Assembly: GCF_002208115.1 (NCBI RefSeq)
Contig: NZ_CP020946.1
Location: 558,001 to 622,000 of the forward strand
Source: Bdellovibrio bacteriovorus
Lineage (GTDB): Bacteria > Bdellovibrionota > Bdellovibrionia > Bdellovibrionales > Bdellovibrionaceae
Reading direction: 5' to 3'
DNA length: 64,000 bases
Shown here: positions 1-64,000 of the stretch, in pieces
How the letters are laid out: each line of letters begins with the position of its first letter
How positions within the stretch are numbered: position 1 is the stretch's first letter
Program-made: the position numbers and the translations under genes
Notes under the pieces: model-generated
The model's database searches: none
Seen by the model: only the letters and a program-made list of their open reading frames with translations
Told to the model about the DNA's origin: nothing

Positions 1-114
1 ACCACCAAGTGTATGTGCTTTTCAACAAAGGGATAAGTTCCAGAAAAGATTTTTTATTAGGGAGCACAAAGGGAGCGGTTTTTTGCCCGCCAAGGGTGGA
101 TATAGGAAAGACAG

Positions 115-136
115 GGGAGGAGTTGTGGCTCCTCCC
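115..136 (-). terminator. Hairpin downstream of CsbD-like gene
   Basis: A perfect 8-bp stem (GGGAGGAG / CTCCTCCC) with a 6-nt loop lies 8 nt past the stop codon of the minus-strand CsbD-like gene. The U-tract after it on that strand is poor (CTGTCTTTCC), so it may act as a weak terminator or as a 3' stabilising structure. The rest of positions 1-143 holds no convincing gene. Confidence 0.5.
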
Positions 137-143
137 TGAAGCC

Positions 144-440
144 TCAATGGCTGAATTTGTTTTTGATTTCAGCTATTTTATCACCGACTTTGTCGCCCCA
201 CTTTTCCATGAAGCCTTTGACTTGGGTGTCATCAATGCCCACGGTGCTCATAGCTTGATGCACGCGTTTGTCGGCTTCTTCTCTGGAGATTCCTGTTTTT
301 GCAGAAACCAGGGTGATCAGTTCGTCGGGATTTTTCATCGCTTTTTTTATTTCTTCGTCAGTCAGATTCAGACCGGCGAATTTCTGTTTCAGGGCGTTTG
401 AAAAGTCCCCGAATTTGTTCTCAAATAACTGCTTGTCCAT
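144..440 (-). CDS. CsbD-like small stress protein (copy 1)
   Basis: A 98-aa soluble, charged, helical protein without signal peptide or membrane segment. It resembles the CsbD/YjbJ general-stress fold: an N-terminal K-F-G-[ED] type repeat, a central LTDEEI segment and a Lys-rich amphipathic C-terminus (EIKNKFSH). The start is supported by AAGGAG 6 nt before the ATG. The next gene upstream on this strand is a paralogue with the same ending (DDIKNKLSH), separated by 32 nt holding a hairpin, so the two are probably co-transcribed. The molecular role of CsbD proteins is unclear; induction by stress or starvation is known for the family. Family assignment is by pattern only. Confidence 0.6.
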   Translation of the reverse strand: MDKQLFENKFGDFSNALKQKFAGLNLTDEEIKKAMKNPDELITLVSAKTGISREEADKRVHQAMSTVGIDDTQVKGFMEKWGDKVGDKIAEIKNKFSH

Positions 441-451
441 AACAACTCCTT

Positions 452-471
452 CCCTCGACCAGAGTCGGGGG
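452..471. other. Intercistronic hairpin between CsbD-like genes
   Basis: CCCTCGAC and GTCGGGGG form an 8-bp stem (one G-U pair) with a 4-nt loop. It sits between the stop of the upstream CsbD-like gene and the AAGGAG of the downstream one. It could be a processing or partial-termination site that sets different levels for the two paralogues. Confidence 0.5.
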
Positions 472-472
472 C

Positions 473-754
473 TCAGTGAGACAGCTTGTTTTTGATATCA
501 TCGATTTTCGAGTTCACTTTGTCTGCGGCGGATTCCGCTTTTCCCTCGAACTTTCTGTCCATGTTGGTCATGAATTCAGAAACTTGTTTTGACGCTTCCT
601 CTTTGGAAAGTCCGATTTTCTGCTGAACCAAACCGCTTAAGGCTTCCATATTGCCTTTGGTTTTTTGGATGTCGTCGTCGGTCAGGGCACCCCATTTTTT
701 GCGAAGCTCGCCTGATATTTCCTTGATTTTGCCTTGGAAGATATCCTTGTTCAT
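473..754 (-). CDS. CsbD-like small stress protein (copy 2)
   Basis: A 93-aa protein starting MNKDIFQGKIKEISGEL, close to the CsbD consensus (MN-D--KG--KE--G-L---G-LTDDD). AGGAGG 7 nt upstream fixes this start, although the frame stays open 20 codons further up. Highly charged, no signal peptide, predicted mostly helical. It leads a two-gene unit with the copy at 144-440 and diverges from the flagellar operon across a 251-bp regulatory interval. CsbD proteins are abundant stress proteins of unknown activity. The position beside fliL suggests, but does not prove, shared timing with motility genes. Confidence 0.65.
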   Translation of the reverse strand: MNKDIFQGKIKEISGELRKKWGALTDDDIQKTKGNMEALSGLVQQKIGLSKEEASKQVSEFMTNMDRKFEGKAESAADKVNSKIDDIKNKLSH

Positions 755-789
755 AAGAACCTCCTTAGTCATTGTTGCTACCTTAATGG

Positions 790-839
790 GGCGCCTGTTT
801 GGCGAAATAGTCAAATTTTCGCGCCAAAACTTTGGCGCC
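790..839. promoter_or_regulatory. Clustered TTTGGCG inverted repeats (candidate activator site)
   Basis: TTTGGCG at 798-804 faces CGCCAAA at 822-828 (7-bp arms, 17-nt spacer). A third TTTGGCG follows at 831-837, and outer GGCGCC hexamers lie at 790-795 and 834-839. The cluster is about 130 bp upstream of the candidate sigma-54 -12 element of fliL, a usual enhancer distance. A similar ATTGGCG/CGCCAAT pair precedes another sigma-54-like promoter at 46 kb. Binding is inferred. Confidence 0.45.
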
Positions 840-875
840 TGTCATAGAATTACTACCCGGCAAACATTCACCACA

Positions 876-892
876 GGGGCAAAAATTGCCCC
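876..892. promoter_or_regulatory. Perfect palindrome upstream of fliL promoter
   Basis: GGGGCAA-AAA-TTGCCCC is a perfect 7-bp inverted repeat with a 3-nt centre, about 50 bp upstream of the -24 element of the candidate sigma-54 promoter. It could be an operator or activator site. As RNA it would be a hairpin, but no U-tract follows. Confidence 0.4.
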
Positions 893-941
893 AGTTCAAA
901 TATGTTGGACCGCAGTCACTGGCCCTCGGCGAAGGTCCTGT

Positions 942-957
942 TGGCATCCGTGTTGCT
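942..957 (+). promoter_or_regulatory. Candidate sigma-54 promoter of flagellar operon
   Basis: TTGGCATCCGTGTTGCT (941-957) has GG and GC separated by exactly 10 nt and matches the -24/-12 consensus TGGCAC-N5-TTGCW at TGGCA and TTGCT. The predicted RNA start is near 968, about 38 nt before the chosen fliL start. Sigma-54 control of middle flagellar genes is common in proteobacteria. Here it is predicted from sequence only. Confidence 0.6.
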
Positions 958-1005
958 TTCAATCTTGATAGGACCACTATGTGGTCATTCATCATGGAGG
1001 ATGAA

Positions 1006-1542
1006 GTGGCTGAAGAAAAAGCGGCAGCATCGGATGTATCGTCAGCTCCGAGCGGGGGATCTGGACAAAAGCCTATTCTACTTATTGCCTTGGCGGTCGT
1101 TAATATGCTCGTCGTTGCGGGTGTTGGATTCATGCTCTATTCCAACCGCAAGAAAGAAGCGGCAGAACCTAAAATTGAACAAGTGATCAAGGGCGAAGCA
1201 GAAGCCCAGCACAAAGAAGCCACTGAAGAAAAAGAGGTCATCGGTAAGGTCGTGCCTCTGGAAACCTTTATTGTGAATCTGGCTGGCTCCAAGGGCCGTA
1301 AAGTCGCAAAAGTGAACATGGAGCTGGAAGTGACCGGCAGCCACGTCATGGAGGAACTGGAAAAACGCAAAGCCCAGATCCGCGACATCATTATCATTAT
1401 TCTATCCAGCAAGACCTACGAGGATGTTTCCTCCAGGGAAGGCAAAGACAGTCTTCGCAGTGAAATCAAGGACACCATCAATTCTTTCCTGGTGCAGGGG
1501 AAGATTTCCAACGTGTTCTTCACCGAGTTTATCTATAACTAA
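1006..1542 (+). CDS. fliL: Flagellar basal body-associated protein FliL
   Basis: FliL is an inner-membrane protein around the stator that supports torque generation. The product is 178 aa: a short cytoplasmic N-terminus, one membrane helix at about residues 24-45, a charged linker, and a periplasmic FliL domain at about 75-178. I chose the GTG at 1006 because GGAGG ends 5 nt upstream. In-frame ATGs at 979 and 994 lack such a site. It is the first gene of the operon and is followed 9 nt later by fliM, the standard fliL-fliM pairing. Expression probably starts at the sigma-54-like promoter at 942-957. Confidence 0.9.
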   Translation: MAEEKAAASDVSSAPSGGSGQKPILLIALAVVNMLVVAGVGFMLYSNRKKEAAEPKIEQVIKGEAEAQHKEATEEKEVIGKVVPLETFIVNLAGSKGRKVAKVNMELEVTGSHVMEELEKRKAQIRDIIIIILSSKTYEDVSSREGKDSLRSEIKDTINSFLVQGKISNVFFTEFIYN

Positions 1543-1551
1543 GGCAGGACT

Positions 1552-2553
1552 ATGAATCAGGTTCTTTCACAAAGTGAAGTGGATGCTCTGTTAGCCGCGG
1601 TCTCTGACGGGGACGTGGGCTCGCCGGAAGCAGCCAAGCCCGAAGCGCAGAACGTCGGCAAGGTCGACGAGCGCAAGATCGTATCCTATGATCTGACCAG
1701 CCAGGACCGCATTATTCGTGGCCGACTTCCGCAACTGGAAGTTATCTACGAAAAATTCATGCGTGCCTTCCGCGTGTCTTTGTCATCAGCATTGCGTAAA
1801 ATCGCCTCCATCACGCTGACTTCCACGGAATTCCTGAAATTCGGGGAGTTCATCAATACACTGCCAATGCCAACGTGCATGTCGGTGCTTCGTTTCGGAA
1901 ACCTGCGTGGTTCCGCGCTGTTCGTGATCGAAAGCAAGCTGGCTTACGCCCTGGTGGACAGCTTCTTTGGCGGTGCCGACCGTCCTTACACGAAAATCGA
2001 CGGCAAGGATTTCACCCCGATTGAGCTTTCCATTGTCCAAAAGGTGGTGGGTCTGGCGATCAACGATATGGAAATGGCCTGGGCCTCCATTGAAAAGATC
2101 GGCTGTTCTTTCGTTCGTACCGAGGTGAATCCGCAGTTCGTGGGTATCGTGCCTCCAACGGACGTGGTTATTGCCTCCACATTCGACGTTGAGCTTGAAA
2201 ACGCGACAGGCACGATCTCTATCGTGATTCCTTACGCGACTATTGAACCGATCAAACAAAAACTGCAGACCGGTTTCCAGGTTGAAACCGATCAGACAGA
2301 CAAAAAGCTTTGGACGGCGATCATCCAGGAACAGCTTCTGGAAACAGACATGGAGATCAAAGTGAACCTGGGCGAAACCGAGATCAAGCTGAAGGATCTT
2401 ATGAACCTGAAAGTCGGCGATGTGATTCCGCTGGATCAGGATGCCTCAGGAGAGTTCGACGTGGCGGTCGAAGGTGTCAGAAAGTTTAAAGGTTATTACG
2501 GAATACATCATGGAACCGTGGCTGTGCAAGTGACCAGACCGGTGGAAAAGTAG
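1552..2553 (+). CDS. fliM: Flagellar motor switch protein FliM
   Basis: FliM (333 aa) forms the middle of the C-ring. The N-terminal peptide MNQVLSQSEVDALLAAV is the CheY-P binding motif. The CheC-like middle domain (about 45-240) contacts FliG, and the C-terminal SpoA domain (about 250-330) pairs with FliN. Length and motifs are normal for the family. It lies between fliL and fliN, 8 nt before the latter. An intact CheY-binding peptide implies a chemotaxis-responsive switch. Confidence 0.95.
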   Translation: MNQVLSQSEVDALLAAVSDGDVGSPEAAKPEAQNVGKVDERKIVSYDLTSQDRIIRGRLPQLEVIYEKFMRAFRVSLSSALRKIASITLTSTEFLKFGEFINTLPMPTCMSVLRFGNLRGSALFVIESKLAYALVDSFFGGADRPYTKIDGKDFTPIELSIVQKVVGLAINDMEMAWASIEKIGCSFVRTEVNPQFVGIVPPTDVVIASTFDVELENATGTISIVIPYATIEPIKQKLQTGFQVETDQTDKKLWTAIIQEQLLETDMEIKVNLGETEIKLKDLMNLKVGDVIPLDQDASGEFDVAVEGVRKFKGYYGIHHGTVAVQVTRPVEK

Positions 2554-2561
2554 GGGGATGA

Positions 2562-2930
2562 ATGAGCGACGATACATTGGATAATCTGGCGGATCAGCTG
2601 GTTGCGGAAGCGGCCGGTATGGCTGAATCCAGCGGAAGAAAATCTTCCAGCGAAATGCCTGCACACAAAGACAGAAACCTGAGCCTGATCCTCGACATCC
2701 CTTTGAAAGTGTCCGTGGAGCTGGGCCGCACCAAAATGCCGGTGAGCGAGCTGCTGAACCTGACTCAAGGTTCTGTGATCGAGCTGAGCAAACTGGCGGG
2801 TGAGCCGATGGAAGTTTATGTGAACGACAAGTTGATCGCCCGCGGTGAAGCCGTGGTGGTGAACGAAAAGTTCGGTGTGCGTTTGACGGATATTATTTCA
2901 CCTGCTGAGCGCGTAGAGCAGCTCAGATAA
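2562..2930 (+). CDS. fliN: Flagellar motor switch protein FliN
   Basis: FliN (122 aa) forms the lower C-ring together with FliM and helps dock export substrates. After a variable acidic N-terminus (about 1-40), the SpoA domain covers about 45-120 and includes VSVELGRTKMPVSELLNL and the EKFGVRLTDII ending typical of FliN. The start follows GGGGATGA 8 nt after the fliM stop. fliO follows within 12 nt. Confidence 0.95.
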   Translation: MSDDTLDNLADQLVAEAAGMAESSGRKSSSEMPAHKDRNLSLILDIPLKVSVELGRTKMPVSELLNLTQGSVIELSKLAGEPMEVYVNDKLIARGEAVVVNEKFGVRLTDIISPAERVEQLR

Positions 2931-2941
2931 GAGGTATGAAA

Positions 2942-3610
2942 ATGCGTTGGTTGCTTTCTTTGATCTTTGTAGTTTCAGTTTCTGCTCACGCGGAAGAGGC
3001 GTCGACGCCAACAGCGGCGGCGTCAGAATCCCAGGAGCTTTCTGCGGCGGCAACAGCAGAGCCAAAGGATGTCACTAAAAATGACAACCGCAAAGAGTCC
3101 GAGATTCTTCTGAATCTGGAGTCCAACAAGAAAGCGGCCTCTGAGGGCGGTGGCGTCTTCCGTATTCTTTTCACCCTGTCCATGCTGGGTGTGGTGGGTA
3201 CGGGCGCGTACTTCTTCCTTAGAAAATACAAGATTCCCAAAGCGATGAAACATCAGACGCAGATCAAGGTTTTGCAGCAGCACTACCTGGGTCCGAAGAA
3301 AAGTCTGGCGATCGTGCGTGTGGCGGGTGAATCCATCCTGATCGGCGTGACGGATCATAACATCTCCATGATCAAGTCCCTGTCCCTTCTGGATGACGAA
3401 GTGCCTGAAGAAGCACCGCAAAGCTTTGGCAAAGTTCTGGGTCAGTCTGCAGCCGCAGACGTGGACTTTACAGACACGGCAGACACAGAAGAAACTCCCG
3501 CTCCGCGCAAGCGCAGCGCCAAGGATCTGGATCTGGACGAAGAATTTGCGATCAGTGGAATCAAGGATATCGTTTCCAAACGTCTTAAAGGCATGAGGTC
3601 TTTTCAGTGA
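2942..3610 (+). CDS. fliO: Flagellar export protein FliO
   Basis: FliO is a bitopic membrane protein that helps assemble the FliP ring of the export gate. It has a signal-like N-terminus (MRWLLSLIFVVSVSAHA), an acidic periplasmic stretch, a membrane helix at about 72-93, and a cytoplasmic FliO domain (about 105-155) with a charged tail. Of two in-frame ATGs I prefer 2942, which is 7 nt after GAGG; the ATG at 2936 is only 1 nt after it. FliO diverges strongly between species, so position between fliN and fliP carries much of the assignment. The end overlaps the GTG start of fliP by 4 nt. Confidence 0.85.
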   Translation: MRWLLSLIFVVSVSAHAEEASTPTAAASESQELSAAATAEPKDVTKNDNRKESEILLNLESNKKAASEGGGVFRILFTLSMLGVVGTGAYFFLRKYKIPKAMKHQTQIKVLQQHYLGPKKSLAIVRVAGESILIGVTDHNISMIKSLSLLDDEVPEEAPQSFGKVLGQSAAADVDFTDTADTEETPAPRKRSAKDLDLDEEFAISGIKDIVSKRLKGMRSFQ

Positions 3611-4365
3611 TCAGAAATAAATGGGCTCTTTGGAGTCTGCTTCTTTTGCCTCTGGTATTCTTCTTCGGTTCCAGTGCGTTTGCCCAGGTGACATTGCCGA
3701 CAATGAATCTGGGATTCAAGACAACCGACAACCCGAACGAGGTTGTGAATGCGGTTAAGTTGATCATGATCATGACGGTGCTGACTCTGGCACCGGCGAT
3801 CCTGATCATGATGACCGGCTTCACGCGCATTATTATTGTGCTGTCCTTCCTGCGTCAGGCGATGGGCGTGCAGCAGATGCCGCCGAATCAGCTTTTGGTG
3901 GGTCTGGCTTTGTTTTTGACTTTCTTCGTGATGCAGCCGGCGTTCAATGAAATGAACACCAACGGCATTCAGCCTTACATGGCGGGCACGATTTCCCAGG
4001 ATCAGGCGATTGAAAGAACTTTGGCGCCTCTGCGCAAGTTCATGTTCAATCAGACCCGTGATTCTGATCTGGCTTTGTTCATCAAACTTTCCAAAGTTGA
4101 AAAACCAAAAACCCGCGCGGATGTTCCGACGATGGTTCTGGTTCCGGCCTTTGTGGTGTCCGAATTGAAAACGGCCTTCCAGATCGGCTTTATCATCTTC
4201 CTGCCATTCCTGGTGATCGACATCGTCGCGGCCAGCGTTCTGATGGCGATGGGTATGATGATGCTTCCTCCGGTTGTGATTTCGTTGCCCTTTAAGATCA
4301 TGCTTTTTGTCCTGGTGGATGGATGGGGTTTGCTCATCGGTTCCATGGTCAAGAGTTTCGGGTGA
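3607..4365 (+). CDS. fliP: Flagellar export gate protein FliP
   Basis: FliP (252 aa) builds the pentameric core of the flagellar type III export gate with FliQ and FliR. It shows a cleavable-type signal (about 1-26), four hydrophobic segments, and family motifs such as MTGFTRIIIVLSFLRQA and the PFLVIDIVAASVLMAMGMMM stretch. The GTG start overlaps the fliO stop (GTGA), which suggests translational coupling. fliQ begins 8 nt downstream. Confidence 0.95.
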   Translation: MIRNKWALWSLLLLPLVFFFGSSAFAQVTLPTMNLGFKTTDNPNEVVNAVKLIMIMTVLTLAPAILIMMTGFTRIIIVLSFLRQAMGVQQMPPNQLLVGLALFLTFFVMQPAFNEMNTNGIQPYMAGTISQDQAIERTLAPLRKFMFNQTRDSDLALFIKLSKVEKPKTRADVPTMVLVPAFVVSELKTAFQIGFIIFLPFLVIDIVAASVLMAMGMMMLPPVVISLPFKIMLFVLVDGWGLLIGSMVKSFG

Positions 4366-4373
4366 GGTGAAAG

Positions 4374-4646
4374 ATGACAGATGAATTGGTAATCAGACTG
4401 GGACAGGACGCTCTTCGCACGACAGCCATGCTGGCGGCGCCGCTTTTGATCAGCACGCTGGTTGTGGGTTTGGCAGTCAGTATTTTCCAGGCTCTGACTC
4501 AGATCAACGAAGCGACTCTGACCTTCATTCCAAAAATGATCGTGGTGGCGGCGGTGTTTATCCTGGCCGGTCCATGGATGATGGATGTGATGAGCTCTTA
4601 CACTGTGAACCTTTTTGAAAATATTGCCGTGATGGTGAGGGAATAG
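4374..4646 (+). CDS. fliQ: Flagellar export gate protein FliQ
   Basis: FliQ (90 aa) is a two-helix hairpin membrane protein of the export gate. Transmembrane segments lie at about 15-37 and 50-72, with the conserved ALTQINEATLTFIPK loop between them. AGGTGA precedes the ATG. It overlaps the GTG start of fliR by one base (TAGTG). Length is exactly typical. Confidence 0.95.
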   Translation: MTDELVIRLGQDALRTTAMLAAPLLISTLVVGLAVSIFQALTQINEATLTFIPKMIVVAAVFILAGPWMMDVMSSYTVNLFENIAVMVRE

Positions 4647-5425
4647 TGCTGAACTGGAGTACGATGACTGAGGCACAGATTCTGCTGTTTGCGCTGGTTC
4701 TTCTGCGCATGATCGCCTATGTCGTTTCCTCCGCGGTTTTTGGCTCTCCCTTGGTGAATACGCCGGTTAAAATCCTGCTTTCTTTGGTTTTAAGCATGGT
4801 GATCTTTCCGGTGGTGAAGGTCGGAAACGTCGATTATTCGCTAATTTCCAATGAAATCATTGGTTTGGCGGTCCGTGAACTGATTGTGGGTCTGGCGCTG
4901 GGTTTTTTAACCCGGTTGTTCTTCTTCGTGGTCAGTATGACAGGGGACCTGGTTTCCATGAGTATTGGTCTGAGCGCGGCTCAGCTTTACAACCCGATGA
5001 TGGGTTCCCAGGGTGGGGTGATCGAGCAATTCTATTCTGCGATGGCGACCTTGGTGTTTTTGGCGATCAACGGTCACCACATGCTTATCAGTGCGATCGC
5101 GCAAAGCTATGAGCTTGTGCCGGTCAGTTCTTTGGCTTTGAATTTCGGTCCGTTTGCGGAAATCGCCGTATTCGGACAAGTTGCATTTGTGATGGCGATC
5201 AAGATGTGTGCCCCGGTCCTGGTGGCAATCCTGATTGCCAATCTGGCTATGGGTATTCTGGGAAGAGCGGTGCCCCAGATCAACGTCCTGGTAACAAGTA
5301 TGCCAGTGACGATTATGCTGGGTATGGCAGTGGTGTTTATCTGCCTTCCGCTATTGATTATGGAAATGAATGGGGTTGTTGAAATCACAGCTAGCAAACT
5401 GTTCGATGTGATGAAACACTTATAG
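4646..5425 (+). CDS. fliR: Flagellar export gate protein FliR
   Basis: FliR (259 aa) completes the FliPQR export gate. It is a polytopic membrane protein with about six hydrophobic helices and the family segment LSAAQLYNPMMGSQGGVIEQ. It starts at a GTG sharing its first base with the fliQ stop codon, so translation is probably coupled. A 32-nt gap with its own GGAA-type ribosome site separates it from flhB. Confidence 0.95.
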   Translation: MLNWSTMTEAQILLFALVLLRMIAYVVSSAVFGSPLVNTPVKILLSLVLSMVIFPVVKVGNVDYSLISNEIIGLAVRELIVGLALGFLTRLFFFVVSMTGDLVSMSIGLSAAQLYNPMMGSQGGVIEQFYSAMATLVFLAINGHHMLISAIAQSYELVPVSSLALNFGPFAEIAVFGQVAFVMAIKMCAPVLVAILIANLAMGILGRAVPQINVLVTSMPVTIMLGMAVVFICLPLLIMEMNGVVEITASKLFDVMKHL

Positions 5426-5457
5426 GGTAAGGCTTTTAAGTTCTAGGAAGGAACGAG

Positions 5458-6519
5458 ATGGCTGAAGACAACGGCGAAAAGTCCGAAGAAGCAACGGAAG
5501 CGAGACGGGAAGAGTTTCGCAAAAAAGGGAACGTTGCACATACAAAGGAGCTGGGTTCCGCAGTAATGTTACTTGCGGCGGCTGGCGGCGTGTATGCTTT
5601 GGGTCGTTTCTTCTTCAAGGAAATGTACGAAGTCTTTCAGCATTCTTTCGGTGATGACATGGTGAAAATGGTGCGTGAGGGGAACTTCACCGAAGCAGCC
5701 CAGTACTGCGGTATGAAAGCCATGATCCTGATTGCGCCGGTTCTTTTGTTCGCCGGTATCATCGGTGCAGCCTCTTCCATCGTTCAGATCGGCTTCCTTC
5801 AGGTTGAAGACGCCGTTTCCCCTAACTTTGAAAAAGTAAATCCGGTTGAAGGCTTCAAGCGTGTCTTCAGCATGCGTGCTCTTGTTGAAGCTCTGAAATC
5901 CATTCTGAAAATGGGCGCCGTGGCCATGGTGCTTTACTTCCTGCTGCGCAGTGAAGTCACTCAGGTTCCTTACATGCTGACTTATTCCATCGACCAGATC
6001 ATTGCCTATATCGGCGTGATCGTGGTGAAGCTTTTGGGTGGCGTTGGTGCGGTGATGCTGGTGATCGCCGGGGCGGATTACTTCTATCAGCGCTTTGATC
6101 TTGAAAAGAAAATGATGATGACCAAACAAGAGGTCAAAGAAGAACACAAGCAGCGCGAGGGTGATCCGATGATCAAATCGCGCATTCGCCGCATTCAGCG
6201 TGAAATGGCGAGCAAGCGCATGATGTCCGAGATTCCCAAGGCGGACGTCGTCATCACGAATCCGACCCACATCGCCGTGGTTTTGAAATACACCGACAAT
6301 CTGCCAGCGCCGCAAATCGTGGCGATGGGCGCTGATCATGTGGCGGAAAAGATCAAGGAAATCGCGCGCGAAAACAATGTGCCTATCGTGGAAAACAAAC
6401 CACTGGCGCGCACGATCTTCAAAACTTTGAAAATTGGACAGGTTATTCCCCGGGAGCTCTTCGTGGCTGTGGCTGAAGTGCTTTCATACGTTTACCGTTT
6501 GCGTAGGAAGAAAAGATAA
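5458..6519 (+). CDS. flhB: Flagellar export switch protein FlhB
   Basis: FlhB (353 aa) controls the switch of export specificity from rod/hook to filament substrates. Four membrane helices occupy about residues 30-215, and a cytoplasmic domain follows. The self-cleavage motif NPTH is intact at residues 268-271 (VVITNPTHIAV). AAGGAACGAG precedes the ATG. The stop overlaps the flhA start by one base (TAATG). Confidence 0.96.
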   Translation: MAEDNGEKSEEATEARREEFRKKGNVAHTKELGSAVMLLAAAGGVYALGRFFFKEMYEVFQHSFGDDMVKMVREGNFTEAAQYCGMKAMILIAPVLLFAGIIGAASSIVQIGFLQVEDAVSPNFEKVNPVEGFKRVFSMRALVEALKSILKMGAVAMVLYFLLRSEVTQVPYMLTYSIDQIIAYIGVIVVKLLGGVGAVMLVIAGADYFYQRFDLEKKMMMTKQEVKEEHKQREGDPMIKSRIRRIQREMASKRMMSEIPKADVVITNPTHIAVVLKYTDNLPAPQIVAMGADHVAEKIKEIARENNVPIVENKPLARTIFKTLKIGQVIPRELFVAVAEVLSYVYRLRRKKR

Positions 6520-8618
6520 TGGATCAGTTGTTTCAGTTCTTAAAACGATTTGACAAGATCACCAAGAACACGGATTTGTTCATTGCCGTGGGCTTGCTTG
6601 CCGTGCTGGCCGTGATGATCATTCCGCTTCCGCCGATGATGCTGGACTTGGCACTGACCTTCTCTTTGGCAATCAGCATCCTGATCCTGCTGGTAAGTAT
6701 CTATACTGACAGAGCCCTGGATTTCACATCCTTCCCGTCCTTGCTGCTGATGACGACTTTGTTCCGTCTGGCCCTGAACGTGGCCACAACCCGTCTGATT
6801 CTGACTCACGGACACGAGGGTGAGCAGGCCGCGGGTCACGTGATCGCTTCCTTTGCGAACTTCGTGGTCGGCGGAAACTATGTGATCGGTTTTGTGATGT
6901 TCCTGATTCTGATGATCATCAACTTCATGGTTATCACCAAGGGTTCCGGGCGCGTGGCGGAAGTTGCAGCTCGATTCACCTTGGATGCGATGCCTGGTAA
7001 GCAGATGTCCATCGATGCGGAACTGAACTCCGGTCACATCACGGAAGCTGAAGCGCGCAAGCGCCGTAAGCAGGTGGAAGGTGAAGCGGACTTCTACGGC
7101 GCGATGGATGGTGCCTCCAAGTTCGTGCGCGGTGATGCCATTGCCGGTATCATCATTACTCTGATCAACGTTATCGGCGGTCTGGGCATCGGTGTGATCC
7201 AAAAAGGTCTGGATGTCGGCACAGCCGCAAAATATTACACGATGCTGACGATCGGTGACGGTCTGTTGTCGCAGATTCCGGCGCTTGTGATCTCCACCGC
7301 GGCCGGTATCATTGTGACCCGTACTTCCAATTCCGACAAAGATGTCGGTGAAGAGGTGACTGGTCAATTGTTCGTGAAGCCTCGTGCCGTGATGATTTCC
7401 GGTGCAGTATTGGTTCTGATGGGGTTGGTGCCGGGCCTTCCGACATTGCCATTCCTGTTCATGGGTGGTGTTCTTTGTGCCACTGCATGGATCATCAAGA
7501 AAGCCCGTGCTGAACAGGCCGAAGCTGCCAAAAAGCAGTCCGATGCGGCTTTGTCTGCGCCGAAAAAAGAAAACATCGAAACGATGCTTCCGCTGGATAT
7601 GGTCGAGCTGGAAGTGGGTTATGGTCTTATCAATATTGTTGAGTCCGATCACAGCGGGGATCTGCTGGAGCGTATCGTCAGCATCCGCAAGCAGTTTGCT
7701 TTGGATCTGGGGATCGTTGTTCCAAGCATTCATATCCGCGACAACCTGCAACTGGCGCCGGGCGAATACCGCCTGATGATCAAAGGCAATCGTGTGGGGG
7801 GCGGCACTCTTCGTCCGGAAGCCCTGCTGGCAATGGATCCGGGCAACGTGGCCGAGCGTATCGAGGGGATTCCAACGAAGGAACCGGCGTTTGGCCTGGA
7901 TGCTTTGTGGATTTCGCCTGCGCGTAAAGAAGACGCTGAAATTGCCGGTTACACCGTGGTGGATCTGCCGACGGTCATGGCGACTCATCTTACCGAGATC
8001 ATCCGCACGCATGCGCATGAACTTCTGGGGCGTCAGGAAGCTTCCACACTTATTGAGAACTTCAAGAAGTCCCATCCAAAAGTGGTTGAAGAGCTTATTC
8101 CGGATCTTCTGCCACTGGGATCTGTGGTTCGCGTGCTTCAGAACCTGTTGAAAGAACAGGTTTCCATCCGCGATCTTCTGACCATCTTTGAAACTTTGGC
8201 TGACGATGCTCCTCGTACAAAAGACATCGAGGTTCTGACAGAGCAAGTTCGCCGCGGCCTGGCTCGCGGTATCACTGCAAAATACACCACGGATATGGGC
8301 AATATTCCGGTGATGACATTGCACCCGCATATTGAAGAGCTGATTGCCAATTCCCTGCTGCAGACAGAGCAAGGGGTTCAGTTGGTTATGGATCCGACGA
8401 CGGCCCATCGTCTGATCAACGAAATCGCGCGGACGGTGGAACACCATCCGGAAGTGGCCGGTCAGCCGATCCTGCTGACCAGCCCGACATCGCGCCGTCA
8501 TTTGTATAAGTTAACTTCCCGCTTTATCCCGCAGCTTGTAGTGCTTTCGCACAATGAGTTGTCTTCGGATGCGGATGTGAAATCGGTTGCACTCGTGGAG
8601 ATGAGCCATGCAGGTTAA
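6519..8618 (+). CDS. flhA: Flagellar export apparatus protein FlhA
   Basis: FlhA (699 aa) forms the nonameric export ring: about eight membrane helices in residues 1-330, a linker, and a soluble chaperone-docking domain from about 355 to the end. The FHIPEP-family signature region in the membrane domain is intact, including the stretch around LTLFRLALNVATTRLIL-like residues and the charged loop RVAEVAARFTLDAMPGKQMS. Length is standard. The coding end overlaps flhF by 11 nt, consistent with coupled synthesis. A long open frame on the opposite strand is a codon-usage artefact. Confidence 0.97.
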   Translation: MDQLFQFLKRFDKITKNTDLFIAVGLLAVLAVMIIPLPPMMLDLALTFSLAISILILLVSIYTDRALDFTSFPSLLLMTTLFRLALNVATTRLILTHGHEGEQAAGHVIASFANFVVGGNYVIGFVMFLILMIINFMVITKGSGRVAEVAARFTLDAMPGKQMSIDAELNSGHITEAEARKRRKQVEGEADFYGAMDGASKFVRGDAIAGIIITLINVIGGLGIGVIQKGLDVGTAAKYYTMLTIGDGLLSQIPALVISTAAGIIVTRTSNSDKDVGEEVTGQLFVKPRAVMISGAVLVLMGLVPGLPTLPFLFMGGVLCATAWIIKKARAEQAEAAKKQSDAALSAPKKENIETMLPLDMVELEVGYGLINIVESDHSGDLLERIVSIRKQFALDLGIVVPSIHIRDNLQLAPGEYRLMIKGNRVGGGTLRPEALLAMDPGNVAERIEGIPTKEPAFGLDALWISPARKEDAEIAGYTVVDLPTVMATHLTEIIRTHAHELLGRQEASTLIENFKKSHPKVVEELIPDLLPLGSVVRVLQNLLKEQVSIRDLLTIFETLADDAPRTKDIEVLTEQVRRGLARGITAKYTTDMGNIPVMTLHPHIEELIANSLLQTEQGVQLVMDPTTAHRLINEIARTVEHHPEVAGQPILLTSPTSRRHLYKLTSRFIPQLVVLSHNELSSDADVKSVALVEMSHAG

Positions 8619-10062
8619 GAAATTTGAAGCACGTACCATGAAGGAAGCCCTTGAGATGGTCAAGACCCAGTTGGGTCCTGACGCCATCATCCTGTCGGCC
8701 CGTGACAACAACAAAAGCTTCGGCCTTGTCGGGGAAGGCAGTGTGGAAATCACTGCGGCGGTTTCCGAGGAAACCCTGCAAAAAAAGAAGTTTGCTGAAT
8801 CCCGTCTGCGTGAGCAGGATCGTGTCAGATTCAACAACAGTTCCGCCCGTCAGCAAAAAGAGCTGATCCACAAGATGGTGGAAAAGCATGTGCAAAAGAA
8901 CACGGCGCCGGCCCCGATCACTCAGCGTCGTTATATCGACATCGAAGATGAGTCTGAATTTGGCCGCCAACAGAAGGTATCTGAAGAGCGAGTGCGCAAC
9001 GCCGCTCAAAGAGCGTTGAATGCGTTCCAGGAACAAGATGAAATCTTCTCCCGCGGGGGCAATTCGGCGGCACGCAAGCCGGCGGCACCGGCTCCGGCCA
9101 AGGCGGCCCCAGCGGCAAGACCGGTGGTTGCGGCGGAAAGCCCGGAAGTGATTGCGCTAAAAAATGAAATTGCCAGCCTGAAACAGGTGATCACGCAGTT
9201 CCAGCAGATGCCTCAGACGTTCACGGGTTCACACCCGGGTGCGGACTATGGCATCAACTATGACCTGAGCTTTGTATTCGAAAAACTGACAAAAGCAGGC
9301 ATGGCTCCGGAAATCGCGGCAGAAATCCTGACCACAGCTCAAGAGACTTTGCCGGCGCTGAAATTGAAGAATAAATCTCTGGTGGAAGCCTATGTGGCCC
9401 GCCACGTTTTGGACAATACCAAGATTTCCCAGAATCCGACGCATGGGAAGATCCACTGCTTTGTTGGCCCTGCCGGCAGCGGCAAGACTTCGGCATTGAT
9501 CAAAATGGCCAGCCAGATGGTGGTGCGTGAAGGCAAGAAAATTGCTCTGTTCACAACCGACACTTTCAAGGTGGGCGCGGCGGATCAGATGAAGATTTAT
9601 GCTCAGATTCTGAATGTGCCGTTCTCGGTGATTCGCACTCAGAATGACTGGACAAATCTGATGCGCTATCTGGCGAACGTGGACTGCGTGCTGGTCGATT
9701 ACACAGGTCTTAGCCTTAAGAGCAATGAAGAAATTCAAATGCTGAAAAGCCTGCTGCCACCGGCGGCATTGAATCCGAACATCCATTTGACGTTGTCCAC
9801 CAATGCCAAAGACAGCGATGCGACCGAGCTGGGTCGTCGTTACTCGGTCCTGGGCTATAAGGATGTGATCTTTACTTCTTTGGACGAATCAACCCAGCAT
9901 GGAACGATTTACAACTTCATGAAGCGCTTTGATGTGCCATTGCATTCCTTCGGCATCGGGCCGCGTGTGCCTGAGGACTTTGAGTTTGCGACCAAAGAGC
10001 GTCTTTTGGATCTGATTTTCAGAATCACGAAATTTAAACAACAGGACTCTGAAGCTGTATGA
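8608..10062 (+). CDS. flhF: Flagellar SRP-type GTPase FlhF (variant G motifs)
   Basis: FlhF places the flagellum at the pole. The product is 484 aa: a basic N-terminal region (1-130), an Ala/Pro linker near 150-175, an N-domain-like helical region, and an SRP-GTPase G domain from about 280. G1 is intact (GPAGSGKT, 287-294), as is the DTFKVGAADQ box (318-). Two other motifs differ from the family: G3 reads LVDYTGLS (363-370; usual form DTAGR), and G4 reads FTSLDES (422-428; usual form TKLDE). GTP hydrolysis or specificity may be altered. It overlaps flhA by 11 nt and flhG by 4 nt (ATGA). Confidence 0.92.
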   Translation: MQVKKFEARTMKEALEMVKTQLGPDAIILSARDNNKSFGLVGEGSVEITAAVSEETLQKKKFAESRLREQDRVRFNNSSARQQKELIHKMVEKHVQKNTAPAPITQRRYIDIEDESEFGRQQKVSEERVRNAAQRALNAFQEQDEIFSRGGNSAARKPAAPAPAKAAPAARPVVAAESPEVIALKNEIASLKQVITQFQQMPQTFTGSHPGADYGINYDLSFVFEKLTKAGMAPEIAAEILTTAQETLPALKLKNKSLVEAYVARHVLDNTKISQNPTHGKIHCFVGPAGSGKTSALIKMASQMVVREGKKIALFTTDTFKVGAADQMKIYAQILNVPFSVIRTQNDWTNLMRYLANVDCVLVDYTGLSLKSNEEIQMLKSLLPPAALNPNIHLTLSTNAKDSDATELGRRYSVLGYKDVIFTSLDESTQHGTIYNFMKRFDVPLHSFGIGPRVPEDFEFATKERLLDLIFRITKFKQQDSEAV

Positions 10063-10889
10063 GAAATTTGAATTCGTTTGATATGCAGCGCACGCGCACG
10101 ATCAGTATCACGTCTGGCAAAGGCGGGGTGGGGAAGACCACGCTGGTGGCAAACCTGGCTCTGTCTTTAGCGCAAAAAGGCAAAAAGGTGCTGATTCTTG
10201 ATGGGGACCTGGGGATGGCGAACGTGGACATTCTGTTCGGGGTTCGTCCGGCAGGAAACATGCACGACATTATCGCCGGTCGCAAAGAGATGCGCGACAT
10301 TCTGATGGAAGTATCCAAGGACGTGTTCCTGATCCCAGGCGGCAGTGGCGTTGTTGAGTTCAATCATCTGAATCATTTCGAAAGAAGAGCCATGGTGGAG
10401 GCCGTCAGTGCCTTGCCCCTGGGCTTTGACTATCTGCTGATTGATACCGCTCCGGGCATTGCTGAAAATGTGTTGTTCTTGAACTCGGCTGCGCAGACGG
10501 TGTCGGTGGTGATCACGCCGGATCCGGCAAGTTTCGCGGATGCTTATGCGCTGATCAAGGTTCTGCACAAGCAGTACAAGGTCAATCACTTCTCTATCAT
10601 TTGCAATCAAGTGCGTGATGAACAGGAAGGGCTGGGACTTTACCAGCGCTTCAACGATGTGGTGAACAAGTTCCTCTACATTGGTCTGGATTATTGGGGT
10701 TCGGTTCCCAATGACGTGGTTTTGCGAAAAGCAAACCAAATGCAGCGTCTCATCGTGAGACACGATATCAGTGCTGAATCTTCCAAGGCGATTCGTCAAA
10801 TTTGTAATCAGGTGGAGAAATCCTCCAAACAAATCGAGATCACTGGTGGCATGCAGATGTTCTGGGATCAGGTCGTGGGGAGCGCTTAG
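10059..10889 (+). CDS. flhG: Flagellar number regulator FlhG (MinD-like ATPase)
   Basis: FlhG (276 aa; also FleN/YlxH) is a ParA/MinD-family ATPase that limits flagellar number together with FlhF. It has the deviant Walker A KGGVGKTT after ITSGKGG near residue 20, the switch I DGDLGMANVDI, and the Walker B-like YLLIDTAPG. The start overlaps the flhF stop (ATGA). A 40-nt gap with a GTCCAA/TTGGAC hairpin and TTTT follows before fliA. Confidence 0.93.
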   Translation: MRNLNSFDMQRTRTISITSGKGGVGKTTLVANLALSLAQKGKKVLILDGDLGMANVDILFGVRPAGNMHDIIAGRKEMRDILMEVSKDVFLIPGGSGVVEFNHLNHFERRAMVEAVSALPLGFDYLLIDTAPGIAENVLFLNSAAQTVSVVITPDPASFADAYALIKVLHKQYKVNHFSIICNQVRDEQEGLGLYQRFNDVVNKFLYIGLDYWGSVPNDVVLRKANQMQRLIVRHDISAESSKAIRQICNQVEKSSKQIEITGGMQMFWDQVVGSA

Positions 10890-10924
10890 GTCCAACTCCA
10901 CAGTTATGTGAGAATTGGACTTTT
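10890..10924 (+). terminator. Weak hairpin between flhG and fliA (possible attenuator)
   Basis: GTCCAA (10890-10895) pairs with TTGGAC (10915-10920), with an additional CTC/GAG inner pairing, and is followed by TTTT. It starts one base after the flhG stop and precedes fliA. It is too weak to be a strong terminator but could lower fliA expression relative to the export genes. Confidence 0.4.
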
Positions 10925-10968
10925 AGGGCATGGACCTGTTTGATAACATAGACTTCAAGAGGGAAAAT

Positions 10969-11754
10969 ATGGGGAAAAACGCGGCATTGTTGAAGAAGTA
11001 CAAGGAAGAGCCACGCAAGCTCGCTCCGACGCAAAAAGATGACCTAATCAGAGAATATGCTCCGCTAATTAAGTTCATCGCTCAGAAGATCGCGGTACGA
11101 CTTCCCTCCAATATCGAGCTGGATGACCTTATTTCCGCAGGTGTCATCGGTTTGATGGATGCGATTGAAAAGTACGACTCCACTCGTGACAATAAGTTCA
11201 AAACCTATGCAGAATTCCGCATCCGTGGAGCGATCCTGGATGAACTTCGTGCCCAGGACTGGGTTCCCCGCTCTATCCGTGACAAAGCCAAGCTTCTTGA
11301 TAAGACCATGGTGCAATTGGAAGCTGATCTGGGTCGTACTCCCTCCGACGAAGAAGTGGCCAAGGCATTGAATGTAAATATTGATGAATTCCATGATCTG
11401 GTGAATCAGGTTCGCCCGGTCAGCTTGTTGCCGATCGATCAGGCGACAAGCTTCAGCAATACCGACAAGAAGTCCATTATGGATATTCTTGAAGGTTCTC
11501 GCACCAACAGCCCTTTCAATCAGTTGAATGTCAAAAACATCAAGGAAGTTGTGGCTCAGGCAATTGAAGAACTGCCAGAGCGTCAGCGTCTGGTTCTGTC
11601 TTTGTATTATTACGAAGACCTGAACCTGAAAGAGATCGGTCAGGTTCTGCGCGTGACCGAGTCCCGCGTGTCCCAGCTTCACGCTCAAGCGGTCGCCCGC
11701 CTGCGTGCCAAACTGGCAGCAACCATCGGTGCCGGCGAACTCGAAATCGCTTAA
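10969..11754 (+). CDS. fliA: Flagellar sigma factor FliA (sigma-28)
   Basis: The sigma-28 factor for late flagellar and chemotaxis genes. The product is 261 aa with regions 2 (LIKFIAQKIAVRLPSNIELDD... DLISAGVIGLMDAIEKYD), 3 and 4 (LPERQRLVLSLYYYEDLNLKEIGQVL). I prefer the ATG at 10969, which has AAGAGGG 6 nt upstream. An ATG at 10930 would add 13 residues but has GGG only 1 nt from it. It is the last gene of the export operon and ends at a strong terminator. Several genes in this window carry FliA-type -10 boxes and are candidate targets. Confidence 0.93.
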   Translation: MGKNAALLKKYKEEPRKLAPTQKDDLIREYAPLIKFIAQKIAVRLPSNIELDDLISAGVIGLMDAIEKYDSTRDNKFKTYAEFRIRGAILDELRAQDWVPRSIRDKAKLLDKTMVQLEADLGRTPSDEEVAKALNVNIDEFHDLVNQVRPVSLLPIDQATSFSNTDKKSIMDILEGSRTNSPFNQLNVKNIKEVVAQAIEELPERQRLVLSLYYYEDLNLKEIGQVLRVTESRVSQLHAQAVARLRAKLAATIGAGELEIA

Positions 11755-11785
11755 CTGGCAGTAATTTCAATTTTCAAAAAATGAA

Positions 11786-11815
11786 AACTCCCGGAAGAAT
11801 CCCGGGAGTTTTTTT
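11786..11815 (+). terminator. Rho-independent terminator of flagellar operon
   Basis: AACTCCCGG (11786-11794) pairs perfectly with CCGGGAGTT (11802-11810), followed by TTTTT. It starts 32 nt after the fliA stop and closes the transcription unit that begins at fliL. Confidence 0.9.
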
Positions 11816-11836
11816 GTTATGGAACAATTCACGAAG

Positions 11837-11852
11837 TGGCAGGGTCTTTGCT
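11837..11852 (+). promoter_or_regulatory. Candidate sigma-54 promoter of 54-aa protein gene
   Basis: GTGGCAGGGTCTTTGCT (11836-11852) has TGGCA and TTGCT with GG and GC exactly 10 nt apart. It lies between the fliA terminator and the small gene at 11904. Predicted transcription starts near 11863, just before an 18-nt palindrome. Confidence 0.6.
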
Positions 11853-11864
11853 TAAGGGGTTTGT

Positions 11865-11882
11865 ATAAGCATGAATGCTTAT
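11865..11882. promoter_or_regulatory. Perfect palindrome at predicted 5' mRNA end
   Basis: ATAAGCAT-GA-ATGCTTAT has 8-bp arms and a 2-nt centre. It begins about 2 nt after the start predicted from the sigma-54-like promoter, so it could be a 5' stem-loop that stabilises the small mRNA, or a DNA operator. Confidence 0.45.
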
Positions 11883-11903
11883 CACAACCACAAGGAGGAT
11901 ACC

Positions 11904-12068
11904 GTGGGAACAGAAAGAACAAACAGGCCACAACAAGGTGATTTGAATAAAGACAGATCTCAAAGAGAAGAAAGCAGCCGTTTGGAAAGAGAGCGTTCTT
12001 CCGAGAGAAGTTCTCAAACATCCCAAAGACCTCAACAAGATAGATCCGACAGAAGAAACAGCAGATAG
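11904..12068 (+). CDS. 54-aa highly charged disordered protein
   Basis: No family recognised. From a GTG start with AAGGAGG 5 nt upstream, the product is 54 aa, rich in Arg, Ser, Glu, Gln and Asp. It has no hydrophobic segment, Cys or Trp and is almost surely disordered. An upstream in-frame ATG at 11871 has no ribosome site. The gene is monocistronic between a sigma-54-like promoter and a good terminator, which argues that it is real. The composition (Arg 13 of 54, Ser 10) would suit nucleic-acid or phosphate binding, but no function can be assigned. Confidence 0.65.
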   Translation: MGTERTNRPQQGDLNKDRSQREESSRLERERSSERSSQTSQRPQQDRSDRRNSR

Positions 12069-12096
12069 CCGTTCTCCTTTTGTCTTCGAGCGAGAA

Positions 12097-12133
12097 GGGG
12101 CCTTCCTTAAAACGGGAGGTCCCTTTTTATTTT
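12097..12133 (+). terminator. Rho-independent terminator
   Basis: GGGGCCTTCC (12097-12106) pairs with GGGAGGTCCC (12114-12123; two G-U pairs), followed by TTTTTATTTT. It ends the 54-aa gene. The following stretch to 12299 contains no recognised gene. Confidence 0.85.
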
Positions 12134-12299
12134 CCCTTCCTGACATTCATGAAGCGGGGCAAAGTGCCCGTTCAAGCGGGGCGGGATGACCTGTGAGTTC
12201 TGACAGCAGACGCGGCTTTTTATGAAAATCCAACCATCGAAGAAATTCATTTTGCGTGACGGGCATCGAAGGAATGAAATGGTTCATAAGGAGGTGCTT

Positions 12300-12728
12300 A
12301 TGAAAATCTTAACAGGTCTTTTTCTGCTTCTCCTCGCTTCACCCGTTTCGGCATACGAGGAGTTCAGCGAAGGCAACATCAACGAAGTGTATGTGATCAA
12401 TGTGACAGACGACACGACAACGCTGGATCGGGACTATTACTATAATTTCGGGCGCACCCGTCTGTTTCAGGATAAGCGGGCAACATTTTATCTGCGCAAC
12501 AACAGCGGACTTCCGATGTATATCAACGATTTTGATATGAACGGGGACTATGCCTTTGATTATTCCGAGAACTGCCCGCAGATTCTTTTCCGCGGTCAGC
12601 AGTGCCGCATTCGTGTGTTCTTTGAACCACGCAGCCTCGGAGTGCATCGAGCTGATTTGGAGATAGAGCTGACTCCGCAGGAGGACATCGTCCTGCATTT
12701 GCGCGGACGTGGCGTGCTGAACTATTAA
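12300..12728 (+). CDS. Small secreted protein with ASH/choice-of-anchor-like domain
   Basis: A 142-aa exported protein with signal peptide MKILTGLFLLLLASPVSA. The mature part ends in a beta-sandwich pattern: NCPQILFRGQQCRIRVFFEP... LEIEL... LHLRGRGV, typical of ASH/choice-of-anchor D domains, where two Cys flank the strand before a VFxP motif. The start at 12300 has AAGGAGG 7 nt upstream; an earlier in-frame ATG at 12222 does not. These domains often mediate binding at the cell surface. The gene converges on the rpoH-like gene, with a shared hairpin between them. Confidence 0.7.
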   Translation: MKILTGLFLLLLASPVSAYEEFSEGNINEVYVINVTDDTTTLDRDYYYNFGRTRLFQDKRATFYLRNNSGLPMYINDFDMNGDYAFDYSENCPQILFRGQQCRIRVFFEPRSLGVHRADLEIELTPQEDIVLHLRGRGVLNY

Positions 12729-12733
12729 AAGGA

Positions 12734-12757
12734 AAGACGCCTATTCCGAGGCGTCTT
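12734..12757. terminator. Bidirectional hairpin between convergent genes
   Basis: AAGACGCCT (12734-12742) and AGGCGTCTT (12749-12757) form a 9-bp stem with a 6-nt loop. It lies just past the stop of the secreted-protein gene and overlaps the 3' end of the convergent sigma-factor gene. U-tracts are short on both sides. Confidence 0.55.
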
Positions 12758-13862
12758 CTTCCATCTTGGCTTTGATTTTTTTCATCAGGCGGGCCTCCAT
12801 CTGACGGACGGCCTCGCGGGTGATGCCGTGCTTTTCGCCGATCTCCTGCAGGGTCAGTGGATCGTCATTCAGAATACGTTCATCCAGAATGATCTTCTCG
12901 CGTTCGGAAAGCTCCGGACGGATCTCTTCGATCTTTTGCTTCAGAATTTCCAGTTGTTCATTGTGGGCCATGGCTTCATCCAGCGGCTGGTCCGAAGGTC
13001 CGCGCTGCAGGTCCCCCAGGGTCGTACCGGAATCTTCATCCACCGGGCGGTCCAGGCTGACATCGCGACCGGACATGCGCAGGGTCATGTCGCGCACTTC
13101 GTCCTCGGGAATGCCCAGACGGCTGCTGATCAGGCCAATATTGGGTTCAATACCCATGGCATCCAGAGCCTCTTTTTCTTTTTGCAGCTGATAGAACAAT
13201 TTGCGCTGGTTCTGCGTGGTTCCGATGCGCACCAAAGAATACTGGCGCATTAAAAATTCCTGGATGTATCCACGAATCCACCATACCGCATAGGTGATCA
13301 GACGAGCACCTTTGTACGGATTGAACTCGCGCACCGCATGCATCAGGCCGACGTTACCCTCTTGGATCAGGTCGATCATTTTCGAACCGAACTTGGAATA
13401 CTCGGCGGCGACCTTCACCACAAAACGCAGGTTGGCTTTCACCAGGGCCTGGGCTGCTTCGGGGTCTTTGCTTTCAAAGTATTTTTTGGCCAGGGCCATT
13501 TCTTCTTCCCGGGTCAGAACCTTGTAGCGACGGATCTCGTTCAGATACATCACCAAAGGATCGGCCGAAGTCAGGGCCTTGGAGGTGTCGGCGACCGCAA
13601 GGGTTTTGGTGTCTTCCTCCACGTCGGGAAGTTCGTCTTCGATGCTGGGGACGGCGTAGGCTTTTTCGGCCTCTTCGTGCGAGCGAAGTTCGTCGCTGTG
13701 TGCGTCTTCCACCAGCTCGGCCACGACTGATTTTGATTCAGTGGGGGCGGGCTTGGTGTTTTTCCCAGACGCAGACTTGCCCGCAGGCTTCTTGGCAGAA
13801 GCCGTCTTGGACGGGGACTTGGTCTTAGGGGTGGAAGGGCTTTTTGCTTTCGTTTTCGCCAT
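12741..13862 (-). CDS. rpoH: RpoH-type sigma-70 family factor with basic N-terminal extension
   Basis: A 373-aa group 3 sigma factor. The first 95 or so residues are a low-complexity Lys/Ser/Pro/Ala then acidic extension, absent from classical 285-aa RpoH. Region 1.2/2 follows (DPLVMYLNEIRRYKVLTREEE, LRFVVKVAAEYSKFG, DLIQEGNVGLMHAV, YAVWWIRGYIQEFLMR). The RpoH box NQRKLFYQLQ precedes region 3. Region 4 ends with LQEIGEKHGITREAVRQMEA. It probably directs heat-shock or envelope-stress genes. It is transcribed with the small gene at 13871-14176, 8 nt upstream. Function of the N-terminal tail is unknown. Confidence 0.85.
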   Translation of the reverse strand: MAKTKAKSPSTPKTKSPSKTASAKKPAGKSASGKNTKPAPTESKSVVAELVEDAHSDELRSHEEAEKAYAVPSIEDELPDVEEDTKTLAVADTSKALTSADPLVMYLNEIRRYKVLTREEEMALAKKYFESKDPEAAQALVKANLRFVVKVAAEYSKFGSKMIDLIQEGNVGLMHAVREFNPYKGARLITYAVWWIRGYIQEFLMRQYSLVRIGTTQNQRKLFYQLQKEKEALDAMGIEPNIGLISSRLGIPEDEVRDMTLRMSGRDVSLDRPVDEDSGTTLGDLQRGPSDQPLDEAMAHNEQLEILKQKIEEIRPELSEREKIILDERILNDDPLTLQEIGEKHGITREAVRQMEARLMKKIKAKMEEDASE

Positions 13863-13870
13863 AAGCTCAA

Positions 13871-14176
13871 CTAGCCAAGGTATTTAGCCAGTTTCCTTTG
13901 CAGAGTCTCGGTGACTTTACCTTTGAAGGGAGTCAGCATCAACGGCAGATCCACGGTGACAGAGACTTTGCTCCCTGCGCCAGCCGCCGCAACCGTCATA
14001 TCCGCTTTAAACTGGGATCCCTTGAGATTGGCGCACTTGGTGCCGTCATCAAAAGAGCACTGAATTTTTGGGTCAAAGCGTCGAATATCCTGATCATTCG
14101 AGAGGAATTCTTTGATCTTCTTATAGGCTTCTTCCGCAGAATGGCTACTAGAATGATCAATCGTAAACTTGGGCAT
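13871..14176 (-). CDS. Polyhydroxyalkanoic-acid-system-like small protein
   Basis: A 101-aa soluble protein. It opens MPKFTIDHSSSHSAEEAYKKI and ends VDLPLMLTPFKGKVTETLQRKL, a layout like the PHA granule region protein family (short START-like fold). There it is annotated as a polyhydroxyalkanoic acid system protein, without firm biochemistry. AAGGAGATATC precedes the ATG. It lies 8 nt upstream of the RpoH-type gene in the same direction. No PHA synthase is in the window, so the PHA link is only by family. Confidence 0.6.
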   Translation of the reverse strand: MPKFTIDHSSSHSAEEAYKKIKEFLSNDQDIRRFDPKIQCSFDDGTKCANLKGSQFKADMTVAAAGAGSKVSVTVDLPLMLTPFKGKVTETLQRKLAKYLG

Positions 14177-14351
14177 CGGATATCTCCTTATTTCTGTTTT
14201 GAAATTATAGGGGGAAATGCTTGGTAAATGAAGCAGAATGGCTGGGTCTGGGGGGACTCTCTTAAGGTTCTGTTATGGAGAGTATAAGAATATGGTTTTT
14301 GACTGCAATGGCACAATATGTAAATCTGGGGCCCACGAACAAGGTAGACAT

Positions 14352-16166
14352 ATGAAGTTTGTTAAAGAGCTAAAAAGAACACATTATTGCGGAAGTCTGG
14401 GCGTTTCCCAGGCAGGTCAAAAAGTTGTACTGATGGGTTGGGTCGATGTTCGACGTGACCACGGCAGCCTGGTATTCATCGATTTGCGCGACCGTGAAGG
14501 CATTGTTCAGGTTGTTCTGGATCCAAATAAAGCCGAGACCGCTTCTTCAAAAAATCTGCGCGGTGAATTTGTTCTGGCCGTGGAGGGTGTGGTTCGTGCC
14601 CGTCCGGACGGCATGAAGAATGCGAAAATCAAAACTGGTGAAGTGGAAGTCGAAGCAATCCGCTGCGAGATTCTGAATGAATCCGCCGTGCCGCCATTCC
14701 AGGTCAGTGACACGAACGTGAACGAAATGCTGCGTTTGAAATACCGCTATCTGGATCTGCGCAGCCCACGTCTGTCCAATCATCTGATCACCCGTCACAA
14801 GGTGGCTCAGTTGGTTCGTCGTTTCCTTTCAGACAACGGATTCCTGGAGGTTGAAACTCCGATCCTTTACAAATCCACTCCGGAAGGCGCTCGTGACTAT
14901 CTTGTTCCTTCCCGTGTGAACCCGGGCCATTTCTATGCGCTTCCTCAGTCACCGCAGACTTTGAAACAGCTTTTGATGATTTCTGGTTACGACAGATACT
15001 TCCAGATCGCCCGCTGCTTCCGTGACGAAGATTTGCGTGCGGACCGTCAGCCGGAATTCTCCCAGATCGATATGGAGATGTCCTACATCGATCAGGAAGA
15101 CATCATGGAGATGAACGAAAAACTTTTGCGCACGATTTGGAAAGAGATCAAAGGCATCGACGTGGGCGCCATCCCGCGCATGACTTATCAGGAAGCGATG
15201 GACCGATACGGCATCGACAAACCAGACACGCGTTTCGGGGTTGAGATCAAGGATCTGAAATCCATCGTGACGGGTTCTGGCTTCAAGGTCTTTGATGATG
15301 TTCTGGCTCGTGGCGGGATCGTTCGTGGTATTGCGGCTCCGAAAGGCGGCAGCTATTCCCGTGGTCAGTTGGATAAACTGACGGACATGGCGAAACGCGC
15401 GGGCGCTAAAGGTCTTGTGTGGATCAAATCAGAAGCTGATGGCACGCTGTCTTCTTCTGTTTCCAAATTCTTCAGCCCTGAAAAACTGGCTGAAATGTTC
15501 AAGGCCTGCGGCGGTGAAACCGGTGACTGTGCTTTGGTTGTTGCGGATGATTACGACACCGCTTGTGCGGCATTGTCCACGTTGCGTTTGCACCTGGGCC
15601 GTGAGTTGAATCTGATCGACAACAGCAAATACAAATTCCTGTGGGTTGTGGACTTCCCGTTGCTTGAGTACTCTCCGGATGAAAAGCGCTGGGTGGCTCG
15701 TCACCATCCGTTCACATCCCCGAAGGATGAGTTCGCGCAGGATCTGGTGAACAACAACGAAGCCGCTTACGGCAAGATGCTGGCGAAAGCCTACGACCTT
15801 GTGTGCAACGGTTACGAAATGGGTGGCGGAAGTATCCGTATCTATCGCAATGAAATTCAGCAGGCGATGTTCCGTCTGTTGGGCATGAGCGAGGAGGAAA
15901 CTCAGCACAAGTTCGGCTTCTTCCTGGAGGCTTTGAAATACGGAACTCCTCCGCACGGTGGTATCGCGTGGGGTATGGACCGTCTGGTGATGCTGCTTTG
16001 TGAAACAGATGCGATCCGTGAAGTGATTGCGTTCCCGAAAACCGCGAAAGCAACAGACTTGATGTCTGACTGCCCAAGCGAGGTGAATCGCGATCAACTG
16101 GCGGAAGTCGGTGTTCGTCTGAGCACTCTGGCGGAAAAACATCTGGAAGATCTGAAAAAGAGCTAA
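14352..16166 (+). CDS. aspS: Aspartyl-tRNA synthetase
   Basis: Class II synthetase, 604 aa, charging tRNA-Asp (possibly also tRNA-Asn). It has an N-terminal OB-fold anticodon-binding domain (about 1-120), class II motif 2 ([20 protein letters not shown]), the bacterial GAD insert (about 290-420), and motif 3 ([13 protein letters not shown]). I chose the ATG at 14352 ([14 protein letters not shown]) with AAGG 7 nt upstream. The frame is open 38 codons earlier, but that segment does not look like AspRS. It is a single gene with its own terminator. Confidence 0.95.
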
Positions 16167-16180
16167 AAGATAAAAAACAA

Positions 16181-16213
16181 AAGCCCGGGATGGAGACATT
16201 CCGGGCTTTTTTT
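16181..16213. terminator. Terminator after aspS (bidirectional)
   Basis: AAGCCCGG (16181-16188) pairs with CCGGGCTT (16201-16208), with T-rich sequence to the right and A-rich sequence to the left. It serves aspS and probably the convergent gene at 16232. Confidence 0.85.
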
Positions 16214-16231
16214 ATTTCTAAATGACGTCAA

Positions 16232-16894
16232 TTATTCCAGTGCGGATTCAACGGTGATAGGGCCTTCGACCGTTTGCACCTGAATGCGTCCCACTTCTGT
16301 CGGCTCCACGCCAGCCACAGGCTCTTGCTTTAAAGAGTTGTCGATAGGTCCTGAGATCGACTGCAGATCCAGCTCGTACAGGGTTGTTGGCGGCAGGCGC
16401 AGGGTCACATGTCCTTCGCGGGTTTCAATGCGGATCTGTTTCTTGAAAGTCTCAGGGACGTAAACTTCGGCTTTCAGGTGCGAATCGGTGGACTTGCTCA
16501 GTTCCTGTCCATTGACGTTCATCTGAATCCAATGACTGGCCAACGGCTCCAGAAGCTCCAGGTGCAGGCGGGATTGTTCCGCAGTTTGCTGGATGTAGCG
16601 GCCTTCTTCAAAGCGCGGCACTTTTCCAGACAGACGGATTTTCAGGGTGCTGCCACTGTAGGTGCGCAGATCGACATCCACGGTGCGGGATGAAATCAGA
16701 ATCTCGTCCATGCCCTGCAGGAAAAATTCCTCGTTTTCTTCATGGGTCTGACCTTGCAAAAAACGATCGGCGACGGAATTGAAGGCATTAAAGACAGTTC
16801 CCGGGTTATTAAAGACATAACCCATCAGCAACATCAAAGAGCCAGCAAGAATAAAGAATAATGCCGCAGCGGCAAGCAGGAGCTTCTTTAACAT
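16232..16894 (-). CDS. Membrane-anchored DUF4097-like protein
   Basis: A 220-aa protein with one N-terminal membrane helix (about 5-27: LLLAAAALFFILAGSLMLLMGY) and a periplasmic or extracytoplasmic beta-rich domain. The repeated strand pattern (VDVDLRTYSGSTLKIRLSG, IRIETREGHVTLRLP, IQVQTVEGPITVESA) resembles DUF4097 beta-helix proteins (putative adhesin or anti-sigma-linked). No enzyme motif is seen. It is monocistronic, convergent with aspS and divergent from the DUF1266 gene. Confidence 0.6.
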   Translation of the reverse strand: MLKKLLLAAAALFFILAGSLMLLMGYVFNNPGTVFNAFNSVADRFLQGQTHEENEEFFLQGMDEILISSRTVDVDLRTYSGSTLKIRLSGKVPRFEEGRYIQQTAEQSRLHLELLEPLASHWIQMNVNGQELSKSTDSHLKAEVYVPETFKKQIRIETREGHVTLRLPPTTLYELDLQSISGPIDNSLKQEPVAGVEPTEVGRIQVQTVEGPITVESALE

Positions 16895-16967
16895 GCGAAG
16901 AAACTAACACATTGAAAAAGCAATTGAAACGTATTTGAATTGAACAAGGCCGGTGAAAGGGGTTCCC

Positions 16968-17738
16968 ATGCAGCGCATTTTGCCAGAAACAGATCTTGAA
17001 AAAAAATTGATGTCTTTGGGTGCGCCGTTTATCGAGGAAAATCAAGTTCTTGATGAGCTGTTTCAAGTTGTCGGGTCTGATTTGGAAGAGGGCAAGGAAC
17101 TTTCCCCCGAAATTCGCGAACAGGTGATGGATGAAATCGGCGAGTACTTCTTTCGCCTGGATATGAATTATGGCCCCGACATCAAACTTGATTGCCTGGC
17201 GATCCTGGAGGAGTTCTGGGGAGTGGCCGACCGGGAAACCTGCCAGAAGAGTCTTGAAAACATCCGCACTCAAGGTCACCGCACCAAGTTCAACGTTCTA
17301 AGATCCGCTTTGCCGTCTGATGGCAGCATCGACGCGGTTTCCATGGAAAAGTTCCGCCAGATCTTCCGCTTCGATCTGGAAGAAGGGCAGGAACTGCAAA
17401 TGAGCGACGCGGATTACAGCAAGCTGGCGTTGTGGGTTCAGCGCACAAACAAATATCTAAAGGAACCCGGAATCCTGGCCTGGGATGCTTCCCGCTATAT
17501 TCACCTGGTGCGACTGAGCTTCGTGGCCGGGCACCTTTCAGATATTCAGGCCTGGTCCGAAATTCTGAAGCTGGCGCCTTTGATTGAAGGGCGATTTTCA
17601 AACTGGATGGATTTTTCCCAAAGCCTCCTGATCGGGCGCACGTTCTGGTCGGGTTCGGATGATCCACGCGTAAAATCCATCTGCGAAAAGCTTCTGGGGC
17701 ATCCGGCAAGCCCTTGGCAGTTTATAAGCTGGTCCTAG
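16968..17738 (+). CDS. DUF1266 family protein
   Basis: A 256-aa soluble protein. The C-terminal half matches the DUF1266 pattern: AWDASRYIHLVRLSFVAGHLS, then SNWMDFSQSLLIGRTFW. The N-terminal half is acidic and helical with no recognised domain. The start at 16968 has AAGGGG 5 nt upstream; an ATG five codons earlier does not. No function is established for DUF1266. No partner gene is evident. Confidence 0.65.
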   Translation: MQRILPETDLEKKLMSLGAPFIEENQVLDELFQVVGSDLEEGKELSPEIREQVMDEIGEYFFRLDMNYGPDIKLDCLAILEEFWGVADRETCQKSLENIRTQGHRTKFNVLRSALPSDGSIDAVSMEKFRQIFRFDLEEGQELQMSDADYSKLALWVQRTNKYLKEPGILAWDASRYIHLVRLSFVAGHLSDIQAWSEILKLAPLIEGRFSNWMDFSQSLLIGRTFWSGSDDPRVKSICEKLLGHPASPWQFISWS

Positions 17739-17760
17739 GTCCAGAATTCCGGATTCTGTC

Positions 17761-17787
17761 TCAAGTTTATACGTTCGATTCCGATAC
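17761..17787 (+). promoter_or_regulatory. Candidate sigma-28 (FliA) promoter
   Basis: TCAAGTTT (17761-17768), an 11-nt spacer, then TCCGATAC (17780-17787) match the FliA consensus TAAAGTTT-N11-GCCGATAA at 7 of 8 and 6 of 8 positions. Predicted start is near 17795, about 50 nt before the gene at 17844. Confidence 0.6.
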
Positions 17788-17843
17788 GTTTTCCATCAAG
17801 TGAAGACCAGGATGGACTTCATGGATACACACGGAGGTGTGAT

Positions 17844-18290
17844 ATGGAAAAAATCAGCGGAATCCTTCCAGCAACGGCAAGGACTCGAGCGGTAGACACT
17901 TCGGCTTCCCAGCCAGCCCGTCCCGGAGCTTTGGCCTTGGGGCGACCAATGGGAAAGAACTCCCTGGGTGATCGCATCACGTTGAGCAAACAGATGGAAG
18001 AAATGCGGGCAACCGGAAACCTTCCTGAACAACAACCGCAGCCGGAGGCCTCTCCCGTATATAAAAGACCGGCTGGCGAGACGAACAAGCTGAAGGTGAT
18101 TGAAGACCTGAATCAAAAGTTCTTCAATAATCCGAAATCGGTGGCCCGCGAAGGCGACCAGACGAAATCGGAAGAAACCTTCACCAAAGCAACCGAGAAC
18201 GAAGGACTGTTCTTTGTTGAAAAAGACCTGCGCGCACCGGAGCAAGCTCCACTGAAGCCGCAGACCGACACCACAAAAGTTGTAGCTTAA
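17844..18290 (+). CDS. Unknown 148-aa protein with FliA-type promoter
   Basis: No family recognised. The product is soluble, polar, Pro/Gln/Lys-rich in the middle and probably largely disordered, with a helical stretch near 40-55 (LSKQMEEMRATG) and another near 85-100. It opens MEKISGILPATARTRAVD. There is no signal peptide. GGAGGTGTGAT precedes the ATG. It is a single gene bounded by a FliA-like promoter and a terminator. Control by FliA would suggest a late flagellar or swimming-phase role, for instance a flagellar-export substrate or an anti-sigma factor, but neither is shown by the sequence. Confidence 0.65.
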   Translation: MEKISGILPATARTRAVDTSASQPARPGALALGRPMGKNSLGDRITLSKQMEEMRATGNLPEQQPQPEASPVYKRPAGETNKLKVIEDLNQKFFNNPKSVAREGDQTKSEETFTKATENEGLFFVEKDLRAPEQAPLKPQTDTTKVVA

Positions 18291-18296
18291 ATCTCA

Positions 18297-18331
18297 AAAA
18301 CCCGGACGGCGCCCCTCGCTTTCCGGGTTTT
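18297..18331. terminator. Terminator between convergent genes
   Basis: AAAACCCGGA (18297-18306) pairs with TCCGGGTTTT (18322-18331). Flanking A- and T-tracts let it work for the gene at 17844 and for the convergent cpaF-like gene. Confidence 0.85.
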
Positions 18332-19440
18332 TACTTTTCCTGCTCCAGCAGAAATCCTGTCTCTTCCAGGGAAGTGATTCGATAGACGCCCTTCAGGCGG
18401 CGCGAACCGTCGGGTTTTCTTTCCGCCACAATCACATAATCCAAAGACATTTGAATCAGCCTGCGAATCGCAGAAAGACTCCATTGCGGGGCCCCCATCT
18501 GAATCAGCATTTCTAAACGGATCAGCGCTTGGCCCGCATCCTGCGCGTGCAAAGTGCCAAAGCTGCCACTGTGACCTGTGGCCAAGGCCATTAAAAAGTC
18601 CTTGGCTTCAGCGCCGCGCACTTCGCCCATGACCATGCGATCAGGCCGCAGGCGCAAAGATCGTCGCACCAATTGCGCCTGATCGACGGAAGGTAAAACC
18701 CCTTGGGGGTCTTCGCGGGTCAAAAGTTTCAAGCTGGCTTTGTTGGGAAGGGAGATCTCAGACGTGTCTTCGATCACAACCAGGCGCTCGTTTTCTGGCA
18801 TCAGATTCAAAAACGAATTTAACACCGAAGTTTTTCCTGATCCGGTCGGGCCCACCACCAGAAAATTTTTACGACGCTTTACCAATTCTGCAAAAAACGG
18901 CAGACAGTCTGTCGGGCACCACTGATGTTCGGCCAGACGGGCAAAGCTCCAGGGGTTCTTCGGGTGACGGCGCAAAGTCACGTGGGGATGCGTCTGTGTC
19001 AGTTCCGCTCCAATCAGGCTTAAGCGAAAGTCCCCAAAGCGGCCGTCGGCACAGGGAAATTCAGTGGTGATGTGAGCCTGGGCGGCGTGGCTTAAACGAT
19101 CCAAAAAATTGCGATAGCTGGTTTCAGAGAAAAAACAGTCGGGATGCTTTTGCAGGTGGCCGCTTCTTTCAAGCCAGATGGCCGAAGGACCATTGATCAG
19201 AATCTCGGTGATGCTTTCATCGGTTAGCAGGCTGTCAAGGGGTCCCCAGGCGTGCATTTCATTTTGCACCCGTGTTCGCACCTCGGGTGCGGCTGAGGCC
19301 GTGTGCAGTTCCAGAATCTGTTCAATGCGCTGAGAACGCAGTTTATGCTGTTCTTCGGAACTGAGCAGGAACTCATTCAACGGCAGCTTCAGAATGTCTT
19401 CGTGAATCCGGTCATGGAGGTGTTTGGCTTCGCTCATCAT
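18331..19440 (-). CDS. cpaF: CpaF/TadA-type secretion ATPase
   Basis: A 369-aa hexameric type II/IV secretion ATPase of the Tad/Flp pilus branch. The N-terminal domain (about 40-185) contains ESITEILINGP, diagnostic of CpaF. Walker A is GPTGSGKT (197-204), and the Walker B glutamate is in MVMGEVRG (E273), followed by a LATGHSGSFGTLHA box. It powers pilus assembly at the inner membrane. It overlaps the cpaC-like gene by 4 nt (ATGA), so the two are coupled. The usual TadB/TadC platform genes are not in this window. Confidence 0.9.
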   Translation of the reverse strand: MMSEAKHLHDRIHEDILKLPLNEFLLSSEEQHKLRSQRIEQILELHTASAAPEVRTRVQNEMHAWGPLDSLLTDESITEILINGPSAIWLERSGHLQKHPDCFFSETSYRNFLDRLSHAAQAHITTEFPCADGRFGDFRLSLIGAELTQTHPHVTLRRHPKNPWSFARLAEHQWCPTDCLPFFAELVKRRKNFLVVGPTGSGKTSVLNSFLNLMPENERLVVIEDTSEISLPNKASLKLLTREDPQGVLPSVDQAQLVRRSLRLRPDRMVMGEVRGAEAKDFLMALATGHSGSFGTLHAQDAGQALIRLEMLIQMGAPQWSLSAIRRLIQMSLDYVIVAERKPDGSRRLKGVYRITSLEETGFLLEQEK

Positions 19441-20738
19441 AGACGACGACCCTGCAAAGTGTTCAAGTGGTGGGGCATCGGATTTTCCTCGCCCTCGCGC
19501 AGGATGGAAGGGCGGACGAAGATCACAAGCTCCGAGCGGTTTTCCTTAAAGTCTTTGCTTGAAAACAACGCCCCCACCACCGGCAGGCGAGAAAGCAAGG
19601 GTAGTCCCTCAGAACTTTTCCCATCTTCACTTTTAAGAAGTCCCGACAGCGCAATGGTCTGCGGTCGGGTCAGATCAAAGTGACTGGAAACCCGGTTGGT
19701 TAAAATTCCGGGAACGTCATCGACCTTGCGCGAATCATCCACGGTGGAAATTTCGGTTTCAATTGAGATGCTCATACGTCCGGCGGCGTCCGCTTTGGGT
19801 TTGACCCGCAACAAGATCCCGTAGCGCTTCCACACGATGTCCTGCATTTTATAATTCATAATCTTGATAGGGAATTCGCCACCGGCCAAGAACTCGGCCT
19901 CTTTGCCGCTGCGGCAAAGGATGTTCGGGCTGGCCAGAATTTTCCCGTGGCCTTGAGCCTCCAAGGCGGTCAAGTTAAAAGGAAGCTCATCCCTTTCCCA
20001 AACTCCGTCAGGCATAAGCTTTGCGGAATAACCCGCCGGCGGGCGCAATCCATACTTCAGGGAAAAGTCCTTTTTGATTTCAGCCACGGTGATCTGCACT
20101 TTGATGGTCGGTGCGACATCCAGACTGGTTTCATCTTTTAAAAGACCGACCCCGTAGGGCATCAATAGCTTGCTGTATTTTTTGAATGTTTGATCCGTAC
20201 CGCTGACCCGGATTTCCAGGGCGGGTTCATAGATCAGTGTCTGGGGTGGCAGGTGAGCTTGGTAAAACAAGTCACTGAAGTGTTCCTGGGCTTGTTGCTG
20301 CAAGGAAGCGGTCATCCGTGCCCGCATTTGATAGTTCAGACTTTTTGAGCGCATGTATTCTGCCAGATGAATCCAATCCTGCAGGCGATACAGTTGGCCT
20401 TCAATCAAAAGATCGCCTTCGCTTAAAGACGCACGCAGGCCCACACGGGATTTCAAATAGACACTCAGATCCTGAAAAGAGTCTTTCTTGGACGGATGCA
20501 AAACCTGCACGCTGTAAAGGGCCGATCCCACTTTGACTGTGGTCACGCCTTCGCGGCGGCCGACCAAGTTCAGTTTGCTGCTCTGGCCTTCGGCGGTCAG
20601 GATTTCGCGGTCTTGAATCCACACACGATCCTGCCCTTGCAAGGGGACGGATTTTTGTTCACCGAGTCCCAGCACCAGCGCGGTCTGAGAGTAGGCAGGA
20701 AAAGAAATAAGCATCAGGAAAAACAACAACGTTTTCAT
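19437..20738 (-). CDS. cpaC: CpaC/RcpA-like outer-membrane secretin
   Basis: A 433-aa secretin of the Tad/Flp pilus. Signal peptide MKTLLFFLMLISFPAYS, an N-terminal pilus-assembly (BON-like/N0) region to about 240, then a secretin domain (about 250-420) with ILASPNILCRSGKEAEFLAGGEFPI and the C-terminal ALSGLLK... LPLLSRLPVVGALF motif. It forms the outer-membrane channel served by the coupled cpaF. No Shine-Dalgarno is visible; instead a perfect 8-bp hairpin ends 3 nt before the ATG. Confidence 0.88.
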   Translation of the reverse strand: MKTLLFFLMLISFPAYSQTALVLGLGEQKSVPLQGQDRVWIQDREILTAEGQSSKLNLVGRREGVTTVKVGSALYSVQVLHPSKKDSFQDLSVYLKSRVGLRASLSEGDLLIEGQLYRLQDWIHLAEYMRSKSLNYQMRARMTASLQQQAQEHFSDLFYQAHLPPQTLIYEPALEIRVSGTDQTFKKYSKLLMPYGVGLLKDETSLDVAPTIKVQITVAEIKKDFSLKYGLRPPAGYSAKLMPDGVWERDELPFNLTALEAQGHGKILASPNILCRSGKEAEFLAGGEFPIKIMNYKMQDIVWKRYGILLRVKPKADAAGRMSISIETEISTVDDSRKVDDVPGILTNRVSSHFDLTRPQTIALSGLLKSEDGKSSEGLPLLSRLPVVGALFSSKDFKENRSELVIFVRPSILREGEENPMPHHLNTLQGRRL

Positions 20739-20741
20739 GAG

Positions 20742-20762
20742 CGGGCTTTAAAGCAAAGCCCG
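20742..20762. promoter_or_regulatory. Hairpin abutting cpaC start
   Basis: CGGGCTTT (20742-20749) and AAAGCCCG (20755-20762) form a perfect 8-bp stem with a 5-nt loop, 3 nt before the cpaC ATG on the minus strand. There is no U-tract after it and no ribosome site between it and the ATG. It may control translation. Confidence 0.5.
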
Positions 20763-20813
20763 TGCAGAGTTCTTGGCAGGATAGAGCGGGGTCAGGGTCG
20801 GGAGCCGGACACC

Positions 20814-21920
20814 CTAGCCCAGGGGCAGTTCGAAGAACACCATCACTCCCTGCGCCGTGTTTTTAAACTGCAGGTGGGATTGGTGTGATTTCAAAATGGA
20901 CTGACAGATGGTCAAACCTAAGCCCGTGCCGGTGGAGTGGTGCATGACGTCCTCATCAATAAAGAAGGGCTTCATGATTTTATCCACCACAGACGTAGGC
21001 AGGTGCGGGCCGATGTTGGAAACCACAAAGCGCAGGTTCGTGCCGCTTTTCATGCTTTCCACGTGGATCTCGCTGCCATCGGTTCCGAATTTGGCGGCAT
21101 TGTGAATCAGTCGCAGCATGACTTGTTTGATCAGGCGCACATCGGCAGTGACGGCCAAGGGTTCCAGTTTGCTGACCAGCTTTTGTTGCTTTTTATTCAT
21201 CAGTTCCTGCACCTCTTTGCTGACGGCTTCGTCAAACTGGGTGAAGGCCACTTGCTGCATGTCTATTTTAAGTTGGTTGGTTTCAGCACGGACCACCAGC
21301 AGAACATCTTCGACCAGGGTCTTAAGGCGCTCGGCGCTGCGGGTGATACGATTCACCATCAGCTTGTCTTCATCATTCAGTTTGGATTCCGCCAGCAGGG
21401 AAGAAAAGCTTAAGATGGAAGTCAGCGGAGTTTTTAATTCATGATTGATCAGAATCATGAAATTGGATTTGGCGACATCCAGGCTTTTGAGTTCTTCCAA
21501 GGCGCGCGCCAGTTCCTGATTTTTTTGCTTCAGTTCCTGTCCCAGGGAATAGCGTTCAATCGCATGATCCACGGTGTTGGTCAGGTCCACCGGGTCCCAG
21601 GGTTTAGTCAGATAACGGAAAATCTGACCTTTATTCACAGCGCTGATCACGGATTCAAGATCGGTGTAGCCGGTCAGTAGAATGCGCACAGTCTCAGGGT
21701 GAGACGTCAGGGTCTTTTCCAGAAATTCCACGCCGGTCATTTCCGGCATGCGCTGATCGGTGATGATAAGGGCGACCGGGCCCGGATGTTCGTCCAGCAC
21801 AGCCAGAGCCTCTTTCCCGGAGGTGGCCTTTAAGACGTTGTATTTCTTTCGGAACAGGCGTTCCAGGGCGTCAACATTATCCACTTCGTCGTCGACACAC
21901 AAAATTGTGCTTTTCATCAT
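20814..21920 (-). CDS. Response regulator receiver-histidine kinase fusion
   Basis: A 368-aa cytoplasmic protein with a receiver domain first (about 1-120; CVDDE pocket, phospho-acceptor D55 in ITDQRMP, K in LTKPW), a coiled linker (about 128-155), HisKA (H160 in LINHELKTPL) and HATPase_c (N-box NAAKFG, G-box GTGLGLTICQ). The order REC-HisKA-HATPase is that of a kinase controlled by an upstream phosphorelay rather than by a sensor. I start at the MM near 21920; upstream codons add no domain. It lies 75 nt before cpaC on the same strand and may control pilus genes. Confidence 0.85.
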   Translation of the reverse strand: MMKSTILCVDDEVDNVDALERLFRKKYNVLKATSGKEALAVLDEHPGPVALIITDQRMPEMTGVEFLEKTLTSHPETVRILLTGYTDLESVISAVNKGQIFRYLTKPWDPVDLTNTVDHAIERYSLGQELKQKNQELARALEELKSLDVAKSNFMILINHELKTPLTSILSFSSLLAESKLNDEDKLMVNRITRSAERLKTLVEDVLLVVRAETNQLKIDMQQVAFTQFDEAVSKEVQELMNKKQQKLVSKLEPLAVTADVRLIKQVMLRLIHNAAKFGTDGSEIHVESMKSGTNLRFVVSNIGPHLPTSVVDKIMKPFFIDEDVMHHSTGTGLGLTICQSILKSHQSHLQFKNTAQGVMVFFELPLG

Positions 21921-22140
21921 ATGAGGTAGTGTAGGAGCTGGAAATTGCCAGTGCAAAGGATTTCAAGCTGGTCCAACGTACCGTCCGGGTCGAGTCCTGC
22001 CAAATGTGAGAAATATGCTGGTCGACAGTCCAGATTCATAATCTTTCAACATTTAGACCGGGAATGCATCAAGTTGAAGCGCTATTCTGACGAAGAGTGG
22101 AACGATAGAAGTTTTTTTATTCCTTTTCAGGAGATCGTGT

Positions 22141-24312
22141 ATGAAGTTTTGGATGCGCATTGCAGCTCTTTTCACCTTGGTGATGAGCTTTGCAGCTGGT
22201 GCCCAAGCCCAAATGTGGGGCACAGGTATGTACGGTGGGATGCAAGCCTGCCCGTATGATTACTCTGCTGGTGCCGGTTCTTCCAGCTATCTAGATGAAA
22301 TCAAAGAAGCTCAGGCTGAAATCAGCGAAGCACAAAAGCAGCTTCGTGCAAAACAATCTGAATTGAAGAAGATCGACAGATCCCTGACTCGTTCCCGTAA
22401 AGATGTCGAAGACGTGGTTTCTGAAGACTATACAGAACTGATGTTTGAGCACATCGAGAACAACGTCAGCTGCAAAGAGTACAAAGGCATGGGCGCGAGT
22501 GATGAGTTCATCGCTCAAGGTCAGGAAGGTGATGCTTCCGTTCAAGCTGGCGGCACCCGTGAAGTTCACGGTTTCAGCATCCAGGAATGGGCGCGCGTTT
22601 GTGATCCGAATAAAAACGGTTCTGTTTCCGGCACGGTTTGCTCCACTCCAAAATTCCGTCAAAGTGAAAAAGGTCGTGCAACGACTGAAGATTGTAAAAA
22701 AGGTCTTTCTGACTACAAGAAGGGTTATTCTCAAAGAAACAAGGTCACTCGTGAAATTGATGCTTTGAAAAACCTGATCGAAAACAGAAAAGAAGACATC
22801 AAGATCGCGAAGGAAGATTACGCTGATGAACAGCGTGAACGTCGTCGTGAGATTTCTGAAGGTGGCGTGTGCGTTGACTGTATCGCCTCCGGCTCCGGTT
22901 ACCAGTATCAGAAACCAGAAACAAACTGGGGTTCTGTGATCGGGAACTTCGCATTGGGTGGTCTTTCCATCCTTGCTGGTTACAAAACAAATCAAATGAT
23001 TGCTGATGCGAACTCCAACATCGGTTGGCCGACAGACCCTTGGGCTTCCATGGGCTACGGTTACGGTTTGGGCGCAATCGGTACCGGTATCGGCCAGATG
23101 GTCGGTGGCGGCAGTGGTATCTATGGCTCTATTGGTGGTGGTATCGGTGCGGGTGCATTTGGTTGTGCCGGCAATAACGGTGGCGCTTACGGTATGATGG
23201 GTCCTTACGGTGGCATGAACGGTAATGGTATGTGGGGTAACCCATATGCGATGGCCGGCCTTGGTATGGGCGGCATGAGTGGCGGTATCTATATGCCAGG
23301 GATGGGTCCTTGGGGTATGGCCGGTCCATGGGGCATGGGTGGTCCATATGGCGGCATGGGTGCCATGATCGGCGGTATGGCCGGTGGCATGATGGGCGCT
23401 TACCCAGGTGCGATGATGGGTGGTATGGCTGGAATGGGTGGCATGATGGGTGCTTATCCAGGCGCAATGATGGGCGGCATGGCCGGCATGATGGGCGCGT
23501 ATCCAGGTGGCATGATGGGCATGGGCGCATTGGCTAGTGGAATTATCGGAGCTTACCCAGGTGCTATGATGGGTGGCGGTATGATGGGTGCTTACCCAGG
23601 CGCGATGATGGGCGGCATGGCCGGCATGATGGGCGCATATCCGGGTGCAATGGTTGGCGGTATCGGCGGTGGTATTATGGGTGCATACCCTGGTGCTATG
23701 ATGGGCGGTATGGCTGGCATGATGGGAGCTTATCCAGGTGGTATGATGGGTATGGGCGCGATGGCTGGCGGCATGGCTGGCATGATGGGCGCATATCCGG
23801 GTGCGATGGTCGGCGGTTTGGCTGGCGGCATGATGGGTGCTTACCCTGGCGCTTTGATGGGCGGCATGGGTGGTATGGCCGGAATGATGGGCGCATATCC
23901 TGGTGGCATGATGGGCATGGGCGCAATGGCCGGCGGTATGGCTGGTATGGGCGGCATGGCCGGTGGCATGGCGGGAAGCCTTGGCATGCTTCAGATGCAG
24001 CAGCAGATGATGCAGATGCAAATGCAACAGTATCAACAGTACATCCAACAGCAGCAGTCTTACATGCAACAGCAGGTTCAAAGACAGCAGGTTGTGGCAA
24101 GCTTGCAGCAGGAACTTTATGGATTGTTGTATAGAATCCAGCAGGTTCAATACGGTGTAGGCGGCGTGGGTGGCTCTATCGGTATTGGTATCGGTGGCGG
24201 CACAGGTATCGGTCCAACGCCAATTGGTGGTGGTATCGGCGGTCCTCAGCCAATCCCGGTTCCGGGTACAGGCGGGACGACAGGTCCGGCTCCAATCCCT
24301 TCTGCCCGCTAA
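22141..24312 (+). CDS. Secreted Gly/Met-rich GAYPG-repeat protein
   Basis: No known family. 723 aa: signal peptide (1-23, ending AGAQA), a coiled coil (about 50-95), a Cys-containing globular region (about 95-255; cysteines in CKEYKG, VCDPN, VCSTP, DCKK, GVCVDC), a hydrophobic stretch near 262-285, a Gly-rich region, 11 GAYPG repeats (about 419-590) in a GAYPGAMMGGMAGM-like unit, a Gln/Met-rich segment (about 615-655), then a Gly/Pro/Ile-rich tail. AGGAG precedes the ATG. Repeats of Gly, Met and Tyr suggest a structural surface or spore-coat-like material. It lies between the two Tad pilus blocks. Confidence 0.8.
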   Translation: MKFWMRIAALFTLVMSFAAGAQAQMWGTGMYGGMQACPYDYSAGAGSSSYLDEIKEAQAEISEAQKQLRAKQSELKKIDRSLTRSRKDVEDVVSEDYTELMFEHIENNVSCKEYKGMGASDEFIAQGQEGDASVQAGGTREVHGFSIQEWARVCDPNKNGSVSGTVCSTPKFRQSEKGRATTEDCKKGLSDYKKGYSQRNKVTREIDALKNLIENRKEDIKIAKEDYADEQRERRREISEGGVCVDCIASGSGYQYQKPETNWGSVIGNFALGGLSILAGYKTNQMIADANSNIGWPTDPWASMGYGYGLGAIGTGIGQMVGGGSGIYGSIGGGIGAGAFGCAGNNGGAYGMMGPYGGMNGNGMWGNPYAMAGLGMGGMSGGIYMPGMGPWGMAGPWGMGGPYGGMGAMIGGMAGGMMGAYPGAMMGGMAGMGGMMGAYPGAMMGGMAGMMGAYPGGMMGMGALASGIIGAYPGAMMGGGMMGAYPGAMMGGMAGMMGAYPGAMVGGIGGGIMGAYPGAMMGGMAGMMGAYPGGMMGMGAMAGGMAGMMGAYPGAMVGGLAGGMMGAYPGALMGGMGGMAGMMGAYPGGMMGMGAMAGGMAGMGGMAGGMAGSLGMLQMQQQMMQMQMQQYQQYIQQQQSYMQQQVQRQQVVASLQQELYGLLYRIQQVQYGVGGVGGSIGIGIGGGTGIGPTPIGGGIGGPQPIPVPGTGGTTGPAPIPSAR
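23395..23935 (+). repeat. 11 coding repeats encoding GAYPG units
   Basis: In-frame repeats of roughly 39-60 nt encode 11 copies of GAYPG flanked by Met/Gly (GAYPGAMMGG, GAYPGGMMGMG, GAYPGAMVGG variants). Higher-order duplication is visible, since the pair GAYPGAMMGGMAGM-MGAYPGGMMGMG recurs. The synonymous codons differ between copies, so they are not recent identical duplicates. Confidence 0.85.
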
Positions 24313-24339
24313 ATAACAAATTAAACAGTTAAATAAACT

Positions 24340-24367
24340 AAGGCCTTCTGCTAAAACAGAGGGCCTT
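24340..24367 (+). terminator. Hairpin abutting amidohydrolase start codon
   Basis: AAGGCCTTCTG (24340-24350) pairs with CAGAGGGCCTT (24357-24367; one G-U pair). The next bases are the ATG of the amidohydrolase gene, then CTTTTT. It resembles a terminator for the repeat-protein gene, but its 3' arm also contains the only GAGGG ribosome site of the next gene. Confidence 0.6.
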
Positions 24368-25636
24368 ATGCTTTTTAAAATCCCGCGTCTTTACGACAGT
24401 CACGTTCACTTTATCGCCACGGGCGAATTCGCTTCGGGGCTTCGTCTGGAATCGATCACATCCCTGCAGGATCTGCAGAATCTGGATCGCACCAAGCCGG
24501 GATATTATCGTCAGCACTGGCTGGTGGGGTTTGGCTGGGATGAGCGCCAATGGCCCGCGCACGAACAGCCACACAAGGATCTTCTGGATAAAGTTTTTCC
24601 CGATATTCCCGTTTACTTTGCCCGCATGGATGGACACAGCAGTTGGTTGAATTCCGCCGCCCTTAAAGAAATGGGCTTGGAGTCCGCCACTGGCATTCTG
24701 ATGGAAAAAGATCATCTGCGTGCCTGGGATCAGTTGCCGTCGTTCTCTAAGTCCCAGCAACGATCCAATATCCTGCAAGCCTGCCGCACGTTCAATGCCG
24801 CAGGCTTCACCCATGTTCGTGACTTGAGCTGCACCGAATCCCTGTGGAATATGCTATGTGAGGTCGCCGATGCCGGAGATCTGACTTTGGCGATCGAGGA
24901 AAATTTCACCTCGCACGACATGAATGACTTTGATTCGATGTTGACTGCGGCCCTGGCGGCAAAAAAGCAGGATCGTCCTTTGCTTCGTTCCAAAGGCATC
25001 AAGGTTTTCTACGATGGTTCGCTGGGGTCTGAGACGGCTCTGCTCAGTCGACCTTACAACGGCGAGCGTTCTGGCAATCAGGGACGCATTCTTTGGGATA
25101 TCGCTGATATTGAAACGATGATGAAACGCACCTGGGCTGCGGGGCTTGAGTTTTCAGTTCACACCATTGGTGATGAAGCTGCCCATCACATTGTGCAGGC
25201 CGCACGCAAGATTTCCGCGCAAGGGGCCGTAGGGCGTTTGAATTTGGAGCACGCGCAGATCCTGCGCCCGGAAACCATTCAGATGATGAAGCCCTTGCAT
25301 GTGCGCTGTCATATGCAGCCATGTCATTGGCTGAGCGACCGGGTGTGGTTGATGGAAAAGCTGCGAGAACTTTACCCGTATGTCTTCCCTTGGGAGGCCC
25401 TGCGCCTGGCGCAGATTCCGATTTCTTTTGGTTGTGACAGCCCGGTGGAGCCATCGTCTTTCTGGCGCAACTATCTGGCTTTGGAAGAAAGCCCTCAGGC
25501 TCGCATTCGCAAATTCAATGGCGACATCACTGTGGTGCATGCGCATCCGGATAAAACTTTTGCACCGGACTGTCATTCCGTGATCGAAGACGGCGTGGTG
25601 AAAGAAGTCGTCTTTAACGGCAAGAGGATTATTTAA
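24368..25636 (+). CDS. Amidohydrolase family 3 (YtcJ-like)
   Basis: A 422-aa metal-dependent hydrolase. The metal-binding HxH is in DSHVHF (H12, H14). Further family motifs are GFGWDERQWP, RMDGHSSWLNSAAL, KVFYDGSLGSETALL, FSVHTIGDEAA and FGCDSPVEP. At 422 aa it is shorter than the usual 520-560-aa YtcJ proteins, because the N-terminal beta-sandwich strands are missing. The substrate (an N-acyl or cyclic amide compound) cannot be told. The start codon sits right after a hairpin that hides its ribosome site. Its end overlaps the convergent gene by 8 nt. Confidence 0.8.
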   Translation: MLFKIPRLYDSHVHFIATGEFASGLRLESITSLQDLQNLDRTKPGYYRQHWLVGFGWDERQWPAHEQPHKDLLDKVFPDIPVYFARMDGHSSWLNSAALKEMGLESATGILMEKDHLRAWDQLPSFSKSQQRSNILQACRTFNAAGFTHVRDLSCTESLWNMLCEVADAGDLTLAIEENFTSHDMNDFDSMLTAALAAKKQDRPLLRSKGIKVFYDGSLGSETALLSRPYNGERSGNQGRILWDIADIETMMKRTWAAGLEFSVHTIGDEAAHHIVQAARKISAQGAVGRLNLEHAQILRPETIQMMKPLHVRCHMQPCHWLSDRVWLMEKLRELYPYVFPWEALRLAQIPISFGCDSPVEPSSFWRNYLALEESPQARIRKFNGDITVVHAHPDKTFAPDCHSVIEDGVVKEVVFNGKRII

Positions 25637-26483
25637 ACGACGGCTTGTCGATAATGATCTTTTTGTCCTTCAGGGCATAGATACCGCCACCCACCAGGAT
25701 CGCGGCTGTCGGGATCAGCCATTTCTTATTTCTTTGCACCCAGCTTTTTTCAGTTTCTTCATCGGCTTGATTTGTTGCCTGCACACAACTGGGGGTGAAA
25801 AACACCCGGGCCTGCAGGGACAGGCTGATGTCGTCGATCTGGGATTGAAATCCGCCACAGCCGCCCTCCACCAGTGCTTGCGCGTGATTTGCCTGCTGCA
25901 AAAGCTGCGCGAAGGTTCCATAGAAACTCACGGCGGTGTGAGAGTCAGAAATCAATGTGAAGTGATATGCGGCCTCGGGCACCAGTCGTAAGTGCCTATT
26001 TTCTTCCAGAGGGATGATCTGACTTTCCACGGCCAGCGCCTTCATCCACGGATTTAATTTTTTTAGATTTTCCAATGATACCGATTCGACCCGGCAAGCC
26101 GTGGGGCTGGATTCATCCTGCAGCAGGCTGAACTTGCAGTGCAAAGTCTTCACAGAACTTTCGATTTGCGGCGAGGTCTTCCCACTTTGCCATTTCAAAG
26201 TCAGATCCCGCAGAAATTGCAGACTGAGTGCTGAAAGGGCGGATTGTTGATTCAGTCGATTCAAAGTTTCAAGTCCCTGAGGGATTTCCGTGATGGACAG
26301 GTCCGCCAGAGAAAACATTTGTTGTTCTTGTTCCGGGGCTTGTTGCAGTTTTTCAATTTGCACGTCGCCATAAGAACGGGTCGTTGGGTTTTCCTGCAAA
26401 AACTTTTTAAACTCGGCCGGAGACGCCGACGGGGCTTGAATCAGCACTTGCGCTTTGGTGCTGGTTGCCAGAAGTAAAATCAA
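25629..26483 (-). CDS. Unknown secreted protein of Tad block (apparent N-terminal frameshift)
   Basis: No family recognised. 284 aa from a TTG at 26483, with a truncated signal peptide (ILLLATSTKA) and a C-terminal membrane helix near 262-280 (KKWLIPTAAILVGGGIYAL). The TTG has no ribosome site. AGGAG followed by an ATG at 26505 is present but one base out of frame. Removing one G from ATGGATTTTG would give a perfect signal peptide MKTPLMILILLLATSTKA. So either a real frameshift or a sequence error lies at about 26484-26488. It is the last gene of the flp block, 30 nt after the CpaB-like gene. Confidence 0.6.
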   Translation of the reverse strand: MILLLATSTKAQVLIQAPSASPAEFKKFLQENPTTRSYGDVQIEKLQQAPEQEQQMFSLADLSITEIPQGLETLNRLNQQSALSALSLQFLRDLTLKWQSGKTSPQIESSVKTLHCKFSLLQDESSPTACRVESVSLENLKKLNPWMKALAVESQIIPLEENRHLRLVPEAAYHFTLISDSHTAVSFYGTFAQLLQQANHAQALVEGGCGGFQSQIDDISLSLQARVFFTPSCVQATNQADEETEKSWVQRNKKWLIPTAAILVGGGIYALKDKKIIIDKPSFK

Positions 26484-26513
26484 AATCCATCAACGGGGTT
26501 TTCATTTTTTCTC

Positions 26514-26996
26514 CTAGTTTTGATATTCGATACGCACAGCTTTGCGGGGGGCGGAAGCGGGGGTGACGCTGTTACCGCGCGCCTCAGGATTTTGAACGAC
26601 GGCAATAAAGGGACCATTAAAGCTGAGCAGTCGTGGACTTTCGGTGTCTTTCACCAGCACGGCATATTGTTGGGGATTTAGCGGAGCGCGCAGAAGTTTC
26701 AACTTGCTTCCCACTTTCAATCCGCCTTTTTGGGTGTCATTGCTGGCCAGATAAAGATCCACGACGCCACCCATGTCACCAACGAGGGATGCGAGCGATT
26801 CTGCATTGGCGATTTCGATTGGCACCAGTACATGGCCTGCCGGGATATAAGTGTCAACCGATGCCGGGGCCGCCACGGTTTCCAGTGGATCTTGTTCAGA
26901 CTTGGAGGGGCTGCTGATAAAGGCGATCAGGCCGATGACCAGAAAGCCCGCCAGAGGCCAGTTACTTTTTAGATTTGAAACGGTCTTTTGAAACAT
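26514..26996 (-). CDS. CpaB/RcpC-like pilus assembly protein
   Basis: A 160-aa bitopic protein with one membrane helix (about 14-31) and a periplasmic part. The pattern YIPAGHVLVPIEIANAESLASL and GGVVDLYL... LKVGSKLKLLRAPL resembles the SAF domain and following region of CpaB/RcpC in Flp pilus systems, which sit in the periplasm near the secretin. It is shorter than classical CpaB (about 260 aa). The gene overlaps the upstream small TadE-like gene by 35 nt. Assignment rests on pattern plus operon context. Confidence 0.6.
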   Translation of the reverse strand: MFQKTVSNLKSNWPLAGFLVIGLIAFISSPSKSEQDPLETVAAPASVDTYIPAGHVLVPIEIANAESLASLVGDMGGVVDLYLASNDTQKGGLKVGSKLKLLRAPLNPQQYAVLVKDTESPRLLSFNGPFIAVVQNPEARGNSVTPASAPRKAVRIEYQN

Positions 26997-27144
26997 AAGA
27001 CTTCTCTTTTGTGAATTGGTGACGTTGTTGCGCGGATTTAAGTTTTGAAAGATGTGAAAAGGCCGCGAAGAAAATCAGCAGCACCAGGGCCATCACCAGA
27101 CAGACTTCAATGAGTATCTGCCCTTTGTTATTTGGGTTTTCCAT
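26962..27144 (-). CDS. Small TadE-like membrane protein
   Basis: A 60-aa protein opening MENPNNKGQILIEVCLVMAL. The KGQ-x3-E pattern before a hydrophobic helix (about 9-28) matches prepilin/TadE N-termini, where Glu follows the cleavage site by a few residues. The C-terminus is short and basic. It overlaps both neighbours (52 nt and 35 nt), which supports a translated gene within the operon. It may be a minor pseudopilin. Confidence 0.55.
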   Translation of the reverse strand: MENPNNKGQILIEVCLVMALVLLIFFAAFSHLSKLKSAQQRHQFTKEKSYVSKDRFKSKK

Positions 27145-27827
27145 CGCAAGGATCCTTTGGTCAAAGTAACGGCGCAGGCTTTTTCAAAGCCGAAATCCGC
27201 CTTCAGGAAATTGGAAAGGGGCGGGCGCAGCGCGATCCGGTACTGCCAGCGTTGCGCCAAAGCCTGACGAACTTCAAAGTCAGGCTCAGGGCTGTATGTC
27301 GGCGCCGTGTCCGGGAAATCCGGACGGACCGCCAGGCGGGGAATGGGCTCATTTTCAATCTGAGTTTTAATCGTCAGGAAATTCAGACGTGTCTGGTTTT
27401 CCCGGTGGGCGCGGTAAAGCTGGGTGCGGGTGGAGCTGTGGCTGCGTTGAAGCTGCAGGTTGCTTTGCTGGATGAGTTGTTTTTGTTGGGCATCCAGGGC
27501 CAGGCGCCAGGTTTGAACTTGCAGCACGCGGGCCTCCGCCAGAGTGATTAAGTAGGGATTCTGTGCTGAGTATGCCATTTTCCGTTGAGTTAGGGCTTTA
27601 CCCCATTGAACTTTTAACTTGATGGCTTCGGAATTCAGCGACAGCAGCTTTTCTAGATGGGGACGAACCTTTTCTTGTCCTTGAAGGCCCTCACTGCGAC
27701 AAGTGTGTTTCATCGCCAGATCCAGTTGCAGAAAGCCCATCATTGCAGCGACCAGAAACAGTCCGGACACCAGTATCGGCAGTAAAGCCAGAATAAGAAT
27801 AGCGGCAAAGCCCTGCTGGTTGCGCAT
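27093..27827 (-). CDS. TadE/TadG-like membrane-anchored protein
   Basis: A 244-aa protein starting MRNQQGFAAILILALLPILVSG, with one N-terminal helix (about 6-30) and a long extracytoplasmic helical region (about 60-170), then a Cys-containing end. This is the layout of Tad minor pilins such as TadG-like proteins, although no domain is clear. I start at 27827, since AAGAAAGG lies upstream. The frame remains open 20 residues further, overlapping the TadE gene. It lies between the TadE-like and small pseudopilin-like genes. Confidence 0.6.
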   Translation of the reverse strand: MRNQQGFAAILILALLPILVSGLFLVAAMMGFLQLDLAMKHTCRSEGLQGQEKVRPHLEKLLSLNSEAIKLKVQWGKALTQRKMAYSAQNPYLITLAEARVLQVQTWRLALDAQQKQLIQQSNLQLQRSHSSTRTQLYRAHRENQTRLNFLTIKTQIENEPIPRLAVRPDFPDTAPTYSPEPDFEVRQALAQRWQYRIALRPPLSNFLKADFGFEKACAVTLTKGSLRWKTQITKGRYSLKSVW

Positions 27828-27840
27828 GCGGGGGCCTTTC

Positions 27841-28170
27841 TTACAGCCGCAGTTCTTTTGAAATTTGGATTTCCGGTTGCAACGCAATTTCGATGCGTCC
27901 GGTGCTGCCCGAGAGCGATTTGTTCAGACGGACATTCAGGCGGGTGTTCTTAAACATCAGCTTTTGCAGATTCTTTTCCAGATGGTTTTTACAGGTGGAA
28001 ACTTGAACGGATTCCGCACAGATCAGGGCTTCATGCAGTTGATGATCGGCATAATAGAAAACCAGCGTGCGATAGAATAGAAATGCCAGTGCCGTGCCGG
28101 TGGCTAACAGGAGCGGCAGCACAAAAGCCGCTTCCAAAAGTGCCTGTCCTTTTTGATTTAGAATTTTCAT
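27841..28170 (-). CDS. TadE-like pseudopilin
   Basis: A 109-aa protein starting MKILNQKGQALLEAAFVLPLLLA, the TadE signature (GQALLE-A-FVLP) before a single membrane helix (about 10-34). Two Cys (ICAESVQVSTC) lie in the extracytoplasmic part and could form a disulphide. TadE proteins are minor pilins processed by the prepilin peptidase. It starts 2 nt after the flp stop. Confidence 0.75.
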   Translation of the reverse strand: MKILNQKGQALLEAAFVLPLLLATGTALAFLFYRTLVFYYADHQLHEALICAESVQVSTCKNHLEKNLQKLMFKNTRLNVRLNKSLSGSTGRIEIALQPEIQISKELRL

Positions 28171-28172
28171 AA

Positions 28173-28442
28173 CTATTTGCTGTCTGATTTGGAGTTAACG
28201 GAACCCTCGAAGAAATCGCTGAAGTCGCGTTTCTTGTACATGGTGTCCGTGACTTTATGGGCTTCTTTCTTGCGGCTGTCCGTTCCGCCCAGGGCTTGCG
28301 CCACATTGGCGAACTGCACGTCGATGTTGGCGCCGACAACTTTGATAACCGAAATGCTGCCGACAGCAACGATAGCGACAATGATCAGGTACTCAACAAG
28401 TCCCTGGCCTTTTTTGTTTTTGATGATGGTTTGAGCTTTCAT
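28173..28442 (-). CDS. flp: Flp-type major pilin
   Basis: An 89-aa type IVb pilin precursor. The short basic leader ends in KKGQG, followed by LVEYLIIVAIVAVGSISVI: the processed pilin has Glu5-Tyr6 (VEY) as in Flp pilins, then a helix to about 38. The tail after 50 is charged and longer than in minimal Flp proteins. GGAGG lies 4 nt before the ATG but is complementary to CCTCC just upstream, so the site can be hidden in a small hairpin. It is the first gene of a six-gene Tad block. Confidence 0.85.
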   Translation of the reverse strand: MKAQTIIKNKKGQGLVEYLIIVAIVAVGSISVIKVVGANIDVQFANVAQALGGTDSRKKEAHKVTDTMYKKRDFSDFFEGSVNSKSDSK

Positions 28443-28446
28443 GGAT

Positions 28447-28464
28447 CCTCCAGTGGTCAGGAGG
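28447..28464 (-). promoter_or_regulatory. Flp ribosome-site hairpin
   Basis: On the minus strand CCTCC (28464-28460) can pair with GGAGG (28451-28447), the Shine-Dalgarno of flp, leaving an 8-nt loop. A 5-bp stem is modest, but it would cover the entire ribosome site. Confidence 0.4.
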
Positions 28465-28509
28465 TGAAAGCAAAGATCGGACAGCGGTGGGATGCGATTA
28501 AAGCAAAAA

Positions 28510-28534
28510 AAAAGTCCGGAGGTCCGGACTTTTT
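28510..28534 (-). terminator. Rho-independent terminator
   Basis: AAAAGTCCGG and CCGGACTTTT form a perfect 10-bp stem with a 4-nt loop. On the minus strand it is followed by a run of T (from the A-tract to the left). It ends the Lys-rich gene at 28541 and separates it from flp. Confidence 0.88.
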
Positions 28535-28540
28535 GGAAAA

Positions 28541-28828
28541 CTACTTCTTTTTAGCTTTTGTAGTTTCAGCTTTTTTTGCAGCGGCCTTTTCTTCCTTGGC
28601 AGCAGCAGCAGCTTCTTTTTTAGCGCCGGCTTTTTTAGCCTTACGCTGGATAATAATGCGATCCAAAATGTCGTAAGCTTCTTTTTGCAGGTCGTTTTCG
28701 AAGATAAAGCGATAGAAACCTTCGATTTCCGGGCTTTGACGGAACTTCTTCAGGGACGTAGGAAGGCTGTCAGATTGAACGAAGTCAATAGAACTACCAT
28801 CTTTTGAGAGCTTAACTTTTTCAGCCAT
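28541..28828 (-). CDS. Unknown 95-aa protein with Lys/Ala tail
   Basis: No known domain. Residues 1-60 look folded (FRQSPEIEGFYRFIFENDLQKEAYDILDRIII), and the last 35 are a Lys/Ala/Glu-rich basic tail (KKAGAKKEAAAAAKEEKAAAKK) similar to histone H1-like or ribosome-associated tails. AGGGGA precedes the ATG at 28828. The tail suggests nucleic-acid binding, by inference only. It is a single gene with its own terminator, divergent from folD. Confidence 0.65.
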   Translation of the reverse strand: MAEKVKLSKDGSSIDFVQSDSLPTSLKKFRQSPEIEGFYRFIFENDLQKEAYDILDRIIIQRKAKKAGAKKEAAAAAKEEKAAAKKAETTKAKKK

Positions 28829-29015
28829 TCGAAAATCCCCTAATCTTTTAAAGGGTTTGTACCTTGATAGGGGTTTAGGAATCAAGCAAAAACAGGGTTC
28901 ACAGGGGTGAAAAGGTCCCGCAAGAAGGCCTTGGCGGAATGGGACGAAGTTGGAATAAGTATTGAATTTTGTTCAGAAATGACGCAAATTTAAGGCTCAA
29001 AAAACAGGGGAGGTC

Positions 29016-29882
29016 ATGGTGCTGATTCTTGACGGAAAAGAAGTCGCGAAAGAGGTGCGTGCGTCCCTTGTTCCCCGAGTGGCGAAGTTTAAAGAAACTT
29101 ACGGCCGGGCTCCTCATCTGTCGGTCGTCATTGTCGGCGACGATAAGGCGAGCCACGTTTACGTTAAAAACAAAAAAATCGCCTGCGAAAAAATCGGGAT
29201 GACCTCCACGATTCACACTCTGCCGGCCGAAACCACGCAAAGCGAGTTGAATCAGATTCTAAGCAAACTGAACAACGACAATGGCGTGGACGGCATTCTG
29301 GTTCAGTTCCCGTTGCCAAAACATCTCAGCGCGGACGAGGTTCTGAAGCTTGTTTCCGCCGAAAAAGATGCTGATGGTCTGACTTACGAATCTTTGGGGT
29401 ACTTCTTTGCTGGAAAGCCCCTGGTCAGCCCGTGCACTCCGGCGGGAGTGATTGAGATTCTGAAGCATTATCGAATCCCGGTGGAGGGGAAAAGGGCCGT
29501 GGTCGTTGGTCGCAGCAATATTGTGGGGAAACCCATGGCTCTGCTCTTGACTGAAGCCAACGCCACAGTCACATTGTGCCACTCCAAAACTTCCAATATG
29601 TCAGAGCTCACAAAGCAGGCGGATTTGGTTGTCGTCGCGGCTGGCAAGGCCCGACTCTTGGGTAAAGAAGATTTTAAAAAAGATGCGATCGTGATTGATG
29701 TGGGTATGCATGGCTCAGGTCAGGGCGGAAAACTCTGTGGAGATGTTCGCTTTGAAGAGCTTGATGGCTGGGCGAAGGCAGCAACTCCGGTTCCCGGTGG
29801 TGTGGGTCCGATGACCATTGCCATGCTTTTGAAGAACACCTGCCAGTTGGCGGAACAACGCGCCCGCGACCCTCAATTCTAG
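29016..29882 (+). CDS. folD: Methylenetetrahydrofolate dehydrogenase/cyclohydrolase
   Basis: FolD (288 aa) makes 10-formyl-THF from 5,10-methylene-THF in one-carbon metabolism. The active-site segment YVKNKKIACEKIGM carries the catalytic Lys. DGILVQFPLPKHL and the NADP-binding VVGRSNIVGKPMALLL are intact, as is the C-terminal TPVPGGVGPMTIAML. GGGGAGG lies just before the ATG. The Rieske oxygenase gene starts 13 nt downstream. Confidence 0.96.
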   Translation: MVLILDGKEVAKEVRASLVPRVAKFKETYGRAPHLSVVIVGDDKASHVYVKNKKIACEKIGMTSTIHTLPAETTQSELNQILSKLNNDNGVDGILVQFPLPKHLSADEVLKLVSAEKDADGLTYESLGYFFAGKPLVSPCTPAGVIEILKHYRIPVEGKRAVVVGRSNIVGKPMALLLTEANATVTLCHSKTSNMSELTKQADLVVVAAGKARLLGKEDFKKDAIVIDVGMHGSGQGGKLCGDVRFEELDGWAKAATPVPGGVGPMTIAMLLKNTCQLAEQRARDPQF

Positions 29883-29895
29883 TTCAGAGGATTTT

Positions 29896-30936
29896 ATGTA
29901 CAGCGGATTTTTGAAAAATGTTTGGTATGTGGGACTTCCAAGTGCAGAGCTGGCGGTGAATAAAGCCACGGCTCGCAAGATCTTGAATGAGCCCATCGTG
30001 TTCTATCGTGACTCCAAAGGCAAAGTGTCCGCGATGCGGGATATCTGCCCTCACCGTGGTATTCCGCTGAGCTATGGCCGCGTGGTGAATGATCAGATCG
30101 AATGCCCTTATCACGGCTGGAAGTTTGACGGCACCGGCATGTGTACTGAGATTCCTTCACTGTGCCCGGATCAGGAACTGAATCCGAATAAAATCAAAGT
30201 GCGCTCTTACCCTGTTCACGAAGCTCAAGGCCTGATCTGGGTCTTTGTAGGTGACAAGGACTATGATGTTTCCAAAGCGCCAGCGATCCCGGTGATGAAA
30301 GCGTTCCCGGCGGATGTAAAACCGAATCTGACTTACGTGGTGAACTTCCCGTGTCACGTCGATCACGCGGTGATCGGTCTGATGGACCCGGCGCACGGTC
30401 CTTACGTGCACAAAAGCTGGTTCTGGCGTTCTGAAAAAACCATGCTGGAAAAGAAAAAGAAATTTGCTCCGGTGAACTATGGCTTCCAGATGGTTCGTCA
30501 CCAGCCTTCAAAAAATTCCAAGGCTTATAAGATCCTTGGCGGCACTCCGACGACCGAGATCACCTTCACGCTTCCTTGCGTGCGTGTCGAGCATATCGAA
30601 GTCGGTCCTCGTAATTTCTATTCTTACACGGCGCTGACTCCGGTGGATGAAAACAACACACGTGTGACTCAATTGGCGTATTGGGACATCCCTTGGTTGA
30701 CGCTTTTGAAACCGGCGATTCATCAATTCTCTAAAAAGTTCCTGGGTCAGGACATGGATGCGGTGACCAAACAGCAAGACGGTCTTCGTTATGATCCAAG
30801 TCTGATGCTGATCAAGGACGCCGACACTCAAGCCAAGTGGTACTATGCTTTGAAAACCGAGTACCATGACCACCTTGAGGGTAAACGTGAATTCAATCAC
30901 CCTGTGAAAGAAACTGAGCTTCGCTGGAGAAGTTAA
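29896..30936 (+). CDS. Rieske non-heme iron oxygenase
   Basis: A 346-aa terminal oxygenase. The Rieske [2Fe-2S] ligands are C51, H53, C70 and H73 (CPHRG...CPYHGW). The mononuclear iron site is D164, H167, H172 (DPAHGPYVH). The layout resembles PaO/vanillate-demethylase-like oxygenases. No ferredoxin or reductase gene is adjacent, so the electron donor and substrate are unknown. AGAGGATTT precedes the ATG. It is followed after 1 nt by the phytase-esterase-like gene, suggesting co-translation from folD onward. Confidence 0.85.
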   Translation: MYSGFLKNVWYVGLPSAELAVNKATARKILNEPIVFYRDSKGKVSAMRDICPHRGIPLSYGRVVNDQIECPYHGWKFDGTGMCTEIPSLCPDQELNPNKIKVRSYPVHEAQGLIWVFVGDKDYDVSKAPAIPVMKAFPADVKPNLTYVVNFPCHVDHAVIGLMDPAHGPYVHKSWFWRSEKTMLEKKKKFAPVNYGFQMVRHQPSKNSKAYKILGGTPTTEITFTLPCVRVEHIEVGPRNFYSYTALTPVDENNTRVTQLAYWDIPWLTLLKPAIHQFSKKFLGQDMDAVTKQQDGLRYDPSLMLIKDADTQAKWYYALKTEYHDHLEGKREFNHPVKETELRWRS

Positions 30937-30937
30937 G

Positions 30938-32041
30938 ATGCTTCGAGGAACCGGAATTTGCCTGGTTTTGCTGTTCTCGCTCAAAGTGCAGGCTTTGAGT
31001 TTGGAGTATTTCGGTGAAACCGCGATCAAGACCGGAACCGAGTTCAAAAAGACCACCATCGGTGGTCTTTCCGGCATGGCCTTCAGTGGCGACACTCTGT
31101 GGGCGCTTTCTGATGATCGTGGAAAGTTCGGGGAGCCCCGCTTTTACGGTTTTGACCTGAAGATTTCGGGGAAGTCTGTTTCTTTAAACCCCAAATCCGT
31201 CAGCTTTATTTCAGGCCTTCCCAAAACCGGGGAGCGGGCCGCGATTTTGGATCCTGAAGGGCTGGCGCTGTTGCCGTCCGGGGATTTCTTGGTTTGCTCT
31301 GAAGGCAGCAACGATTCCAAACCACGCGAAATGCCCCGGATCTTCCGTATTAGCCCGCAAGGGACGTGGAAGTCCGACCTGTCCGTTCCGGCCAAGTTTT
31401 TACCCGAATCCATCGGCCAGCAAAAGCAGGGCGTGCAGAACAACCTTTCGTTTGAGGGACTCTCAAGTTCCGTGGACGGGAAGGTGCTGTTTGCGAGTGT
31501 AGAAACTTCCCTTTTCCAGGATTATGTCGCCGGAGAAGAGGAAAAAGGCGACTGGCTGCGAATTCTCAAGTACGAAGACAAGCCTGAAAAAGGCTATCAG
31601 CCCTTGGCCGAGTATGCTTATCGCCTGGATCCGTTGAAAGACGGGCACGGGGGAAAAGAAGTCTTCCGCGGGGCTTCGGAAATTCTGGCCGTCAGTGAAA
31701 CCAAACTGATTGTGCTGGAACGCGGAGTGCGCCTGCTGCCGAAAAAGATCTGGGCCAATACGATCACTTTGTATCTGGTGGATCTTTCCAAAGGCACGGA
31801 TGTTTCGGGTGTAAGTAAGTTGGAAGGTGCGAAGTTCACGGGTGTTAAAAAAATAAAGCTGGTGGATTTCGAATCTGATCTTGGTAAAAAACGTGGCGAC
31901 AAACGTGTGCAGAACTTTGAAGCTTTGGCCTGGGGGCCGAAACTTCCGGATGGCCGGCGCAGTTTGCTGATAATGAGTGATAATAATTTTTCAAAAAAAG
32001 AAATCACCGAGTTGGTTGTTTTCGCAGTTGAGGGTGAATAG
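30938..32041 (+). CDS. Secreted esterase-like/phytase-like beta-propeller protein
   Basis: A 367-aa protein with signal peptide (MLRGTGICLVLLFSLKVQA) and the pattern of the esterase-like activity of phytase family: GGLSGMAFSGDTLWALSDDRG, DPEGLALLPSGDFLVCSEG, NLSFEGLSSSVDGK, QNFEALAWGPKLPDGRRSLLIMSDNNF. The repeats of S-D-D/E-G and D-N near strand ends fit a beta propeller with metal sites. It probably acts in the periplasm or outside on phosphate or lactone esters. It ends 2 nt before the methyltransferase gene. Confidence 0.75.
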   Translation: MLRGTGICLVLLFSLKVQALSLEYFGETAIKTGTEFKKTTIGGLSGMAFSGDTLWALSDDRGKFGEPRFYGFDLKISGKSVSLNPKSVSFISGLPKTGERAAILDPEGLALLPSGDFLVCSEGSNDSKPREMPRIFRISPQGTWKSDLSVPAKFLPESIGQQKQGVQNNLSFEGLSSSVDGKVLFASVETSLFQDYVAGEEEKGDWLRILKYEDKPEKGYQPLAEYAYRLDPLKDGHGGKEVFRGASEILAVSETKLIVLERGVRLLPKKIWANTITLYLVDLSKGTDVSGVSKLEGAKFTGVKKIKLVDFESDLGKKRGDKRVQNFEALAWGPKLPDGRRSLLIMSDNNFSKKEITELVVFAVEGE

Positions 32042-32043
32042 TT

Positions 32044-33348
32044 ATGATGACAGTGTGGCGTCTTCGTCAGGGAGCCGATAAAAGAATTCGCAGTGGACAC
32101 CCGTGGGTGTTTTCCAACGAGCTGCTGGTAAGCCCTAAGGGTCATCCCGCGGGTGCGGCGGTAGAGCTTCAGGATTCCAAAGGGCAGTTCTTGGCCCGCG
32201 GTTACGGCAATCCTCATTCCCTGATTTCTTTCCGTGCGTTGAGCTTCAACAGTCAGGACAAGGATCCAACCAGTTTTGACTTCCTTCATGAAAAGATCTT
32301 CAACTCTTGGCGCGTAAGAAAGGCTGCGGGCTTCCGTGGCAGCTTCCGCCTGGCGTTTGGCGAATCTGATTTCATCCCAGGTTTGGTTCTGGATTACTAT
32401 GTGATCGTACAAAACGGCAAACGTGCTCAGCTCTTTGCTGCCCAGTTGGTGACGGCGGGAATGAATGAAGCCCTGAAGGATGCGGAAGGCTTCTTCAAAG
32501 GTTTGGCTGAAAAAGCTCATGCGCAAGGTCTTTCCGAGTTTGGCTGGGATCAAACGGCGGTGGTGATTCGTAATGACGTGGGTGTGCGCAAGCTTGAAGG
32601 CTTGCAGGTTGAAGAGCCGCGCCTGATCAAGGATCTGCCGGACATGAACCTTCGTGATGTTGAAATCGTGCTAAACGCCGCAGGTGATGACGGCACGATC
32701 ACCATGAGCTGTGATCTGGTTGAAGGCCAAAAAACGGGCTTTTTCCTGGATCAGACTCACAACATCTTCCTGGCAGTGGGGTTATTTAAGAACTGGGCAA
32801 AAACCCAACAGCCGCGCAAGATCCGTGTGCTTGATCTGTGCTGCTATGTCGGTCACTGGTCCACGCAGATTACTCGCGCTTTGAAGTCTTTGGGCTTTGA
32901 AGTGGAAGTGTCTTTGGCGGATATCTCCAAGACCGCGTTGGCCTTCGCGAAAAAGAATGCCGAGCGTGAAGGGGCGGAAGTCGTCGTTCACGAAATGGAC
33001 GTGTCTGAAGGTTTGGCGGCTTTACCAAGCACTCACTACGACATCGTGATTGCGGACCCACCGGCGTTTATCAAATCCAAAAAAGACATCCCTATCGGGA
33101 AGCACGCTTACCTTAAGATGAACACGCACGCATTCCGTCTGGTGAAAAAGAACGGCTTTGTGGCTTCATGCTCTTGTTCTGGTTTGCTGGAAGAAGAAGA
33201 ATTCCGCGATGCGATTCGTAAGGCGTCACTGAGAAACTACGCCGAGCTTCGCAGCGTTCTGCGCGGGGGCCATGCGGCAGACCATCCAACCTTGATGCAG
33301 TTCCCGGAAGGGTTTTACCTAAAAATGTACGTTCACTATGTGCATTAA
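32044..33348 (+). CDS. RlmI-like 23S rRNA cytosine methyltransferase
   Basis: A 434-aa SAM-dependent methyltransferase. An N-terminal PUA domain (about 1-75: RIRSGHPWVFSNEL) and an RNA-binding middle domain precede the Rossmann domain with motif I VLDLCCYVGHWSTQI and motif IV DPPAFIKSK. The ending HPTLMQFPEGFYLKM is usual. E. coli RlmI makes m5C1962 in 23S rRNA; the same target is probable here. Start chosen at the ATG at 32044 (a second ATG follows directly). A strong terminator follows. Confidence 0.85.
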   Translation: MMTVWRLRQGADKRIRSGHPWVFSNELLVSPKGHPAGAAVELQDSKGQFLARGYGNPHSLISFRALSFNSQDKDPTSFDFLHEKIFNSWRVRKAAGFRGSFRLAFGESDFIPGLVLDYYVIVQNGKRAQLFAAQLVTAGMNEALKDAEGFFKGLAEKAHAQGLSEFGWDQTAVVIRNDVGVRKLEGLQVEEPRLIKDLPDMNLRDVEIVLNAAGDDGTITMSCDLVEGQKTGFFLDQTHNIFLAVGLFKNWAKTQQPRKIRVLDLCCYVGHWSTQITRALKSLGFEVEVSLADISKTALAFAKKNAEREGAEVVVHEMDVSEGLAALPSTHYDIVIADPPAFIKSKKDIPIGKHAYLKMNTHAFRLVKKNGFVASCSCSGLLEEEEFRDAIRKASLRNYAELRSVLRGGHAADHPTLMQFPEGFYLKMYVHYVH

Positions 33349-33350
33349 TA

Positions 33351-33376
33351 AAAAAGGCCCGTTTCCGGGCCTTTTT
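33351..33376. terminator. Bidirectional terminator
   Basis: AAAAAGGCCCG (33351-33361) pairs perfectly with CGGGCCTTTTT (33366-33376) around a 4-nt loop, with A- and T-tracts on both sides. It serves the rlmI-like gene and the convergent DUF3817 gene. Confidence 0.92.
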
Positions 33377-33384
33377 TGTTTTTC

Positions 33385-33672
33385 CTAAACAGTCTCTTTC
33401 TTATCGAGATATTTACGTTCAAACCAGAAAGTGCCGGCGGGAAGCACGGCCGCTGCGAAGGAAAGAATTCTTTGTTTCATGGACCAGTTCAGTTCGCTGG
33501 CAATGAAGTTTGCCATCAGGATGTAACCGATGAACAGGAAACCGTGGATAGGCCCCATGGATTTAACCAAAGCGGGATTGCCTGCCATGTACTTCATAGG
33601 CATAGCGATCAAAAGAAGAATCAGGAAGGAAGCCCCTTCGAGCCAACCCAAAATACGGAATGCTTGAATCAT
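33385..33672 (-). CDS. DUF3817 family membrane protein
   Basis: A 95-aa protein with three hydrophobic helices (about 10-30, 40-60, 70-88). The segments RILGWLEGASFLILL, MPMKYMAG and KSMGPIHGFLFIGY match DUF3817. Its function is unknown. Minus-strand AGAGGTGA lies 3-10 nt before the ATG. Monocistronic and convergent with the rlmI-like gene. Confidence 0.85.
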   Translation of the reverse strand: MIQAFRILGWLEGASFLILLLIAMPMKYMAGNPALVKSMGPIHGFLFIGYILMANFIASELNWSMKQRILSFAAAVLPAGTFWFERKYLDKKETV

Positions 33673-33759
33673 AAGTTCACCTCTTAGTCGTTCAGATACC
33701 CAATGTTAGCGCATTGTGCAGCTAAAATATAACTGAGAGGCCGCAGCAAATCATTGCGG

Positions 33760-34413
33760 TCAGGCTGAAATGCGTTTTATTAGCCACTGGTGCAGGTCCT
33801 GAAGCATCTGCGGCGTGATGTGATGGTCCGCTTCATAATTTTCAAATTGAAAGTCAAATGAGGCGGCCTTCAATACAGCCTCGGTGTTCAGGCCGTGAGT
33901 ATAGGGAAGTTTGCTGTCCTGACGTCCGTGCATCAGCAGCACTTTCGGTGAACGGGGATAGGTGCGCTCTTTGGCTTGCGCGGAAATCTCCTGCAGCGTG
34001 CGCCCGGAAATGGCGACAAGGCCCTTGAACAGCTCAGGCTCTGTCAAAGCCAAAGAAAGTCCCATGATCGTGCCCTGGCTGAACCCCAGAACGAAAATAT
34101 TTTCAGCGTCGATATCCGGATTTTCTTTTGGCAAGGCACGAATGAAATCAATCAGGATCTTTCGCGATTGTTCGGCCTCTTGCTGGTTGTGCAAGGGACC
34201 TTGGGCAGTGAAGTTCACATGAAACCACGCAAAGCTTCCGGCTGCCAAAACCAAAGGAGCGCGCAAGCTGTAAACCGCAAAGCGGGGATCAAGTCCCTCA
34301 GTCAGCGAAAGCAATGACTGCTCGTTGGAGCCGACCCCGTGAAGTAACAACAGCACTGGGGATTTGCCAGAGGATTTAACTTTTGCCGGGCGATAGATAT
34401 ACTGCAGGCTCAT
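33760..34413 (-). CDS. Phospholipase/carboxylesterase family hydrolase
   Basis: A 217-aa alpha/beta hydrolase related to YpfH/carboxylesterase 2. It has the oxyanion segment LLLHGVGSNEQSLL, nucleophile elbow GFSQGT, acid in LMHGRQDSKLP and the catalytic His in YEADHHI. No signal peptide, so probably cytoplasmic. It starts 3 nt downstream of the DODA-like gene stop, so the two are one operon; esters or cleaved aromatic products could be shared substrates (inference). Confidence 0.85.
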   Translation of the reverse strand: MSLQYIYRPAKVKSSGKSPVLLLLHGVGSNEQSLLSLTEGLDPRFAVYSLRAPLVLAAGSFAWFHVNFTAQGPLHNQQEAEQSRKILIDFIRALPKENPDIDAENIFVLGFSQGTIMGLSLALTEPELFKGLVAISGRTLQEISAQAKERTYPRSPKVLLMHGRQDSKLPYTHGLNTEAVLKAASFDFQFENYEADHHITPQMLQDLHQWLIKRISA

Positions 34414-34416
34414 AAG

Positions 34417-35340
34417 TTAAACCTTTCTGCCAAAGCTCAGGGCGCGCATCGAGATGCTTCCCATGTCAAAGCCTTCAAGCTCAAACTTCAGGTTGTCTTT
34501 TTCATCGGCGGCACCCAGCACATACAGCAAAGGCAGATAGTGATCCGGCGTCGGCACACTCAGTTGTCCTGCTAAAGTTTTCGCATAGTCATCCCCGACC
34601 GCTTTGAAATCGCGATCGATCAGACGTGCCTTCACCCATTCATCAAATTCTTCGGCCCAGTCAAAACCCTTGCGCGGCTGATTCCAGTCCATGCGACGAA
34701 GATTGTGAACAATGTTGCCGCTCCCCAGAATCAACACACCCTGTTCACGCAGCTGGCCCAGGGTTTTACCCAGCTCCAGATGGAAACTTGCGGGTTCGGA
34801 CATGTCGATGGACAGTTGCACCACCGGCACGTCGGCCTCGGGATACATCTTTGCCAGCACGGACCATGTTCCATGATCCAGGCCCCAGGATTTATCATCG
34901 GCTTGAATTTTTGGATTCTTGGAAAGGCGGCGAAGCTCTGCTGCCAGTTCCGGATTTCCCGGAGCCGGGTACTGCATGTCGTGCAGGGCTTGAGGGAAGC
35001 CATAGAAGTCGTGAATCGTGCGCGGTCTTTCCATTTGGGTGACCCAAGTGCCGGCGCTCAGCCAGTGAGCGGACACACAAAGAATCGCTTTGGGTTTTCC
35101 GATCTCTTGGCCCAGCTCCAGCCAGCGCTGACCGTATTGATTGTCTTCGATGGCGTTCATAGGGCTGCCGTGACCGATAAACAGAGCGGGCATTTTTGCA
35201 GAGTCATTTTTGCGGGAGGGGTCGAAAATCATAAGCAGCTCCTTGGCCGAGGTCAGCTGACTAAGCCCGGCGACAGCAGCAAGGCTGCCGGCACCGAAAA
35301 GCAAAGATCTGCGACTGAAAGGCCGGGAAGGAAGTTTCAT
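34417..35340 (-). CDS. DODA-type extradiol dioxygenase with Tat signal
   Basis: A 307-aa member of the class III extradiol (4,5-DOPA dioxygenase/YgiD) family. Metal ligands are expected in FIGHGSPMNA, CVSAHWLS and LGSGNIVHNL; SWGLDHGTWSVL is also typical. Unlike E. coli YgiD (about 260 aa, cytosolic), it begins with a twin-arginine signal: FSRRSLLFGAGSLAAVAG. So export of a folded metalloenzyme to the periplasm is predicted. The esterase gene follows 3 nt later. Confidence 0.85.
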   Translation of the reverse strand: MKLPSRPFSRRSLLFGAGSLAAVAGLSQLTSAKELLMIFDPSRKNDSAKMPALFIGHGSPMNAIEDNQYGQRWLELGQEIGKPKAILCVSAHWLSAGTWVTQMERPRTIHDFYGFPQALHDMQYPAPGNPELAAELRRLSKNPKIQADDKSWGLDHGTWSVLAKMYPEADVPVVQLSIDMSEPASFHLELGKTLGQLREQGVLILGSGNIVHNLRRMDWNQPRKGFDWAEEFDEWVKARLIDRDFKAVGDDYAKTLAGQLSVPTPDHYLPLLYVLGAADEKDNLKFELEGFDMGSISMRALSFGRKV

Positions 35341-35415
35341 GCTTTAATTATCGGTGGTTTTTGACTGTTTCGCCAGAATACATAATTGCAAATCAGTGTT
35401 GCAACAGTAGAACAA

Positions 35416-36705
35416 TCAAACGACTTGCGTCCCTTGCGCCACAAAGCCCGCCGCTTCTGTCAGACCGGAAAGCACCGAGTGGAAGTGAGACTGGGTTTGC
35501 AGGCGCTCTAAACCGAAACGTTTTTCAAATTCCTTCTGAATGAACGGCACTTTGGCAGTTCCACCGGTCAGGCACACCAGATCCACTTGATCGGCCGTGA
35601 CGTTTCCGTCCTTCAGGCACTGATCTAGTGACGCGAAGATGTTTTCGCGGGTGTCCTTGGCCCATTCGATAAACTGGGGACTTGTGAAGTGTTCGCTGAT
35701 TTCCAGACCCGGATAATCAAAATTGAAATCCGTTTCGTTGCTGTTGGAAAGGGCGCGTTTGGTTTTTTCAATGTTTTCAAAGAACGGGAAGATCTGCTGG
35801 TCTTCAATCAAGACGAACAATCTTTCCACGGCTTCAGCATCCTTGGCGGTCAAAGAGCACTTCTTAACTTCACGGATGAACTCGTAGGTGTCTTTTTCTT
35901 TCAAGTGCACGATGTGCGCGGGATGATTCAGGCGCAGGGTCACACCTTTGGGCATGGTCATCACGTTGCTTCCCATCGGCAGACGATAGCGGGATTTTGC
36001 GCCAAAATATTCATTCAGCTTGTGACTCATAAACACGCTGTCCAGGGCATCGCCTGCCAGCGGGCAGCCGTCGATGGCCAGAACGTCTTCTTTCGAAAAC
36101 CCAGAAGGGCGCAGCTTGATCAGAGTGAAATCCGAGGTTCCTCCGCCAAAGTCCCCGATCAGAACGATCTTTTCTGAAGTCAGCTGGCGGCGATAGTCAA
36201 AGGCGGCCGCCAAAGGTTCTGGAACAAACTGCACTTCTTTAAAACCGGCAAAGGCCGCGGCCTTTTGCATTCTATGCAGGGCAAAGCCGTCCGCCACAGA
36301 GTCCATGGAATATCTAGCCGGTCTTCCGATCACGGCTTTGGTGACCTCAGTGTCTAAAGTTTTTTCAGCGCGTTTTTTCAACTCCAGCAGAAAGACCCCG
36401 ATCAGGGTTTCCAAAGTCAGAATACGGTTGTCCAGAACCGTTCCCAGATAGTTCTGATTGGGCAGGTGGGATTTGAAAGACCGGAACAGACGACCTTCCA
36501 TATCCTGCTGAATATACTGCTCAATCGCTTCAGAGCCGTAATAGCAAAGATCCGGGTTCGGGAAATAGAGCAGAGTCCGCATCATGGTCGGATCCGAGGC
36601 TTTTTCATCCAAAGGCAGGGCCTCATAACGCTTGCCTTGATGGTAAGCGCCTACCAGGGAATTACTTGTGCCGAAGTCGATGGATAAGAATGTGTCTGTG
36701 CTCAT
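35416..36705 (-). CDS. Hsp70/actin-like ATPase (YegD type)
   Basis: A 429-aa Hsp70-family protein. Only the nucleotide-binding domain is present: phosphate-1 SIDFGTSNSLVGAY, phosphate-2 IGDFGGGTSDFTLIKL, adenosine motif LTGGTAKVPFI. The substrate-binding domain and the EEVD-type tail of DnaK (about 640 aa) are missing, as in E. coli YegD. Function of this subfamily is unknown. I start at ATG 36705 (MSTDTFLSID); seven upstream codons overlap the divergent region. No clear ribosome site is seen. Confidence 0.85.
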   Translation of the reverse strand: MSTDTFLSIDFGTSNSLVGAYHQGKRYEALPLDEKASDPTMMRTLLYFPNPDLCYYGSEAIEQYIQQDMEGRLFRSFKSHLPNQNYLGTVLDNRILTLETLIGVFLLELKKRAEKTLDTEVTKAVIGRPARYSMDSVADGFALHRMQKAAAFAGFKEVQFVPEPLAAAFDYRRQLTSEKIVLIGDFGGGTSDFTLIKLRPSGFSKEDVLAIDGCPLAGDALDSVFMSHKLNEYFGAKSRYRLPMGSNVMTMPKGVTLRLNHPAHIVHLKEKDTYEFIREVKKCSLTAKDAEAVERLFVLIEDQQIFPFFENIEKTKRALSNSNETDFNFDYPGLEISEHFTSPQFIEWAKDTRENIFASLDQCLKDGNVTADQVDLVCLTGGTAKVPFIQKEFEKRFGLERLQTQSHFHSVLSGLTEAAGFVAQGTQVV

Positions 36706-36848
36706 TACAGCAGGATAACATGGCACCGGTTTTTATCGGTACCTATTTTCGTCACCTCGATTTTCATCTTTTCAAGGGGAACACAAAAATCCCGGGTTTC
36801 ATGGGGACCTTGGTATTCTGCGCCCGTCTCAAGGTCAGGAGTTTGAAT

Positions 36849-37955
36849 ATGAGTAAGAAACATATTGCAATACCTAGTCTCTTAGCTGCTTTACTGGCGT
36901 TGTCGGCCTGTGGGCAGATGAAGGCTGGAGTTCACACATTCCACGCCACTCAAGGTACTAATCAGTTGCCGTCTGAAGTGAATAAGGACAGCTATGGCTA
37001 TTATGGCTATGAAGAAGCCATGGGCACTGATGAAGAGGAAGTGATCGAAGTCATCGCTCCCAAAAAATCTCAGACCCCAAAAAATGCGAATGCCACCAAA
37101 ACTGAAACGGTGAAGGCAGAAGCGCCGCCTGTACAACCAAAGACGGAAGCTCCGAAAGTGGAGGCTCCGAAGGTTGTAACTCCGAAGCCGGAGACCAAAC
37201 CAGAAACCAAGCCGGAACCAAAACCAGTAGCCAAGCCTGTGGTGCCGGAAAAAATTGCTGAAGAAGCACCGGAAAACAGTGAAGAAGAACCAGAAGTTCC
37301 ATCCATTCCGAAAAGTGAAATGGTGGGTCCTGGTGTGTTGAAGCCGACTGTTTATTACTTTGTGATTATTGATGAAGACAAATCAACCCTGTGTCCGGCG
37401 AACACCAAAAGGCCGCTTTATGGTGAGGGCGGTAAGACATTGTTGAAAGTCTGCCCGAAAACTGCGGAAGCCTGCTCACTGCAGGGCACTTGCGGAGTTG
37501 TGCAAAAAGGTGTGACTCACACGTTTAATATTATCGGTAACTTCCAGGGGCAGGATCGTTTCTTTGAAATCCCTCATGACGGCTGCCGTTTTGGTTACGG
37601 TGTGCGCAGCTCCTGCCTTGATCCGTTCTATACATTGGCGGCGGATCTGACGATTTATAAGCCGGGTGAGGTTATTTACATTCCTGCAGTGGTGGGTTTG
37701 GAATTGCCTGATGGTTCCAAGCACAGTGGTTATTTTGTGATCCGTGACCGTGGTCATGGCATCAAGGGCCTGGGTCGCTTTGACTTCTTCACTGGACACT
37801 ATAGCTGGAACAACTCCAAAAACCCGTTCAAGAAACTGGGGCTGGGAGACGTTAAAACCAACATTCCGTATTTCCGAATTAAAGGTGAGGCGGCGAAGCA
37901 GGTGCAGGAATACAGATCGTATCCGGATCTTCCTCGCCACGCGGTCACTAAGTAG
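36849..37955 (+). CDS. Lipoprotein with 3D (MltA-like) domain
   Basis: A 368-aa lipoprotein (lipobox LSAC, C21). A Lys/Pro/Glu-rich linker (about 75-150, TKPETKPEPKPVAKP-like repeats) would span the periplasm or peptidoglycan. The C-terminal part (about 230-350) carries a 3D-type domain: VVGLELPDGSKHSGYFVIRD, then GHGIKGLGRFDFF, where three Asp define the family found in MltA and peptidoglycan-remodelling proteins. Two Cys pairs may form disulphides. AGGAG lies 8 nt before the ATG. A murein-active role in a predator that alters prey and its own wall is plausible. Confidence 0.75.
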   Translation: MSKKHIAIPSLLAALLALSACGQMKAGVHTFHATQGTNQLPSEVNKDSYGYYGYEEAMGTDEEEVIEVIAPKKSQTPKNANATKTETVKAEAPPVQPKTEAPKVEAPKVVTPKPETKPETKPEPKPVAKPVVPEKIAEEAPENSEEEPEVPSIPKSEMVGPGVLKPTVYYFVIIDEDKSTLCPANTKRPLYGEGGKTLLKVCPKTAEACSLQGTCGVVQKGVTHTFNIIGNFQGQDRFFEIPHDGCRFGYGVRSSCLDPFYTLAADLTIYKPGEVIYIPAVVGLELPDGSKHSGYFVIRDRGHGIKGLGRFDFFTGHYSWNNSKNPFKKLGLGDVKTNIPYFRIKGEAAKQVQEYRSYPDLPRHAVTK

Positions 37956-37988
37956 TCCCGCGTGATCGAGGTCTGAGAAAAGAAAGAA

Positions 37989-39011
37989 CTAAGTTGAGAC
38001 CTGTTGTTGCTGCTGCTGAGGAACCGGAGATCCCTGAACCTGAGCAGCGGCAACCTGAGCCATCTGCGCCACTGCCATCTGCGCGTGTTGCGCCTGCTGA
38101 TGGTAGTAGTTCAGCTTCTGTACATACTCTTTAAGCGCGCCGTTTTCCTGTTTCAGCACACCCAACTGAGTCAACGCCTGCTGCAGGTGACTGTAGTAGT
38201 CCTGAGCTTCCAGGGATTTTTTATCCAAAGCCAGCTTCATTTCCACAATCTTGGTTTCGGCGACGGACATCAGGTTCTTCAATACATCATTTTGCTGAGC
38301 CGCTGAAGACTCCACTTCGCTGAAGGAGGCCGAGATTTTTTCGATCTCTTCATTCAGGGAAGTGATGGTCTCATCACGCAGGGTGATGGTGTTTTGCAGT
38401 TCTTCCACCGTGTTCTGAAGGTTCTGGCGTTCGCCCTTCAGGGTGTGGATTTCGTTTTCGAAGTGTTCACGCTGCTCTTCCCACAAGGACTCTTCTTTGG
38501 CGAAAGCGCTTTTGGCTTTCATCAGTTCCATCGCAGTTTCGTCTTTCAGCGCTTGATTCAAATCCAGGTCTCTTTGCAGTTGCTTGTTCTTTTCAAACAA
38601 TGCCTGGCTGTACTTCTTTTCTTCGCTTTGCATTTGCAAGGCGCGCGCCTTCAGGCCTTGGATCTCAAGCTGCAGTTGCAGACTCAGTTCCAAAGATTTC
38701 GCCAGATCGCCGCTCAGTTTGGTGTTGTTCGAGCGCTCGGCAATCAGTTGATTGGCAAGGCCCTGCAGTTGTGCGTCCAACGTTTCAGCACCGTAAGACA
38801 CGTTCTCCAGGGACTTGATCTTCTCGCGAAGTTCTTCCTGGCTGCCTACCAGCTCTGAATGGAATTTTTTCATCTGAACTTGCATCTGCTCATACTTTGG
38901 TGGGGCTGGCACTGGACCCTCTTCAGGTTGTGTGCTTAGCTCATTGAGTTTGCCGCAGATCTCATCAAAAAGTTTTTCGTGATCAGGAACAGAGTTCGTC
39001 ATAGACTTCAT
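37989..39011 (-). CDS. Long coiled-coil protein
   Basis: A 340-aa cytoplasmic protein with almost continuous heptad repeats from about 45 to 300 (for example EEKKYSQALFEKNKQLQRD, LKGERQNLQNTVEELQN). The tail is Gln/Ala/Met-rich and ends in Q6VST. No signal peptide or enzyme domain. It could be a scaffold or polar filament protein such as those in FlhF-type polar assembly, but that is speculative. Convergent with the 3D-lipoprotein gene (33 nt apart), divergent from the polysaccharide operon. Confidence 0.75.
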   Translation of the reverse strand: MKSMTNSVPDHEKLFDEICGKLNELSTQPEEGPVPAPPKYEQMQVQMKKFHSELVGSQEELREKIKSLENVSYGAETLDAQLQGLANQLIAERSNNTKLSGDLAKSLELSLQLQLEIQGLKARALQMQSEEKKYSQALFEKNKQLQRDLDLNQALKDETAMELMKAKSAFAKEESLWEEQREHFENEIHTLKGERQNLQNTVEELQNTITLRDETITSLNEEIEKISASFSEVESSAAQQNDVLKNLMSVAETKIVEMKLALDKKSLEAQDYYSHLQQALTQLGVLKQENGALKEYVQKLNYYHQQAQHAQMAVAQMAQVAAAQVQGSPVPQQQQQQVST

Positions 39012-39048
39012 TGTGAAGCACAGACGGAAGTCAAGTCATCGAAATTTA

Positions 39049-39077
39049 TTGACAAGAGTCGAGGCTCTCGATTTAGG
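39049..39077 (+). promoter_or_regulatory. Candidate sigma-70 promoter with palindromic spacer
   Basis: TTGACA (39049-39054), a 17-nt spacer, then TTTAGG (39072-39077; weak -10). The spacer contains TCGAG-GCT-CTCGA, a 5-bp inverted repeat, which could bind a regulator between -35 and -10. It lies 39 nt before the SLBB-protein gene. Confidence 0.4.
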
Positions 39078-39115
39078 TCCAGTGTTGAATACGCACGAGT
39101 GTAGAAGGAGAGAGA

Positions 39116-39670
39116 ATGAATATCCAAAAGTCCCTGCGCCTGTTTGTGGCTTTCGTGTTTGGGTTGGCTTGCACCCCGGCTGTTCATGCCCAGGAACTGG
39201 GTTTGTTAAGCGACATCAAGCCTCCAGCGCAAGCCTCTGAATATATCTTCCGTTCTTCCCCGAAAGAATCCCTGATCAGTGTTCAATTGTTGGGAGCGGT
39301 TTACAAACCCGGCATTTATTACGTTCCTGCAAACACTGAACTTTTGAAGCTTCTGACTTTGGCGGGTGGAACCACCAACGGGGGGGATCTTTCTGAGGTT
39401 CTGGTTCGTAAAACCGAACCGCGCACCTGGGCTGACCTGAACATGAAGGCGATCAGCGAATACCAAGGGGCCTATGAAGTCGATGCTGAAAAGCTGATCA
39501 AATACGGCGGCGGTAAGAACCTGAAGCTGGGACAGGATGATTTTGTCTATGTTCCTCCGCGCACTCCGTGGATTAGCAACGAAGCCTCCCGTGGTATCAC
39601 TATCGTGTCCATCGTTTTGGGTATCGTGCTGACGGCGGTTCTGATCGATAAAAACACTGGGGATAAATAA
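39116..39670 (+). CDS. SLBB-domain exopolysaccharide-related protein
   Basis: A 184-aa exported protein with signal peptide (1-25, ending PAVHA), an SLBB-type domain (about 50-130: VQLLGAVYKPGIYYVPANTELLKLLTLAGG), and a C-terminal membrane helix (about 160-178). SLBB domains are found in Wza-type export proteins, but the polysaccharide-export lipoprotein part is absent, so it is an accessory protein. AAGGAGAGAGA precedes the ATG. The stop overlaps the next start (TAATG). Confidence 0.8.
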   Translation: MNIQKSLRLFVAFVFGLACTPAVHAQELGLLSDIKPPAQASEYIFRSSPKESLISVQLLGAVYKPGIYYVPANTELLKLLTLAGGTTNGGDLSEVLVRKTEPRTWADLNMKAISEYQGAYEVDAEKLIKYGGGKNLKLGQDDFVYVPPRTPWISNEASRGITIVSIVLGIVLTAVLIDKNTGDK

Positions 39671-40950
39671 TGATCCGGGCCCGCGATGGTCGAATTCTAT
39701 TTTTGATCAAAGCCCTGGTGGCCCTGTTATTCCTTTCCAAGATTTCTTTGGGAAGCTTTCTGCTTCCCGTTCCTTACAGTTTCTCTTTTCTGATTTTCCA
39801 GCAGGGCATGCATCCTTTTGTGAACGTGTTTTTGTGTTTCCTGTTGGGTTTGCCCCTGGGTCTGCTGTGGCTGAAGGTGCGCGACCGTCATCATCTTAGC
39901 GGTTTCTATAAACTCTTCGTCTTTGCCCTGATTCTGACCATGACTGTTCAGACCCTGTTACAGATCAGCTTTGTGAACACCGAGGAATCTCCGGTCATGC
40001 AAGTCGGGGCCCTGGCGGTATCGCTGTTCATGGTGCTCATTTACGGAATGATCATTCCCAGCCTGTGGGACGTGAAAGACTTTATGTACTTCGTTCAGCG
40101 CTGGTCAGGGGTGCTGGTGTTGATTTCTTTGGTGTTGTGGGTGGTGGCCGGTGGAGCCGTCTTTAAAGGGGGGCGTTTTGTCGGCGTCTTTAAACACATT
40201 CCGCACATGGTGACCTGCGCGACGGTGGCCTTTGTTTTTTCATTGGGAACTTTGCTTGAAGACCAGAAAATGAAACATAAGGTTTTCAGTGCGCTGGTTT
40301 TGGCTGGAAGTTTCTTTGCTATCATTCTGACGGGCACGCGTTCTTCGGCGGCGGCGGCCGTGATGGCCTTTATTGTTACGATGGTTTTACACAAAACCGA
40401 AACCAATCAAGGGCGCATTTTCAAATTTGCTTCGTTGTCAGTTCTGCTGACATTTGCTCTGTTCTTTGGTTCGCAGGTCTATGATTTTGCCCGTGGAGTG
40501 GCCACTGGTCAAAATGCCTTGGGCACCCGGGAGGCTCAGGACGGAATCGCCTCTCGCTGGGAAGAGGTGGAGCGTGGCAGTCAGATCTTCCTGCAGCAGC
40601 CATGGCTGGGACACGGGCTTCTTTCGAAATTTGCCTCTGGGAACGAAGTCGATGTTTCCAATTACAACGCCATGAAAGATCCGCACAATATCTTTGTCTC
40701 GGCCGGGGTGATCGGTGGCTGGCCCCTGATTGTGCTTGCTGGCATTTCGTTGATCCTGATGGTTGTGGGTTCTTTCAAAGCCCTTGTGAGCTTTGACATC
40801 TCCAAACGACAGGTCGCAATCTATTTACTGTCCCATATTCCTATTCTGGTCATTTATCACATACACTTGTCCCTAGGGGGCATGGCAGATCGTCTTTACT
40901 GGATGGTCTTTGGCTTTATTGCCGCGTCGGTCTCTCGAACAGGAAAATAA
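39670..40950 (+). CDS. O-antigen ligase/polymerase-like membrane protein
   Basis: A 426-aa polytopic protein (about 10-12 helices) with the Wzy_C/WaaL signature in a large periplasmic loop: LTGTRSSAAAAVMAF, SRWEEVERGSQIFLQQPWLGHG and DPHNIFVSAGVIGGWPL, where the H-N pair is conserved. It links or polymerises undecaprenyl-linked sugar chains on the periplasmic face. Overlaps the SLBB gene and the MFS gene by one base each. The absence of glycosyltransferases here means chain synthesis is encoded elsewhere. Confidence 0.8.
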   Translation: MIRARDGRILFLIKALVALLFLSKISLGSFLLPVPYSFSFLIFQQGMHPFVNVFLCFLLGLPLGLLWLKVRDRHHLSGFYKLFVFALILTMTVQTLLQISFVNTEESPVMQVGALAVSLFMVLIYGMIIPSLWDVKDFMYFVQRWSGVLVLISLVLWVVAGGAVFKGGRFVGVFKHIPHMVTCATVAFVFSLGTLLEDQKMKHKVFSALVLAGSFFAIILTGTRSSAAAAVMAFIVTMVLHKTETNQGRIFKFASLSVLLTFALFFGSQVYDFARGVATGQNALGTREAQDGIASRWEEVERGSQIFLQQPWLGHGLLSKFASGNEVDVSNYNAMKDPHNIFVSAGVIGGWPLIVLAGISLILMVVGSFKALVSFDISKRQVAIYLLSHIPILVIYHIHLSLGGMADRLYWMVFGFIAASVSRTGK

Positions 40951-42218
40951 TGAAAGGCTTCGGCTACGGCTTTGCAGAGTTGGGAATCAACTGTGTTGAG
41001 ATTTTCCTGCGTCTGCATTTGCTGGTCTTTTACACTCAGGAAGTGGGCTTGAATTCGTCCTTGGCCGGATTGGCACTGGGACTGGCCATCTTTTGGGATG
41101 CGGTGATTGATCCGGTGATTGGCTACTATTCGGACCGGGTGCGTTTCAAGCGGGGAGAGCGGTATTCTTTCCTGCCATGGGGCTTGGTGTTTTTGTGTGT
41201 CAGCATCATGGGGTTGTTGAATCCTCCGCCTATGGAATCCATGAATGCAAAGTTTTTTTACCTGCTGGGGTTTTCGCTGTTAGTGAATACAGCCTACACC
41301 TGTTTAAGTGTGCCGTATTCTGCCTTGGTTGGGGATTTGGCCGAAGATTCGCGCGAGCGCTCAAAACTGATTGGCTGGCGTCTGGCTTTCGGCAATATCG
41401 GTGCGATCTTCGGGATTGCGGTCCCCGGATATTTTCTGATCGCGCGGGAATCAAAGCCTTATGCGCAGACGGCGTGGATGATTGTGCTGTTGTTGTGTGT
41501 GGGCACTTTGGTTTCTTGGTACACGGCCCTTCGCTATAATCGTCCCGCGCGCCAGGGACAAGGGCAGGTTAAATTTTCGCTGTTTCAGCCGCTGAAAAAC
41601 CGCAGCTTCATGCCGCTGCTGGCGGCGTACTTTGTTGCCAATATCGGACTGACTTTCAACTCGTCGGTGGCCTTGTATTTTTATCGGGAGGCCCTGGAAT
41701 TTTCAGAAAAAGAAATCACCGCCGTATTGCTGCTGTTTCTGCTGTCGTTCACGGTCGCCATTCCCGGGTGGTTGTTTTTGGTCAGGTATGTGCCCAAGCG
41801 CCGGGCCCTGATGTGGGGGGTGTTTATTCTGGGAATGGTCAGCTCTTTCATTTATCCGATGCTGCCGCCCGAACAGGTGGGCTGGGCGCTGTTATGGGCT
41901 TCGGGGGTGGGGGGAGTGCTAGTGGGCTCGGCCGTGCTTTTAGAGTCGCTCCTGACGGATATAGTGAAGGCTGAAGAGGAGCGCACGGGCCGGGACGAGT
42001 TAGGGCTCTATTTCGGAGTGTGGAAAATGATCGGGAAGATCTCTCGGGGATTGGCCCTGGCTGTTACTGGACAGATCCTGACTTGGGCCCTTACCGAGCA
42101 GTCCGAACTAACCCATTTCCGACTGGGGCTTGCCTTTGGCCCTCTGGTTGGGAGCCTATTCATTCTGGCGGTCCTTCTGCTGTGGAAGTTGTCAAATGGG
42201 CGCCCTGCCGTGAAGTAA
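40950..42218 (+). CDS. MFS transporter, GPH/MFSD2-like
   Basis: A 422-aa transporter with 12 predicted helices. FWDAVIDPVIGYYSDRVRFKRGERYSFLPWG is the signature of the glycoside-pentoside-hexuronide cation symporter branch (MelB, MFSD2A-like), with D-x3-D-P-x3-G-x-x-S-D. Substrate may be a sugar or a lysolipid. Overlap with the polymerase-like gene (TAATG) places it in the polysaccharide operon. Confidence 0.8.
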   Translation: MKGFGYGFAELGINCVEIFLRLHLLVFYTQEVGLNSSLAGLALGLAIFWDAVIDPVIGYYSDRVRFKRGERYSFLPWGLVFLCVSIMGLLNPPPMESMNAKFFYLLGFSLLVNTAYTCLSVPYSALVGDLAEDSRERSKLIGWRLAFGNIGAIFGIAVPGYFLIARESKPYAQTAWMIVLLLCVGTLVSWYTALRYNRPARQGQGQVKFSLFQPLKNRSFMPLLAAYFVANIGLTFNSSVALYFYREALEFSEKEITAVLLLFLLSFTVAIPGWLFLVRYVPKRRALMWGVFILGMVSSFIYPMLPPEQVGWALLWASGVGGVLVGSAVLLESLLTDIVKAEEERTGRDELGLYFGVWKMIGKISRGLALAVTGQILTWALTEQSELTHFRLGLAFGPLVGSLFILAVLLLWKLSNGRPAVK

Positions 42219-42273
42219 TTTCAAACTCTTAATCCTCATTGCTTATATAACACAGGCCAAAGCCATTTTTCGG

Positions 42274-42289
42274 TGGCACAACCAATGCT
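42274..42289 (+). promoter_or_regulatory. Candidate sigma-54 promoter of wzz-like gene
   Basis: GTGGCACAACCAATGCT (42273-42289) has TGGCAC, TGC and GG/GC exactly 10 nt apart. Predicted start is near 42300, about 22 nt before the wzz-like ATG. The 103-nt gap before this gene shows it can be transcribed apart from the upstream genes. Confidence 0.6.
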
Positions 42290-42321
42290 TACAGGTTCGT
42301 GACACTAGAAGGTGGGGAAAT

Positions 42322-43743
42322 ATGAGTGATCAACATATTGAACCGGAATTAACAGTTGGCGAAATTATCAAACTATATCTGTCGCACTGGCGGATGTTTG
42401 CCCTGTTTACCGCAGTTCTCTTTGCAATCAGCGCTTTAGTATATGCCGTGAAGGTTCCGTTTGTGGCCAACTCCACGATCGTGATCCACGATTCCCAGAA
42501 CTCCTCTTTGCAGGCGTTTTCTAACCAGTTTTACGGCATGTCCAAGTCTGTTCAGGAATCCAAAAAGGGCAGCAGTGTCCTTTCCAAGCACATTGAATAC
42601 CTGAAAACCCGTGAATTCTATGAGGATCTGCTGAACCGTATCCAGGCCCGTGGCAACAGCAAAGAAATCACTCTGGAAGAGCGCAAAGGCTTTGAGATCT
42701 TCAAAGAAAAGTATCTGAACGGTCTGGAAGGCAATCCGGAAAGCAAAGTTCAGTTGCTGCAGATTTTGAATGCCTGGACAAAAATCAATCTGGATTCTGA
42801 TTTCGAGATCCGCGTTTCTGCGGTGACTCCGATCAAGTCCATGTCCTTGTTCCTGTCCAACACCGTGTCTGAACTGGCGGCGGAAAAGCTGAAAACCCGT
42901 GAGCTGAGCGAAATCAACCGCGTGGAAGACTTCATGGTGAAGCAAAAAGCGGACGCTGATGAAAAGCTGGTGGCGTTGGGTAAACAACTGGCGGAAATGC
43001 AGAATAAAGACGAAAACCTGCTGCCTTTGGCTTCCAAAGACAAAATGGGTGAATACGTTTCTGACCTTTTGGTTCGTTCCAACGAGATCAAACTGAAAAT
43101 GGCCGAAAATAAAAAGATGATCGATTATCTGCAGGCCGGTCGTGGCAAACAGAGAGAAAGCGCACTGTACGGTGTCGGCGGTCGTGTCGAGGCTTTGAAA
43201 ATCGAAAACAACATCCTGTCCAGCAAGCTGGGTCAGGTGCAGGCCTCTATCGCGCGTTTGAAAAAAGAAGTGAAAGACCTTCCGTTTGCCGCTCAGATGG
43301 TGGAAGACCTGAAAAAGAAATCCGAACTTGAGTTCAATCGTTACAAGGAACTCAGTACTGCGTTGACCAAGTTGGATGCGATGAAGATTTCCATCGACAC
43401 ACGTTTTGAGGTTCTGGAAAGAGCCCGTTGGGAAACAACCCTGCCGCAGATCGGTCTGTTGAGCCTGGGGCTGTTGTCATTGTTGCTCAGTCAGTTTATT
43501 GGTTCATTGGTGATCTATTTCAGATACCTGTGGAACCCGCATGTGGTGACGGCGCAAGCCTCCCGCAACTTGGTCATCTTCGACAATCACTCCGTGGATC
43601 CACGTGTGATTATTGAAAATTCCAAGATCAAATTCAGTTTAAAGAAACCGGAAGCCAAGAAGGAAGACGAAACCGAGGACGAACAGCAGAAGATTGCTTG
43701 GAACGTTCTTAATGTAGGTCAGGGTACTGACGTTTCTCAGTAG
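42322..43743 (+). CDS. Wzz-like chain-length/polysaccharide co-polymerase
   Basis: A 473-aa inner-membrane protein with two membrane helices (about 29-50 and 375-398) flanking a periplasmic coiled-coil domain (about 60-370): the Wzz/PCP layout. It starts VGEIIKLYLSHWRMFALFT, usual in the family, and carries a cytoplasmic tail of about 70 residues without a tyrosine-kinase domain. It regulates length of surface polysaccharide made with the ligase/polymerase-like protein upstream. GGTGGGG lies 5 nt before the ATG. Confidence 0.85.
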   Translation: MSDQHIEPELTVGEIIKLYLSHWRMFALFTAVLFAISALVYAVKVPFVANSTIVIHDSQNSSLQAFSNQFYGMSKSVQESKKGSSVLSKHIEYLKTREFYEDLLNRIQARGNSKEITLEERKGFEIFKEKYLNGLEGNPESKVQLLQILNAWTKINLDSDFEIRVSAVTPIKSMSLFLSNTVSELAAEKLKTRELSEINRVEDFMVKQKADADEKLVALGKQLAEMQNKDENLLPLASKDKMGEYVSDLLVRSNEIKLKMAENKKMIDYLQAGRGKQRESALYGVGGRVEALKIENNILSSKLGQVQASIARLKKEVKDLPFAAQMVEDLKKKSELEFNRYKELSTALTKLDAMKISIDTRFEVLERARWETTLPQIGLLSLGLLSLLLSQFIGSLVIYFRYLWNPHVVTAQASRNLVIFDNHSVDPRVIIENSKIKFSLKKPEAKKEDETEDEQQKIAWNVLNVGQGTDVSQ

Positions 43744-43749
43744 GTGAAT

Positions 43750-44895
43750 ATGAAGAATCTTGTTTTCGGGGGAATGTTAATCATGTCTGCGGCTTCCTTG
43801 GTGGGATGTGGAAGCCAGATCGGTAGCAGTGTTCGTCAGGCGGTGTCTGACAACCAATCAGCGCAAACGCTGGTTGAGTGGGAGAACTCTGAAGCCAACC
43901 CGGAAGCATTGTTTGCCAACTGGCGCCATGAGTTCATGGTTGATTCCGGCAAGCGTGAATCCATGAAGACCGAATTGTGCAAAGAGCTGAAAGCTCTTCC
44001 GGCGCAGGATCTGACTTTGTTTGAAAATGAAATCCGCGATGAAAACAACCGCGCTTTGGTGAGCGATTGTAAACAAGAGCTTCTGGCTCAGGTGGATGCG
44101 CACTTTGATGAACAGCGCGAGACTATGGATGTGCCAGGTCACGCGTTGAAAGCCGTTCAGACCAAGAATTCTTTCCGTTTCCCGGAAAACGTTCAAAAGC
44201 GTGATATGTCCAATGGCTATATGGCGGTGACGGGCGATGTGGCTCGTAAAGAGATCGTTTTGACCTTCGACGACGGTCCTCATGGCCTTTACACAGATGC
44301 TATTTTGCGTGCGTTGAAAGAAGTCAATGCCAAGGCGATGTTCTTTGCTACTGGAAAATCTGTGCGAACCAATCCAGAAGCTTTAAAACGTGTGGCGGCA
44401 GACGGTCATGTTATCGGCAGTCACTCCGTCACTCACGCGTGCTTGGGGACCAGTGTTGCCTGCTATAAACAGATGGGTAATCGCAACCTGACCTTTGATG
44501 AGGCGGCGGCGGAAATCCGCGGTGGTCATCAGGCGGTCTTTGACGTGCTTGGCTGGGTGGACCCGGTGTTCCGTTTCCCTTATGGTGAGACTTCCAAGGA
44601 TTTGAAAGCTTTCTTGAGATCCAAATCTGCGGGCGAGTTTGCCTGGAATATTGAAAGTGACGACTGGAGAACTCAAACCAACGAACAGTTGTTGGCTCGT
44701 GTTCTTGCGAACGTGGATAAAGCGGGTCGCGGAATTGTTCTTTTCCATGACATTCAAAGAAGAACCGCTGAAATCATGCCTCAGTTTTTGCGCGAGGTTT
44801 ACAACCGCGGTTACAGTGTTGTATTACTGACTTCCGCAGATCCGTCTGCGAAGTACAACAGCAAACTGGTGAAGCGTAAACAACAGCTTCCATAA
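43750..44895 (+). CDS. Polysaccharide deacetylase lipoprotein
   Basis: A 381-aa lipoprotein (lipobox LVGC, C20) with a NodB domain (about 165-345): catalytic motif 1 LTFDDGPH (D174, D175), metal His pair in GSHSVTH, motif 3 FRFPYGE, and C-terminal GIVLFHDI. It removes acetyl groups from a polymer such as N-acetylglucosamine chains or peptidoglycan at the envelope. ATG 43750 is preferred to the GTG at 43744, which is too close to the stop of wzz. It is co-transcribed with the wzz-like gene. Confidence 0.88.
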   Translation: MKNLVFGGMLIMSAASLVGCGSQIGSSVRQAVSDNQSAQTLVEWENSEANPEALFANWRHEFMVDSGKRESMKTELCKELKALPAQDLTLFENEIRDENNRALVSDCKQELLAQVDAHFDEQRETMDVPGHALKAVQTKNSFRFPENVQKRDMSNGYMAVTGDVARKEIVLTFDDGPHGLYTDAILRALKEVNAKAMFFATGKSVRTNPEALKRVAADGHVIGSHSVTHACLGTSVACYKQMGNRNLTFDEAAAEIRGGHQAVFDVLGWVDPVFRFPYGETSKDLKAFLRSKSAGEFAWNIESDDWRTQTNEQLLARVLANVDKAGRGIVLFHDIQRRTAEIMPQFLREVYNRGYSVVLLTSADPSAKYNSKLVKRKQQLP

Positions 44896-44900
44896 GGTTC

Positions 44901-45278
44901 ATGAAAAAGCCCGATATTGACCGTCCCTCGACGTGGAAACCCTATAAATCTGGAATGTGCAATGGCTGCCATGGCGGCTGTTGCACGATGCCGGTTGAAA
45001 TCAAAATCTCCGACCTGATCCGCCTGGGTGTCGCCACCGAAGACGAGGCCCAGGGCTCCATCAAAAAATTAGCCAAGCGCCTGATGAAAGAGGGCATTAT
45101 CGTGTCTTATCGCTCTGGCACCGAGTTCTTCATGCTGTCTCAAAAAGCGAACCGGGACTGTCTGTTCCTAGACACCAAAACCCGCCTGTGCACGGTCTAT
45201 GAAAAGCGCCCGGACACTTGCCGCGAGTTCCCCTCCATTGGCCCCCGCCCAGGCTTCTGCCCCGGCTCCTCCCAATAG
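44901..45278 (+). CDS. YkgJ-family cysteine-cluster protein
   Basis: A 125-aa protein with CNGCHGGCCTMPVEI near 20-34, a CxxCxxxCC cluster typical of YkgJ/UPF0153 (metal or Fe-S binding), then DCLFLDTKTRLCTVYEKRPDTCREFP. The family function is unknown. The reading frame stops at a TAG whose last two bases are the first bases of the inverted repeat of the RAYT element, so the present C-terminus (FCPGSSQ) was probably set by insertion. It lies 5 nt after the deacetylase gene. Confidence 0.8.
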   Translation: MKKPDIDRPSTWKPYKSGMCNGCHGGCCTMPVEIKISDLIRLGVATEDEAQGSIKKLAKRLMKEGIIVSYRSGTEFFMLSQKANRDCLFLDTKTRLCTVYEKRPDTCREFPSIGPRPGFCPGSSQ

Positions 45279-45308
45279 GTTCCCGGTTCTTTTTTGGGTC
45301 TACAGCGC
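45277..45308 (+). repeat. Left 32-bp inverted repeat of RAYT element
   Basis: A 32/32 match to the reverse complement of 46032-46063. It contains CTAC, complementary to the GTAG tetranucleotide that RAYT enzymes recognise beside REP hairpins, and it carries the transposase stop codon. Confidence 0.9.
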
Positions 45309-45938
45309 GTCAGTTTCCAAGAGAGAAGTCCTTTTATTTACTTTTGATAGTTTGAATTCATTTTTCTTCAGTGCTTTCCTAACTTCCTCCCAGTGGTCTT
45401 TCTGTGGAGAAGCATTCAGCCATGCCAGAGTTTCACTTCTTGTATCGAAACTACCCCAATTCTCATCCTCAGTGATAGGTACGTCCAGCCATCGGTGACC
45501 CAAAAGCCCTCTTAGGGAACTGTATTCATATTCTTCTACGGTTTCGGATAGTCCTGCCTCTACGGGATTGCGATACAGATATTTGTAAGCATGAAGATAG
45601 TAGAGTGGTGAAGAAATCATGCTTCGATGAAATCTTCCGCCATAAGTTTGATTGATCCTGTCGCTGGAGCGAGTGATCTCGCGGCTGGTTTCTCGCATAA
45701 AGAACCCCATGGCTTCGCTTAAGTTTTCTTCGGGAGCTCTGGCAATCATATGAAAGTGGTTGGACATCAATACAAAGGCGTGGATTCGAATATCGAAGCC
45801 CATGTGAAGGAAGTGAAGGTGTCTGGTCATGATGTCCCAAGCGTAGGGCATCTCCAACCCAAACCAGTCGCGGTTAATGCATCTGGCAGTGATGTGATAG
45901 GGGTGTTGGGAACTCTGAATGAATTGGGGCCTTGGCAT
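45300..45938 (-). CDS. REP-associated tyrosine transposase (RAYT)
   Basis: A 212-aa Y1/HUH transposase of the IS200-like RAYT group. The HUH motif is NHFH in VLMSNHFHMIARAPE, and a Tyr-bearing helix follows in the middle. The ending YRNPVEAGLSE... YSS is typical of RAYTs. I take MPRPQFI at 45938, the usual RAYT beginning; the frame stays open to 46046, inside the right inverted repeat. No ribosome site is clear for either. These enzymes cut single-stranded REP DNA at GTAG/GGAG. Confidence 0.82.
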   Translation of the reverse strand: MPRPQFIQSSQHPYHITARCINRDWFGLEMPYAWDIMTRHLHFLHMGFDIRIHAFVLMSNHFHMIARAPEENLSEAMGFFMRETSREITRSSDRINQTYGGRFHRSMISSPLYYLHAYKYLYRNPVEAGLSETVEEYEYSSLRGLLGHRWLDVPITEDENWGSFDTRSETLAWLNASPQKDHWEEVRKALKKNEFKLSKVNKRTSLLETDAL

Positions 45939-46031
45939 AGACGGCAATATCTGCAACCTGAAGGCTTGAATGGGAGTTGTCTCATTTTGAGATGCGAGAT
46001 GCGGCGGTCCGAGGGGCAGATAAATCATGAT

Positions 46032-46063
46032 GCGCTGTAGACCCAAAAAAGAACCGGGAACCT
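46032..46063 (-). repeat. Right 32-bp inverted repeat of RAYT element
   Basis: Exact reverse complement of 45277-45308. It contains GTAG at 46037-46040. The upstream end of the transposase frame lies in this repeat. Confidence 0.9.
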
Positions 46064-46117
46064 TTTTGTCAAGAAACCTGACAGGGGGTTGCGCAAGTAC
46101 GGCTCTGTCTCAGAGTG

Positions 46118-46147
46118 ATTGGCGCTAAATGCTCTATATTCGCCAAT
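46118..46147. promoter_or_regulatory. ATTGGCG/CGCCAAT inverted repeat
   Basis: ATTGGCG (46118-46124) and CGCCAAT (46141-46147) form a 7-bp inverted repeat with a 16-nt spacer. It ends 4 nt before the -24 element of a sigma-54-like promoter. A near-identical TTTGGCG/CGCCAAA pair with a 17-nt spacer precedes the fliL promoter. Confidence 0.45.
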
Positions 46148-46150
46148 AGG

Positions 46151-46166
46151 TGGCACAGGCACTGCT
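46151..46166 (+). promoter_or_regulatory. Candidate sigma-54 promoter of 46197 gene
   Basis: GTGGCACAGGCACTGCT (46150-46166) shows TGGCAC, TGC and GG/GC 10 nt apart. Predicted RNA start is near 46177, 20 nt before the ATG at 46197. It is highly similar to the wzz-like promoter (GTGGCACA...TGCT). Confidence 0.65.
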
Positions 46167-46196
46167 CTTACATACAGATAGGAACAGGAGGCCCCA

Positions 46197-47243
46197 ATGA
46201 GCTTCACAGATAAAAAACTCGAAATCGCAATCGTCGGCTTTGCCATCGTGATGGTGGGCGGGATGAGCTATCTGTTGAAATCCCCTGTTCAAAACGTGAT
46301 GAAAGAGCTTGAGGTCGTTTACGAAATGCCTCGCCCTAAATCCATTTTGGCGGCGTTGTTTGATCTGGGTGACCGCGAGATCTCCCGAGATTACAAGAAC
46401 CCGTTTGAAAAGAAAAAGGCTGACGCCAAGAAAGCGGACGCTCAGGCGGCCACTCAGAAGCCTGCGGCTGCAAAAACGGCTGCTAAAAAGAAAGAAAACT
46501 CCAAAGCTCCAACTGAAATCAAAAAGCCATCTGTTGAGGTTAACGTGGTGGGTGCGGATGAAACCCGCGCCAACCTGGGTGAAGACATCACTGTAGGGGA
46601 TGGCAACGGCAACAATCAGATTGCTGAAGACACATCCGGCAATAACAAACAGGCCGAGCCGAACAAGTCCACCTTGTCCGGTGATCAGTGGCGTGCTCTT
46701 TTGCAGGCTCAGCCTACAAAAGAAAATGTGGCCAAGCTGATTGCGGCTTACGAAGCCAAAGAAGTGGACGATCAGACTTTCTATACAATCGTGACGGATC
46801 TTCTTCGTGGCAATAAATCTGAAACTCAGCTTCTGGGTCTGATGGCCTTGAAGGGTGCTTACAGTGCGAAAAGTTTCGCGGTGGCAGCTCAGTATCATGA
46901 TTCCCTGGCTCCAGAAGTTCAGACTCAGGTGCAAAGTTATATGATGACTTATGCGGCTTCCGGTCGCTTGCCTTATCTGATGTCTGCTTTGCAAACGAAC
47001 AGTCCTGAAGTGGTGACTGCAGCAACTCAAGTGGTGATGCAGGGTTATGCGGCAGCTAAAACCGGCACGAACTTGTCGGATCCACGCGGTTCCCGCGGTG
47101 ACGTGGTGGCAAACTCTGTGGAAAGCTACAGCAAATTTGTTCCCATCTTCCAGCAACTGGCACAGAGCCAGGACAGCGAAATTGCAGGCTTGGCTTCTGC
47201 AGCTTTGAGTCAAATTCAAACTGCGGCGGTTGCGTCTCTTTAA
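46197..47243 (+). CDS. Unknown inner-membrane protein with helical-repeat C-terminus
   Basis: No family recognised. 348 aa: membrane helix at about 9-28, a Lys/Ala-rich linker (about 68-105: KKKADAKKADAQAATQKPA), a short Gly/Asn segment, and an all-helical C-terminal region (about 160-345) resembling HEAT/TPR-like repeats. One helix plus a soluble domain fits a periplasmic scaffold. AGGAGG lies 7 nt before the ATG. A sigma-54-like promoter and an inverted repeat precede it. The shared promoter type with fliL and wzz suggests an envelope or motility role (inference). Confidence 0.75.
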   Translation: MSFTDKKLEIAIVGFAIVMVGGMSYLLKSPVQNVMKELEVVYEMPRPKSILAALFDLGDREISRDYKNPFEKKKADAKKADAQAATQKPAAAKTAAKKKENSKAPTEIKKPSVEVNVVGADETRANLGEDITVGDGNGNNQIAEDTSGNNKQAEPNKSTLSGDQWRALLQAQPTKENVAKLIAAYEAKEVDDQTFYTIVTDLLRGNKSETQLLGLMALKGAYSAKSFAVAAQYHDSLAPEVQTQVQSYMMTYAASGRLPYLMSALQTNSPEVVTAATQVVMQGYAAAKTGTNLSDPRGSRGDVVANSVESYSKFVPIFQQLAQSQDSEIAGLASAALSQIQTAAVASL

Positions 47244-47276
47244 AACTGGACAGCCCCCGTCTTTTTCGATGAGAAT

Positions 47277-47298
47277 AAGCCCATATTTATGGGCTTTT
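47277..47298 (+). terminator. Hairpin overlapping start of outer-membrane protein gene
   Basis: AAGCCCAT (47277-47284) pairs with ATGGGCTT (47289-47296), followed by TT and a T-rich stretch. It looks like the terminator of the preceding gene, yet its 3' arm begins with the ATG of the next gene. Confidence 0.6.
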
Positions 47299-48032
47299 CT
47301 AATTTCTGGCGCAGCTTCATTTTAATGACCGCATTGATGGGAACTTCTTATTCCCATGCCGCCACTGATTTGCCCCGCAATCTGACTCAGGGTGATCAGA
47401 TCCGCACTTTGCAGATTCTGGGATTTGGATCGGCCTCCAAAATTCTTGATAATCCGTACCCACTGGGTGGTTATACCGGGATTGAGGTGGGGCTTTCCAC
47501 CGAGTTCATTCCCGCTGAAGATCTTTCCGCCTTGGGCAGTAAGACTCAGGACAAGGGTGAATTCAATTACTACACCCTGACCATCGGCAAAGGCCTTTAC
47601 TACAACATCGATGCACACGTGTATTTCACGCCGACCGTGCAGGAAGAAAAGATGCAGAACTTCGGCGCACAACTGCGCTGGGGTTTTTATGAAGCCAGTT
47701 TCTTTCCTCTGACATTAACGGCAATGGTTTACGGCGGGGGGGCGAACTTTTCAAATCTGATCAATGTGTCCAGCATGGGTTATGATTTGATTGCGACTGT
47801 CACCATGAATCGTCTGGCGATCTATGTGGGTGGTGGGCGTCTGCGTGCTATTGGCACTTTCATCGGCGGTCCGGACGGGATCACCGCGGATCAAAACACT
47901 GTGACTCAGGATATCGTCGAAGACCACGCGGTCTTTGGCATCAACGTCGACATCGCGAAAATGTTCATCGCCATGCAAATCGACCGCTACGCCGATTCTG
48001 TATATTCAGGAAAAATCGGCTTCCGTTTCTAG
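47289..48032 (+). CDS. Putative outer-membrane beta-barrel protein
   Basis: A 247-aa protein with signal peptide MGFSNFWRSFILMTALMGTSYSHA, then alternating amphipathic strands ending in Phe (YSGKIGFRF), the C-terminal signature recognised by the BAM machinery. This suggests an 8-10-strand barrel. No specific family is recognised. The start ATG forms the 3' arm of a terminator-like hairpin and has no good ribosome site. It is convergent with the heptose adenylyltransferase gene. Confidence 0.7.
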   Translation: MGFSNFWRSFILMTALMGTSYSHAATDLPRNLTQGDQIRTLQILGFGSASKILDNPYPLGGYTGIEVGLSTEFIPAEDLSALGSKTQDKGEFNYYTLTIGKGLYYNIDAHVYFTPTVQEEKMQNFGAQLRWGFYEASFFPLTLTAMVYGGGANFSNLINVSSMGYDLIATVTMNRLAIYVGGGRLRAIGTFIGGPDGITADQNTVTQDIVEDHAVFGINVDIAKMFIAMQIDRYADSVYSGKIGFRF

Positions 48033-48043
48033 ATCGCTGAAAA

Positions 48044-48511
48044 TTACTTTTGCGCTTTTTCGATCAGTTTGGTTGTGGACTTGCCATCAACAAACTGCAG
48101 GGACATGACTTGACCGCCGTAAGACATCACAAACGGTGCGCCCACGATGGAATCAATTTTCCAATCTCCGCCTTTGACCAGAATGTCAGGGCGTACTTTG
48201 TGAATCAGATTTTCCGGAGTGTCTTCAGTGAAGATGACAGTGAAGTCCACGGCACTCAGCGCCGCCAGAATCTCGGCGCGGTCGGCTTCGATCTGCACCG
48301 GACGGGTAGGGCCTTTCAGGCGTTTCACGCTGGCATCCGAGTTTACGCCCACCACCAGCAAATCACCCAGTTTTTGAGCTTCTTGCAGATAGCGCACGTG
48401 ACCCACATGAAGAAGGTCAAAGCAGCCATTGGTGAATACGATTTTTTTGCCAGCAGCACGAAGAGGGGCCAGAGTCGTTTCAATGTTATCGAGATTACGG
48501 ACCTGACCCAT
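48044..48511 (-). CDS. rfaE2: Heptose-1-phosphate adenylyltransferase (RfaE domain 2)
   Basis: A 155-aa nucleotidyltransferase that makes ADP-D-glycero-D-manno-heptose for LPS inner core. It has the HxGH motif in [37 protein letters not shown] and the C-terminal [10 protein letters not shown]. Only the adenylyltransferase half of HldE is present, so the kinase (HldA) should be a separate gene. It follows the RDD-protein gene after 5 nt on the same strand. Confidence 0.92.
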
Positions 48512-48516
48512 AGAAC

Positions 48517-49302
48517 TTATGCCTTTTTGAACAGTTGAGCCCCAGTGATAGAGCCCGTGATATCTTTATTGAACAGAACGGACAGAATCGGAAGGATCAC
48601 AAAACCCGTTGCGATCACCACCAAAGAACGTGCAACCACTTTCAAAGAGTAAGCGGCTTTGTTCAGCTCTTCAGGTTTGCCGATGCGTTGATCAAACGCC
48701 CATTCACCCGGAGTGCAACCGATAAAGATGCGGTTCACTGTCAGATAGATGAAGGATACGCCAGCGAACAGACTGAAGGTCGCCAGATAGATCATGCCTT
48801 GAGCGTCCGGATTGGTCAGATTGCCGATCAGATCCACTTTCGTCACAACCAACAGGATGATCATGCAAAGAAGGCTTGCCGCCACAACCAGCATTCCGTC
48901 CAACAAAGCGGCAGAGAAGCTGAATGTGGTTTTTTTGAATTCTTCTTTGGTAGCCGTGCCAGTGATCTTTTGTTTTGCCGTGGACTTTTCGAAATCCAGA
49001 CGACGGTTTTTCTGCAGAGTTTTCAGGATCTCATCCACTGCCGCAGAAGATGTGCCGTCACCACCCACTTCCGTCAAACCACCTGGAGTTGGAGGCAGGG
49101 AAGTGGCTTTTTTACGCGGCAATGGTGGACGAAGAGGATCGGTGGAGGATTCTTCAATCAGCTCCAGACCTTGGTCCTTGATGCGTGGGGTGGCTACGAA
49201 GTTTTCTTCCGGAGCTTGGGACGCTGGATTTGCCTGTTTTTTCTTGTGAAAACCCAAACCATCCGTGAGGGGCTTAAACTCAAATTCCTCAAAAGGATCC
49301 AT
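48517..49302 (-). CDS. RDD-family membrane protein
   Basis: A 261-aa protein. Residues 1-125 are hydrophilic and probably disordered (Pro-rich, [14 protein letters not shown]). The RDD domain follows (about 128-255) with three helices. The arginine of the first helix of RDD is weak here ([13 protein letters not shown]), while [13 protein letters not shown] is typical. Function unknown; often linked to envelope homeostasis. It lies between rsmE (14 nt upstream) and rfaE2 (5 nt downstream), a compact operon. Confidence 0.8.
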
Positions 49303-49316
49303 GCCTTCTCCTTAAA

Positions 49317-50078
49317 TCAACACATCAGATCAAAGTCATACTTTAGGACGGAGACCAAGGTCATGCAAGCCGTTTCAACTCGTAGAACTTGGGGCCCCAG
49401 AGTGACTGGATGAAGGCCTAGTTTTTGGAATTCTTCGACCTCACGGTGAGAGAACCCACCTTCGCTGCCTACGATAATCCAGACATCTTTGATCCCTGCG
49501 GGGTGGTCGGCTTTGACCTTGCTGACGTATTCCTTGATGCTTAGAGTCGACGGACCCTCATAAGCAAATAGACCCACACCGGCCCCGTTTCGGTTAATCA
49601 AATCCGAGATCTTTTCAAATGGAATGGCAGGGTGAACTTTCATCAGGTCGCCGCGGCCACTTTGCTGAGTGGCCGATTTGACGATCTTGTCCCAGCGGTC
49701 GGTTTTATTGTCAGACAGCTTTTCGCCTTTTCTTAAGAAACTGAATTCAGAAAAGAACGGATGAATACTGGTCACACCCATTTCCACCGCTTTTTCCATG
49801 ATGGCGTCCATCACGGGGAAACGCGACAGCGACAGCACCAGATGCAGGTGTGGCTCTTTCAAAGCGGGGATGATTCGTTCTTCCAGAACACGGGCCGTGG
49901 CGTTCTTTTTAGACACGTGAGTGACTTCAACAAAGTACGCCTTGCTGTCTTCTGTCAGCACTTCGAATTTGGAACCAATCTCCTGGCGGCAGACATCGAA
50001 GATGTGATGAAAGACGTCACCGGTGAAATTCACCTGATCCTGGAACAGGTCCTTTTTTTCGATCCAATAGCGTCTCAT
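49317..50078 (-). CDS. rsmE: 16S rRNA m3U1498 methyltransferase
   Basis: RsmE (253 aa) is a SPOUT-class methyltransferase. The N-terminal PUA-like domain starts MRRYWIEKKDL. The SPOUT knot is in the second half: KAVEMGVTSIHPFFSEFS, IIVGSEGGFSHREVEEF, LGPQVLRVETACM. The ATG at 50078 overlaps the prmA stop (ATGA), so I use it rather than the ATG eight codons upstream. Confidence 0.92.
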   Translation of the reverse strand: MRRYWIEKKDLFQDQVNFTGDVFHHIFDVCRQEIGSKFEVLTEDSKAYFVEVTHVSKKNATARVLEERIIPALKEPHLHLVLSLSRFPVMDAIMEKAVEMGVTSIHPFFSEFSFLRKGEKLSDNKTDRWDKIVKSATQQSGRGDLMKVHPAIPFEKISDLINRNGAGVGLFAYEGPSTLSIKEYVSKVKADHPAGIKDVWIIVGSEGGFSHREVEEFQKLGLHPVTLGPQVLRVETACMTLVSVLKYDFDLMC

Positions 50079-50974
50079 GACTGAACCCAGTATCCGACCC
50101 ATTCGTCTTTTTCAATTCGACGAACCACGGTCAGGCCGGAGTTTTCCATGAACTTTTCAAAGAAGTGATTGTCACGCTCTTCCAGAATCCCGGTCAGCAA
50201 CATGTGGCCGCCTGGTTTCAGGACACGCAGCAGATCTTTTTTGATGTTGATCAGAACGCCATCAATGATGTTGGCAACAACCACGTCATACTGATCGCGG
50301 ATGTCTTCGATTTGTGTTTCTGGAATTTCAATTTGTGGCAGCTTGTTCAGCTTCACATTTTCACGCGCCACACGGCGCGCTTCCGGATCGATCTCGATAC
50401 CGGCCACCAGTCCCATACCGGACATCTGCGCCAGCATTGCAAGAATCGCGGTGCCCGTGCCCACGTCCAGCATCGCCCAGTTAGCCAGATCATTTTTGTA
50501 TTTTTCAGAAAGCTTGTGGATGAAGAACGCCATCATCTGAGTGGTGGCGTGAGTACCGGTTCCGAAAGCCATGCCCGGATCAATGTAAATCGGGTGCTTG
50601 CATTCTTCAGGGGGAGTCAGCCAGGATGGAACAACCCAGAAGTCACCCACCAGTTTGAACGGCTTGAAACCTTTTTTCCATTCTTCCAGCCAGTCTTTGG
50701 TTTCTTCTTCATGGATATTCCAGCGGATGCCGTCGTTGAGATCGGTCAGGCCGTCAAAGAAGGTGTTGTCTGGTTTTTCAGTGAAGAACACGTCCATTTC
50801 GTGGGCGCGCACATGAAGAATTTTGGGATCGTAAGTCAGATCAGGCTGTGAAAACGGCAAAGCCTCGGTGACGCCGGAGGCGCCACATTCAAAGCAGTGG
50901 GTTGTGATGATATCTTCAAGTTCAGCAGGAACCTGGCTTAGGCGGATACGGAAGTAGGAATTTGTGTCACTCAT
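50075..50974 (-). CDS. prmA: Ribosomal protein L11 methyltransferase
   Basis: PrmA (299 aa) trimethylates ribosomal protein L11. Substrate domain at about 1-110, then a Rossmann domain with PGMAFGTGTHATT, motif I LDVGTGTAILAMLA and the VVANIIDGVLI motif. Start MSDTNSYFRIRL at 50974, which overlaps the end of the upstream secreted-protein gene by 8 nt. It overlaps rsmE by 4 nt. The pair prmA-rsmE is common in many bacteria. Confidence 0.93.
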   Translation of the reverse strand: MSDTNSYFRIRLSQVPAELEDIITTHCFECGASGVTEALPFSQPDLTYDPKILHVRAHEMDVFFTEKPDNTFFDGLTDLNDGIRWNIHEEETKDWLEEWKKGFKPFKLVGDFWVVPSWLTPPEECKHPIYIDPGMAFGTGTHATTQMMAFFIHKLSEKYKNDLANWAMLDVGTGTAILAMLAQMSGMGLVAGIEIDPEARRVARENVKLNKLPQIEIPETQIEDIRDQYDVVVANIIDGVLINIKKDLLRVLKPGGHMLLTGILEERDNHFFEKFMENSGLTVVRRIEKDEWVGYWVQS

Positions 50975-51605
50975 TCCGAGTGGTGTTATCAGAAACCACC
51001 GAATTATCAAGTCTTTCCGCTGTTGGGGCCGGGGTCAAAGCCAGGGCCGCCGGAGCTGTATTTGCCGCAGGAACCACCGGGGAGGGGTTTGCAGAAACTA
51101 CAGGGTTTTGGGCGGTCAAAGCGGGGGGAGTGACCGTGGTCACGGCCGTTACCACAACCTCGGTGGCAGGGGTCATTTCGGCCTCCGCGACCTTCTTTTT
51201 GGCTTTGGGTTTGGAGTTATCGATAAAGGACCCACCCAGGTCAATGCGGTCGCCGGTCATGATGCCGATTTGCTCCAGCATTGGCAGCTCATCACGGGAA
51301 AGCAGGGTGAATTCGCGGGCCACCGCCACACGGTCGTAAATGGCGATGATTTTCAACTGCCCCACCGGAACCAGGATTTCACCAACGGCATTGGCACCAC
51401 TGGCATCGCGGATGTTGATCTTGCGAACGGCGGTGACCACCAGATTCTTTTTTAGTCCGGAGCCGGGGCCGGCGTTGATGTAGAAGTCTTTGTAGACGGT
51501 GTCGGTTTCAGACAGCGTGATATTGCGGCGGACGTCCACCACGGACATATCTGCGGCGTGGGATGAATTCGATAATCCAAGCATGAGCGCAATCAGTAGC
51601 ATCAT
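50967..51605 (-). CDS. Unknown secreted protein with FliA-type promoter
   Basis: A 212-aa exported protein. Signal peptide MMLLIALMLGLSNSSHA, a folded beta-rich region to about 130 (VVDVRRNITLSETDTVYKDFYINAG, LKIIAIYDRVAVAREFTLLS), then a Lys segment and a Pro/Ala/Val/Thr-rich tail (about 150-205). The first part is reminiscent of FlgT-like periplasmic flagellar proteins, but I cannot confirm that. The ATG at 51605 has GGAAGGG 6 nt upstream, better than the ATG at 51620. A strong FliA-type promoter lies 31-58 nt upstream. Confidence 0.7.
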   Translation of the reverse strand: MMLLIALMLGLSNSSHAADMSVVDVRRNITLSETDTVYKDFYINAGPGSGLKKNLVVTAVRKINIRDASGANAVGEILVPVGQLKIIAIYDRVAVAREFTLLSRDELPMLEQIGIMTGDRIDLGGSFIDNSKPKAKKKVAEAEMTPATEVVVTAVTTVTPPALTAQNPVVSANPSPVVPAANTAPAALALTPAPTAERLDNSVVSDNTTRNE

Positions 51606-51635
51606 AAGAAACCCTTCCATGGTTCACTGAATCCC

Positions 51636-51663
51636 TTATCGGCTGTCTTATTTTGAAACTTAA
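51636..51663 (-). promoter_or_regulatory. Strong candidate sigma-28 promoter
   Basis: On the minus strand TTAAGTTT (51663-51656), a 12-nt spacer, then GCCGATAA (51643-51636). The -10 is a perfect match to the FliA consensus, and the -35 matches 7 of 8. Predicted RNA start near 51628. Confidence 0.75.
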
Positions 51664-51690
51664 ATCCACTGGACCAAAGAAGTGCCTGAA

Positions 51691-51720
51691 GCAAAAAGCC
51701 CCTTGGGTTGCAAGGGGCTT
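51691..51720 (-). terminator. Rho-independent terminator of lipoprotein gene
   Basis: AAGCCCCTTG (51696-51705) and CAAGGGGCTT (51711-51720) form a perfect 10-bp stem with a 5-nt loop. On the minus strand TTTTT follows. Confidence 0.9.
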
Positions 51721-51749
51721 CAAAGTTAAAGCGAATGTGGGGGCCGAGG

Positions 51750-52040
51750 TTAGTTGGAAACGATGGCGCCCTGAACCGAGCTGTACACCTTGTAGGTGTC
51801 ATCAGCAGTTTTTTGTTCAATACCGGACATGTAGTTACCCACCGTGCTTTGCACGTGATAGGTCACGCCACCACCTGTGGCCGTACCGGTCTGAGTAGAG
51901 CCCGACACCAAACCTGTGGTCTTTGCCGGATCCTGGAATTTGACAGGAGGAGGAGTCAGCTCAGCAATCTGCTCCAGAGATGCTTCCATAGAACATCCCG
52001 TGGCGAGTATTAGTAGTGAAGCTATAACGAACCTTTTCAC
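51750..52040 (-). CDS. Small lipoprotein next to tail-fibre genes
   Basis: A 96-aa lipoprotein (VKRFVIASLLILATGCSMEAS, lipobox ATGC). The mature part is Thr/Gly/Gln-rich with beta character (TGTATGGGVTYHVQSTVGNYMSGIEQ). No family recognised. The GTG at 52040 has GAGG about 6 nt upstream. A GCCGATAA box that includes the stop of the giant gene lies 22 nt before it. It may serve as an outer-membrane partner of the tail-fibre-like proteins (inference from position and shared box). Confidence 0.65.
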   Translation of the reverse strand: MKRFVIASLLILATGCSMEASLEQIAELTPPPVKFQDPAKTTGLVSGSTQTGTATGGGVTYHVQSTVGNYMSGIEQKTADDTYKVYSSVQGAIVSN

Positions 52041-52062
52041 GCAATACCTCAGTGTTACTGTC

Positions 52063-52070
52063 TTATCGGC
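52063..52070 (-). promoter_or_regulatory. FliA-type -10 box overlapping stop codon
   Basis: GCCGATAA on the minus strand. The TAA is the stop codon of the 1383-aa gene. It lies 22 nt before the small lipoprotein start and is followed by GACAG as at the promoter of the giant gene. The -35 match is weak (TCAACGTC, 4 of 8). Confidence 0.5.
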
Positions 52071-55000
52071 TGGAAGCCGGCAGACGTTGAGTGTTCTCAT
52101 TTTGAGACTTGATATATTTCATTAGATCTTCATTCTGTTTGAGCAGAAGCTCATTTTGTTTTTGTAAGGCGGTCATCTGTGTCTCCAGGGCGGAAATGCG
52201 CTCGTCATGATTGGTGAGGATCGCTTTGAATTTGTGGTAAAGCTCCTGCACCGCACTGGTGATCGGTGCAATCATGTTCATGTAAGAAACGGCCTTGATG
52301 CCTTTTTTGTTTTCATCCACCACGTGTGGATAAACTTTTTCAAGTTCTTGCGCGATGAAACCCATCTGCAGACGTGGATCGGCATTCGGGTCTTTCCAGT
52401 GATAGGACGACGGCTTCAGTTGTAGGATCTTGTCCAGGCTGCCATTTAGAACGTGGATGTCTTTTTTCAGGCGAATATCCGAAGCACCGTTCACAGTTCC
52501 AGTGGTGGTCAGATTTCCAACTGCAGACAGGGTCATCTTTGTGCCGGTGACGCCGCCGGTTTTCGTGGCAAAGTTGATATCCCCACCGTCCATTTCATTG
52601 GCAATGTGAAGTGCGGTGCTACCACCGGTAGGTACTCCCACATAGGCAGAGCGTGTATTCGGAGACGCGGTTCTGGCAAAGAACTGCATGTACACGTGAT
52701 CTCCGCTGCCGGGCTTAAGGCTCAATATCCCCATGCCGTTTGAACCGGTTTCACCCAAAGTCAGAAGTCCACTGGCATCCAAAGACATCAGCATTTGACC
52801 AGACCCAAGGTTTCCTTTGTAGAAATTCAGACGACGGCTGGAACCATATTCATTCACGATGTGGAAATTGTGGGTGGTTGTGGCGTCATTACCCATCTGG
52901 AAAGACGAGTACGCCGTGTTGCCAGCGCCCGAGCTTCCGATGTGTATGTTGGCCAGTGGACTTGTGGCAGTGTTAAATCCGGTAGCGCCGGCGAAGTAGT
53001 TTTTGGCTCCGGTATTCTGTTGATAGATCCCGTAGCGATTGGTGACAGTTCCGCCGGTGCTTGGATTCTGCAGGAACAGGTCATACATGTTTGTGACCGT
53101 ACCGGACTGTAAATGAGGCACGATACGGATACCATAGGCATCTGTGGTTGTCGGAGCATTGCCCGCGACATAGTTTTCATGCCCATAGACGAATTGTCCG
53201 GAAGCCAGGTATGAGACTGTTCCGGCATCCACGTTCCCGGCATAGCGGTTGCGTGTGGCATTGGAGTGGAAGGCTTCGTTTTGGCTTGTTACAGTCACGC
53301 CGGAAGGCACATTGGGAACAACGATACTGACCAGAGCATGTGTCGACATCGTGGAATTGGCTGCAGGACTGAAGCGTTGATAAGCACCGGCAGCCACATA
53401 GTTACCAGTTGTTTCCGTATGGTTGCGCAAGGTCGCATTCAAAGTTTCAGTTGTGATAATGCTGAAATTCGCCGGGAACGGAGTGATATCCCCAATCACC
53501 GCGCCGCCCTTGACCTGGAAATTCGTTGCCGGGGCATTGGTGTTGATACCGACTTTACCGTCGGCTTTGATGGTCATCCATTTGTTCACACCCATCATGT
53601 CGGTGAAATGCAGGTCCGCCGAAGTGGTGTTGGTGAAATCAGTACCAGATTCGATATAGTTGGCACCACTTTGGGAAAGGATGCGCATGGTGACCGGAGT
53701 GCCGGACTTGTCCTGAATGCGCAGGTCCACCGCCCCTGTGTTTGAAAGATGCAGGTTCCCTGTCGGAGCCGTTTCGTTCACGCCGACTTTACCCGTGGCA
53801 AGAATGGTCATGCGGGGATTGGCGTCTGTTTCAAAGGTCAAAGACTGGGCGTCGTTGGTGCCCAGAACTGCCGCAGCACCAAAGCTGTTGCCGCCATTAG
53901 CAAAAATCCCCGAGGAAGAATAACTCGTACAGCCCATCACGCCTGAGGCGTTGAAGGTCAGCATCTGTGCGGTGCCGCAGGTAAATGGAATCACCGCAGA
54001 ACCTGTGCCATTGGAAACAAGCAGACGGTCGGCCGTCAAAGACGTCGCGCCTGTACCCCCTTTGGATACCGGTACCGCAGACGGGAAGTTCGCCGGATCC
54101 GCACTGATGGTGCCTGAGGAAACCGCGATACCCGAGCCCACCTGAACCACACCGCGAGCTCCTGTTGTCGCAGCATCAACGGAAATCACTGGTGTTGAAG
54201 TGCCCGTTGCCACCTGAACCGGCGCTGTACCAGAAACACTGGTCACAGTTCCCGCGTTGGGAGTCGCCCATTTTACACCCGCAGTAACAGCACTGTCGGC
54301 AGTCAGCACCTGACCGTTCGTTCCCACTGGCAGACGGATGTTGTTGGTGGCATCACGAACCAGAACATCCCCTTTGGTTGTCAGAGGAGAAAGTGCGTTG
54401 AATGCCCCCAAAGCGGTTGTTGCGCCCGTTCCTCCGTTTGCGATCGGCAAAGTGCCAGTCACATCAGAAGCCAGATTGATCGCCGCCCCACTGGACGCCG
54501 CCGTCAAACGACCTTGAGCATCCACTGTGATGGATGCGCGAGTGTAAGAACCCGCTGTCACTGTCGTGTTGGCCAACGCAATCGTTCCGGTCGAGGTGAT
54601 CGGGCCACCTGTCAAACCAGTGCCCGTTGCGATATTGGTGACGGTGCCGCCGGAAGAAGTGTCAGTATCAGTACCGCACTCCCAACGATTGTTCGCGGAC
54701 ACCCATTTTAAAACCTGACCGTCAGTACAAGCCGTGTTGTTTGGACGATAAGTCAAATATTTACCAGCGCCACTGCCGATGTCAGCAGCATCCAAAGTAA
54801 TCGCACCCGTGCGACCCGCAACCGTCGTCACCGGGAAAGCAATGGCGGCATTACTTGCCGCCGTCAAACGCCCTTGGGCATCGACGGTGAAGGTTCCAAC
54901 TTGAGTGCTGGAACCATAAGATGCGGCCGTCACCGCTGTATTAGCCAGCGAGATTGTGCCAGTTGAAGTGATCGGTCCGCCGGAAAGTCCCGTGCCGGTT

Positions 55001-56214
55001 GCGATGTTGGTCACAGTTCCGCCGGAATTGGCGTCATTATCTGCGGCGGGTGCGAACTTGGTGCCGTCGTACTTCAGCACCTGACCTGCGGCCAACCCCG
55101 TCGTGTCGACAGTGATGCCCTTGATTTTGTTAACAGCCACGGCACCAATGGTGCCACTGACGTCCCCCGCAACAGACACGTTGATAGACTGACAGTTAAA
55201 GCCAGACACCGCATTCCAATACATGGTTTGGTGGGCCGCACAGTTTGCATTGGCCACCGCCGTATTGAAGTCGGCCTGGGCCATATAGTTGTTCAATGTG
55301 GCCGTCAGTCCATTCACATCACCGGTGCTGATCTGAGCAGACAGCCATTGGGTGCCGTTGAATTTCAAAAAGTGCCCGTTCGTTGGAGCTGTGGCGGACA
55401 CCGCCACGCCCTGGATTTTTGCAACAGAAGGATTCGGATAGGTGCCGCCCAGGTCGCCAGCGGCCGCGCCCGTCGGAACACGGGCATCACTAAAGCGGGC
55501 ATCATTTCCGGCGGCAACCTGATTGGCATTCTGACCGACATTCAAGGTCAGTTGCGGAGTGGTTGTGCCGTTGGTCACAGTGATATAAGCGTTGGCGGAG
55601 GTCACATCAGACACCGTCCCGCCATTGGCACCGGAAACACCAGCACAGCTTAAAGCGGTGCCATTCCAACTTAAGAACGTACCGGCGGCGCAAGTCGGCA
55701 AACCGGCTTTTTGCAGGAAGTCCTCTTCAGTTTTGGTGCCGAGCTTTTCTGATGACAGGGCATAGGCTGCGTAAGGAACCGTACGAATTTCATTGGACGG
55801 GGAGATGATCTTCCAGCCCGAGCCATCATGGAATTGCACTTTCAGCAAGCGGGTGTCCCCGGCCTGCGCGGGATAGGTGGAACCACCAAAGCAGTTGTGA
55901 GTTTTTGAGTTGTTAAATGCCTCAAGCAATGTGAACAGGGGATCTGCCGGGAAAAGTTTTGTCCCGGAACCGATCGGCACGTCAAACACGCCGCCAGAGT
56001 TAATCATGTTCACGCCATCTTTTTGCTCGCGATAGATAACACAACTGCCGTTAGGATTGGTGATCTCAAACAGGAAACTGACGTTGTTATAATCAAGCCC
56101 GTGTCCGTCAGCTTTAAGAATACGCCCCTGATAGGTCAGTGAATTGGGGGAGGCCAGTGCAATCACACTGGTGAACATTGAGAGAATAATGAGCAAATAC
56201 GTTCCGTTTCTCAT
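52063..56214 (-). CDS. Giant secreted tail-fibre-like protein with S74 chaperone domain
   Basis: 1383 aa. Signal peptide MRNGTYLLIILSMFTSVIALA, then a conserved N-terminal domain (about 22-180: SLTYQGRIL, VSFLFEITNP, DVPIGSGTKLFP), a long beta-rich shaft of Gly/Thr/Asn repeats (about 190-1000), and a C-terminal S74 intramolecular chaperone (from about 1243: SDIRLKKDI, S1245) with a terminal coiled coil (about 1330-1375). In phage endosialidases S74 trimerises the fibre then cuts itself off before the Ser. It probably forms a trimeric surface fibre or adhesin. GCCGATAA ends 7 nt before the ATG; no ribosome site is seen. Confidence 0.85.
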   Translation of the reverse strand: MRNGTYLLIILSMFTSVIALASPNSLTYQGRILKADGHGLDYNNVSFLFEITNPNGSCVIYREQKDGVNMINSGGVFDVPIGSGTKLFPADPLFTLLEAFNNSKTHNCFGGSTYPAQAGDTRLLKVQFHDGSGWKIISPSNEIRTVPYAAYALSSEKLGTKTEEDFLQKAGLPTCAAGTFLSWNGTALSCAGVSGANGGTVSDVTSANAYITVTNGTTTPQLTLNVGQNANQVAAGNDARFSDARVPTGAAAGDLGGTYPNPSVAKIQGVAVSATAPTNGHFLKFNGTQWLSAQISTGDVNGLTATLNNYMAQADFNTAVANANCAAHQTMYWNAVSGFNCQSINVSVAGDVSGTIGAVAVNKIKGITVDTTGLAAGQVLKYDGTKFAPAADNDANSGGTVTNIATGTGLSGGPITSTGTISLANTAVTAASYGSSTQVGTFTVDAQGRLTAASNAAIAFPVTTVAGRTGAITLDAADIGSGAGKYLTYRPNNTACTDGQVLKWVSANNRWECGTDTDTSSGGTVTNIATGTGLTGGPITSTGTIALANTTVTAGSYTRASITVDAQGRLTAASSGAAINLASDVTGTLPIANGGTGATTALGAFNALSPLTTKGDVLVRDATNNIRLPVGTNGQVLTADSAVTAGVKWATPNAGTVTSVSGTAPVQVATGTSTPVISVDAATTGARGVVQVGSGIAVSSGTISADPANFPSAVPVSKGGTGATSLTADRLLVSNGTGSAVIPFTCGTAQMLTFNASGVMGCTSYSSSGIFANGGNSFGAAAVLGTNDAQSLTFETDANPRMTILATGKVGVNETAPTGNLHLSNTGAVDLRIQDKSGTPVTMRILSQSGANYIESGTDFTNTTSADLHFTDMMGVNKWMTIKADGKVGINTNAPATNFQVKGGAVIGDITPFPANFSIITTETLNATLRNHTETTGNYVAAGAYQRFSPAANSTMSTHALVSIVVPNVPSGVTVTSQNEAFHSNATRNRYAGNVDAGTVSYLASGQFVYGHENYVAGNAPTTTDAYGIRIVPHLQSGTVTNMYDLFLQNPSTGGTVTNRYGIYQQNTGAKNYFAGATGFNTATSPLANIHIGSSGAGNTAYSSFQMGNDATTTHNFHIVNEYGSSRRLNFYKGNLGSGQMLMSLDASGLLTLGETGSNGMGILSLKPGSGDHVYMQFFARTASPNTRSAYVGVPTGGSTALHIANEMDGGDINFATKTGGVTGTKMTLSAVGNLTTTGTVNGASDIRLKKDIHVLNGSLDKILQLKPSSYHWKDPNADPRLQMGFIAQELEKVYPHVVDENKKGIKAVSYMNMIAPITSAVQELYHKFKAILTNHDERISALETQMTALQKQNELLLKQNEDLMKYIKSQNENTQRLPASSR
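54638..55009 (-). repeat. 372-nt shaft module in giant gene
   Basis: A coding module of 124 codons running from the VTNIATGTGLSGG segment to the next TDTSSGG. The paralogous gene has equivalent modules at 59039-59410 and upstream. Boundaries are approximate; the period is measured between matching positions (372 nt). Confidence 0.7.
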
Positions 56215-56221
56215 GTCTGTC

Positions 56222-56229
56222 TTATCGGC
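56222..56229 (-). promoter_or_regulatory. FliA-type -10 box of giant gene (leaderless mRNA predicted)
   Basis: GCCGATAA on the minus strand, separated from the ATG by 7 nt (GACAGAC). For FliA promoters the RNA start is about 7 nt after this box, so the mRNA would begin at or next to the ATG. The -35 is weak (CACGATTT, 4 of 8). The same CTGTTAAxAAGCCGATAAGA segment precedes the paralogue. Confidence 0.6.
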
Positions 56230-56250
56230 TTTTTAACAGAAAATCGTGAG

Positions 56251-56278
56251 AAAAATCCCTGAGCTTTTTCAGGGATTT
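56251..56278 (-). terminator. Rho-independent terminator of split tail-fibre gene
   Basis: AAATCCCTGA (56253-56262) and TCAGGGATTT (56269-56278) form a perfect 10-bp stem. On the minus strand TTTTT follows. It separates the second giant locus from the first. Confidence 0.9.
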
Positions 56279-56286
56279 AATCACAT

Positions 56287-59200
56287 TTATTTCTTTTTGA
56301 TACAGACCTTGGACTTTGGATTGACCTCGCAAATGGCTTCACGAAGCTCCTGATTCTCTTGTTTTAAAGAGGCGATTTCGCGCTTCTGTGCCTGAACTTC
56401 GGCCTTAACGCCGGACAGGGACGCGTAAAGCTCTTTGAAGGCTTCAATCATCGGGCCGATCAATTTGGTATAGGCCACGGCACGGAAGCCCTTCTCATCT
56501 TTGTCAACGGCTTCAGGGAACACTCGTTCGACGTCCTGGGCGATCACACCCATGTCTTTTTTCTCAATAAGATCCAGATCCGGTCTGACATCATGACGCC
56601 AGTTGAAGGTCACACCACGAAGGGAAAGAATTTTCTGCAACGAATCCGGAACAACCTGGATGTCGGTTTTCAAGCGGGCATCGGACAAGTTTTCCCACGC
56701 AGCCGTACCACCGGAGGTACCGTTGACAAAGAATTTACGAGAACCTGTGTTACCACCGATATAGACGTTGCCACCACTGGTGACAGTTAATGCGTCACTG
56801 GAAGCCGTGGTTGGTCCGGGACGAATCCAGAAGTTACCGCCATCAAGCCCCATGAAGAATTTTCCGGAGGTGTCCATTTCATCAAAACCAATGTAAGGAG
56901 CCGTGGCACTTCTCAGATTCAGCGGCGCACCCGGAGTCGACGTGCCGACCCCCATGGTGATCCAGCCGGTGCTGTGAATGCGCATGCGTTCAGTCGGCAC
57001 TGTGACGCTTCCAGTCCCAGTGTGGGTGGAAAATGTCATATCCGCGGGAACGGAGGTCGATGTCCAGGTCGCAGAAGCGACACTTTGGATATGTGAACCC
57101 AGGCCCACAGTTGTGGCGTCACCATAACCATTGAACAGAAGGCTGCCTAATGTGTCACCGGATTGAACGGCGGCTTTGGCGCCCGTAGTTCCGCGGGACT
57201 TCATCAGTTGAATCCCCGGGCCTGCACTTGCTTCTTCGTTGCGTTCAAAAGCGGCAGATGAGTTGGTGTAGTTGTTGCCCTGAACATGAAGTCTGACCGT
57301 GGGTGCTGTCGCACCGATACCAACAGCCCCAGAGCTGGTGATGCGCATTCTTTCGCCGGATGATCCGTTGTTCAAAGTCGCAAAGGACATATAGGCAGAC
57401 TTGGCTGTGGCAAAGTCGGCTTCTGCGACACCCGCGATCGAAGCACCACTCTGATAAGCCGTACCGTCATAACCACGCATGGACAGGAAGCCCAGGGAAT
57501 CACCAGCCAGAACGGCAGCCTCAGCGCCCGAGTTGGAGCGGGCCTTCGTCAGGATGTAAGCCGGTTCACCGGTGTTACCGATGCTTTGGACATAGACGTC
57601 ATCATTGCCGCCGCCAGTGCCTTTAACATGGATGATTCTTTCCGGGGCAAGGGCGGTGCCAAGGCCTAAACCACCTGGAACATACAGCTTCAGATCCTGA
57701 GTCGCACGCCAGTCACCTTGAGCATTGGCATTTCCGATGCCCACTGTGCTGTTCGCCGGATTAGCTACCGGGCCAATACCCCAGTAACCTGCGCTGTTCC
57801 AGTTCCCGACAAACTGCGCTTGTCCGTTGGTGTTGTGATAAGAGCCGACGAAGACGGCGTTGTAGTTGGCCGTGGCATTCCATTCACCCACTTGGAAGCG
57901 GGCGCCGGGGCTTTCAGCATCAATGCCGACTCGGCCATCGTTGGTGATTCTCATTTTTTCAACATTGTTCGTATCAAAGATGATGTGAGCATCACTGCCA
58001 TTGGAAATATAAAGATCCGAAGTCGCGGTATTAGCATAACCAAAAGTACCCAGCCAGGTTCCATTGCGCAGGAAATCCATTTCAACTTTGCCGGCAGCTG
58101 GTGAATTCAGGATGAGCGCAGACTTGGTTGTTGACGGCGCCATCACGGCCAGACCCGCATTGGTGTCTGGAGACTGACCAATACCAACATAGCCGGCATT
58201 AGAGATCGTCATGCGAGTGACGTTGTTGGTTTCAAGCGCCAAAGAATAAGCGTCATTAGTACCCAAAGTCGCATTCGAAGCCAGAGTGTTACCACCGTTG
58301 GCAAAGAAGGATGTCGAAGCAAAGTTTGTACAACCCATCACACCCGACGCATTGAAGGTCAGCATCTGAGCGGTACCGCACGTAAATGGAATCACCGCAG
58401 AGCCGGTGCCGTTAGAAACCAACAGACGGTCGGCAGTCAGTGAAGTCGCACCCGTACCACCCTTGGAAACAGGAACAGCAGAAGGGAAGTTCGCCGGATC
58501 CGCACTGATTGTGCCTGAAGAAACCGCGATACCAGAACCGACTTGAACAACCCCGCGCGCACCCGTTGTTGCCGGATCTACAGAGATAACGGGAGTCGTA
58601 GTACCCGTAGCAACTTGAACCGGAGCTGTACCCGTGACACTCGTCACAGTACCCACAGTCGGAGTCGCCCATTTCAAACCAGAAGCTTGAGCAGAATCCG
58701 CAGTCAGAACCTGACCGTTCGTTCCCGCAGGCAGGCGAACGTCGTTCGTGCCATCGTTACCGAGAACATCCCCTTTAGTCGTTAACGGGGAAAGACCGTT
58801 GAAGGCGGCAATCGCTGTCGTAGCGCCGGTACCACCATTTGCAATTGGCAAAGTGCCGGTCACATCCGAAGCCAGATTGATTGCCGCGCCACTGGACGCC
58901 GCCGTCAAACGACCTTGAGCATCCACCGTGATCGAAGCGCGAGTGTAAGAACCCGCAGTCACCGCGGTGTTGGCCAAAGCAATCGTGCCTGTCGAAGTGA
59001 TCGGACCGCCGGCAAGACCTGTGCCCGTTGCGATATTCGTGACAGTACCACCGGAAGAAGTGTCAGTATCTGTCCCGCACTCCCAACGATTGTTCGCCGT
59101 CACCCATTTTAGAACCTGACCGTCGGTACACGCTGTGTTGTTCGGACGATAGACAAAGTACTTGCCAGCGCCGTTGCCAACATCACCCACATCCAAAGTC

Positions 59201-59769
59201 ACAGCACCTGTTCTGCCTGCAACCGTAGTCACAGGGAAGGCGATGTTAGCGTTGGAGGCCGCGGTCAAACGACCTTGAGCATCGACGGTGAAAGTGCCCA
59301 CTTGAGTCGTGGAGCCATAAGAAGCCGCAGTGACAGCTGTGTTCGCCAAAGAAATGGTGCCCGTGGAAGTGATCGGGCCACCGGAAAGACCCGTTCCTGT
59401 GGCGATGTTGGTGACAGTACCACCGGAAGATGTGTCAGTGTCATTCGCACACTCCCAGCGGGAGTTGGCATTGATCCATTTCAAAACCTGACCGTCGGTA
59501 CAAGCCGTGTTGTTTGGACGATACGTCAGATATTTACCGGCACCGCTTGTGATGTCGCCGGCATCCAAAACGACCGCGCCCGTTCTGCCTGCAACCGTAG
59601 TTACAGGAAACGCGATAGCGGCATTCGAGGCCGCGGTCAGACGCCCTTGAGCATCGACGGTGAAAGTGCCCACTGAAGTAGTGGAGCCATAAGCTGCCGG
59701 AGTTACCGCTGTGTTCGCCAAAGAAATAGTTCCGGTGGAAGTGATCGGACCACCAGACAAACCGGTCAC
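56287..59769 (-). CDS. C-terminal part of split tail-fibre-like protein
   Basis: 1160 aa from a GTG that overlaps the stop of the upstream part (GTGA). It lacks a signal peptide and starts in the shaft (TGLSGGPITSTG). It contains three shaft modules of about 124 aa (one more than the intact paralogue), the shared segment SGIAVSSGTISADPANFP, a variable region, and a C-terminal S74 domain (SDARLKTDI, S1029) with a coiled coil and two Cys near the end. Translation could be by coupling at GTGA, but the product would not be exported on its own. I regard it as the 3' part of a gene disrupted by a 61-nt deletion. Confidence 0.8.
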   Translation of the reverse strand: MTGLSGGPITSTGTISLANTAVTPAAYGSTTSVGTFTVDAQGRLTAASNAAIAFPVTTVAGRTGAVVLDAGDITSGAGKYLTYRPNNTACTDGQVLKWINANSRWECANDTDTSSGGTVTNIATGTGLSGGPITSTGTISLANTAVTAASYGSTTQVGTFTVDAQGRLTAASNANIAFPVTTVAGRTGAVTLDVGDVGNGAGKYFVYRPNNTACTDGQVLKWVTANNRWECGTDTDTSSGGTVTNIATGTGLAGGPITSTGTIALANTAVTAGSYTRASITVDAQGRLTAASSGAAINLASDVTGTLPIANGGTGATTAIAAFNGLSPLTTKGDVLGNDGTNDVRLPAGTNGQVLTADSAQASGLKWATPTVGTVTSVTGTAPVQVATGTTTPVISVDPATTGARGVVQVGSGIAVSSGTISADPANFPSAVPVSKGGTGATSLTADRLLVSNGTGSAVIPFTCGTAQMLTFNASGVMGCTNFASTSFFANGGNTLASNATLGTNDAYSLALETNNVTRMTISNAGYVGIGQSPDTNAGLAVMAPSTTKSALILNSPAAGKVEMDFLRNGTWLGTFGYANTATSDLYISNGSDAHIIFDTNNVEKMRITNDGRVGIDAESPGARFQVGEWNATANYNAVFVGSYHNTNGQAQFVGNWNSAGYWGIGPVANPANSTVGIGNANAQGDWRATQDLKLYVPGGLGLGTALAPERIIHVKGTGGGNDDVYVQSIGNTGEPAYILTKARSNSGAEAAVLAGDSLGFLSMRGYDGTAYQSGASIAGVAEADFATAKSAYMSFATLNNGSSGERMRITSSGAVGIGATAPTVRLHVQGNNYTNSSAAFERNEEASAGPGIQLMKSRGTTGAKAAVQSGDTLGSLLFNGYGDATTVGLGSHIQSVASATWTSTSVPADMTFSTHTGTGSVTVPTERMRIHSTGWITMGVGTSTPGAPLNLRSATAPYIGFDEMDTSGKFFMGLDGGNFWIRPGPTTASSDALTVTSGGNVYIGGNTGSRKFFVNGTSGGTAAWENLSDARLKTDIQVVPDSLQKILSLRGVTFNWRHDVRPDLDLIEKKDMGVIAQDVERVFPEAVDKDEKGFRAVAYTKLIGPMIEAFKELYASLSGVKAEVQAQKREIASLKQENQELREAICEVNPKSKVCIKKK
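59039..59410 (-). repeat. 372-nt shaft module in split gene
   Basis: One exact-length module: GTGACAGTACCACCGGAAGA occurs at 59039 and again, with one changed codon, at 59411. A second copy continues to the split point near 59768. Encodes about 124 residues from VTNIATGTGL to TDTSSGG. Confidence 0.75.
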
Positions 59770-60923
59770 TTGGTGCCGTCGTACTTCAAAACCTGACCAG
59801 CAACCAGACCCGTGGTATCAACAGTCACACCTTTGATTTTATTAACTGAAGAAGCACCGATGGTTCCACCGACGTCACCGGCCAAAGAAACATTGATGGC
59901 CTGACAGGAAAAGCCGGCCACCGCGTTCCAGTACATCGTTTCGTGCGCCGCACAGCCGGCATTGGCCACGGCCGTGCTGAACTCCGCATCTGTCATATAA
60001 GAATTTAATGTCGCCGACAGACCCGAGACATCGCTTTGTGCAATCGCCGAAGGTGTCCACGCCGTGCCATTGAATTTCAGGAAGTTGCCATTGGCCGGAG
60101 CCGCATTGGAAACAGCCGTGCCCTGAAGTTTTGCCACAGACGGATTGGGATAAGTGCCGTCCAGATCTCCAGCCGCAGCACCTGTTGGTGTACGAGCATC
60201 AGAGAAACGGGCATCATTACCTGCCGCCACTGTACCTGCCGCCGTGCCCACATTCAGGGTCAGTGCCGGGGTGGAGGTGCCGTTGGCAATCGTAATGTAA
60301 GAATTTGTGGAAGTGACATCAGTCACCGTACCGCCGTTGGCACCGCTGATTCCGGCACACGTCATCGTCGTGCCGTTCCAGGTCAGATAAGTGCCAGCTC
60401 CGCACGTTGGCAGGCCGGCTTTAGCCAGGAAGTCAGTTTCGGTTTTGGTGCCCAGGCGTTCTGCAGAATAGGAATAAGCAGAATAAGGAACCGAACGAAT
60501 TTCATTCGCCGGAGAAATCACTTTCCAGCCGGAACCGTCATGGAATTGCACTTTCAACAAACGGGCATCACCGGCCACCGCGCTGTAGGTGGCTCCGCCG
60601 GAACAATCGTGAGAGCGGGAGTTGTTGAAAGAATCAATCAACGTATAAAGAGGATCCGTCGGGAACATCTTGGTGCCGGAACCAATCGGCACATCAAACA
60701 CACCGCCCGAGTTCTGAAGATTCACACCGTTTTTCTGTTCGCGATAAAGCACGCAGGTGCCTGAAGGGTTTGTGATTTCAAAAAGGAAGCTGACGTTGTT
60801 GTACTCAAGCCCTTTGCCGTCAGAGTTTACGATACGTCCTTGATATGTCAGAGAATTTGGAGCAGCCAAGGCCACTCCACTCCAGAATGCGAGAATCAAA
60901 GCAAGATACGTTCCGTTTCTCAT
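59766..60923 (-). CDS. N-terminal part of split tail-fibre-like protein
   Basis: 385 aa with signal peptide MRNGTYLALILAFWSGVALA and the same N-terminal domain as the 1383-aa paralogue (SLTYQGRIV, VSFLFEITNP, DVPIGSGTKMFP), ending at GQVLKYDGTK then TGA. In the paralogue the same point continues FAPAADNDAN. Alone it would be a secreted fragment without shaft or S74 domain. GCCGATAA ends 7 nt before its ATG. Frameshift restoration would need 61 nt more, so the locus is either a broken gene or a coupled two-part gene. Confidence 0.8.
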   Translation of the reverse strand: MRNGTYLALILAFWSGVALAAPNSLTYQGRIVNSDGKGLEYNNVSFLFEITNPSGTCVLYREQKNGVNLQNSGGVFDVPIGSGTKMFPTDPLYTLIDSFNNSRSHDCSGGATYSAVAGDARLLKVQFHDGSGWKVISPANEIRSVPYSAYSYSAERLGTKTETDFLAKAGLPTCGAGTYLTWNGTTMTCAGISGANGGTVTDVTSTNSYITIANGTSTPALTLNVGTAAGTVAAGNDARFSDARTPTGAAAGDLDGTYPNPSVAKLQGTAVSNAAPANGNFLKFNGTAWTPSAIAQSDVSGLSATLNSYMTDAEFSTAVANAGCAAHETMYWNAVAGFSCQAINVSLAGDVGGTIGASSVNKIKGVTVDTTGLVAGQVLKYDGTK

Positions 60924-60930
60924 GCTTTTC

Positions 60931-60938
60931 TTATCGGC
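60931..60938 (-). promoter_or_regulatory. FliA-type -10 box of split gene (leaderless mRNA predicted)
   Basis: GCCGATAA on the minus strand with a 7-nt gap (GAAAAGC) to the ATG, as at the paralogue. The upstream CTGTTAAGAA is shared with the paralogue (CTGTTAAAAA). No good -35 of the TAAAGTTT type. Confidence 0.55.
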
Positions 60939-60999
60939 TTCTTAACAGTTTGCGAAAGTCCAAGGCCAGTATGTTGCCGCAAACTAATGTAATTGTGAT

Positions 61000-61008
61000 T
61001 TATCCACA
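61000..61008 (+). other. Single perfect DnaA-box sequence
   Basis: TTATCCACA matches the consensus TTWTNCACA in the noncoding interval between the split gene and the EamA gene. It is isolated. One 9-mer is expected often by chance, so it is weak evidence for DnaA binding. Confidence 0.3.
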
Positions 61009-61090
61009 GATAAGTGTCTCAGGAAGAGACAGATACACTGGATCTTTTGAATTGATCTTGAATTATCTAGAAAACATCAGGACTTAGGAT

Positions 61091-61987
61091 CTATTCCACA
61101 GACTTCGTTGGGCGGGAGTAAAGTGTGTTCGTGACCAGTGCTGCGCCAATGATCAAAGCGCCAACTATCTGAACCGGCGTCAGTCGTTCATGGAAGATTA
61201 AAGCACCCATCAAAGCGGCGGTGATGGGTTCGATCATCATCAACAGCGCCACTTCGGTGCTTTTCAATTTTTGCAGAGCTGCCAGCTCCAGGGTCAACGG
61301 AATGATTGTGCAGACAAAAGCCAGGCCCAAAATGCTGGATGCCTGAATGTGGCTAAGATTTTTGATTTCAGAATAATGAGGATGATGGAACAGAGACAGG
61401 GCCAGAGCTCCAAAGGTGATGACGTACAACGCGGAAGAAATTGGACGAACATCCTTTTGCAGGCGGCCTGACAGCAGGACATAGATGGCATAGCTGATGG
61501 CTGAACCCAAGCCCGCCGCCACGGCCCAGATGTTACGAACCTCGATATGCCCCCACAGCAACAGGATCAGTCCGGAAGAGGCCGCCACCAGACACAAAGC
61601 CTCTTTGCGGGAAATCTTGTCCTGAGTGAAGAAATGGGAAAAGACATTCACCCAGAACGGATAGGTATACAGTAACAGCGCTGCCAGGGTGACGCTCAGT
61701 CCGTCGATGGCGATGAAGTACATGGTCGAGAAGAACGCGTAACCGAAGATCCCCAGCAGGGCTGCGATGATGGTCTGACGCAGATTCAGTTTAACCCAGG
61801 AAGGGCGGAACAAAAGCAGGAAGATCCACAACAGAACGGCTGCCAGGGCAAAGCGGTAGGAAAGAAGCTCTCCGACTTTCATGCCGGATTCAAAAGCCCA
61901 CGTTCCAAAGATCCCCAAAAAACCAAAACCCACGCTCGCTACAGAAATTTCCAAAGATCCGCGAAGGCGTGGGTTCATGTTTTTCAT
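61091..61987 (-). CDS. EamA/DMT-family transporter
   Basis: A 298-aa membrane protein with ten predicted helices in two EamA repeats (about 10-145 and 155-290). Typical pieces are RFALAAVLLW, LLLYTYPFWV, IEPITAALMGALIFHERLTPVQIVGALII. Such transporters export amino acids or other metabolites; substrate unknown. It lies 12 nt after rluB on the same strand and may be co-transcribed. Confidence 0.88.
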   Translation of the reverse strand: MKNMNPRLRGSLEISVASVGFGFLGIFGTWAFESGMKVGELLSYRFALAAVLLWIFLLLFRPSWVKLNLRQTIIAALLGIFGYAFFSTMYFIAIDGLSVTLAALLLYTYPFWVNVFSHFFTQDKISRKEALCLVAASSGLILLLWGHIEVRNIWAVAAGLGSAISYAIYVLLSGRLQKDVRPISSALYVITFGALALSLFHHPHYSEIKNLSHIQASSILGLAFVCTIIPLTLELAALQKLKSTEVALLMMIEPITAALMGALIFHERLTPVQIVGALIIGAALVTNTLYSRPTKSVE

Positions 61988-61999
61988 AATGGAATGACT

Positions 62000-62884
62000 T
62001 TAAACTTTTTTACCGTTTTTGTATTTGCTTGGTTTCTTGGTCGTTTTCACTTTGGAAGCCGGTTTTGCAGTCTTCTTTTCAGAAGTCGCACGGCCTTTGT
62101 AAGTGCGTTTTGTCTTGATCTCTTCCGGATCATCCGCAAGGAACACGCGTTGAACTGCGGCATCGTTCAGGTAAACCAGCTCGCCGGTTTTCACAGCACC
62201 CATGCGCAGGCGGCCAATGGCCACACGCTGAAGTCTCATCACATCGAAACCGATTTTCGCGAACATCTGACGGATCTGACGGTTTTTACCCTCGGTGATC
62301 ACGATTTTGTACCATTCGTACTTTTCAGATTTGTTGTCGCCGGTTTTTTTGATTTTCTCGATATGACGGGCAGACACTTTACCGCCCACGATGGAAACGC
62401 CTTTTTTAAGCTTTTCCAGTTGGAATGGTTCAGGTTTTCCGTTCAGTTTCACAAGGTAAGTTTTGGTTACTTCAGCCTTTGGATGCATGACCTTGTTGGC
62501 GAAGTCACCATCGTTGGTCAAAAGCAGCATGCCTTCAGAGTCCCAGTCCAGACGACCTACCGGGAACACACGCACCGGCAGTTCGGTCAGGTATTCCGCC
62601 ACTGTGGGACGGTCGTGTGGGTCATCCATGGTGGTCAGAACGCCGGTGGGTTTGTTCAGGATGGCGTAGATTTTCTGAGTCAGGGGTTTGCGCAGAGGCT
62701 TGCCGTCGACAAGAATACGGTCGCTTTGCGGATCAACTTTGATACCCAGCTCGTAAACGCGTTTACCGTTTACGGTCACAAGGCCCTCTTCGATCATGCG
62801 GTCTGCATGACGACGGGATGCCAGTCCACTGTCAGCAATTAGTTTATTAAGTCGAACTCTTTCAGAGGAGTTATTTTCAGACAT
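62000..62884 (-). CDS. rluB: Pseudouridine synthase RluB-like
   Basis: A 294-aa RsuA/RluB-family enzyme that makes pseudouridine in 23S rRNA. S4 domain at about 9-56, catalytic motif GRLDWDSEG (D113), NRQIRQMF and VMRLQRVAIG toward the end, then a basic Lys-rich tail (about 255-294). It overlaps the upstream gene by 46 nt in another frame. E. coli RluB targets U2605; equivalence is inferred from family. Confidence 0.9.
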   Translation of the reverse strand: MSENNSSERVRLNKLIADSGLASRRHADRMIEEGLVTVNGKRVYELGIKVDPQSDRILVDGKPLRKPLTQKIYAILNKPTGVLTTMDDPHDRPTVAEYLTELPVRVFPVGRLDWDSEGMLLLTNDGDFANKVMHPKAEVTKTYLVKLNGKPEPFQLEKLKKGVSIVGGKVSARHIEKIKKTGDNKSEKYEWYKIVITEGKNRQIRQMFAKIGFDVMRLQRVAIGRLRMGAVKTGELVYLNDAAVQRVFLADDPEEIKTKRTYKGRATSEKKTAKPASKVKTTKKPSKYKNGKKV

Positions 62885-63888
62885 TCTTCATCGGCCTCGG
62901 GTAATTGTTGAGTGATCAATATATCACCACTCAGGCCGGAAGAGGAGATATTCTTACGGTTGTACTCGGCGATGGCATGGCGGAGGTCGCGAGCCAGCAG
63001 AGTCATGAGTTTATCTCCCAAAAAGACGTTGTCCACGGCGGTTTCCGCCTTGCTCAGAACGATGGAGGACCATTTTAGGGCCTCAGAATCACCTTGTTGG
63101 ATCAGGGCGCAGGTTCTTTCAAGCTGGCTGACCAGGTCTTGATAGTAAGGATCGGTACGGCGGTCGACAAAGAACTGCTCCAGACGCTTGATCGGGAAAA
63201 GCAGGCGGGTCTGTTCCTGCAGCGGCTCGTTTTTCATTTCAAGCAGCTTTTGGAAAACATAACCACGCAACAGGGAACCGGTGACTCTGTCGCCCACCAC
63301 GCGGAACTGGGCAGTAATATACGGAGCCACCTCGATTTTGTGGGTGTGCTGCGAGCTCAGTTCCAGGTCGGAGTTATAATAAAGAACCAGGTCTTTGCGA
63401 AGAGGCTCTAAAAGACCGTCACGGATCGTGAATTTGCGGTCGAAAGTGCGAACTTCCAGGGATTTGTCTTCACGCAGGATGATGGCAATGGCTCTTTTAT
63501 TCTGATCTGGCAGGATGCGGAACTTCTCGCCTTCGGCGCACTGAGTCTTAAGATAAGAGCCCACCGCGTCAACGAGGTCGGAGAAATGTTCAATTTCGAT
63601 CAGTTGAACTGATTGCGGGAAGCGAATCGGATTCAGGTCAAATTTCTGCTGATAGAACCCGTTGAAATTCTCCAGCAAAAACTGAACTTCATGACCCAAT
63701 TGCTGCTTATTGGACGCCCAGTGCGGGTAATCCATGCAGTAATTGAAGAACATTTCGATCAATTCAGGGGTCAGAACGTCGTCGGGATGAGGGAAACCGC
63801 GCAGGAAATTGAAGAAAGACAAACGCGTCGGTGTATTCTGAGGATTCAGATCAGAAACAAACTTCAAAAGTTGTCCTACTTTAAGCAT
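62839..63888 (-). CDS. Unknown conserved 349-aa protein
   Basis: No known domain recognised. Soluble, mixed alpha/beta, without signal peptide or membrane helix. The middle (about 120-220) is strand-rich (KRAIAIILREDKSLEVRTFDR, KIEVAPYITAQFRVV), and the rest is helical. AAGGAG lies 8 nt before the ATG. It overlaps rluB by 46 nt, so the two are co-transcribed. No function is assigned. Confidence 0.75.
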   Translation of the reverse strand: MLKVGQLLKFVSDLNPQNTPTRLSFFNFLRGFPHPDDVLTPELIEMFFNYCMDYPHWASNKQQLGHEVQFLLENFNGFYQQKFDLNPIRFPQSVQLIEIEHFSDLVDAVGSYLKTQCAEGEKFRILPDQNKRAIAIILREDKSLEVRTFDRKFTIRDGLLEPLRKDLVLYYNSDLELSSQHTHKIEVAPYITAQFRVVGDRVTGSLLRGYVFQKLLEMKNEPLQEQTRLLFPIKRLEQFFVDRRTDPYYQDLVSQLERTCALIQQGDSEALKWSSIVLSKAETAVDNVFLGDKLMTLLARDLRHAIAEYNRKNISSSGLSGDILITQQLPEADEECLKITPLKEFDLIN

Positions 63889-63929
63889 TTTTTTCTGTCT
63901 CCTTCCCTCGGGCCCTAAAGTATGAACAT

Positions 63930-63958
63930 TTGAATTTTTAGTCCAGAGAAAATATAAT
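63930..63958 (+). promoter_or_regulatory. Candidate sigma-70 promoter at window end
   Basis: TTGAAT (63930-63935), exactly 17 nt, then TATAAT (63953-63958). It points off the right edge. GGAGGGG at 63986-63992, followed by CCCGATAT, would be the ribosome site of a gene starting just beyond the window. A short open frame starts at 63957, but its ATG overlaps the -10. Confidence 0.65.
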
Positions 63959-64000
63959 GGAAAAGAAGAATTTTTTAAGTCCTATGGAGGGGCCCGATAT

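Follow-up and report, generated by a model that had tools for sequence, protein, structure and literature searches.

Two giant fibre genes of Bdellovibrio appear to be transcribed from FliA (sigma-28) promoters that put the first transcribed base on the A of the ATG, so that their mRNAs would be leaderless and translated without a Shine-Dalgarno (SD) sequence, a reading to which we assign a probability of about 0.8. Both genes belong to the MAT fibre superfamily and lie in the window analysed here, a stretch of 64,000 nucleotides at positions 558001-622000 of its own genome, which is a single contig of 3,769,537 bases (Table 1). In the proposed mechanism, FliA would bind the boxes before both fibre genes, the RNA would begin at the A of the AUG, and the messages would be translated as leaderless mRNAs in the attack phase; the same arrangement would recur in most core MAT genes and in other, mostly exported, Bdellovibrio proteins. 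Since the FliA box abuts the ATG, a single element would thus set both attack-phase expression and the translation start.

Table 1. Promoter boxes and genes in the window (window coordinates)
Feature	Position	Strand	Details
FliA-type -10 octamer GCCGATAA, upper fibre gene	60931..60938	-	predicted +1 at 60923 (A of ATG); 7-nt spacing kept in G001 and G006
FliA-type -10 octamer GCCGATAA, lower fibre gene	56222..56229	-	predicted +1 at 56214 (A of ATG)
GCCGATAA, candidate promoter of small lipoprotein gene	52063..52070	-	overlaps stop codon of lower fibre gene; conserved in G001 and G006
GCCGATAA with consensus -35 TTAAG (51659-51663)	51636..51643	-	gene with leader, SD GGAAGG; conserved
ACCGATAA, 7 nt before ATG 35340	35348..35355	-	ORF 34417..35340, Tat-type signal
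fliA gene (sigma-28)	10930..11754	+	TIGR02479, 280.5 bits against a cut-off of 189.6, match at 11044-11715
Upper MAT fibre gene, 5' part, 385 aa	59766..60923	-	signal peptide, MAT N-terminal domain (profile match)
Upper MAT fibre gene, 3' part, other frame, 1160 aa	56287..59769	-	C-terminal S74 intramolecular chaperone domain, PF13884 E=4e-17
Lower MAT fibre gene, 1383 aa	52063..56214	-	signal peptide; C-terminal S74 chaperone domain, PF13884 E=6e-17
Small lipoprotein gene, 96 aa	51750..52040	-	GTG start, lipobox-like LATGC
Secreted protein gene, with leader	50967..51620	-	lies behind the 51636 box; ATG 51605 is the probable start

The octamer GCCGATAA occurs seven times in the window against an expectation of 1.36 (about 1.4), a count reached in none of 100 shuffles. 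As the first-pass annotation had claimed, four of the seven stand before four consecutive minus-strand genes, with exact matches at 51636, 52063, 56222 and 60931, and the order of all four is kept in the relatives G001 and G006. These boxes carry CCGATA, the -10 element of Bdellovibrio FliA promoters. The -35 element that had been called good at 51636 proves to be a perfect match to the published Bdellovibrio pattern (TTAAG-N16-CCGATA); at the other three boxes the TTAAG position reads TCAAC, TCACG and CTTTC, the last two belonging to the fibre promoters, both of which have a poor -35. The product of the fliA gene in the window is the factor expected to read the boxes.

Before both fibre genes, GCCGATAA is followed by exactly seven bases and then the ATG, and no SD precedes either ATG, which bears out the original description of the 56222 and 60931 boxes. 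An in-frame TAA lies just upstream of each ATG with no start codon in between, which leaves these ATGs as the sole possible upstream starts, and by inspection the fibre ATG opens a signal peptide (MRNGTY...ALA). An AUG start and the absence of an SD, two features expected of a leaderless mRNA, are thus both present. Both products have the MAT N-terminal domain after the signal peptide and the S74 chaperone (PF13884) at the C terminus, and the lower gene has orthologues in G001 and G006. The genes behind the 51636 and 52063 boxes have SD-type leaders, GGAAGG and GAGG (the latter before GTG), so only two of the four boxed genes are candidates for leaderless messages; neither the small lipoprotein gene nor the secreted protein gene has a match in Pfam. 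A third leaderless candidate in the window is the ORF behind the 35348 box, whose G001 counterpart (L145) has GCCGATAA in place of ACCGATAA.

The distance between box and ATG is far from random. In the whole genome, GCCGATAA followed by k bases and an ATG is found 4, 2, 2, 2, 3, 7, 1, 14, 2, 3, 1 and 4 times for k = 0 to 11; the 14 matches at k = 7 stand against a mean of 2.5 at other spacings up to 30 (P about 5e-7), and a pyrimidine directly precedes the ATG at 12 of these 14 sites vs 39 of 76 at the other spacings. Across 24 Bdellovibrio genomes, where orthologue counts are mutually dependent, k = 7 has 202 matches vs 51 for k = 6, 108 for k = 8 and a mean of 57 per other spacing, and the reversed pattern gives 17 at k = 7. 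GTG at the 7-nt spacing (77 matches) is not above background. Outside the genus, hand-summed exact matches in the rest of the family amount to about 150 at k = 7 vs 138 at k = 8, with no clear excess. Stretches totalling 864 kb of the same genome (the window and L090-L129), picked without regard to the motif, provided an unbiased sample, in which CCGATAA with at most one mismatch has 12 ATGs at 7 nt and no more than 5 at any other spacing. The sigma-70-like TANNNT also rises before ATGs in these 864 kb, with 33 at 6 nt and 30 at 7 nt vs roughly 17 elsewhere, so that Bdellovibrio probably has an ordinary, sigma-70-type class of leaderless genes as well.

The 14 sites at k = 7 comprise four MAT genes, nine unrelated genes, among them a TPR protein, a lipoprotein-like protein and several exported proteins, and one spurious site at genome position 2463513 (L038), which falls within a longer open frame and was rejected as a real start. 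The k = 7 orthologues found in G001 and G006 can be aligned from their first residue onward. In HD100 coordinates the counterparts of the two fibre starts are 3181757 and 3186533 (+), and the A of the ATG of other k = 7 genes stands at 628731 (+), 794200 (+), 1261889 (-), 1650017 (-) and 2015676 (-). Many of the k = 7 genes have pyrimidines as both the sixth and the seventh base after the box (gttccct, gtttccc, gtccgtc), and the first purine to follow is the A of the ATG. Scaling from the exact sites and the sample, we estimate very roughly 20-40 candidate leaderless FliA-box genes per genome.

The same register is found throughout the fibre family. A MAT profile built from the N-terminal region of four members from this genome matches 17 genes in G000, 21 in G001, 16 in G006 and 6 in G007, including both window genes; the 21 in G001 correspond to the 13 + 8 MAT proteins published in PMC10769870. 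When 42 distinct MAT upstream regions from these four strains, which include orthologues and hence are not independent, are anchored on the conserved LTYQG-type motif, CCG stands at -14 to -12 in 38 of 42 and CCGA in 36 of 42, and base -1 is C in 28, T in 14 and a purine in none. A weak TTAAG-like element lies at -35 to -31, where 41 of 42 regions have T or C at -35 and positions -33 and -32 are rich in A; with +1 assigned to the A of the ATG, the -35 and -10 elements therefore fall at their canonical positions. Some MAT boxes are degenerate (CCGACAA, CCGAAAA, CCGATAT) yet occupy the same place. The exceptions are two members with the box one nucleotide closer, two with no matching box (L204, L205), and distant MATs that are not of the S74 type and lack the LTYQG-type motif, which have a spacing of 9 or an SD. 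The leaderless spacing is thereby supported, from sequence, as a property of the fibre superfamily and of other genes, beyond the two with which the first-pass annotation had dealt. In a Bdellovibrio sp. MAG (L086, near position 911), the longest frame of a fibre gene begins 11 codons earlier than a second ATG that opens the signal peptide, and TCCGATAA seems to lie 7 nt before this second ATG.

Mapped RNA ends of other transcripts provide a calibration. FliA-type SD-led genes could have served to check the start point, but only three were clean, too few for the purpose, and we used instead the mapped starts of three small RNAs with FliA promoters in B. bacteriovorus HD100 (PMC3627812). The HD100 starts were read off G001, whose coordinates fit, with the merRNA c-di-GMP riboswitch at its PMC3627812 position. 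APsRNA6 (GCCGAAAA gttatac, +1 G) and APsRNA7 (TCCGTAAA agaaagg, +1 G) both have seven bases from box to start, and APsRNA3 starts 11 bases after its box; two of the three FliA-type small RNAs, which are transcripts other than the fibre messages, thus match the fibre-gene spacing. Taken with the position of the box and the spacing statistics, these starts point to a transcription start at or near the fibre ATG. A separate case is APsRNA5 (G001 605400-605720, L227; counterpart L049 in the genome analysed here), which is not marked as FliA-dependent in PMC3627812, although a perfect GCCGATAA precedes its listed start by 23 nt; its 5' region also has AAAGGAG before an ATG, and it may start further upstream, or may be an mRNA leader.

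How exactly the start coincides with the A is the point on which the nearest alternative turns. In the sigma-28-dependent E. coli aer gene, RNA starts 6 bp after the octamer, the equivalent here of a leader of about 2 nt, still without an SD, and a spacing of 6 in two MAT genes or of 9 in a few genes could likewise be read as FliA promoters that start 1-2 nt upstream of the ATG, leaving a minimal leader functionally nearly equal to none. We think this unlikely, given that the two bases before the ATG are both pyrimidines in many k = 7 genes, that base -1 is a pyrimidine in all 42 MAT upstream regions, and that APsRNA6 and APsRNA7 start at the eighth nucleotide after the box. Judged by the small RNA and aer starts, the A is the most probable +1 and a position 1-2 nt upstream comes next, and neither would leave space for an SD.

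The weak -35 elements of both fibre genes, and the mismatch between the perfect box of APsRNA5 and its listed start, would be more comfortable for a model in which the box is a FliA promoter or a relic of one, and the fibre mRNAs, made from a promoter further upstream, have a long leader and dispense with an SD for other reasons. Such a model fails to explain why the 7-nt register is kept in unrelated genes, in orthologues and in MAT paralogues that are otherwise diverged, and we consider it quite improbable. Nor do we give any real weight to chance, or to the idea that the promoters are alike only through duplication from a common ancestor and say nothing about where transcription begins: the promoters of the two fibre genes are indeed similar paralogues, and orthologue counts are not independent, but nine unrelated genes of the same genome have the 7-nt spacing and the peak is also present in the unbiased sample, which already contradicts this explanation. 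The leaderless reading, that the sigma-28 start is the ATG, as the first-pass annotation had predicted, is supported by the spacing peak, the MAT register, the pyrimidine at -1 with A at +1, the preference for AUG and not GUG, and the HD100 starts.

One part of the original description needs correction. Of the two giant genes it named, the lower is indeed a single frame, whereas the upper is only a 385-aa frame in this assembly, a break that had been missed. In relatives the upper fibre gene is a single frame of 1567 or 1535 aa, and its 5' part here shares 95% identity with residues 1-386 of the 1567-aa G001 orthologue; an alignment shows that 61 bases near 59765 are missing vs G001 and G006, which shifts the frame. 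A paralogue at genome position 2718550 (L231, 2716500-2724500, positions 3137-3430), about 97% identical around the break, has two exact 77-base tandem duplications flanking the corresponding stretch. Two paralogous fibre genes are therefore frame-broken at the same place, one by a loss of 61 nt and the other by two 77-nt duplications, and no other exact 77-base tandem duplication is present in 864 kb of the genome. Duplications of 77 bases are what would be expected from untrimmed 77-mer contig overlaps at one shared repeat contig, and we therefore infer that the 61-nt gap is probably an assembly error and that the upper fibre gene is probably whole. With the gap and the 77-base duplications in view, a real pseudogene or a phase switch was judged less likely than an assembly error. 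Annotating the two paralogues as truncated genes is consequently doubtful.

If the leaderless reading is true, an alternative, flagellar sigma factor drives a family of leaderless mRNAs, and the encoded fibres are proteins thought to grip prey in a predatory bacterium. Start codons in Bdellovibrio genomes could be corrected by the 7-nt spacing rule, and genetic tools in which such promoters are given a ribosome-binding site would lose the native context. The translation of adhesins in non-growing attack-phase cells would also become directly testable with existing HD100 5'-end data. A bolder extension, which we hold tentatively and regard as probably too strong, is that the arrangement is a regulon-wide device by which, in attack-phase cells that are not growing, leaderless mRNAs for prey-handling surface proteins preferentially use a distinct mode of initiation (e.g. 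intact 70S ribosomes); the same genes would then be under both a sigma switch and a translation switch.

Much of the setting is already published, namely that FliA controls the attack phase and that MAT fibres are displayed on the surface, and the leaderless coupling is what we did not find in the literature searched. FliA-type promoters make up two thirds of attack-phase promoters in HD100 (Karunker 2013, PMC3627812), and the boxes described here resemble that regulon in their -10 CCGATA, in the same -35 and spacing at 51636, in their surface-protein targets and in the predicted attack-phase expression; the main text of that report, unlike the present reading, includes neither leaderless messages nor a fixed distance to the start codon. 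MAT fibres are carried on the surface of attack-phase cells, with a trimeric fibre published for sampled members (Caulton 2024, PMC10769870), and the earlier suggestion of attack-phase surface fibres agrees with both papers. The window genes share the N-terminal domain, mosaic body and S74 chaperone of that superfamily, whose description does not treat promoters or translation starts. Leaderless genes occur in many bacteria (PMC3160421, PMC5243855), and none in Bdellovibrio, nor a leaderless class tied to sigma-28, is reported in the literature searched, which omits most subscription journals. The closest known parallel is the class in which TANNNT precedes the start codon by about 6-7 nt, known in Mycobacterium, Deinococcus, Streptomyces and Leptospira (Zheng 2011, PMC3160421), from a survey that scores sigma-70-like signals and whose main text is silent on sigma28 and other alternative sigma factors. 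Like that class, the Bdellovibrio genes have a -10 element at a fixed distance from the start codon and no SD; unlike it, they carry the -10 element of a flagellar, alternative sigma factor, and this element marks out adhesins of one coordinated family.
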